Shown: positions 1-27,247 of the stretch, in pieces
Position numbering within the stretch: the stretch's first letter is position 1
Layout of the letters: every line of letters begins with the position of its first letter
Virus record (IMG/VR): IMGVR_UViG_3300036766_001123
Coordinates: 1-27,247 of that record
Reading direction: 5' to 3' (one strand)
Length of the DNA: 27,247 nucleotides
Source: a virus
Made by a program: the position numbers and the translations under genes
The notes under the pieces: model-generated
The model's database searches: none
Told to the model about the DNA's origin: nothing
What the model saw: only the letters and a program-made list of their open reading frames with translations

Positions 1-201
1 GGCCTCTGGGGCTCGTGCCTGGCGCTCCTGGATTCGGGATTATACCCTGATCTCGAAATTTAGCTATCTACGGTTGAAGCCGTCAATGTACGAGATAACT
101 CTTTCAGCCATCGCTATTTATCCAATGTTTGACTTTCAGCCTAATTTGTACGACCATGCGGGTGCATCACTACAGCCCCGACGGGATATCCCGCCGGCCC
201 G
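1..201. other. Left edge, no supportable gene
   Basis: No reading frame here has a plausible ribosome binding site or protein-like composition. A 12-nt perfect palindrome (CGGGATATCCCG) lies at 182-193, just before the terminator. The stretch is probably the end of a rightward transcription unit whose gene lies left of the window, because a strong rightward terminator follows it. Confidence 0.4.
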
Positions 202-235
202 ACAGCTCTCGGAAACGGGAGCTGTTTCTTTTTTT
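202..235 (+). terminator. Rho-independent terminator, rightward
   Basis: A 10-bp stem (202-211 with 216-225, one G-U pair) closes a GAAA tetraloop at 212-215 and is followed by a T-rich run, 226-235. It ends rightward transcription just before the transposase gene, which points the other way, so it could also shield the transposase from read-through. Confidence 0.85.
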
Positions 236-245
236 GGGCACTGGG

Positions 246-1130
246 TCATTCTGATGTGACGTTGTGACGGGACTCGCCGTTGGCCTCTTCGCCGGCCTCG
301 GCACGCTCTAGCAGTTTGACCAGTTCTTCGACCGTCCAGACGTGATCCGCAACGCCCGCCGCCATAGCCGGAGTGCGACCCTTGCCGAGCGCCTGATGGA
401 CGCGGCAGAAATTGTAGTGGCAGAAGAAAATCGCCAGCGCGGCCTCGTGGTTCGTCAGCTTCTTGCTGTGTCCGTTCGTCAGTCGAGTGAATCGACGCAG
501 GCCCATGCGGATGCTCAGATTCGCGCGCTCCACGTAGGAAGTGCTGATACGCGACGAGTCGGGATTCCCCAAGACCCGCGCCCGCTTGGTCCCAATGCAT
601 TCCGCCGGGCTGTAGCGCTTCTGGCCTTCTTGTGGTGATCCGTAGAGTTTGACAAGCATCGCGTAATCGACGTTCGCCCCAAACACTTCGTCCATCGCGT
701 CCAGATACATTTCGTGCCCGTCTGTGGTCACCTAGACTCGATCACGTACGCGGCTCGCAAGGTCGAGCAGGAAGCGCTCTGCCGATGCCGCATTGCGCGG
801 CGCGACCAGCCAAGTAGGAATCACCTTCGTGTCGGCGCAGATCGCCGTGAAGGTCCACGTGTCGCCAACGCCAGTTCCAATCTCATGCGCCGCGACCCGC
901 TTCTGCTTCTTCCCCACGAACGACCAAATTTCATCGACTTCAAGAACGCGACACGGCAGGCTCGCCAGCGCTTCGTCCTGAAACGCTTCGAGCACCGGAC
1001 CGAGATCCGCGATCAGTTTCGTAACCGCGCCCTTCGACGAGCCCGTGAGTCGGCACGTGGCGCGGATTCCCACGCCTTCGACCAACGCGGCAACGATTCG
1101 TGCGCGGTGCTTCGTGTCCATTCGATTCAT
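246..1130 (-). pseudogene. IS1-family transposase with in-frame amber stop
   Basis: Two leftward frames, 732-1130 (132 codons) and 246-731 (161 codons), are in the same phase and separated only by a TAG at 732-734. Read together they give a 294-residue protein of usual length for the long single-frame IS1-type DDE transposases. Visible parts are an N-terminal helix-turn-helix (about residues 8-45), the catalytic aspartate in VDEIWSF (D66), TTDGH (D137, four residues after the stop) and STSYVER (E201). From memory of the family, a glutamine (CAG) often sits where the TAG is, so one C-to-T change explains it. This is not the usual IS1 arrangement of two frames joined by frameshifting. The 132-residue product lacks two of the three catalytic residues, so the gene is inactive unless the stop is suppressed. 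I could not identify convincing terminal inverted repeats or a target duplication. Confidence 0.85.
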
Positions 1131-1138
1131 AATGACTT

Positions 1139-1167
1139 ATTATGCTTGAGCAAGATGAGTCTGTCAA
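1139..1167 (-). promoter_or_regulatory. Sigma70-type promoter of the transposase, probably leaderless
   Basis: On the minus strand a perfect TTGACA (1162-1167), a 17-bp spacer and CATAAT (1139-1144) precede the ATG at 1128-1130. The expected start point is only a few bases before the ATG and no Shine-Dalgarno is present, so the mRNA would be nearly leaderless. CATAAT and ATTATG form a 6-bp inverted repeat across the -10 and start codon (1128-1144), which could be an autoregulatory site. Confidence 0.7.
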
Positions 1168-1559
1168 GCCCTGCTAGGCTCGGCGCGGTAGCCGTCCCGG
1201 AGCCAGCCCTGGCAGGCGTTTCGACTCCGGAGACGGCTCTTAACTGTGTAAAGGAATTCACAACCGCGCTTGCCGCATGGCGGCGGACGCGCTAACATCG
1301 GCCAGAGGCTACGGTGCTCAACCATCGTGGTCTCCTGATGGAGCCTGAGGGTGCTGCCCCCTCCGCCGATGGTTCTCTAGGCCCCCGGCGAGCCCTGGCT
1401 AGGCCCCATCGATCTGTTCCAGCCGGCTTGGGGACGTCTTGGCCGACCTCCCCCCAAGCCGGTTTCGTTTTTCTTCTACTACTCGGCGGTTGTCTCCTCG
1501 ACGCTCTCCGCAGTTGACTTAACGTACTCGGCACAGGTCAAGTCGCTTGAGCAGGAGAA
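1168..1559. other. Gene-free stretch between IS1 remnant and inverted repeat
   Basis: I see no protein-like frame with a ribosome site. It presumably contains the right end of the IS1-type element, whose exact border I cannot place, then GC-rich sequence and a strong rightward terminator (1423-1475). A TTGAC/GTCAA inverted pair occurs around 1514-1545. Confidence 0.4.
1423..1475 (+). terminator. Rho-independent terminator, rightward
   Basis: An 11-bp perfect stem (CCGGCTTGGGG at 1423-1433 with its complement at 1452-1462) encloses an 18-nt loop and is followed by a pyrimidine run rich in T (1463-1477). No gene ending just upstream on the plus strand is recognisable, so what it terminates is unknown. 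Confidence 0.75.
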
Positions 1560-1709
1560 TTCAAACGGATTCTTGGCTTCCACGCCGCCGCCGGAGGAGA
1601 GAATAGGGGCGAGGAATCAGCCTTTAAGCTGTTTTATTTCTTATGTTTACCTGAGTGGTCGTCTTTTCGTTCTTCTGGCGGCGGCGTGGAAGCCAAGAAT
1701 CCGTTTGAA
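1560..1709. repeat. 33-bp perfect inverted repeat, MITE-like
   Basis: Bases 1560-1592 and 1677-1709 are exact reverse complements over 33 bp. As RNA, seven more pairs including G-U would follow inward. The central 84 bp (1593-1676) is AT-richer and has no gene. The 150-bp unit resembles a miniature inverted-repeat element or a very long hairpin. No clear target duplication is visible beyond shared A bases. The right arm abuts the leftward terminator of the next gene. Confidence 0.85.
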
Positions 1710-1727
1710 AAAAGCCGATTACGGCTT
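1708..1727 (-). terminator. Leftward terminator overlapping a gene end
   Basis: On the minus strand a 6-bp stem (AAGCCG with CGGCTT, 1712-1717 and 1722-1727) with a 4-nt loop is followed by six T (1708-1713 read in reverse). The stem includes the last codons and the TAA stop of the small gene at 1719-1952. Confidence 0.7.
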
Positions 1728-1952
1728 CTTCCACCGTGCCGCGGCACCCTTCTTAGCGATCTCGCTGCGTCGCTTCGGTGAGAGCGTCGCCGCCCTGGCT
1801 GCGCCGCCTTTCAGGCCGCCCTTCTGCCCGGCGGCGGCCCTTGGCTGTAGGACCGCCTCTGGTTCTGGCGCTCGCTCGCCTATCGCCTGACGAAAGACTC
1901 GGAACGCGGTCTGCGTGAAATCTGCCTTGGGCTTGCGCGGCTTCTTCACCAT
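1719..1952 (-). CDS. Small basic protein with KGG/KKxAxxRW tail
   Basis: A 77-residue lysine- and alanine-rich protein. Its C-terminal half holds GGLKGGAARAATLSPKRR followed by SEIAKKGAAARW. This signature recurs in many short bacterial proteins, sometimes labelled histone H1-like, with no established function that I can state. The basic composition suggests nucleic-acid binding, which is inference. The ATG at 1950-1952 was chosen because it keeps a lysine-rich start, although no good Shine-Dalgarno is visible. A terminator overlaps its stop. It diverges from the rightward promoter at 2043. Confidence 0.7.
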   Translation of the reverse strand: MVKKPRKPKADFTQTAFRVFRQAIGERAPEPEAVLQPRAAAGQKGGLKGGAARAATLSPKRRSEIAKKGAAARWKKP

Positions 1953-2042
1953 GCGGTAATTGTCGCACGCGCCAGCGCCGCGAGAGCGCCGTATTCACTT
2001 CATCACTTCAAACTGAGCCACTACCGGGTCCGCACAGGGGGC

Positions 2043-2071
2043 TTGACACCGTTATCGGTAACGTGTACTCT
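2043..2071 (+). promoter_or_regulatory. Promoter with operator-like dyad for the 2154-3027 operon
   Basis: TTGACA (2043-2048), a 17-bp spacer and TACTCT (2066-2071, a weak -10) lie about 80 nt before the first gene. The spacer holds overlapping dyads (ACCG-TTAT-CGGT, and CGTTA-TCGG-TAACG), a typical position for a repressor site. Confidence 0.6.
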
Positions 2072-2153
2072 CCTCGTGTTGATGCAGCAGCCCAGCCCGG
2101 AGGGGGATCCGGAGCCGCCACAGCCGAGGCGAGATCGGCAGGAGGATCAGACG

Positions 2154-2624
2154 ATGACCAGCCAGGCGCAACGCGAGACCAGCACCACCGCAACGCCACT
2201 CAACAGCTACGGCGACCCGCAGATCCGGTGCAACGACTGCGGCCGCCAGTACACCGACCACGGGTCGTCGTCGTATGGCAACCTGTGCCCCAAGTGCGAG
2301 CAAAAACACGAGCAGCAGGTAGAGGGCGAGTATCAGCGGTGGCTCTCCGAGCAGGAGCGTCTCGCCGCTGCTGCCCATGCGCACGACACCTACACGGTCG
2401 CGGCCGAAACGGGATCCTGCTGCGGCCCGCACGACAGTCGCTCCCCGGCACCCGACGGCGGGTGTCACTGGGAGGAGCAGCAGACTTGCGGCCACGCTCA
2501 CCGTACCTATGCGGCCGCTGAGCGCTGTCAGGAGAGGCTGATTGGGTACAACACTAAGACGCGCAGTTGCTCCGCGCTCTGGTACAACTCGCGGATCCAC
2601 AATCAGCACGGTCAACGAGCGTGA
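2154..2624 (+). CDS. Zinc-ribbon protein, unknown function
   Basis: A 156-residue protein starting at ATG 2154, chosen because AGGAGG lies at 2140-2145 with 8-nt spacing. Longer in-frame starts would fall in the promoter. An N-terminal zinc ribbon is visible as CNDC (C26, C29) and CPKC (C45, C48). More cysteines and histidines follow between residues 89 and 125 (SCC, GGCHW, CGHAH), so a second metal site is possible. The middle (about 55-78) is charged and probably helical. It is the first gene of a three-gene rightward operon, and its TGA overlaps the next start as GTGA. I do not recognise a specific family. Confidence 0.8.
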   Translation: MTSQAQRETSTTATPLNSYGDPQIRCNDCGRQYTDHGSSSYGNLCPKCEQKHEQQVEGEYQRWLSEQERLAAAAHAHDTYTVAAETGSCCGPHDSRSPAPDGGCHWEEQQTCGHAHRTYAAAERCQERLIGYNTKTRSCSALWYNSRIHNQHGQRA

Positions 2625-2836
2625 GACGCCTCGACGGCCACCTCAGCACGTTGGCGCAGCACAACATCGACCCACGCGCGCTCGTCTACTGCGAGGCACG
2701 CGAGGACAGCTCGCAAAATTGGACGCTCGAGATCCCCGAGCAGGAGCCGCTCGGTCTCGGCGACAATTTCGGCCACGCGAACCGGGCAATCTACGCGCTC
2801 GTCCGCGCTGGTAAGGCGCGTAGCGCGGCAAAATGA
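2621..2836 (+). CDS. Hypothetical protein, 71 aa
   Basis: Begins at GTG 2621, overlapping the previous stop by four bases, and ends in a TGA overlapping the next ATG. It encodes 71 residues with an acidic middle (CEAREDSSQNWTLEIPEQEP) and a short basic tail. No domain recognised. The overlap at both ends argues that it is a real middle cistron of the operon and is translated by coupling, since its own ribosome site is weak. Confidence 0.65.
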   Translation: MRRLDGHLSTLAQHNIDPRALVYCEAREDSSQNWTLEIPEQEPLGLGDNFGHANRAIYALVRAGKARSAAK

Positions 2837-3027
2837 AACTCGCGCGGAAGCGGGCAGCGGCCAGCACGGCCGAGCGTCAGGCCCGCTTCCGCGCGCTCGG
2901 CCGGCGGGTCGACGTCGTGATCCGCGATCTCGACCTCCTCGCCGAGCTGGACACGCTCACCGCAGAGCGCGGGTCCGTGCGCGCCGCAGTCCAACAGGCG
3001 CTCCTCGCGAGCGCGCTGAATCGGTAG
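2833..3027 (+). CDS. Small basic protein, possibly ribbon-helix-helix
   Basis: A 64-residue protein starting at ATG 2833 (ATGA overlap). The N-terminus is basic. It is followed by a possible strand (RRVDVVIRDLD) and two predicted helices (LLAELDTLTAER, then GSVRAAVQQALLAS). That order resembles ribbon-helix-helix DNA-binding proteins such as phage Arc-like regulators and antitoxins. It could bind the dyad at the operon promoter, which is inference. It could equally be an uncharacterised helical protein. Confidence 0.65.
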   Translation: MKLARKRAAASTAERQARFRALGRRVDVVIRDLDLLAELDTLTAERGSVRAAVQQALLASALNR

Positions 3028-3047
3028 CCGAAGGCTCCCAGAAGGGG

Positions 3048-3082
3048 GTCCTTCCGATTCTGGAAGGACAAAGCTTTTGCTT
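3048..3082 (+). terminator. Probable terminator of the rightward operon
   Basis: An 8-bp perfect stem, GTCCTTCC (3048-3055) with GGAAGGAC (3062-3069), and a 6-nt loop lie 20 nt after the last stop. The trailing sequence is T-rich but interrupted, so termination may be partial. Confidence 0.6.
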
Positions 3083-3108
3083 TTCTCTTACTCTCTATCT
3101 CTATCTAT

Positions 3109-3148
3109 GCGTTCCACTGCGTTTCATAGCGTTACGCAGCGTTACAGG
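3109..3148. repeat. Four GCGTT pentamers at exact 10-bp spacing
   Basis: GCGTT begins at 3109, 3119, 3129 and 3139, so each copy faces the same side of the helix. A pyrimidine tract (about 3070-3108, with TATC repeats) precedes it. A 7-bp inverted repeat (ACAGGTT and AACCTGT, about 3144-3178) follows. This lies in the convergent intergenic space next to the terminase end and looks like a protein-binding array. Confidence 0.65.
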
Positions 3149-3191
3149 TTAGGAGGGCTTGACAGCGCGCACAACCTGTGTGTACCCCTAT

Positions 3192-3398
3192 CTACGCCCC
3201 TGGAGGCTGCGCCTCAGGGCTTGTGAAAGTCATGCGCCCGTTGAGCCAGTCGAGCACCACCTCGCACCGCTTACCAGGACACAAGAACGTTCCGACGCGG
3301 ACCGAGACGAGCACCCGACCGTCCTGAACGACTTCGATCGCCGTCCCGTTCTCCCCGATCGCGCACCCGATCAGGCGGCGGCAAACCGGGCAACGCAC
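3192..3398 (-). CDS. Com-like small zinc-ribbon protein
   Basis: A 68-residue protein beginning at GTG 3396-3398, with a GAGGG about 6 nt upstream, and starting about 35 bp after the terminase stop. It opens with RCPVCRRLIG (C3, C6), and a second pair is at FLCPGKRC (C40, C45). Size and layout recall the small zinc-ribbon Com protein, a translational activator in phage Mu, but the spacing differs and the similarity is only structural. A hairpin (CCCTG-AGGC with one bulge) spans its last codons. It is the last leftward gene of the block. Confidence 0.6.
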   Translation of the reverse strand: MRCPVCRRLIGCAIGENGTAIEVVQDGRVLVSVRVGTFLCPGKRCEVVLDWLNGRMTFTSPEAQPPGA

Positions 3399-3432
3399 CT
3401 CGCGCCCTCGGCGCGGCCTCGCAGCGTCCCCA

Positions 3433-5940
3433 CTAACGGCGGTACGCGGTTCGTAGGACACGGACGGTCGCCTCCTTGTCGTCGGACGGAGCCGACAGCT
3501 CGGTGCAGGTCCAGACCAAAGCGTCCATGCGGTTCGGTGACTTCCCGCCCGGGACATAGGTGCACATCTCGTCCTCGAGCTCCTTGAACATCCCGACGTG
3601 GTGCACGCGTCCGCGCTCGTAGAGTGTGGCGATCGGCTCAGCGCGAGGTATCTTCCCGCGCGAGGCGTTGACGAGCGTCACGGGGGCGTTGGCGTCGACG
3701 ACGCGGATGGTCGACTCGACCATGTCGCCGCCGTAGTTCCGCTCCGCAACAATCCGGTCCCCGCCGTGCTTCCGGTGCGCCCGCACCGCTGCGCGGCCCC
3801 ACTCGATCGGCCGGCCGTTGACCGATGCGTCCTCGAGCACGTAGAGCTCGCCGGCCGCGTCGATCCCAGCGACGACGATCCCCGTCTCGTGCGCCGGTCG
3901 GCCGCGGCCGTCCGCCGCCGCGGGGTCCGAGTCGACGTCGGTATCCTTCACGCCCTGCGGGTCAACTCCCGTCACGACGCGCACGAGCGGCGGCACCGCG
4001 CGGCCCTGCGGCCATCGGTACTGCTCGATCAGGTCAAGCGTCCAGAGCGCACCGGGCGTGTCGCCGAGCAGCTCGCCCTCGATCTCCTGCCGACCGAGCC
4101 GCGTGCCGGCCAGCGGGTCGAGCACGTCGCGGACGTACCGCTCGGCGAGGTTCGACCTGTTCTCGAGCGAGCTGCCGCTCACCGTCACGGTCGAGTCCGA
4201 GGCGACGATGCGCTTCAGAATCTCGATCGCCCGCGGCGTCGAGCCGACGACGACGCGCGGGTCCTGACCCTCTCGTAGGCCGAACAGCATGTTGTTCCAC
4301 GCCGCCTCGGGGTACTTCCACGCCGCGAACTCGTCGAGCAGCGCCGTGTCGCCCGAGTAGCCTCGGAACTCCTCGGGGTTCGCCCCGGAGCGGACCAGGC
4401 CGACAACGCCGTTCGGCCAGCGCAGCACGCGGTTGCCGGGCTCCCAGGTGATGTCCGGGTGGTGGCGAAGGAAGCCGCCTGGCCCCTCGATCACGTAGTC
4501 GCGGACGTCGGACGGCGTGCGGCCGGCGACGAGGATCTGCTCGCCGTACCTCTTCCGCCGCGCACGGTAGTCGACCCACTCGGTCTCGGAGCGGGTGTTA
4601 TGCGTCGGTATCATCGCCTCGCCAGCGAGGTACAGAGAGTTGGGCGAATCGACAGTGATACATCGCATCGGCCTCAGCGGAACCGAATCGCACCCGATGA
4701 TCATGCGATGGAAAAGCCGCGAAGCCTGTTGACCGAGGAGGTGAACACGAGACGCCTTCCGTGGCAACGAAAACGGGTTTCCGCGTGTCGGGCGCCAGGT
4801 TACCCGGAATTTCGCGCTGATGTCGCGCCCGCGAAGCGTTGCTCGACTCTCACTGAATGTCGGCCTCTCGCCAAGACTCCTCGCAAGCTGCAAGACACCA
4901 TCCGCGAGAACGCGCAACGTAGAGCAGAACTCGACAGACCCATTTTGCAGAGAACAGTAACCATCCGAATCCATCAATCCACGAAGTAGCTCGGTCCGTT
5001 GGGAACGCGATGACCATAGGTACTCTTCGGGGATGCGCTTATCACCGAGAACAAAGAGCCGATCGCGAAGAATCACCTTGACATTACGAAGCCCAATCGT
5101 TGGAGCCCGTCCGGTATTTCTTCCATAGCGTGCCCACCAGACGCCGACCGCATCTAATCGTCCACATAGCCACGGGATATCACTCTCCCCACAAGTCAGT
5201 GCCGCCGCCGAAGTCGACCCGTCGCCGAGCCAGAAACCCAGAAGCCACGGATCAAGAGGAAGGCTCCTCTCGTCGATTAACAGCGATTCGCAAGTTGGAA
5301 TGGAATGGTTCCTGTCGGCGCGCTTCCCTTGACTCAACGAAGCCGCTATCTCATCAGTCGTGCGTACCGAAGGACCGCAGCCGCGACCGCTCCTCCATGC
5401 AGGCCAACCGATAGGCAAGGGAGCGTCGCGCGCTACCGATCGGTTCCAAGCCTTTCGCGCAGAGTGGTCCCATGTTACCCACTGATGCTCGCCGCCGGCG
5501 ATAAGCGTTGACCCATCGGAGAAAGTCAATCGAAACGCTCGTTCCGGATACTCGTCGAAGAGAGCTGTCACTCGACACGGCATGCCTGATTCATCGAAGA
5601 CCCGACTCCCGATCTTCAGGTCACCTATACGTCGCCAACCATCCGGAGTCGGGATGGGCGTATCAACGCAAAGCAACTTGCCGAACCCTCTGCCCGTCTT
5701 GAGCAGCCAGGTCAGCCACTCGCCGGCCGGCGGGCGCTGCTTTGGGCGCGCCCGGTCACGGACCCACCAGAGCTGAGTCGCCTCGTCGAAGTACCAGCGC
5801 CGCTCGTCAGCGACCAGGTCGTGACGCGGCCTCAAGTAGCCGTCGTTCTCGCGGTACCACTCCGCCTCGGGCACCGGCGGCGGGTCGAGCAGGTCCGCGG
5901 CGCGGGCGAACGGGCTCGTCGATCCGCGCGACGGGATCAC
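3433..5940 (-). CDS. Terminase large subunit with P-loop intein
   Basis: This is the DNA-packaging motor: an ATPase that drives DNA into the prohead and a nuclease that cuts concatemers. The 835-residue precursor has 475 extein residues, a usual terminase length. Walker A GRGFGK ends at K88 and continues with T449 after the intein. Walker B is TALLDEF (D536, E537). The RuvC-like nuclease acids are D660 in VTGVDPQG, E733 in VAERN and D806 in NRMDAL. I start it at GTG 5938-5940, overlapping the previous stop as GTGA. The open frame runs 80 codons further upstream, but those residues are the shadow of the 75-aa gene at 5937-6164. The stop is TAG. Family resemblance is to phage Terminase_6-type proteins. 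Portal and head genes do not follow it, which is unusual. Confidence 0.93.
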   Translation of the reverse strand: MIPSRGSTSPFARAADLLDPPPVPEAEWYRENDGYLRPRHDLVADERRWYFDEATQLWWVRDRARPKQRPPAGEWLTWLLKTGRGFGKLLCVDTPIPTPDGWRRIGDLKIGSRVFDESGMPCRVTALFDEYPERAFRLTFSDGSTLIAGGEHQWVTWDHSARKAWNRSVARDAPLPIGWPAWRSGRGCGPSVRTTDEIAASLSQGKRADRNHSIPTCESLLIDERSLPLDPWLLGFWLGDGSTSAAALTCGESDIPWLCGRLDAVGVWWARYGRNTGRAPTIGLRNVKVILRDRLFVLGDKRIPEEYLWSSRSQRTELLRGLMDSDGYCSLQNGSVEFCSTLRVLADGVLQLARSLGERPTFSESRATLRGRDISAKFRVTWRPTRGNPFSLPRKASRVHLLGQQASRLFHRMIIGCDSVPLRPMRCITVDSPNSLYLAGEAMIPTHNTRSETEWVDYRARRKRYGEQILVAGRTPSDVRDYVIEGPGGFLRHHPDITWEPGNRVLRWPNGVVGLVRSGANPEEFRGYSGDTALLDEFAAWKYPEAAWNNMLFGLREGQDPRVVVGSTPRAIEILKRIVASDSTVTVSGSSLENRSNLAERYVRDVLDPLAGTRLGRQEIEGELLGDTPGALWTLDLIEQYRWPQGRAVPPLVRVVTGVDPQGVKDTDVDSDPAAADGRGRPAHETGIVVAGIDAAGELYVLEDASVNGRPIEWGRAAVRAHRKHGGDRIVAERNYGGDMVESTIRVVDANAPVTLVNASRGKIPRAEPIATLYERGRVHHVGMFKELEDEMCTYVPGGKSPNRMDALVWTCTELSAPSDDKEATVRVLRTAYRR
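4597..5676 (-). mobile_element. LAGLIDADG intein with class 3 features
   Basis: It encodes precursor residues 89-448 (360 aa). The end is IPTHN followed by T449 as +1 residue. Splicing between K88 and T449 restores GRGFGKT, a canonical P-loop. The first intein residue would then be Leu, not Cys or Ser, and the three class 3 marks are present: Trp after the block B histidine (EHQW, W154), Cys in block F (MRCITVDS, C427), and Thr before HN (T446). In class 3 inteins the block F cysteine is the first nucleophile. Two LAGLIDADG motifs (LLGFWLGDGS, D240; LLRGLMDSDG, D324) show a built-in homing endonuclease. GC is lower than in the exteins. Confidence 0.88.
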
Positions 5941-6164
5941 GCGCCGTAGACCCCGTGCCCGACCGGACCCGGAATCGTCCGGTGCCCTCCACCGCAGTCG
6001 ATCGCCTGGAGCTCCCCACCGCTGACGAGTGGTGAGACGATCACCGTCTCGGGGAAGCTGAGCCGCGTCGCCGTCGGCGACGAGCACATCTCGACAGGGC
6101 AGCGAAAAGAAGCGAGCCTCGCGCGCTGCGCCTCGTCGAGCTCGGCGACCGAGCGCCAGATCAC
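5937..6164 (-). CDS. Hypothetical protein, 75 aa
   Basis: Starts at GTG 6162-6164 (GTGA overlap with the upstream gene) and ends in TGA overlapping the terminase GTG, also GTGA. The product begins MIWRSVAELDEAQRARL, is rich in short hydrophobic patches (SFPETVIVSPLVSGG) and has two cysteines. No family recognised. Four-base overlaps on both sides make it the cistron that couples translation into the terminase gene. Confidence 0.65.
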   Translation of the reverse strand: MIWRSVAELDEAQRARLASFRCPVEMCSSPTATRLSFPETVIVSPLVSGGELQAIDCGGGHRTIPGPVGHGVYGA

Positions 6165-6553
6165 AGGAGCCCAGCCGCATTCAGGACGGCGGAGACAAGC
6201 ACCAGCTCGCGCTCGCTCACATCGACGAAGCTCCGCGTCTGGTGATCATAGAGACCGACCCGCCAGTCCCACCGCAGGACGACCGAGTACCTGCCATCGG
6301 CCCCGACGGAGCGGAACGCGCGCGGGACATAGTCGTCGATGATGATCTGGAAGTCGAGACCTTCGCCGCTTAGCGAGCGACACACGCGGTCATCCACCCG
6401 AATCCCCGCCGGGTCGATGTCCGGCAGCGCGGCGAGCGCCGCCCCGTAGTCGTCGAGAATCTTCGAGGCGAGTCGCTGGTACTCCTCGCACGCCGCGGCG
6501 TCTCCGCTCCGCATCCGCTCGCGCAAGATACCGAGTTGCTCAGCGACGCTCAC
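6161..6553 (-). CDS. Hypothetical protein, 130 aa
   Basis: Starts at GTG 6551-6553, overlapping the stop of the 53-aa gene. An open frame extends further upstream, but that part reads as shadow of the neighbouring genes. The N-terminal half is helical and acidic (about residues 1-45), followed by an acidic region (about 55-80, FQIIIDDYVP) and a probable beta-rich part (RYSVVLRWDWRVGLYDH). No family recognised. It sits between the small and large terminase genes. Confidence 0.7.
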   Translation of the reverse strand: MSVAEQLGILRERMRSGDAAACEEYQRLASKILDDYGAALAALPDIDPAGIRVDDRVCRSLSGEGLDFQIIIDDYVPRAFRSVGADGRYSVVLRWDWRVGLYDHQTRSFVDVSERELVLVSAVLNAAGLL

Positions 6554-6711
6554 GCGGGCACCTCCATCCCGAGCCGTGCCATCCGAGCGAGCGTCGACGG
6601 CAGCGGCTTGACGATCTTCGCGAGCCGCTGAACCTCTGCGGCGCGCGACCGATAACGGCGCAGCGCTTCCTTGCGGCGACGACGTAGGCGCTCCCCAATA
6701 GTGACGCTCAC
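6550..6711 (-). CDS. Hypothetical arginine-rich protein, 53 aa
   Basis: Begins at GTG 6709-6711 (GTGA overlap) and ends in TGA overlapping the next GTG. The product is strongly basic in the first 30 residues (RLRRRRKEALRRYRSRAAEV), predicted as one long helix, which may bind nucleic acid (inference). No family recognised. The open frame continues upstream without a stop, so the short form is chosen because of the overlap pattern. Confidence 0.6.
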   Translation of the reverse strand: MSVTIGERLRRRRKEALRRYRSRAAEVQRLAKIVKPLPSTLARMARLGMEVPA

Positions 6712-7025
6712 GAGCACCCCCGCTCGGCGGAGCGATAGTCCTCGGCGTGGTCCTCGGGCTCGTCCCTGATGACCGGAGCCTCTTCGCACCACTCTCCACC
6801 GAGAGCGGCGACGATCCTCCGGCACGCGGAGTCCAGCATCGACTCGCCGACCATCCACCGCCCGCCGTACCCGCGCCGGCCCGGCTCGTCGAGCTCGACC
6901 GTCAGCCCCTCCACCGCCCGGTCGCAGAGCAGCGCACCTCCCCAGCCGCGCCAGAACCTCGGGCGGTCGGCCGCGACACACGGGATCAAGTCGAGCACTA
7001 CAGGGAGCGTTGTCTCTTCGGTCAT
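6708..7025 (-). CDS. Hypothetical protein, 105 aa
   Basis: Starts at ATG 7023-7025 with a purine-rich ribosome site (AGGAGGAGGAAGGG) just upstream, the strongest in this part of the cluster. It lies 31 bp after the small terminase gene. The product is acidic overall, with tryptophans in FWRGWGG and an acidic tail (RDEPEDHAEDYRSAE). No family recognised. It begins a chain of five genes ending with the large terminase, each joined by GTGA. Confidence 0.7.
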   Translation of the reverse strand: MTEETTLPVVLDLIPCVAADRPRFWRGWGGALLCDRAVEGLTVELDEPGRRGYGGRWMVGESMLDSACRRIVAALGGEWCEEAPVIRDEPEDHAEDYRSAERGCS

Positions 7026-7056
7026 TGTCCCTTCCTCCTCCTAGTTGAACTTCATC

Positions 7057-7791
7057 TCACTTCCGCGCAGGCGTCACGTCGATCGTCCCGCCTGCGCCCT
7101 CCGCCAGCAGCAGGTGCTTTCGCATTGCGGCCATCACCTGTGGGTCTGACGGGTCCAGGCCGAGCTCTGCGGCGAAGCCGCGCATCGACTGGGCGATCAG
7201 CGTCGCCTGGAACTCCTCGAGCTTGATCTGGCGGTCGATGAACCCGCAGACCACCATCGTCTTGCTCACATCAAGGAAGTGTCGCCGCTCCGCGAGTGAC
7301 TTCTCCTCGTAGACCTCGAGCATCATCGCGTACTCGGTCTTGACGATCTTGAGCTCGGCTACCGGCGCCAGGCCGTTCGGCTCTCCCGTCTCCGGCGATT
7401 CGCCATGGCCGTTCACGAAGGGCTGCTCGGTCACGACCTTCGTCCGGTACCACTCGGACTTACCGTCGCGTAGCTCCTGGATCTTCGACTGGTAGAACAG
7501 AACATTCCCAAAGGAGATCGCCAAGGCTTTCATCAGCGCCTTGTCCGGCGCGGTGTCCGTCGGCAGGGCGAGCCTCGCGACTTCGGCCTGAGCCATCAGG
7601 CGCTTCCCGAACTTCTCGCCATTCGGGCTCGAGCCCCCATGACTCTTGCAGTGCCCGACCCCAAGGTGCGTCGTCCCCTTCCCGGCAGCCTCGCGACAAG
7701 GGGTCCCATCAGACTTGAGCCGACCACACTTCGGACCGCGACGCTCTTTCTTAGCTCCGACGATAGCTGTAGTTTTGACGCTCTCACTCAC
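7057..7791 (-). CDS. Probable terminase small subunit
   Basis: A 244-residue protein starting at GTG 7789-7791. The N-terminus holds a cysteine-histidine motif (C22, C32, H42, C48, H51) ending in CKSHGG. This pattern is seen in many phage proteins placed just before the large terminase and annotated as small subunits, which recognise the packaging site. The middle and C-terminal parts are helical (about 65-110 and 145-235), consistent with an oligomeric DNA-binding protein. It lies four genes upstream of the large subunit. No other gene in the window is a better candidate. The assignment rests on motif memory and position, not on a search. Confidence 0.65.
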   Translation of the reverse strand: MSESVKTTAIVGAKKERRGPKCGRLKSDGTPCREAAGKGTTHLGVGHCKSHGGSSPNGEKFGKRLMAQAEVARLALPTDTAPDKALMKALAISFGNVLFYQSKIQELRDGKSEWYRTKVVTEQPFVNGHGESPETGEPNGLAPVAELKIVKTEYAMMLEVYEEKSLAERRHFLDVSKTMVVCGFIDRQIKLEEFQATLIAQSMRGFAAELGLDPSDPQVMAAMRKHLLLAEGAGGTIDVTPARK

Positions 7792-7930
7792 ATGCTCTCG
7801 GGCGCAATTCTACGCCTCCTCCTATTTCCAGAAAGCCCCTGTCTAGGAGAATCGATTTCGATTTTCACGAAGGCACCTACTTGAGGCCGATCGCGGACTA
7901 CCGAGGGGTAAAGGAAATTCCGCTTGTGAA
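7792..7930 (-). promoter_or_regulatory. Leader region of the small terminase gene
   Basis: This 139-bp gap breaks the overlap chain and may hold a promoter. A strong AGGAGGAGG (7815-7823 on the minus strand) lies 23 nt before the GTG, too far to serve it. A TTG 7 nt after it would open a seven-codon frame whose TGA overlaps the terminase start, so a tiny leader cistron is possible. TAGACA lies further upstream, without a good -10. Confidence 0.4.
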
Positions 7931-8293
7931 TCACCCGAACGTCTCCCGAAACTCGTCGAGAGGCAGTCTTTCGGAGGCTCGGTTGGGCTCCCAGTGAAAG
8001 ACGGCGAGTCCGAGGCTCTTCGCTTCCTGGACCTCGGCAACGGAGCCGACAGAAGCCTCCCATCCTGGAACGGTCACGACGGCATCGCAGCGGGAGAGGA
8101 TCTCGAGATCTCCGGCGAGGAAAGTTCCGTCCGGAACGGCTCCGTCGAGCAGGGCCGAGTTGAGGTGTGGACAGACGACGGCGAAGCCTCGCTGCCAGAG
8201 GGAGAGGGCGACGGATTCGGCCGAGCGGATATTTTCGACGACGCCACGGATGGTTGGGGCGCGATAGGCGCCGACGACGTAGATAACGATCAC
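7931..8293 (-). CDS. DUF4406-like / nucleoside deoxyribosyltransferase-fold protein
   Basis: A 120-residue protein, GTG start at 8291-8293 overlapping the methyltransferase stop. It opens MIVIYVVGAYRAPTIRG, then ENIRSAE, a conserved HLNSALLDGAVPD region and DLEILSRCDAVVTVPGW with VAEVQEAKSLG. This succession is typical of DUF4406 and related nucleoside 2-deoxyribosyltransferase-fold proteins. Those fold around a nucleotide or nucleoside site, but most phage members have no proven substrate. Its position directly after a DNA methyltransferase suggests a role in nucleotide or DNA modification, which is inference. Confidence 0.8.
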   Translation of the reverse strand: MIVIYVVGAYRAPTIRGVVENIRSAESVALSLWQRGFAVVCPHLNSALLDGAVPDGTFLAGDLEILSRCDAVVTVPGWEASVGSVAEVQEAKSLGLAVFHWEPNRASERLPLDEFRETFG

Positions 8294-9330
8294 GGCTCGG
8301 CGATCTCCGCGACTTCGTCCGCGGATTCGTCCGCGGATTCGTCGAGGAGGTCGAGGTCCTTGTCGGCCTCGAAGAGGTCCTGCTGTTCGATCGAGTCGCG
8401 GAATTCCGTCGCAGCGTGTTCGAGGTTCTTCTTCGCCTGGCGAAAGTACGACGGTTTGAGCTCGATGCCGACCGCTTTGCGTCCGTTGATGATCGCGCCG
8501 TAGACCTCGGAGCCAACGCCCAGGAACGGCGTCAAGACGATCTCGTCGGGGTTACTCCAGAGGATGATAGCTCGTTCGATCACGTCGAGCTGGAGCGGAT
8601 GGACGTGCTTCTCATCCTCTTCGTCGCGGGATTCTCGGAAGGGAAGGACGCGACCGATGCGGATGTCATCCCAGAACGCCGAGGCGTACTGCCGCCAGAT
8701 CCAGTGTGAGTAGCGGTTCTCGATCTGGTTTCCGGTCCAACCACGGAAAGGGAGGAGCTCGGCAGGGATCTGCCGTTCGCCGGCGTAGTTCAGGAGTCCG
8801 ACCGGGTGCTCGATCGGTATTTGGTTCTCGCCCTCACGTCGGAAGACGAGTAGATAATCCGCGGAAGCGACCGAGCAGAGCGACGAATCGGTCACGATCG
8901 TCTTGTGCGCGAGGTTCTTCGCCATCGTCCGGTTACGGACGCCGAGCGGCTCTTTCCAAACATGGTAGCGGGCGATGTAGCGGAAGCCGTGTTGAGCGTG
9001 CAGCCGGATGATGTCTCCCGGGAAGTCGCGGAGGTAGTCCTTGCCGGAGTTCCCGCTCGGCACGTCCATGCAATGAACGGCGGTCATGCGTCCTGGCTTC
9101 GTCAGGCGCCGGATCTCCGCGACGACGAAGGCGTAGTGCTCCATGAACTCGTCGTAGCTGCGGCAGTTCGAGAGGTCCCGCTCAGAGCTGCTGTAAACGT
9201 ACAAGCCTCCGAACGGTGGAGAGTAAATCGAGAGATCGATACTCTCGGCGCGCAGTTTCGTCATCGTTTCGATGCAATCGGAGTTGTAGATAGCAAATCG
9301 GTCGGTAACGACCTGGTCGGATACGGACAT
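8290..9330 (-). CDS. Beta-class DNA methyltransferase (N6-adenine or N4-cytosine)
   Basis: A 346-residue enzyme that transfers a methyl group from S-adenosylmethionine to a base amino group. The catalytic motif IV DLSIYSPPF (S37-F40) comes first and the S-adenosylmethionine-binding motif I PFLGVGSE (268-275) comes late, with GIEL after it. That order defines the beta group. The target base cannot be told from the motif alone. The start at ATG 9328-9330 was chosen for the GAGGAGG ribosome site. An ATG 45 bp upstream lies inside the helicase gene. The tail is acidic, with a DESADESADE duplication from a 12-bp tandem repeat at 8318-8341. It pairs with the helicase upstream and the DUF4406 gene downstream. 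No matching restriction enzyme is seen. Confidence 0.9.
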   Translation of the reverse strand: MSVSDQVVTDRFAIYNSDCIETMTKLRAESIDLSIYSPPFGGLYVYSSSERDLSNCRSYDEFMEHYAFVVAEIRRLTKPGRMTAVHCMDVPSGNSGKDYLRDFPGDIIRLHAQHGFRYIARYHVWKEPLGVRNRTMAKNLAHKTIVTDSSLCSVASADYLLVFRREGENQIPIEHPVGLLNYAGERQIPAELLPFRGWTGNQIENRYSHWIWRQYASAFWDDIRIGRVLPFRESRDEEDEKHVHPLQLDVIERAIILWSNPDEIVLTPFLGVGSEVYGAIINGRKAVGIELKPSYFRQAKKNLEHAATEFRDSIEQQDLFEADKDLDLLDESADESADEVAEIAEP

Positions 9331-9346
9331 CTTCTCCTCCTCTTTC

Positions 9347-10744
9347 TCAGAGCCAGTTTGGAAGTTCTTCTGCATTGACGAACGGATTTATAGAGTCGAG
9401 TTGCAGTGCGTCGTTCATGAATCCGACTAAGGCGGCAAACATCTTGTCCGCGGCTTCTGCCTTACGCTGGAGGTTCCGCAGGACGCCGAGCTCGCCTTCG
9501 GTGGTAATGACATCGACGGTGACGGGCGACTTTTGCCCGAACCGCCAGCAGCGGCGCACGCCTTGGTAATACTGCTCGTAGGAGTGCGACGGGAAGAACG
9601 TCATCCGCGAGCAGTGCTGAAGATTCAATCCGTAAGAGGCGATCTTCGGCTTGGTAACAAGAACGCGGGCATCGCCGCGAGAGAAGGCGAGGAGCTTCTC
9701 CTCTTTCTCGTCGTCGGAGTCCTTGCCGGAGACCTGGATCGATCCGTCGATGCAACGCTCGAGCGCGTCGCCTTCGTCGTTGAGATGGCACCAGGCGATT
9801 CCACTCTCCGCGTCGGAGAGCTTCTCGGCGACGGCTTCGCAGCGCTCGGTCAGGGTCGCTCGCCGTTCCTCGCGCTGCTCGCGGAGTCCGACGGCGGAGC
9901 GGACGAAGAGCTCGCCTTCGAGCGGTCGGCTCGCTCCGATCACCGTCTCGCGCTCGATGAGTGGCGGCAGGACGAAATTGGAATCATCGAATCCAAGGTC
10001 GGACGGCCGGCGCATCGCTCGCGCCCAGGAGCAGACCCATCGCCAGAACGGCGTCTCGGCATGGCGCTTGAAACGCCACTTCGCGCCTTCCTCGAGCCGC
10101 GAGAAGTCGACGCCTCGATGCCTGTAGAGCGTCGGTCGGATCGTATTCTGGTCATTCTTGAAGTACCGCGTCAGCATGTCCATGTGCCCGAGGTTGCCGA
10201 GTGCTTCGGAGCTGGTGCCGAGTTCGATGTAGTCGTTGGGTGCAGCGGTCGCGGTACAGAGTAGGCGATACGGTCGCATTCGAAGGAACTCAGTGACCTC
10301 GGCTCGCCGCTTCCCGTCGAAGGACTTCAGGATCGATGACTCGTCACACACGACGCCTGCGAAGTCGTCCGCGTCGAACAGGTGGAGCCTTTCGTAGTTC
10401 GTCGTTGAGATTTTCGAGGTCGGTTTCCCGTCGGAGCAGCGGACGACTTCGACGCCAAACTTCTCGCCCTCGCGCACGGTTTGGTGCGAGACGGCGAGCG
10501 GCGTGACGATCAGGACGCGACCGTTCGACTTGCGAGCGACGTTCTCAGCCCAGGCGAGCTGCATCGGCGTCTTCCCGAGACCGCAGTCAGCGAAGATCGC
10601 GCCGCGTCCTTTGCGGACGGCCCACTCAACGAGAGACTGCTGAAAATCGAACAGGAAGTCCGCTTGGTAGACCGGATCGAAGCCTCCGTCATCTCCGAGG
10701 TGCGTCTTAGCGGTCAGGAATTCGTCGTACCGTCGATCGTTCAT
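9347..10744 (-). CDS. SNF2/DEAD-like superfamily 2 helicase
   Basis: A 465-residue ATPase. Walker A is ADCGLGKT (G55-T59), motif II VVCDESS (D134, E135), motif III LCTATAAPND (164-171), and a C-terminal motif VI-like GVRRCWRFGQ, as in SNF2-type translocases. The DESS in place of DEAH is common in phage relatives. ATG start at 10742-10744 with AGGAGG 8 nt upstream. The methyltransferase gene follows after 16 bp. Helicase-methyltransferase pairs of this type occur in tailed phages, where the role is often replication or protection of DNA. The exact role here is unknown. Confidence 0.9.
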   Translation of the reverse strand: MNDRRYDEFLTAKTHLGDDGGFDPVYQADFLFDFQQSLVEWAVRKGRGAIFADCGLGKTPMQLAWAENVARKSNGRVLIVTPLAVSHQTVREGEKFGVEVVRCSDGKPTSKISTTNYERLHLFDADDFAGVVCDESSILKSFDGKRRAEVTEFLRMRPYRLLCTATAAPNDYIELGTSSEALGNLGHMDMLTRYFKNDQNTIRPTLYRHRGVDFSRLEEGAKWRFKRHAETPFWRWVCSWARAMRRPSDLGFDDSNFVLPPLIERETVIGASRPLEGELFVRSAVGLREQREERRATLTERCEAVAEKLSDAESGIAWCHLNDEGDALERCIDGSIQVSGKDSDDEKEEKLLAFSRGDARVLVTKPKIASYGLNLQHCSRMTFFPSHSYEQYYQGVRRCWRFGQKSPVTVDVITTEGELGVLRNLQRKAEAADKMFAALVGFMNDALQLDSINPFVNAEELPNWL

Positions 10745-10882
10745 CTACTCTTCCTCCTGGGTTGAAGCACTGTCGAAAAGACGCGGAGTGCGGACACCGG
10801 CGCTCCGCGCGCCGCTAGCTAGAAGCCTCGGAGGCGCTCCTTTCGTTCCGAGGTGCGCTGTCCGCTGCGCGGGTGATCTCAT
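10745..10882 (-). CDS. Hypothetical small protein, 45 aa
   Basis: Starts at ATG 10880-10882 overlapping the previous TGA (ATGA) and ends in TAG immediately before the helicase ATG. The product begins MRSPAQRTAHLGTKG and ends acidic (STQEEE), where the codons double as the helicase ribosome site. The overlap and tight spacing favour a real cistron, but the composition is not distinctive. Confidence 0.45.
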   Translation of the reverse strand: MRSPAQRTAHLGTKGAPPRLLASGARSAGVRTPRLFDSASTQEEE

Positions 10883-11052
10883 TTCGGTCCTCGCCGCGCG
10901 GTGTTTTCGCGCTCGCGTTTTTCGTTCTCGTCGCGCATCTCGGCCCAGATCCGGTCGGCCCGTTCGTCTTCGGAGCACTCACGCGCGATACGTTGATCTT
11001 CTGTTTCCTGATCGAACAGACCGAGCGAAGACTTCTTTTCATCGAAGCTCAC
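10879..11052 (-). CDS. Hypothetical charged protein, 57 aa
   Basis: Starts at GTG 11050-11052 (GTGA overlap with the 89-aa gene) and ends at TGA 10879-10881. The product begins VSFDEKKSSLGLFDQETEDQ and continues as one long charged helix with many Glu and Arg. Codon third positions and composition look coding, unlike the other frames here. No family recognised. It is easily missed because of its size. Confidence 0.6.
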   Translation of the reverse strand: MSFDEKKSSLGLFDQETEDQRIARECSEDERADRIWAEMRDENEKRERENTARRGPK

Positions 11053-11318
11053 AGTCGCCCCTCAACCCAGCGGAGGAGGGCCTCGGCGTCGAGCTCGAGG
11101 CGCCAGCGCTCGGGTGAGTCTGTGTCGCCTCGCGCCCAGGCGAGCAGGGCGCGGAGCGTCTCGGCCGTCGCCGGCGGGAGAAATCCGATCGCCTCGCGCA
11201 GCCCGTCCTGCTCGGTCTGCCGACCATCCTCGTAGAACTCGTCCTCCGCCGTGGCGATCCGCCGCGCCTCGGCGACGAGCGCTTCGATTCCTTGGACCTG
11301 CGTCGCGGTCATCGCCAT
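11049..11318 (-). CDS. Hypothetical helical protein, 89 aa
   Basis: ATG at 11316-11318 with GAGGAGG 6 nt upstream. A second ATG two codons later is possible. The product is acidic and helical throughout (IEALVAEARRIATAEDEF, then ETLRALLAWARG and AEALLRWVEGRL). No family recognised. It is the first gene after the AT-rich promoter region and starts the group leading to the helicase and methyltransferase. Confidence 0.7.
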   Translation of the reverse strand: MAMTATQVQGIEALVAEARRIATAEDEFYEDGRQTEQDGLREAIGFLPPATAETLRALLAWARGDTDSPERWRLELDAEALLRWVEGRL

Positions 11319-11365
11319 CTTCGTCCTCCTCGTTTTCGCAGTGTTTCCTGCCGAAACGACCCTTT

Positions 11366-11460
11366 TATTTACCCGATTATCGCAAAAAGTAAATACGAAT
11401 TTTGTCTAACTAAAATAGAATCAATATCTATTTACGAATTTACCGATTTACCTTAGTAAA
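11366..11460. repeat. AT-rich iteron-like region
   Basis: This AT-rich island has three tandem 8-mers (ATTTACGA, ATTTACCG, ATTTACCT at 11430-11453), another ATTTACC at 11367-11373 and inverted copies at 11389-11394 and about 11456. A GTTTC/GAAAC dyad is at 11343-11357. Being AT-rich with short tandem repeats close to the primase gene, it could be a replication origin or an operator for the leftward genes. Both are inference. Confidence 0.6.
11376..11384 (-). promoter_or_regulatory. Possible extended -10 promoter
   Basis: Read leftward, TGCGATAAT matches an extended -10 (TGn plus GATAAT), about 60 nt before the ATG at 11318. No well-spaced -35 is seen. TAGACA lies 21 nt away, which is too far for a normal spacer. 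It overlaps the iteron-like region. Confidence 0.4.
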
Positions 11461-11469
11461 AGTGCTTCC

Positions 11470-11511
11470 AAAAAAATAAAACAAATCTCGCGCGCGCGTA
11501 GAGCGCGCGCG
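11470..11511 (-). terminator. Leftward terminator after the primase region
   Basis: CGCGCGCG (11491-11498) pairs with CGCGCGCG (11504-11511) around a 5-nt loop. On the minus strand a T-rich run follows (complement of 11470-11487). It separates the primase transcription unit from the genes starting at 11318. Confidence 0.75.
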
Positions 11512-11770
11512 TATAGAGGAGGAACTCGTCCTGTAGCCGATAAGTCGAGTCTCCGCTTTGACTTGAGCCTGCAAAAACGACTGCCTGTATGAACCCTGTA
11601 TCCAAGTAAATATCGCAGCGGCCGGGGAAACGATGTGCGGCGCTGCCCGGAGCGGGGCAATCTCCCTAACCGGGAGCCGCAGAGCGGCTCACCTACGTCT
11701 TTGGAGCCGATCATCGCTCTCCCAGCCGCCTGGCGCGCCGGGCGGCCTGTTTCGTGCCGATTAGGGGCGT
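11512..11770. other. Gene-poor, structured spacer after the primase gene
   Basis: An open leftward frame of 108 codons (11448-11774) starts with a GTGA overlap, but its composition is not protein-like and it runs through the terminator, so I do not call it. The DNA has strong short stems: GAGCCGC/GCGGCTC (about 11682-11698) and GCCGCC/GGCGGC (about 11729-11750). An untranslated structured RNA or binding sites are possible. No tRNA fold is seen. Confidence 0.4.
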
Positions 11771-13531
11771 TCACTCGCCGCCCCCCTCAGACTCCGCGTC
11801 TTCGCGGCCGTAGGTCGCCTGGATGTCCGGCAGTCGGTCGAGCGGCGCCCGCTGGTACTTCTGGGTCCCCGCGATTTTCTTTCGGGGGCCGAGCGCTCGG
11901 ACGGTCCACCCGACGAAGCCAAGGTCGCGGAGGTCTGCGTAGCTGAACTCCCGACGTCCGCCGCGCCCCGTCCGCTCGTGCCAGGTGACGAGATCCTTCC
12001 CGGACAGAAACAGGTAGCCGTCCTCGATGTAGGGCGCGCGCCGGAAGGCGCGCTGCGCCCGCTCGGTCGCCGAGTCGCAGGCGACCGAGTCGCCAAAGCC
12101 GGAGAGGTAGGCGGCGATCATCGCTTCGGTGCGCTCGATCGTCGAGAAGTCGGACTGCTCCTCGTTCCGGGCGAACTCCGAGAGGAGCTGAACGCAGGAT
12201 AGCCAGACGCTCATCGGTTTCGGCCGCGACGTATTGATTTTGAAATTCAGGTTAATAGCTGCCTGGATCCACGCATCCCACTTCATAAATTCCGTGACGG
12301 ATCCGATCTTGTAGCAACTTCCGTCGGCGAGCTCAATTGCGTAGGAGTACGGCGCCTTGACGTAGCGGATAATGCCGACGATCTCGAGCCCGGTAATCTT
12401 TCGTGCAGCCTCGACCGCCGCGTGTCGTCGCATTTCACTGCCGACCGGCGCAGCCTCGGCCTCCGCAATCCGCGTAATGAACTCCGCGGTACGTTCCTGA
12501 GTCAGGCGCACGGTTTCCTCCTCGATGTAACTCGCTCGGGCCTTGAGCACCGTATAGGTGTAGTAGTTCAGGTTCTGCGGCTCGTCGCGGTGGGAACGCC
12601 GTGCGGCGACGAGCAAGTCGATGATTACTTGGTCTGCCCATCCCGCGCGGACAGCGATCGCGGCGAGCGACATATCATGACCCGACGCGGAATTGTCCTT
12701 GAGATCCTTCCGGGCGACTCGCGCCCAGCTCGCACCGAACCGCTCCATATCGTTCGCGAGAAGCGCGGAGAAAAGATCGTTCGGTGGGTACGCATCCGGG
12801 TCGAGGATATATCCGGAGCCGCTCGTCGGCGCGCGCGAGAAGACGGCAACCGCGTGCTCGCGGAAGTCCGTCGGGTTGTACCGTCGCGCGTCGTCGAGGG
12901 CGATCAGTGAGACGGGCAGGCCCGCGCCGCCCTTGTACCGGATCGTCCCCGGCAGGCGCATGACGCGGGCGAGGTCCGAGACCGGGTCGATCTTCGCGCC
13001 GACCGCGCGCTGGCGGAGGTACTCGAGCCAGCCGCGGGAGAGCGCGTCGAACTCGGCGATCTCCGCCGCGGAGGCGAACTCGACCGGCTCGCGGAGCGCC
13101 CAGTAGGCGTGGACGCCCTCGCCGGAGTTCACCCGGGCGGAGGGGAGCAGCGGCAGCCCGTCGAGGAACGCGAGCGCGGCGTCGCGTGAGTCGAAGGAGC
13201 CCGACTTGACGTCGAGGTCGACCCAGAGCGCCGCGGCGAGGCGCAGGTCCGCGGCGGTCCCGCGCGCGCCGCGCTTCTCTTTGGGTGGCTCGAAGTCGGA
13301 GCGCATCGCGCAGACGGAGAAGTAGCAGTCCTCTCCACTGTCCGCGTAGGCGACCGCGCGCTCGGCGACCGCGGCGAGGTCGTCAAGGAAGTCCGGCGTG
13401 CGCTTCGGCCGCCAGAGGACGAGCTTCGCGCCGCGCTCGGCGAGGTCGTCCGCCGGGTAGAGGTGTCGGAGGAAGCGGAGCGCCTCCTCGACGCGCTCCC
13501 CGCCGGAGCGGACGATGCGGAGCTCGGTCAT
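11771..13531 (-). CDS. Archaeo-eukaryotic-type primase-polymerase
   Basis: A 586-residue protein. The N-terminal third has the primase-polymerase signature: the metal-binding pair WVDLDV (D105, D107), the SGEGVHAYW motif (S136-H141) and DPVSDLARVMRLPGT (about 182-195) with the third acidic and basic residues. Such phage enzymes make primers and may extend them. The C-terminal part (about 270-586) is helical with no Walker motif, so no helicase is fused to it. ATG at 13529-13531 overlaps the previous stop (ATGA). The open frame continues upstream by 13 codons inside that gene. It belongs with the VRR-NUC nuclease and helicases in a replication group. Confidence 0.88.
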   Translation of the reverse strand: MTELRIVRSGGERVEEALRFLRHLYPADDLAERGAKLVLWRPKRTPDFLDDLAAVAERAVAYADSGEDCYFSVCAMRSDFEPPKEKRGARGTAADLRLAAALWVDLDVKSGSFDSRDAALAFLDGLPLLPSARVNSGEGVHAYWALREPVEFASAAEIAEFDALSRGWLEYLRQRAVGAKIDPVSDLARVMRLPGTIRYKGGAGLPVSLIALDDARRYNPTDFREHAVAVFSRAPTSGSGYILDPDAYPPNDLFSALLANDMERFGASWARVARKDLKDNSASGHDMSLAAIAVRAGWADQVIIDLLVAARRSHRDEPQNLNYYTYTVLKARASYIEEETVRLTQERTAEFITRIAEAEAAPVGSEMRRHAAVEAARKITGLEIVGIIRYVKAPYSYAIELADGSCYKIGSVTEFMKWDAWIQAAINLNFKINTSRPKPMSVWLSCVQLLSEFARNEEQSDFSTIERTEAMIAAYLSGFGDSVACDSATERAQRAFRRAPYIEDGYLFLSGKDLVTWHERTGRGGRREFSYADLRDLGFVGWTVRALGPRKKIAGTQKYQRAPLDRLPDIQATYGREDAESEGGGE

Positions 13532-13755
13532 CCGATGAACCCCTCGAACGGCATTTCGATGCGTCCGCACTTCGAGCAGGTCGCGTTCGGTCCCGCCGCG
13601 ATCGTGTCGCCTTGAAATCGCATCATCTCGTCAGCTTTCACGAATTGACGGCAGATAGGACAAACCGGAACGAACGTCGCGCCTTCAAACTCACCTTTGC
13701 CGTAGACGACTCGGCGAAAGTTCTCATACGAGTAGTCGCCGAAGTAGAAACTCAC
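13528..13755 (-). CDS. Small zinc-ribbon protein, 75 aa
   Basis: GTG at 13753-13755 overlaps the nuclease stop (GTGA). Its TGA overlaps the primase ATG. Two knuckles are visible, CPIC (C32, C35) and CSKC (C60, C63), enough for one zinc ribbon. The N-terminus is aromatic (FYFGDYSYENF). It is likely a small DNA- or protein-binding accessory of the replication genes, which is inference from position. Confidence 0.7.
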   Translation of the reverse strand: MSFYFGDYSYENFRRVVYGKGEFEGATFVPVCPICRQFVKADEMMRFQGDTIAAGPNATCSKCGRIEMPFEGFIG

Positions 13756-14147
13756 CGCGAGAACCTCGCGACGACGACGAGCGGGCAGCCGGCGAACGCC
13801 TCGACGAAGAGCCCGACGTCGACCTGCGTCGAGGCGAGGTCGAGCACGGTCGAGCGGGCGCGCTCTGCGTCGTCGCAGTGGACGACCACGCCGCCCCGCG
13901 AGGCGATCTCCTGCGCGGTGCGCTTCTGGAGGGGCGTCCCCTCTTCGCCGGGCCGCTTCAGCTCGCACCAGACCGCGCGGCGGCCGGCCGAGGGGTGCGC
14001 CGTCCCGGCGCGCGGTGGCAGGCAGAGGTAGTCGGGGAGCCCCTGGCGCTGGTGCGGCGAGCCGTGGAGCTTCAGGGGCAGCCAGCCGGCGGCCTTCATG
14101 CGGCGGACGAACTCCGCGCCGATCGACGACTCGAGCCGTTGTGTCAA
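13752..14147 (-). CDS. VRR-NUC-type nuclease
   Basis: A 131-residue protein with the PD-(D/E)xK layout of VRR-NUC nucleases: GLPDY (D39), CELKRPG (E62, K64) and LQKRTAQ (Q74), on a short domain with no other parts. These act on branched or flapped DNA in repair and recombination, and in phages they may replace a Holliday-junction resolvase. I start it at TTG 14145-14147, which overlaps TGA of the displaced methyltransferase fragment as TTGA, and an AAGGGGG lies just upstream. Longer starts fall in non-matching sequence. Its original upstream neighbour was the intact methyltransferase gene. Confidence 0.8.
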   Translation of the reverse strand: MTQRLESSIGAEFVRRMKAAGWLPLKLHGSPHQRQGLPDYLCLPPRAGTAHPSAGRRAVWCELKRPGEEGTPLQKRTAQEIASRGGVVVHCDDAERARSTVLDLASTQVDVGLFVEAFAGCPLVVVARFSR

Positions 14148-14227
14148 GAAACCCCCTTCTCTGCGAGTGCATCTTCGAGTTGTTGGATTCTCTGGCCGAT
14201 CCACCGCACGACCGGAACAGCCATGCT
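14144..14227 (-). pseudogene. Displaced original C-terminus of the cytosine methyltransferase
   Basis: A 26-codon frame from ATG 14222-14224 reads MAVPVVRWIGQRIQQLED and on to a TGA overlapping the nuclease start. This is the usual end of C5-cytosine methyltransferases (motif X, following LGNS), yet it is cut off from the enzyme by the homing-endonuclease insertion. The AGC serine codon before the ATG probably belongs to it too, so the break lies close to 14228. It may still be translated and could help start the nuclease gene. Confidence 0.85.
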
Positions 14228-14777
14228 GGACCAGCGAGGCGTGTTATCATATCGCTCATGAAGATCTCTAAATATAGCGACGAAGCCTTCGCGGCGTATG
14301 TTGCCGGCCTGCTCGATGGCGAGGGCAGCATTGAGTGCTATACCAACTCTCAAAGCATTCGCATTCGCATAGCGAACACGAACGCGGCAACGCTTCGTGC
14401 GGTTCATCGGCGTGCCGGTTTTGGAAGAATCGAAGAGTATCGGGGTCGCATCGAACGCGGGTATAAGCGTCTGTTCTGTTTTACGACAAGTTCCGCTAAA
14501 GAAAGTCTGCGACTGCTTACCATCTGCCGACCGTATATGCAAATCAAGGCCAACCAAGCTGACATCGCAATTTGTCGAGTTGCGACAATCGAACGAAAAA
14601 ACGATCTCAGGCGCAAGCGGAACACGACCATCATTGCTGCATTGATGTCTGGCGAGACACAGGCGAATGTCGGTCGTAAGTATGGCCTCACTCAAGCGGC
14701 GGTGTCGAGAATCAAGGTATTGCATCAACAGTCTCGATGCGATGACCTAGCCAGGCAATGATGTTGACGCACATCGA
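14228..14777. mobile_element. Homing-endonuclease element with replacement 3' end
   Basis: About 550 bp inserted within the conserved NSM codons of the methyltransferase gene. It contains a rightward LAGLIDADG gene and, on the other strand, a new methyltransferase ending (14712 to about 14774). The borders are inferred from where similarity between the two copies of the C-terminus begins and are good to perhaps 10 bp. GC is lower than that of the neighbours. Confidence 0.75.
14258..14761 (+). CDS. LAGLIDADG homing endonuclease with C-terminal HTH
   Basis: A 167-residue protein on the opposite strand to all neighbours. One LAGLIDADG motif is visible (VAGLLDGEGS, about residues 15-24), so it would act as a homodimer like single-motif enzymes. 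A basic stretch (about 113-122) is followed by a helix-turn-helix (about 123-156, with ANVGRKYGLTQAAVSRIKVL). The ATG at 14258 has no clear Shine-Dalgarno. Its last 50 bp overlap, antisense, the last 50 bp of the methyltransferase gene. It presumably cuts uninserted methyltransferase genes at the conserved NSM region and spreads by repair. Confidence 0.85.
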   Translation: MKISKYSDEAFAAYVAGLLDGEGSIECYTNSQSIRIRIANTNAATLRAVHRRAGFGRIEEYRGRIERGYKRLFCFTTSSAKESLRLLTICRPYMQIKANQADIAICRVATIERKNDLRRKRNTTIIAALMSGETQANVGRKYGLTQAAVSRIKVLHQQSRCDDLARQ

Positions 14778-16028
14778 GTTCCCGAGCGCCTTGTACTTCG
14801 GCCCGTCGGCCGCAGGCTTGCCGCGGTAGAGAATGTCCAGGTAGTCATCCGGGAATCCCTGAAGTCGAGCGCATTCCGTTGGAGTCAATCGGCGGACGAC
14901 TTGGCGCGAGAGCATCGCTGGCGTCTGCTCGCGGCTTAGCGCGCTCGTGACTTCTTTCGGATCGAGTCCGCGCGCATCGCCACCGGATTGCCAGTTGAAG
15001 GCGACCGCGACCTGTCCGCCCGCGTTCGCGTGCGAGCTGTCGTGCCCCATCGCTCGGAGCGTCGGGGCGAGCTCGTCGGCGTCTGCGCCGCTGTCTTTAC
15101 AGGAGAACGCGACCGTCGGCGGATGCTCATGCAGCGTGTGGCTCTCTCGCCCCGGAGTAATGTCCCCGCGAGGGTCGGGACTCGTCACCTGGCGCTCATC
15201 GAAGACGAGCGGCGTGCCGCGCCCGGTTCCGTCTTCGCTCGCATCGAAGCCGTCCGCGCGGAGGGAGTGAGCAATGAACGTCTCCGATCCTCCAGCCAAG
15301 ACGCCACCGCTTTTCTTGAGCGTTCCGGCCGCTTCTGATTCGCGGTATTCATGCAGGCCCGTCTCGATGAACGCAGCGACTAGCCCGCCGTCTAATTCGG
15401 CGTCGGTCCCGAGTCCGCCGCCGCCTCGAGTGCGAGCCGCAAGGCTCGGGGCAATTCCTTCCCGCGTTTCGCGGCTCGGCGGAGAATCCCGGCGCAGGCA
15501 CGAGGGCTCAAATAGAACCGCTGCGGCACGTCGCCAGTCTCCAAGATGTCCGACAACGAACACGCGACGGCGCCGCTGTGGAACTCCGAAGTATTGAGCG
15601 TCCAGAACTCGGTAGCTCCACCCATACCCGAGTTGCCCCAGCCCTCCGAGGAAGGCTCCAAACGCCCGTCCTCCATCGCTCGACAGAACACCAGGCACGT
15701 TCTCCCAGCAGATCCAGCGGGGGCGATAGCGGTCCACCACGCCAAGAAAGACGAGGGCGAGGTTGCCGCGCGGATCTGCCAGTCCGCCTCGGAGTCCGGC
15801 GACGGAGAACGACTGGCACGGAGTTCCGCCGACGAGAAGATCGATCCTTGCGTCGGGCCAGGTTTGGAAGGCATTCATGTCTCCGAGGTTTGGAACGTCG
15901 GGATAGTGGTGCGCTAGGACCGCGTTCGGAAAGCGCTCGATCTCCGAGAAGAACGCCGCACGCCAGCCGAGCGGCGACCAGGCGACCGAAGGCGCTTCGA
16001 TGCCAGAGCAGACCGAGGCGAAGATCAC
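14712..16028 (-). CDS. C5-cytosine DNA methyltransferase with swapped C-terminus
   Basis: A 438-residue enzyme that methylates carbon 5 of cytosine. Motif I is FASVCSGIEAP, the catalytic loop GGTPCQSFS (C71), motif VI WENVPG (E109), motif VIII QRRRRVFVVG, motif IX TPTECARLQGFPDD, and motif X LGNSMCVNIIAWLGHRI. The region between (about 180-370) is the variable target-recognition part. The start is GTG 16026-16028, GTGA with the helicase stop. About 106 in-frame codons further upstream are shadow of that gene. The last 21 residues differ in sequence from the displaced fragment at 14144-14227 but carry the same V, W, G, R, I pattern, so the enzyme probably still works. Confidence 0.92.
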   Translation of the reverse strand: MIFASVCSGIEAPSVAWSPLGWRAAFFSEIERFPNAVLAHHYPDVPNLGDMNAFQTWPDARIDLLVGGTPCQSFSVAGLRGGLADPRGNLALVFLGVVDRYRPRWICWENVPGVLSSDGGRAFGAFLGGLGQLGYGWSYRVLDAQYFGVPQRRRRVFVVGHLGDWRRAAAVLFEPSCLRRDSPPSRETREGIAPSLAARTRGGGGLGTDAELDGGLVAAFIETGLHEYRESEAAGTLKKSGGVLAGGSETFIAHSLRADGFDASEDGTGRGTPLVFDERQVTSPDPRGDITPGRESHTLHEHPPTVAFSCKDSGADADELAPTLRAMGHDSSHANAGGQVAVAFNWQSGGDARGLDPKEVTSALSREQTPAMLSRQVVRRLTPTECARLQGFPDDYLDILYRGKPAADGPKYKALGNSMCVNIIAWLGHRIETVDAIP

Positions 16029-17666
16029 AGGCTCAGCACCGGGATCGCCGCGCCGACCGCGTCGGCGACGTAGAGCTTCTCGGAGGCGCGCGTCGCGCCG
16101 ACGTAGAACGTCCGGAAGACGGCCTCGCGCCCGGCCCAGCCCGGCGTCGCGAGCTGCCGCTGCGCCTGGGGCGAGAGTTCCGGAAAAAGTAGAACGCGGC
16201 TTGCCTCTCCTCCCTTGACCGAATGAACCGTGCCCATCAAAACCGTTGGCTGCCGCTCGAGCGCGTCCTCCCCGCTCCGCCGGATAGCGCGGAGCGCGAG
16301 CTCGAGCGAGGCGGGCGCGGCGTCGGAGAGGTTCGCGAGGCACCACTCTAGGTCGCCGTCCTCGAGCGCGGCGAGCGCGCCAGGGGTCAGCCAGCGGACG
16401 GCCTCGCGGGCCACGTCGGCGGACGGTGCGCCGTCCTCGAGCCGGCCGATCGCGGCCTTCCCGCCGCGTCGGACGCCGTCCTCGGGGCTCGCTGCGGCGA
16501 CCGAGCGGACCGCGCCGGCGACCGCCTTGAGCTGCTGCGCGCTCCAGCCGGCCGCGCCGTCCTCGCCGGCGAGGAAGCGCAGCGCGCCGGCCGCGGCGCG
16601 CGCCTTATCCCCGATCGGGTTGTAGCGGTGGGTATACGGGTTGCACCACGGGATACCGGCTTTCGCGAGCACGGCCTTGGTCGGCCCGAGCAAGTAGTCG
16701 CACGTCGCGAGGACCATGAGTTGCTCGCCCTCGGCCTCGGCCTCCTCGATTAGGTCGATGATCCGCTCCGGCCGGCGCCACGTCAGGTCGTGCGCGGCGC
16801 GCACCTCGCCGAGGACCGGCTCGCTCTCGGGGTCCTCCGGGTCGACCCGCCGCGGGTGGTAGACGACGTCCTCGCGCCAGCACCCGCCGGCGCGGGCAAT
16901 GCGAAGCGCGATCTCGTGGACAGCGGCCGGCACGCGGTAGGACTGCGAGAGGACGAGAAAAAGATCTCCAGCGAGGATCTCCGGCGAAGCCGCTCTCCAG
17001 GAGTAGAGAGCTTGGACCGGATCTCCCACGAGAACCGCGCGTTCCGCTTGGGAGGTCCAGTGCTCGATCACCGCGAGCTCGAGCCGCGAGAGATCCTGCG
17101 CTTCGTCGACGAAGATCACCGATGGCCGGCCCGGAGCGTAGGGAAATTCGAGCCCGCGTTCGATCAGGTCGGTGAAATCGCACACCGCGCCCTCTCGCTT
17201 GAAAGCGGTCCACGCCGTATCGAACGCAATCTCTTGAGTCGGCCACGAGCTGCGCGGCCGCATCCGGGCGCGGAGGAGCTCGCAGCGGAGCGCAAGCGCA
17301 TCGCCGCGCGTCTCGCCGCCTTCCCATGCGCTGCCCGCGTCCTCCTCGAATTGCACGCCAGTCGGCGTCATTCGCCACTCGGGGTACTCCGTATTCCACG
17401 CCTCGACCTCGGCTCGGCCGACGATCTTCGGCCGGTCGAGCATTCTGAAACAGTGAGCGTGGAGCGTGGCGATTTGCGTTTTCGCGAGCCCGGAGTCGCG
17501 CCCCGCGGCTTCTCGCGCCGCGGCCTTGGTCAGCGAGGACACGAGGACGCCTTCCGGTCCGTACTTCGCGACCGCGTGCTGGCACTGCCTAGCGAGCCAC
17601 GTTGTCTTGCCACAATCAACCCGGCGGACCGACGACTTTGAAGATTCTCTCTTCTCCTGTCGTCAT
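16025..17666 (-). pseudogene. UvrD-like helicase frameshifted in the P-loop
   Basis: Superfamily 1 helicase. From ATG 17664-17666 (AAGGAGG 10 nt upstream) the frame reads MTTGEERIFKVVGPPG and hits TGA (17616-17618). Four bases later another frame continues CGKTTWLARQ without a break for 529 codons. Removing four bases restores GPPGCGKTT and a 545-residue protein. The continuing part has VIFVDEAQD (motif II), LVGDPVQALYSWR (III), SYRVP (IV), TVHSVKGGEA (V) and FYVGATRASE (VI). No in-frame start exists before GTG 17542, which lies after the P-loop. A single +1 shift would leave an extra residue in the loop. As read, no active ATPase can be made. A sequencing error is possible. Confidence 0.82.
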
Positions 17667-17732
17667 GTCCGCCGATCCTCCTTCCTGCGATGCGCTACGT
17701 TCGGGTCTTTCGTTTTGACTTGCGGAACTGCT

Positions 17733-17790
17733 CCCCGGCGCGGCGGTCGGCCTCCTTCCCCTAGCTGCCGCCTCGTCCGCCGCGCCGGGG
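17733..17790. repeat. 14-bp perfect inverted repeat, intergenic
   Basis: CCCCGGCGCGGCGG at 17733-17746 is the reverse complement of 17777-17790, around a 30-bp loop. It lies in the 202-bp gap between the 260-aa gene and the helicase gene, upstream of the helicase ribosome site. No T-run follows on the minus strand, so it is not a simple terminator. An RNA-level control or a protein site is possible. Confidence 0.6.
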
Positions 17791-17868
17791 CTGAGAAAAA
17801 GGAGGGGACGGCGGTTGACCTGTGCGAACATCGCAGCGTCCAACCGCTCCGCCGCCGCCCCCTCGTCT

Positions 17869-18651
17869 TCAGTCGGACCCCTCGGCGCCGACCTCGGCCC
17901 GGTCGACGCGCACCTGCGCGAAGATCGGGCGGAGCTGCTCGGCGTACTGCCGGACGACGCCGACCTGGTCCGGCGGGATCGTCTCGCCCATCGTCGGGAC
18001 GATGCGCCCGAACTCGATGCCCGTCGAGTTCTTCGCCTTCTCCAGGCGGAACTCCGTGACGACGCCCCAGAAGATCTTGCCGACCGAGGAGAGCCGCGTC
18101 ATGTACGCCTTGACCGGCTTGAGCGAGGTCGGCGGGACGACGAGGACGCGTGGCAGGAACGAGTCCGGGGAGACGACGAAGAGCAGGCGCGCGGTCTTGC
18201 ACGCCTTCCCTCGGCCGCCCTTCGGGTCCGAGTTCCACGCGTTGTACGGGCAACAGACCTCGGCGTTCGGGTCACCGCACGGGCCGCCCGGGTCGCCGAT
18301 GCCGACGAGTCCGTCGTCGGAGAAGCAGTCCGGCGGAGTCGAGGCTCCTCCGCCCTCGCCGAGCGGGTTACGCCAGAACGTCCGGGCGATGCGGTGGTGG
18401 ACGATGATGCCCCGGAAGACCTGAGCCGGTGCGCCGCCCGGGTTCTCCGGGGACGAGACGGTCCAGTAGAGCGCGCCACCCGCCGGGACTTTGACGCGTT
18501 CGAGGTCCGCGGCGGAGATCGGGTCGCCTCCGAGGTTCTCCCGGAGGATCTCGGCGACCGTCATGTCGACGCCCGTCGAGAGCGCCGCCGGCAGGAACCG
18601 CCCGGCCTCGCCCTGGGTCGCGAGCGCGTCGCTCGCCTTCGCCGCGGTCAC
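17869..18651 (-). CDS. Phage protein with cysteine-rich centre, 260 aa
   Basis: GTG at 18649-18651, GTGA with the previous stop. The central part (about 105-155) holds C108 in PPDCFSDDG, then PCGDPNAEVCCPYN and GKACK, a cluster of four to five cysteines that could bind metal. The flanks look beta-rich (LFVVSPDSFLPRVLVVPPTSL; FWGVVTEFRLEKA). I have a weak impression of related uncharacterised phage proteins near replication genes, and a single-strand binding role would fit the position, but I cannot show this. It is a well-formed gene, but its function is unknown. Confidence 0.75.
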   Translation of the reverse strand: MTAAKASDALATQGEAGRFLPAALSTGVDMTVAEILRENLGGDPISAADLERVKVPAGGALYWTVSSPENPGGAPAQVFRGIIVHHRIARTFWRNPLGEGGGASTPPDCFSDDGLVGIGDPGGPCGDPNAEVCCPYNAWNSDPKGGRGKACKTARLLFVVSPDSFLPRVLVVPPTSLKPVKAYMTRLSSVGKIFWGVVTEFRLEKAKNSTGIEFGRIVPTMGETIPPDQVGVVRQYAEQLRPIFAQVRVDRAEVGAEGSD

Positions 18652-18950
18652 GCCTGCACCCCGAGCCCGGCGAGCCTGTCGCGCAGCCGTGCGTCGGCGA
18701 TCGCGGCCTCCTCGCGGAGGAAGTCCGCGGCGAACTTCTCCGCGGCTCCCGGCGCGAACGCCTCATCGAGCTTCTGCTGGCCGACCACGCGGGCGCGCTC
18801 GCGGAGCACCGCCGGGCGGACGCTGACCCGCGCTGCCGCCGCGTCGAGCGCCGCGAGGAACTCCGGCGAGAACCGCGCGACCATGCCGCGGTTCTTCTCG
18901 CCGAGCTCGCCGTTCGTCTTCGGCTCCTTCGCCTTCTTTTCCTTCGCCAT
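18648..18950 (-). CDS. Hypothetical protein, 100 aa
   Basis: ATG at 18948-18950 with a GGCAGGG-type ribosome site about 10 nt upstream. The first 20 residues are lysine-rich (AKEKKAKEPKTNG). Then comes ARFSPEFLAALDAAAAR and two further helices. The start of that part resembles a ribbon-helix-helix strand and helix, but I would not assign it. It overlaps the next gene by GTGA. It may be a small DNA-binding protein. Confidence 0.7.
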   Translation of the reverse strand: MAKEKKAKEPKTNGELGEKNRGMVARFSPEFLAALDAAAARVSVRPAVLRERARVVGQQKLDEAFAPGAAEKFAADFLREEAAIADARLRDRLAGLGVQA

Positions 18951-19052
18951 GCTGTCCCTGCCTTTCTCTGTCGTCGCCGCTCCCGGTTTTGGGTGGGGCG
19001 CGTCGTCTGCGGCGGAGCGGCGGACCCCGCGCGGCGCGCCCGTGGTGGCGCC

Positions 19053-19541
19053 TTAGCGGCGCCTGACTCTTAGATCGAAAACCTCGCTCGCCTTGAATAG
19101 TGAGCGCAGGAAGCGGATCGACTCGGGCTCTGTCTCGGGCGCGAGCGGCTCGGCGGCCTGCTCCTCGATCTCAGCCTTGACGCCGCCGAGGTCGAGGACC
19201 GTCGGGTGGGTGACGAGGTGGCCGAGCCCGAACTCCTCCAGGGCTGCGGCGATGCGCGCCTCGGCCTCCGGCTTGCTCTCCCCGTCGAGCGCGACGACGG
19301 CGTAGTACGCCTTGCGCGCGATGTAGACAGTCGAGCCGTCGGACGCCTTGACCTGGCGCACGCCGTTTTCGAGAAACTGCTCCAGCAGCCGCTCGGAGAG
19401 CCCAGCCGCCTCGGTGTTCACCTTGCCGAGCTCGGCCTTGAGGCGGTCCGCCTCGCGTCGCAGCGCGACGAGCTGCGCGAGGTCCTCCGCCGGGATCGTC
19501 CCGGCCGCCGGGGCGAGCTGTTCGGGTTCGAGGTGGTCCAT
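19053..19541 (-). CDS. Hypothetical coiled-coil phage protein, 162 aa
   Basis: ATG at 19539-19541, overlapping the TAA of the upstream gene (TAATG). Residues 20-60 form a likely coiled coil (LVALRREADRLKAELGKV), followed by a beta hairpin (VRQVKASDGSTVYIARKAY) and an acidic tail with basic end. The helix-then-hairpin order recalls small phage proteins such as the Gp157 group, but it is shorter and I do not assert homology. A 102-bp gap with nothing obvious follows it. Confidence 0.7.
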   Translation of the reverse strand: MDHLEPEQLAPAAGTIPAEDLAQLVALRREADRLKAELGKVNTEAAGLSERLLEQFLENGVRQVKASDGSTVYIARKAYYAVVALDGESKPEAEARIAAALEEFGLGHLVTHPTVLDLGGVKAEIEEQAAEPLAPETEPESIRFLRSLFKASEVFDLRVRRR

Positions 19542-19777
19542 TACTCTCTTCCTCTTTTCTTGCTAATCGGCTTCGACGGTGCTCGGAAGCTCGCCTTGAA
19601 TTGCATGATCGCGCGCTGGACGCAAACGAGAGAGCAGGCTTCGATCTGATAGCTACCTCGGCTGTCGTGGAGAATGAGCGTCATGGCTATAGGTCTCTCG
19701 GAGACGCTCCCGTCGGCCGCTTCGAGCCACCTCTCGTCGCATGCGGAATCGATGCATCGATGCTTCTTGTAGATCAT
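19541..19777 (-). CDS. Small cysteine-containing protein, 78 aa
   Basis: ATG at 19775-19777 with AGGAG 7 nt upstream. The cysteines C8, C13 and, later, C48 and C52 (EACSLVCVQRAI) could form one zinc site. The middle has a beta-type patch (AMTLILHDSRGSYQIE). This resembles short bacterial proteins in which a duplicated cysteine pattern precedes a helix, but no name can be given. GC is lower than in the neighbours. Confidence 0.65.
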   Translation of the reverse strand: MIYKKHRCIDSACDERWLEAADGSVSERPIAMTLILHDSRGSYQIEACSLVCVQRAIMQFKASFRAPSKPISKKRGRE

Positions 19778-19803
19778 CGCTGGGCTCCTGTTTCTTGATA
19801 TAG

Positions 19804-20307
19804 CTAGGAGGCTGCGTTGACTTTCAGTTTCTCGTCAAGGCTCGCGAAAATTTCATCGACCGTCATCCCGATTTCGGGGTGGGCCATCAGATAGATCACG
19901 ACATCACGACGCACTGCCTTTTGGTCTGCGTTCGCTGACGCGAGACGACGAAGCCAGTTCGTAAAGATTTCTTCAAAGCTAGATTGTTGGGGTTCGATGT
20001 AAACGCGACCTAGAGTTTCTGCGCTTTCGTCATCTTGCTTCGATGCAGATGTCAATATCAGAAAGCCTGCCTTCTTGATCGCTCCACGCCAAACGCTCTT
20101 GGAGTACTGCTTCACTATATATCCGAGAGATGGGAATGTATTGATCGGAACCTCAGAATAAGCATCCTCGAAGGCCGCATCGGTATCTTCTTTGTGAATA
20201 GACAGGCGATGTTTGTCGATCCATACTTTGAACCATTCGCCGAGCCCGTCTTTCCCGCGAGCGGTTCTGGTGTCTTCCGTCTCGTCGATTCGCATCTGCT
20301 TACTCAC
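19804..20307 (-). CDS. Hypothetical protein, 167 aa, lower GC
   Basis: GTG at 20305-20307, GTGA with the upstream stop. It ends in TAG. Charged N-terminus (MRIDETEDTRTARGKDG), then aromatic and helical parts (EWFKVWIDKHRLSI; IVKQYSKSVWRGAIKKAG) and an acidic helix at the end. No family recognised. A 60-base sample (20041-20100) has 30 G or C, well below the neighbours, so it may be a recent arrival despite its tight overlap. Confidence 0.7.
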   Translation of the reverse strand: MSKQMRIDETEDTRTARGKDGLGEWFKVWIDKHRLSIHKEDTDAAFEDAYSEVPINTFPSLGYIVKQYSKSVWRGAIKKAGFLILTSASKQDDESAETLGRVYIEPQQSSFEEIFTNWLRRLASANADQKAVRRDVVIYLMAHPEIGMTVDEIFASLDEKLKVNAAS

Positions 20308-21218
20308 TTGACTCTCCTTATCTTTGGGGTCTGCTCTCGCGCATTCACCTGCGCTCCGATCGCATGCGCCGCGGCAACGATTGCTGAGAGCGCCGAACGG
20401 GCTGCGCTGCAAAACATCGCGTCAACTTCTGTGCCAAGTTTCGGGAAACTATTTTTTTGCTTAAGTAGAGTTTCTTTGATTGCGGTAAGTCGCTGGATGA
20501 AGACTCCGATTTCCCGGAGATCTTCGCTCGAATCGCCCCTGCGCGGCATGAGTGTTTCCGCCGCTTTCTGAGGATCGTTCGGCAAACGCAGAACAAGATC
20601 CGCTTCGACTTCGATCTCTACGATAGGGGCTCGGGCTGCCTTCTCTAATTCACGAATAATCTCGGCCCGCTCGCGTTCGAGTCGAGCTGCTTCCTTCCGC
20701 CGCTCTTGTGCGTACTCGATCGCGCCTTGAAGTTCCGCGAGCCGCGCATCCGCCGCGCGTCGCATCCCGGAGCGTGCGAGGACGCTCTGCTTTCTTCCGG
20801 CAGAAACGATCGCGTGCCAGTCGGTGTCCGCGAGCCGAGCGAACGCCGCGGCGTCGGCGGCGAGCTGGTGCTGGATGCCGAGTTTGCCCAACGAATCTAC
20901 ATGTAGATCCGTTCCCGCCCGTCCCTCTTTCCCGGTTGCGACGCTGCCATCCTTCCTCCCCTCGTCGAGGAGCTGCCCGAGGCGGCGCTCGGCCTCGCGG
21001 GCGGCCTGGGCGTAGTCCATCTCGACCTCTTCCGCGAGTCCGACACGCGCGGCGACGGAGGCGAGAGCGGACATCTTCTTGGTCGTGCCCGCGAGCGTCG
21101 AGAGATCATCTGTCGAGAGTTGAGCGAGCCAAGCTCGCGCCTGCTGAAGCATCGCTTTCGATTCGAGGGCCGACTCGCCCGGTTTCACTGGAATCATAAG
21201 ATCGCTACCCTTCGACAC
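20304..21218 (-). CDS. Long helical phage protein, 304 aa
   Basis: GTG at 21216-21218 with a strong AGGAGG 5 nt upstream. Almost entirely helical. An early part (65-85, MDYAQAAREAERRLGQLLDE) and a later GKLGIQHQLAADAAAFARL with DTDWHAIVSAGR recall phage and plasmid proteins in which a short ParB-like or coiled-coil region is followed by this repeat. Residues 160-205 form a charged coiled coil (ERRKEAARLERERAEIIREL). The last 100 residues are less regular. Its function is unknown, and a DNA-associated scaffold role is only a guess. Confidence 0.7.
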   Translation of the reverse strand: MSKGSDLMIPVKPGESALESKAMLQQARAWLAQLSTDDLSTLAGTTKKMSALASVAARVGLAEEVEMDYAQAAREAERRLGQLLDEGRKDGSVATGKEGRAGTDLHVDSLGKLGIQHQLAADAAAFARLADTDWHAIVSAGRKQSVLARSGMRRAADARLAELQGAIEYAQERRKEAARLERERAEIIRELEKAARAPIVEIEVEADLVLRLPNDPQKAAETLMPRRGDSSEDLREIGVFIQRLTAIKETLLKQKNSFPKLGTEVDAMFCSAARSALSAIVAAAHAIGAQVNAREQTPKIRRVK

Positions 21219-21236
21219 TAGTCCTCCTTTTTTGAT

Positions 21237-22907
21237 TTACAGCTCCCGCTCGTCAAGGATGCGCTCCAGCACGCCGCGCCGACGGCGGAGCGTCTCGCGG
21301 ACGTACTCGTCTACTGTGTTCTTCGCGACTAGGTGGAAGTACATGACGCTCTTCCGAGAGCCCGGCCCGTGGATCCGCGCGGTCGCCTGGTCCGTCTGCG
21401 CGAGCGAGAACACGTCATCGTAGAAGACGCAGTAGCTCGCCCGCGAGAGATCGATCCCCTCCGAGCCCGCCTGGAACTGCACCGCCAGCACGTCGCCTCG
21501 CGAGGAGGCGAGCCAGGCGTCGAGGTCGCGGCGCTTCCCGGAGAGCTCGCAGTACTCGCGGCCCGCTGCGCGCGTCGCGCGCTCGATCTGGAGGAAGTCG
21601 TACCGGAACCGCGCGAAGACGACGACCGGCTCCGCGTCGTCGAGGTCCGCGATGATCTCGCCGAGCGCGGTCTCCTTCGCGCGGTGGACCTCCTCGACGC
21701 GCCCCTCGGTCTCCGAGCCGTAGTCCTCAGAGAGCAGGCCCGCGTCCGTCCGGCAGTGGCCGCTCGCAACCTGGGCCTGGCGCAGGAGCCGCGTGAGGAT
21801 GTTCGTCGCGATGACCTCCCGCGTCCCGCTGGCGAGCAGCGCCATTGACTCTTTCTTGAGTAGGTCGTGGATGCGCCGCGCCTCGGGCGGGAGCTCGACC
21901 TCGACCGTCTCGTGGACCGCGTCGGGCAGGTCGAGCACGTCACGGGACGCGGCGAGCGTGAGAGCGAAGTACCGCTCGCGGAACTCCTCGACGTTCTGGT
22001 AGCCGACGATCTGGTGGTTGTTGAATCCGCCGAAGATCAGGAAGCGTGCCTTGAAGGCGCCCCAGCTCGAGCCGAAGACGCCGGGGTCCAGCGCGCGGAA
22101 GACACCGTACGCATTCTCCGGCGAGTGCGGGATCGGCGTGCCGGAGAGTCCCCACCGCCGCCGCGAGATCGCGCGGAGCTTCGCGGCGAACTTCGACTGG
22201 CGCGTCGTCGGCCCGGCGAGCCGGTGAATCTCGTCGAGCACAAGCGCGTCGGGCGTGAGAGCGAGCAGCGCGGAGGCCATGTCCGTCCGCCAGCTCGACT
22301 CGTAGTTCAGAGCGACGAGCAGCGGCTTCCCGAGGGCGCGAGCCGCGACGACTTCGGAGCCGAGCAGCGCGGCGCGGCGCGCGACGGAGCGCGTATCGAG
22401 GCGGAGGAAGCGGAAGTGCTCCGGGTGGTGCCGCGCCGCCTCGCGCTCCCAGACCGCGCAGGCGTTCAGCGGGCAGAGCACGACCGTGAGTTGCGCGCCG
22501 ACGAAGCGGAGCGCGTCGAGCGTCGCGCGCGTCTTCCCTGTGCGGAGCCCGTACTGGAGCAGCGCGGCCTCGCGGCCGGCGAGCCAGCGCGCGGCGCGGG
22601 TCTGGTGCGCCCAGGCCGGCCCGACGGAGGAGTAGCTCGGCAGCGGTACGTCGAGCGCGGGGTCGAGGCGCCGCTCGTACGCCGCGACGCCGGCGAGGGC
22701 GGCGAGCGCCGCGTTCGCCGCGGCGGACGGGACGACGGCGAGCAGGGCGCGGGCGGAGACGGGGGAGCGCGGGAAGAGCCACGCTCTTTCCATTGCGTCC
22801 CACCGCGCGCCGGGCAGGGCCTTGAGCTGCTCGCGCAGGTCGTAGGAGTTCCGCACAGCGAGCGTGCGCTCGTCGAGCTGGTCGACCCGCGCGACGGCGG
22901 AGGTCAT
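21237..22907 (-). CDS. SNF2-type helicase with HARP-like N-terminus
   Basis: A 556-residue superfamily 2 ATPase. The N-terminal 60 residues (ALPGARWDAMERAWLFPRSP) resemble the annealing-helicase HARP-like domain. The Q-motif is HQTRAARWL (101-109), Walker A YGLRTGKT (119-126), motif II LVLDEIH (D225, E226), motif III LSGTPIPHSP, and the C-terminal half ends with GSEGIDLSRA and QTDQATARIHGPGS (motifs V and VI). Such phage helicases remodel DNA at forks or clear bound proteins. ATG at 22905-22907 overlaps the upstream stop (ATGA). It is the second gene transcribed from the divergent promoter, suggesting early expression. Confidence 0.92.
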   Translation of the reverse strand: MTSAVARVDQLDERTLAVRNSYDLREQLKALPGARWDAMERAWLFPRSPVSARALLAVVPSAAANAALAALAGVAAYERRLDPALDVPLPSYSSVGPAWAHQTRAARWLAGREAALLQYGLRTGKTRATLDALRFVGAQLTVVLCPLNACAVWEREAARHHPEHFRFLRLDTRSVARRAALLGSEVVAARALGKPLLVALNYESSWRTDMASALLALTPDALVLDEIHRLAGPTTRQSKFAAKLRAISRRRWGLSGTPIPHSPENAYGVFRALDPGVFGSSWGAFKARFLIFGGFNNHQIVGYQNVEEFRERYFALTLAASRDVLDLPDAVHETVEVELPPEARRIHDLLKKESMALLASGTREVIATNILTRLLRQAQVASGHCRTDAGLLSEDYGSETEGRVEEVHRAKETALGEIIADLDDAEPVVVFARFRYDFLQIERATRAAGREYCELSGKRRDLDAWLASSRGDVLAVQFQAGSEGIDLSRASYCVFYDDVFSLAQTDQATARIHGPGSRKSVMYFHLVAKNTVDEYVRETLRRRRGVLERILDEREL

Positions 22908-23215
22908 CTAGCAGCTTCTTTTGCTGTACGAATTTCGTTGACGATCAGGCGGCGCGAATCGTCAAGCGAGTGCGCGAGCGTCAGGCGCTGTGTTGGCGTC
23001 ATCTTGTAGAGGATGCGAACTGCGTACTCGGAAAGCGAACAGGGAACCGATGCAGCCTCTTCGTCGAGCGCCCCTTTGAGATCACGCGCAAACGCCGCGA
23101 ACGGATTCTCGGGAGCGAGTAAGACTTTCAACGGCGAGCCGAGTTTCGGAGCAACGCCTCGCCGCTTCGGACTACGTGGCAACTGTGAAACCTTACGGGG
23201 CCGACCTCGTTTCAT
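22904..23215 (-). CDS. Hypothetical basic protein, 103 aa
   Basis: ATG at 23213-23215. A GTG one codon earlier is possible. There is no Shine-Dalgarno, and the predicted promoter leaves a very short leader, so leaderless translation is possible. The N-terminus is basic (MKRGRPRKVSQLPRSPKRRG), with an AT-hook-like GRPRK. Then comes a helical acidic part (FARDLKGALDEEAASV) and a helix-rich end. First gene of the leftward block, so a regulator would fit. This is inference. Confidence 0.65.
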   Translation of the reverse strand: MKRGRPRKVSQLPRSPKRRGVAPKLGSPLKVLLAPENPFAAFARDLKGALDEEAASVPCSLSEYAVRILYKMTPTQRLTLAHSLDDSRRLIVNEIRTAKEAAR

Positions 23216-23225
23216 CACGAGGCGA

Positions 23226-23255
23226 ATAGTAGGCCGAAATCCGAGAATCTGTCTA
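23226..23255 (-). promoter_or_regulatory. Leftward promoter of the divergent pair
   Basis: TAGACA (23250-23255), 18-bp spacer, TACTAT (23226-23231). It would drive the long leftward block and place the start point a few bases before the first codon. Its -35 is identical to that of the rightward promoter at 23299. Confidence 0.5.
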
Positions 23256-23298
23256 GCGATGGCTATAAATGATTGATTCTAAAAGAGTAACATTTTTC

Positions 23299-23327
23299 TA
23301 GACATCGGCCAAAATATGCCGTAATCT
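23299..23327 (+). promoter_or_regulatory. Rightward promoter of the divergent pair
   Basis: TAGACA (23299-23304), 17-bp spacer, TAATCT (23322-23327). The spacer holds a dyad, CGGC and GCCG around AAAATAT, placed to serve as an operator. AAGGAG lies about 12 nt before the first ATG at 23356. Confidence 0.55.
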
Positions 23328-23355
23328 TTCTCTGCCACAAGGAGAAAGAAACCCA

Positions 23356-23580
23356 ATGAGCGTCAGCGAAATTTTCAAGAAAGGAAAAATGCTCATGACC
23401 CAAGCGCACGTAGAGCACCGATACTCGCAGGTCGAAGCCGCGCACCTTCGTCGCCTCGCGCGGTACGAGAGGCTCTATCCGCTCTCATCTCCGCAGTACC
23501 ACGCGCTCTCGCGCCGCGACGCGGACCAGATGACTCGGATCTGTCGTCGCGCGCAGCGGATGATTCGGAGCGCATCGTGA
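23356..23580 (+). CDS. Hypothetical basic protein, 74 aa
   Basis: ATG at 23356 with AAGGAG upstream, the best-initiated gene in the rightward block. Basic, histidine- and arginine-rich helices (AHLRRLARYERLYPL; RRDADQMTRICRRAQRMI). No family recognised. It ends in TGA overlapping the next GTG (GTGA). Being first after the promoter, it may be the best expressed of this block. Confidence 0.7.
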   Translation: MSVSEIFKKGKMLMTQAHVEHRYSQVEAAHLRRLARYERLYPLSSPQYHALSRRDADQMTRICRRAQRMIRSAS

Positions 23581-23819
23581 CCCGCATCCCGACCGGCACG
23601 ACCTTCACCCTGTACGGCGTCGCCCGCCACCCGTTGACGGGCTGCCTCATGCTCCGCGCCGACGTGCGCGTCAAGGACGCGCAGGCGTCGCACTCGGTCA
23701 GCGGGGAGTGGCTCGCGGAATCGTGGCCGAATACGAACGCGGGAATGAGAGCCGCGATGGAGCGCACCGGAGAGATGAACCGCCAGACGGCCGAGGCGTT
23801 CAAGGCGGTGGCGTCGTGA
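23577..23819 (+). CDS. Hypothetical protein, 80 aa
   Basis: GTG 23577 (GTGA overlap). N-terminal strand-rich part (TRIPTGTTFTLYGVARHP), a single cysteine at about 23, and a helical end with EMNRQTAEAFKAV. No recognisable domain. It begins and ends with the sequence GTGACCCGC/GTGA shared by its neighbours, which suggests these short genes arose or are maintained by the same overlap rule. Confidence 0.65.
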   Translation: MTRIPTGTTFTLYGVARHPLTGCLMLRADVRVKDAQASHSVSGEWLAESWPNTNAGMRAAMERTGEMNRQTAEAFKAVAS

Positions 23820-23926
23820 CCCGCCTCTCGAAAGCCGACCGCGCCGCGCGCCGCGTCGAGACGGAGGCGAGCGCCGAGCGACAGCGCCAGGCCCGCAGCC
23901 GGCCCGCCGGACCGCGCTCGCCCTGA
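23816..23926 (+). CDS. Small basic peptide, 36 aa
   Basis: GTG 23816 (GTGA overlap). The product begins VTRLSKADRAARRVETEASA and ends in arginine-rich sequence. Frames shift just after it: the coding signal continues in another frame at 23923-24039, so this could be the first part of one gene with a frameshift. It is short enough that I hold it as likely but not certain. Confidence 0.45.
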   Translation: MTRLSKADRAARRVETEASAERQRQARSRPAGPRSP

Positions 23927-24039
23927 CCGGCGAGCCGTTCCGCGCCGTGGACCTGCTCCGCGTGGAGCTGGAGCTGCTGGAGAGCGAGACGCAGGACCAA
24001 CGGGCGGCGACCGCCGCCGGAAAGGAGTCGCGGCTGTGA
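23923..24039 (+). CDS. Possible small gene with CTG start, or frameshifted tail
   Basis: From CTG 23923 (CTGA overlap with the preceding stop) a 38-codon frame reads LTGEPFRAVDLLRVELELLE and ends in TGA overlapping the next GTG. Its regular acidic helix looks coding. CTG is a rare start. The alternative is that it continues the preceding 36-aa frame by a shift. No ATG, GTG or TTG precedes it in frame. Confidence 0.4.
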   Translation: MTGEPFRAVDLLRVELELLESETQDQRAATAAGKESRL

Positions 24040-24254
24040 CCGACGATAACGCTGGGAACATCGGCAACGCACGGATCGTCCCGACAAACCTCGGCGAGTG
24101 GCATTTCGCAGATGGGATCGTCGCGCGTTTCCTCTCCGAGTCGCTCGACGCGCCGAAGAACGCGATCGAGCTCCAGGCCTGGGTCAGCGGCGCCTTCGCA
24201 GTCGCCGAGGCCGCGCTCGCCGAGCGCCGCCGCCGCTGGGGAGCGGGCTCGTGA
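24036..24254 (+). CDS. Hypothetical protein, 72 aa
   Basis: GTG 24036 with AAGGAG 8 nt upstream and GTGA overlaps at both ends. The protein starts MTDDNAGNIGNARIVPTNLG, then a helical C-terminal half with AEAALAERRRRWG. No family recognised. Well-formed ribosome site, so probably a real and independently initiated gene. Confidence 0.65.
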   Translation: MTDDNAGNIGNARIVPTNLGEWHFADGIVARFLSESLDAPKNAIELQAWVSGAFAVAEAALAERRRRWGAGS

Positions 24255-24730
24255 CCCGCTACGCGCTCGACGCTGCGCCGGACGCTCCGACGTTCGCCTC
24301 GGCGACCGAGGCGATCATCTACGCTCAGGAGCTCGGCCTCGCCACCGACTGGCACCCGGTCGCCGACTCCACACCGCCGCCGGCCACGCTTGACGCTGAC
24401 GACAAGGTCCTGGTCCGCTGCCACGAGTGCAGCGGAACGGGCCAAGTCGAGGAGGTCCGCGCCTACGGGGTCTGCTGGGCGACGCCGCACGGCTTCCCCG
24501 ACTACGTCGAGGTCGAGTGCCCGGAGTGCGGCGGCTCCGGCGCGGTGCGCAGGAGCGCTGAGGACCGGGTGGCGGAGGAGCACGACGGGGACGTCGCGGC
24601 GTTCCTCGCCGCCTGCCCCTACGACTCCGACGCGGACGCCTACGTCTCGCCCGAGGTCGCGGAGGACCGCGCCGAGCGCGCCGCGGAGCGCCGCGACCGC
24701 CGCGACTCGCTCGACGGGATTCTCCGATGA
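24251..24730 (+). CDS. Protein with two CxxCxGxG zinc knuckles, 159 aa
   Basis: GTG 24251 (GTGA overlap). The longer open frame upstream is shadow. Two DnaJ-type knuckles are seen: CHECSGTG (C57, C60) and CPECGGSG (C90, C93), about 30 residues apart, as in one zinc-binding module of the DnaJ cysteine-rich domain, but without a J domain. The C-terminus (about 105-159) is acidic then arginine-rich. Phages often encode short proteins of this kind with unknown roles, perhaps binding unfolded or nucleic-acid partners. Confidence 0.75.
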   Translation: MTRYALDAAPDAPTFASATEAIIYAQELGLATDWHPVADSTPPPATLDADDKVLVRCHECSGTGQVEEVRAYGVCWATPHGFPDYVEVECPECGGSGAVRRSAEDRVAEEHDGDVAAFLAACPYDSDADAYVSPEVAEDRAERAAERRDRRDSLDGILR

Positions 24731-24927
24731 GCGCGATCATGTGGTGGGGTTACCTGCACAGCGCGGGGACGGTCCAGGTTAAGCGCTGGTTCGGCGACCG
24801 GAAGGACTACACCGAGGACTGCGAGGGGAACGATTTCGTCGTCCGCATCGTCCGGCCGTTCGAAGCGGCGAGCCGCGAGGAAGCGCTCGTGCACATCCTG
24901 AGCGAGCTGAAGAGGACCGCGTCATGA
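24727..24927 (+). CDS. Hypothetical protein, 66 aa
   Basis: ATG 24727 (ATGA overlap). Sequence begins MSAIMWWGYLHSAGTVQVKR with a beta-type character, later NDFVVRIVRPF, and ends with a short helix (SREEALVHILSELKR). This strand-strand-helix order resembles small domains found in phage genomes but cannot be named. It ends with ATGA overlap. Confidence 0.65.
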   Translation: MSAIMWWGYLHSAGTVQVKRWFGDRKDYTEDCEGNDFVVRIVRPFEAASREEALVHILSELKRTAS

Positions 24928-25160
24928 GCCTCACCGACCGCGAGGGCGCCCGCCTGATGCGCGTCCGCAACGGCGAGCAGCTCCACGCGCTCCGGCGCGT
25001 CGCCTACCGCGCGCTCGAGCTCATGCGCGTGCTCGATGCCGACCCGCACCCCACACCGGACTGGCGGGTCGCCGAGACGGCCGCACTCCGCCAGGCGATC
25101 GCGGCGAAGCTGGCGACGCCGAGCCGTGAGACCGCGCACCCGAAGAGGAGTACGACGTGA
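24924..25160 (+). CDS. Hypothetical protein, 78 aa
   Basis: ATG 24924 (ATGA overlap). Helical throughout (EGARLMRVRNGEQLHALRRV, then YRALELMRVLD), basic, no cysteines. Ends with TGA overlapping the next GTG. No family recognised. It is one of the run of coupled small cistrons. Confidence 0.65.
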   Translation: MSLTDREGARLMRVRNGEQLHALRRVAYRALELMRVLDADPHPTPDWRVAETAALRQAIAAKLATPSRETAHPKRSTT

Positions 25161-25426
25161 ACCCCGGCGGCGCACTCTCCGACTACCGGCGCCGGATGCG
25201 CCGTCTCGCCGTCCGCTGCGACGAGGTCGCCGCGGCGTGCGACGAGGTCCTGCGCCGGACGGACCTCTCGGCGGAGGACCGCTCGCTCTACGAGCACCTG
25301 AGGAGTTACGCGGCCCGTGCCGGCCGGAAGCTCGACCGCCGCGCGACGCCGTACACCGAAACGCAGCTCGCCTTCCTGGGAGCCCCCGCAGTTCAACCGC
25401 AGCCGACAGAGAAGGAGAACCGATGA
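25157..25426 (+). CDS. Hypothetical protein, 89 aa
   Basis: GTG 25157 (GTGA overlap). The product begins MNPGGALSDYRRRMRRLAVR, then two acidic or basic helices with two cysteines (RCDEVAAACDEVLRR). Ends in a proline- and glutamine-rich tail where the codons also form the next ribosome site (AGAAGGAG). No family recognised. Confidence 0.65.
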   Translation: MNPGGALSDYRRRMRRLAVRCDEVAAACDEVLRRTDLSAEDRSLYEHLRSYAARAGRKLDRRATPYTETQLAFLGAPAVQPQPTEKENR

Positions 25427-25785
25427 TCGCCAAGTTGATTGAGATCCACGACTCGGGGACGTTCATCCCCGCGCTCGCCGTCAGACTGGAGCCCGCCGAC
25501 GAGGCCGAGCGCTACCTACTCGCCCGCGCCGGCTACGGCGTCGAGCCCGAGACGCAGGGCGGCTATGTCCTCCTGTTGCGTCTGGAAGATGACCACTACT
25601 CGCCGGAGAGCCACGGCCTCGGCGCGCGGACGATGATCGTCGCGCACCGAGAGCTGATCCGCCTCGCCGGCTACGGCGTCGAGTTCGACGCGCTGGAGTC
25701 CGGCGAAGTGGTCGACGTGCAGCACATCCTCGGCGAGACGACCGAGCCGAAACTCTCCGAGCGGCTCACCGGAGGCGCGCTGTGA
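25423..25785 (+). CDS. Hypothetical protein, 120 aa
   Basis: ATG 25423, with AGAAGGAG upstream and ATGA overlap. Starts MIAKLIEIHDSGTFIPALAV with alternating strands and later YVLLLRLEDDHYSPES, HRELIRLAGYGVEFDALESG and VVDVQHILGET. The mixture looks like an alpha/beta fold that may bind a ligand. I have an impression of phage proteins carrying this IHDSGTFIPALA start, but no function is known to me. Confidence 0.75.
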   Translation: MIAKLIEIHDSGTFIPALAVRLEPADEAERYLLARAGYGVEPETQGGYVLLLRLEDDHYSPESHGLGARTMIVAHRELIRLAGYGVEFDALESGEVVDVQHILGETTEPKLSERLTGGAL

Positions 25786-26294
25786 GCGGTGCCGACCTCC
25801 GCCTGCTCCCGAAGTGCATCGCCGACGAGGTCGCCTGGTGTGACAGGTTCCGAGCCGCCGCCTACGCCTCGGTCTTCGACGCGCACCAGATTGAGGAGCT
25901 GTTCGCCGGGCCGCTCGAGCGCAGCGAAGCGTTCATCTCGGTCACGAACGGCCAGCTCTACGTCCGGCAGTTCGTCGACACGATCGCGGAGGTGTTCGTG
26001 CAGGTCCAGGCGCTCCGCGCCTTGGGCTGGAAGCTGCGCGAGACACGCGACATCGCCTCGAGTCGCGAGCGCATCTACCAGATGGAATCCCCCGGCGGCC
26101 AGAAGCACAAGCTCTGCGCCGCCCTCAAGACTGGTTCAGCGTGCGAGTACGTCCAGGTCGGCGAGGAGACGAAGACCATCCCAGTGATGAAGCTCGTCTG
26201 CTCGGACGCTCCGGCCCTCGTCGCCGCGACCGCCGAGGAGACCGCCGCGCTCGCGCAGGACGCGTCGGCCGAGGTGCAGGAGGTGACCGCGTGA
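25782..26294 (+). CDS. Hypothetical protein, 170 aa
   Basis: GTG 25782 (GTGA overlap). N-terminal helix with LLPKCIADEVAWCDRF, then a mixed region (FISVTNGQLYVRQFVDTIAE), then a long helical part (VQALRALGWKLRETRD), with further cysteines (LCAALKTGSACEYV). The end is alanine- and glutamate-rich. Overlaps the next gene as GTGA. No family recognised. Confidence 0.7.
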   Translation: MSGADLRLLPKCIADEVAWCDRFRAAAYASVFDAHQIEELFAGPLERSEAFISVTNGQLYVRQFVDTIAEVFVQVQALRALGWKLRETRDIASSRERIYQMESPGGQKHKLCAALKTGSACEYVQVGEETKTIPVMKLVCSDAPALVAATAEETAALAQDASAEVQEVTA

Positions 26295-26662
26295 TCCTGA
26301 GCGCCGAGGAATCCCCGCGCGACTTCCGCCGGCTCTGCCGGGACGACTACGTGGACATGGCCCGGAGGCGCGGGCTCGTCGCGGTCGTCGACGACGCGGC
26401 CGAGTGCGAGGAGGCGGCTGCGGTGCTCGAGACCTCGCGGATCGAGGCGGTCCGGGTCCGCGCACCGTTCGCCCGGCTCCGCGCCGAGGTGGCACGCGAG
26501 GTCGCGGCGATGCCGGACTGGGAGCTCGCCGGGCGGCAGCGCCACCAGGCGGCGGTCCGCGCGACGTGGAAGACAGCGCAACGCAATCGCCACACGACGA
26601 AGGGCCGCCGGTGCCGTACTCCGCTCTTGACCGTGCTGCTCGCCGACGAGACGCTGCTGTGA
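26291..26662 (+). CDS. Hypothetical protein, 123 aa
   Basis: GTG 26291 (GTGA overlap). An open frame extends upstream but is shadow. N-terminal half acidic with a helix (FRRLCRDDYVDMARRRGLV), then VAVVDDAAECEEAAAVLE, and a C-terminal half rich in arginine (RATWKTAQRNRHTTKGRRCR). No family recognised. The stop overlaps a GTG, opening a 14-codon frame. Confidence 0.65.
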   Translation: MILSAEESPRDFRRLCRDDYVDMARRRGLVAVVDDAAECEEAAAVLETSRIEAVRVRAPFARLRAEVAREVAAMPDWELAGRQRHQAAVRATWKTAQRNRHTTKGRRCRTPLLTVLLADETLL

Positions 26663-26703
26663 ACCTGACGAACGACAACCGAGGAGGAGAGAGACGCTCA
26701 TGA
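26659..26703 (+). CDS. Possible 14-codon coupling cistron
   Basis: GTG 26659 overlaps the previous stop. The frame reads [14 protein letters not shown] and its TGA overlaps the next ATG (ATGA). The AGGAGG in it also serves the gene at 26700. It may be a chance frame, or a tiny cistron that keeps ribosomes moving along the chain. Confidence 0.3.
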
Positions 26704-27002
26704 GATCCCAAGGCAGCAGGGCGACGCGGGAGAGGCAGCGGGAGAACTACCGGCAGCTCGAGATCGACCTGGCGCACGCGCGGCTAACCGCGCTCGGCAC
26801 GGGGCTCGAGGCCGCGCCGCTGCGGGAGCGGATCGACGCGCTCGCCGAGCGCGCGGCGCGCCGAGCGGAGTCCGACGAGCAGGTGATCGACGGCCTGCTC
26901 ACTGTGATCGAGATGAAGGTCGAGGACTGCCGGCGGCTCGAAGCGGCGAGCACCCAACTTGCGCTGACGACCGAGGAGATGCTCGCCGAGGTGATGTCGT
27001 GA
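26700..27002 (+). CDS. Hypothetical coiled-coil protein, 100 aa
   Basis: ATG 26700 with AGGAGG about 10 nt upstream. Almost all helix, with a charged coiled-coil stretch ([35 protein letters not shown]) and a hydrophobic end ([20 protein letters not shown]). No family recognised. Ends in TGA overlapping the next GTG. Confidence 0.7.
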
Positions 27003-27247
27003 GCGCCGTCAAGATCCTCCGCCGCGACGGTTCGCTGATCGGCGAGTTTCCTGGCGCAGACCTCCGAGAGGCGATGGTCAACGCGGTAGCGGCTCGCGCG
27101 AATCTCAGGAGCGCGGATCTCAGGGGCGCGTATCTCAGGGGCGCGGATCTCGGGGGCGCGGATCTCGGGGGCGCGGATCTCGGGGGCGCGGATCTCGGGG
27201 GCGCGTATCTCAGGGGCGCGTATCTCAGGGGCGCGAATCTCGGGGGC
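26999..27247 (+). CDS. Pentapeptide-repeat protein, truncated by window end
   Basis: GTG 26999 (GTGA overlap). After about 33 residues the protein is a run of A(N/D/Y)L(R/G)(G/S) pentapeptides, at least ten in a row before the window ends at 27247. The fold is a right-handed square beta-helix. Some members mimic DNA and protect gyrase, others have no known role. The N-terminal lead is [17 protein letters not shown]. It is the most 3' gene of the rightward block, and its length cannot be told. Confidence 0.85.
27098..27247 (+). repeat. Ten tandem 15-bp units in the pentapeptide gene
   Basis: Ten 15-bp units are in register from 27098. Four consecutive copies, GCGGATCTCGGGGGC, are identical, and two consecutive copies, GCGTATCTCAGGGGC, are identical. 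Such near-exact DNA repeats point to recent expansion by slippage or unequal exchange. Length variation between relatives is expected. Confidence 0.85.

Follow-up and report, generated by a model that had tools for sequence, protein, structure and literature searches.

We sought to explain why a viral C5-cytosine DNA methyltransferase gene is found with two C-terminal ends, one in frame with the gene and the other stranded beyond a LAGLIDADG endonuclease gene. The window, by which we mean the whole stretch of DNA analysed, is an entire IMG/VR virus contig of 27,247 bases, assembled as a single metagenomic contig. The locus coordinates given in an earlier, sequence-only reading held when the sequence and its open reading frames were read again. 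A UvrD-like helicase gene (16025-17542, minus strand) lies upstream of the methyltransferase gene (14712-16028, minus strand; PF00145, E 1.9e-48). The methyltransferase body, residues 1-419 up to GNSM (14772-16028, minus strand), was delimited by PF00145 and by identity to near relatives, and it is followed by the present 3' end, CVNIIAWLGHRIETVDAIP and a stop (14712-14771, minus strand), which its sequence and its relatives mark as probably a replacement. In context the protein ends with GNSM joined directly to CVNIIAWLGHRIETVDAIP, so that the C-terminus reads GNSMCVNIIAWLGHRIETVDAIP, or PKYKALGNSMCVNIIAWLGHRIETVDAIP when more of it is given; the ending quoted in the earlier reading is present but four residues short, DAIP having been left out. 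The single-motif LAGLIDADG gene (14258-14761, plus strand; 167 amino acids), recognised by its motif, fold and profile matches, runs antisense to the methyltransferase gene and has 50 bp in common with it (14712-14761). A short leader (14228-14257, read from the sequence), in which a scan for a sigma-70-like site on the plus strand found none, separates the endonuclease start from an orphan tail, SMAVPVVRWIGQRIQQLEDALAEKGVS and a stop (14144-14227, minus strand), identified as the probable original 3' end by a tail HMM, phrog_23296 and the relatives. As had been reported, the TGA stop of this tail overlaps the TTG start of the next gene in the sequence TTGA (14144-14147, minus strand), a stop-start junction that was presumably kept from the uninserted arrangement. 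The next gene (13752-14147, minus strand) is nuclease-like (phrog_93 endonuclease, E 2.4e-10), VRR-NUC-like by eye and without a match in a Pfam search, and is followed on the same strand by a primase-like gene.

The likeness between the two tails exceeds chance, because a profile of the family's tails, scanned across all six frames, matches the window significantly at just two places. We collected 80 methyltransferase relatives and built the tail HMM from the tails of 63 relatives, leaving the window out. This HMM matched the present end with E 1.6e-21 and the orphan with E 1.1e-8, the third-best match standing at E 0.015, and the match to the orphan starts exactly at the S of GNSM. PHROG 23296, a methyltransferase family, likewise matches both tails, at overlapping profile positions (30-59 and 40-59). 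Each tail reaches a best BLOSUM score of 68 against the family tails, while in 2,000 shuffles the orphan never exceeded 36 and the new tail never exceeded 30. The five residues common to both are V, W, G, R and I, precisely those listed before. When the flanks are joined at GNSM, the result is an in-frame gene that scores 87 bits, compared with 77 for the present gene. Homologous C-termini thus lie on both sides of the endonuclease ORF, the first of them in frame with the host gene, which is a feature of the fungal mitochondrial mORF gene hybrids discussed below.

Comparison with the relatives indicates which of the two tails is native. Relatives without the insert end in GNSMAVPVMRWIGxRI with almost no exceptions among the 80 examined, and this, together with the HMM match of the orphan, bears out the proposal that the orphan is the old ending. 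Uninserted relatives that end as at 14712 and lack homology to 14144-14227 did not turn up. The log-likelihood of the orphan (-22.9) falls between the 5th and 25th percentile of 67 relatives, whereas that of the present tail (-36.4) is an outlier below their minimum of -28.4. New and old tails are 28% identical in amino acids, lower than all 2,211 pairs of relatives' tails, and 43% identical in nucleotides, lower than about 99.9% of such pairs. Median identity to near relatives falls from 0.76 over residues 391-419 to 0.37 over residues 420-438. The divergence of the present ending from the orphan was thus correctly described, and it extends to the near clade. The present tail is best matched by tails of the CVNVMAWIGHRI type from distant methyltransferases, as the suggestion of a different homologue had implied. 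Such C-tails are common in distant methyltransferases and rare in the near clade, where 2 of 128 genes have them (L099 and L358). L099 is a near-clade methyltransferase with a natural C-tail and 80% identity in the N-domain; its stored frame lacks the N-terminus, and C-tail genes were therefore ranked by percent identity and not by bit score. Because loci L083-L142 had been retrieved with the C-tail pattern, the Spearman values obtained are biased and were not relied on. GC content is 0.48 in the new tail against 0.65 in the methyltransferase body and falls to about 0.50-0.55 over the insert together with the new tail, a difference that is supportive and no proof of tail ownership, because the orphan is also low in GC (0.56). 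Taken from the sequence, these comparisons support the orphan as the lineage's original 3' end. As in the mORF hybrids, the native C-terminus fits close relatives and the inserted one appears foreign, with the caveat of L099 and L358; since these near-clade C-tail genes exist, the present tail, unusual as it seems for its body, might have been obtained by descent. The foreign part may also begin upstream of GNSM. Its edge cannot be placed within the block 391-419, because these residues are conserved throughout and because flanking sequence is co-converted during homing (PMC2988022).

The gene has the features expected of a C5-methyltransferase, namely the PF00145 match, the PCQ and ENV motifs, and motif X (GNS) with the terminal helix. 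Its present frame is complete and the conserved tail residues are kept: the new tail retains G428 and R430, which are invariant in the family, as well as V421, W426 and I431, which are nearly so, and it differs at A420. In the predicted structure the new tail forms the terminal helix (residues 421-435) with a pLDDT of about 90. The methyltransferase model is poor overall (mean pLDDT 60) because residues 179-378 form a variable region. Judged by sequence and model, the present tail should function, and the hybrid enzyme would be active. The phage has two DNA methyltransferases of different classes, an N6/N4-type at 8290-9375 and the C5-type at 14712-16028, both on the minus strand.

The gene between the tails encodes the motif YVAGLLDGEG. 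Both the LAGLIDADG helix and the catalytic acid are present, with Y14, A16, G17, D20 and G21 invariant and E22 nearly so among 35 relatives. In phmmer searches native I-CreI sequences from the PDB matched with E 0.003-0.01 and an engineered variant with 2e-6; phrog_5046 matched with E 7e-13, and PF14528 (LAGLIDADG_3) scored 17.9 bits, just below its cut-off of 22.5. An AlphaFold model computed from 35 sequences has a pLDDT of 83, above 90 in the core, and Foldseek matches it to I-CreI (E 7e-7, probability 1.00) and also to phage LAGLIDADG proteins. The model thus supports the earlier identification, pointing to an intact, full-length LAGLIDADG protein that folds like I-CreI. A weak resemblance to helix-turn-helix regulators was seen for residues 117-154, a region of low model confidence, and the C-terminal part from about residue 117 may be a helix-turn-helix. 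Single-sequence searches of phages, plasmids and bacterial genomes turned up nothing closely related to the endonuclease. A family-alignment search returned 64 viral and 70 genome loci, none of them at a methyltransferase end. One apparent relative, L001, was spurious, with stops in frame. Elsewhere in the window, the terminase large subunit gene (3433-6180, minus strand) has an intein-like insertion with a LAGLIDADG domain (PF14528, Hom_end), and this phage therefore has two LAGLIDADG elements.

We propose that the locus probably holds a compact homing element that carries its own functional methyltransferase 3' end and is inserted at the GNSM codons. This reading is supported because homologous tails flank the endonuclease and because the orphan fits the clade of the body and the present tail does not. 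The element would be about 545 bp long and would lie within motif X of the phage C5-methyltransferase gene, at the codons for GNSM. It would consist of the methyltransferase 3' end of another homologue together with the antisense I-CreI-like LAGLIDADG gene, the last 50 bp of which would double as the replacement 3' end. The uninserted form would then have been the methyltransferase body with AVPVVRWIGQRI at the gene end. The endonuclease would cut uninserted alleles at the conserved GNSM-AVPV region, and repair from a carrier would copy the element in, with the upstream body and the downstream old end serving as homology arms. The copied-in end would complete the frame with motif X, making an intron or intein unnecessary and presumably leaving the enzyme active, and its differing DNA should render the carrier allele resistant to cutting. 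The old end would be left without its gene, with the TTGA junction to the next gene kept. At the joined target site, at best 6 of 11 pairs are pseudo-palindromic, which is not above shuffles. Of the homing element with its own functional end put forward in the sequence-only reading, the tail mismatch and the intact endonuclease stand as observations; mobility, cleavage and methyltransferase activity we infer from the sequence.

The main competing explanation, which we regard as unlikely, is that the gene at 14712-16028 is natively C-tailed, or was replaced as a whole together with the endonuclease, and that the orphan, 27 codons long, is the remaining end of another, mostly deleted methyltransferase. 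Natural C-tails do occur in the near clade, in L099 (80% identity over the N-domain) and L358, and in some phages a C-tail and an A-tail methyltransferase occur in tandem (L087 and L104). On this account, however, it would be mere chance that the deletion stopped at the S of GNSM, just where the similarity of the intact gene drops. Moreover, no more than 2 of 128 near-clade genes have C-tails, and in the tandem pair of L104 the C-tail copy shares only some 50% N-domain identity with the window. The two tails might also come from an assembly chimera, in which a stretch from one phage, with a C-tail methyltransferase and the endonuclease, was fused to a stretch from a second phage, with a methyltransferase end and the genes downstream of it. 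The window is indeed a single IMG/VR contig, but body and orphan fit the same clade, the TTGA overlap is unbroken and inspection by eye shows no long repeat common to both junctions that could have led to misjoining, and we consider such an artefact very improbable.

A local origin of the second tail would be a 3' end duplicated around the endonuclease insertion, one copy of which then diverged under the overlap with the endonuclease. Any target-duplicating element would leave two tails, but recent local duplication is rejected because the tails are too different: among 67 relatives their identity (28% amino acid, 43% nucleotide) lies below every amino acid pair and about 99.9% of nucleotide pairs, and the new tail matches another existing type, CVNVMAWIGHRI. 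This origin thus appears still less probable than a chimera. Homing endonucleases usually travel in introns or inteins, and the terminase gene of this phage has an intein-like LAGLIDADG insertion, so that a self-splicing intron or intein might be thought to interrupt the methyltransferase gene, with splicing still expressing the old tail. The features of a group I intron or intein were not found around the endonuclease, a search of Rfam for introns stayed empty up to E 5, the endonuclease lies antisense, and the methyltransferase end that the insert supplies is in frame, has the family's conserved residues and closes with a stop of its own. We give splicing the lowest probability of these alternatives, hardly any at all. 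A split gene with a homing endonuclease of the Aeh1 nrdA type was also considered and seems not to apply, as the first part is complete on its own and the new tail has all the invariant tail columns.

The proposed homing element has its closest counterpart in fungal mitochondria. In mORF gene hybrids, which include atp6, atp9, cox2 and nad3 of Glomus sp. and of which atp6 of Allomyces macrogynus was the first case, an endonuclease ORF (LAGLIDADG, or GIY-YIG in atp9) lies near the 3' end and brings a divergent C-terminus of foreign origin with which the host gene is completed, the native one being found downstream (PMC3630166). Our locus is alike in having an endonuclease ORF at the host gene's 3' end and two C-termini. 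In contrast to the fungal hybrids, it concerns a phage and a DNA methyltransferase and is known from sequence alone, its endonuclease gene runs antisense and shares sequence with the replacement end in an insert of about 545 bp, and a stop-start overlap still links its orphan to the next gene. Free-standing endonucleases split phage genes in Aeh1 nrdA/mobE, T4 gene 60/mobA and phage 25 gene 43 (PMC2988022). There, as here, a homing gene sits inside a functionally critical phage gene without splicing, but those genes give two reassembling polypeptides, whereas here there would be one polypeptide with a new end. The endonuclease itself resembles the I-CreI / I-MsoI single-motif class in sequence match and predicted fold, and is unlike that class in not being intron-borne and in its possible, weakly indicated C-terminal helix-turn-helix.

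The sequence-only reading knew of no fungal-type end swap in phage methyltransferases. Homing elements have in fact been described there, in actinophage DNA methylases: the ShiLan element, a hidden out-of-frame HNH gene on the same strand (PMC11855218), and a lone LAGLIDADG insertion (PMC9957025). As far as the consulted portions of these papers go, in both an endonuclease sits within a phage DNA methylase and neither an intron nor an intein was found, and in ShiLan the reading frames also overlap such that the host gene remains open; unlike the present case, both are internal, with no replacement end or orphaned old end in those portions. A literature search that covered chiefly open-access papers and few subscription papers found no phage gene with a replaced 3' end. 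On balance we favour, somewhat cautiously, a phage element free of intron and intein, whose replacement end overlaps the antisense endonuclease, restores the enzyme and hides the cut site; to our knowledge, such an end-swapping element would be the first described in a phage or prokaryote. If this is correct, the 3'-end-swap strategy of fungal mitochondria occurs in phages too, conserved coding sequence can be entered without killing the gene by a further route that needs neither intron nor intein, and such elements move gene pieces between distant homologues. The proposal predicts that the endonuclease cuts GNSM-AVPV alleles and spares its own.

The arrangement is rare among the loci surveyed. 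Methyltransferase loci comprised 78 near relatives, 53 with the C-tail pattern and 119 more with a tail, partly overlapping and about 250 in all, and at none of these did a LAGLIDADG gene of the same family lie beside a tail. Nor did any other convincing tail duplication appear alongside the 152 related endonuclease frames, the window included. This flank comparison used real gene ends, an all-frame version having been swamped by arginine-rich, GC-biased frames. One higher-scoring candidate, L177, proved to be a tandem pair of endonuclease genes; at L177:3950-4674, 3' of a C5-methyltransferase, there are two tandem LAGLIDADG-type ORFs, and in the second of them the N-terminal motif is apparently missing. 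Two tail motifs less than 3 kb apart occurred elsewhere only at L028, L087 and L104. These are apparent tandem C5-methyltransferases with 1.6-2.5 kb between them, a C-tail followed by an A-tail in L087 and L104 and two A-tails in L028. A search with the helicase found no whole-locus relatives, and the downstream nuclease had no relatives within methyltransferase loci. Near the contig end, the ORF at 246-731 (minus strand) looks by eye like the end of an IS1-type transposase; a Pfam search gave no match. In other loci, C5-methyltransferase genes contain a nested LAGLIDADG gene of the same broad family, which lies close to the ENV motif and is read in an alternative frame; such genes occur in the Gordonia phages Bibwit, Sedona, Hans and Inspectinfecti (L145, L146, L148 and L150), in Mycobacterium phage DotProduct (L147) and in a Methylibium MAG (L264). 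The methyltransferase ORF runs unbroken through the nested gene in L147, L150 and L264. To judge from the portion of the ShiLan report consulted, these loci parallel its hidden HNH gene (PMC11855218), with LAGLIDADG taking the place of HNH.
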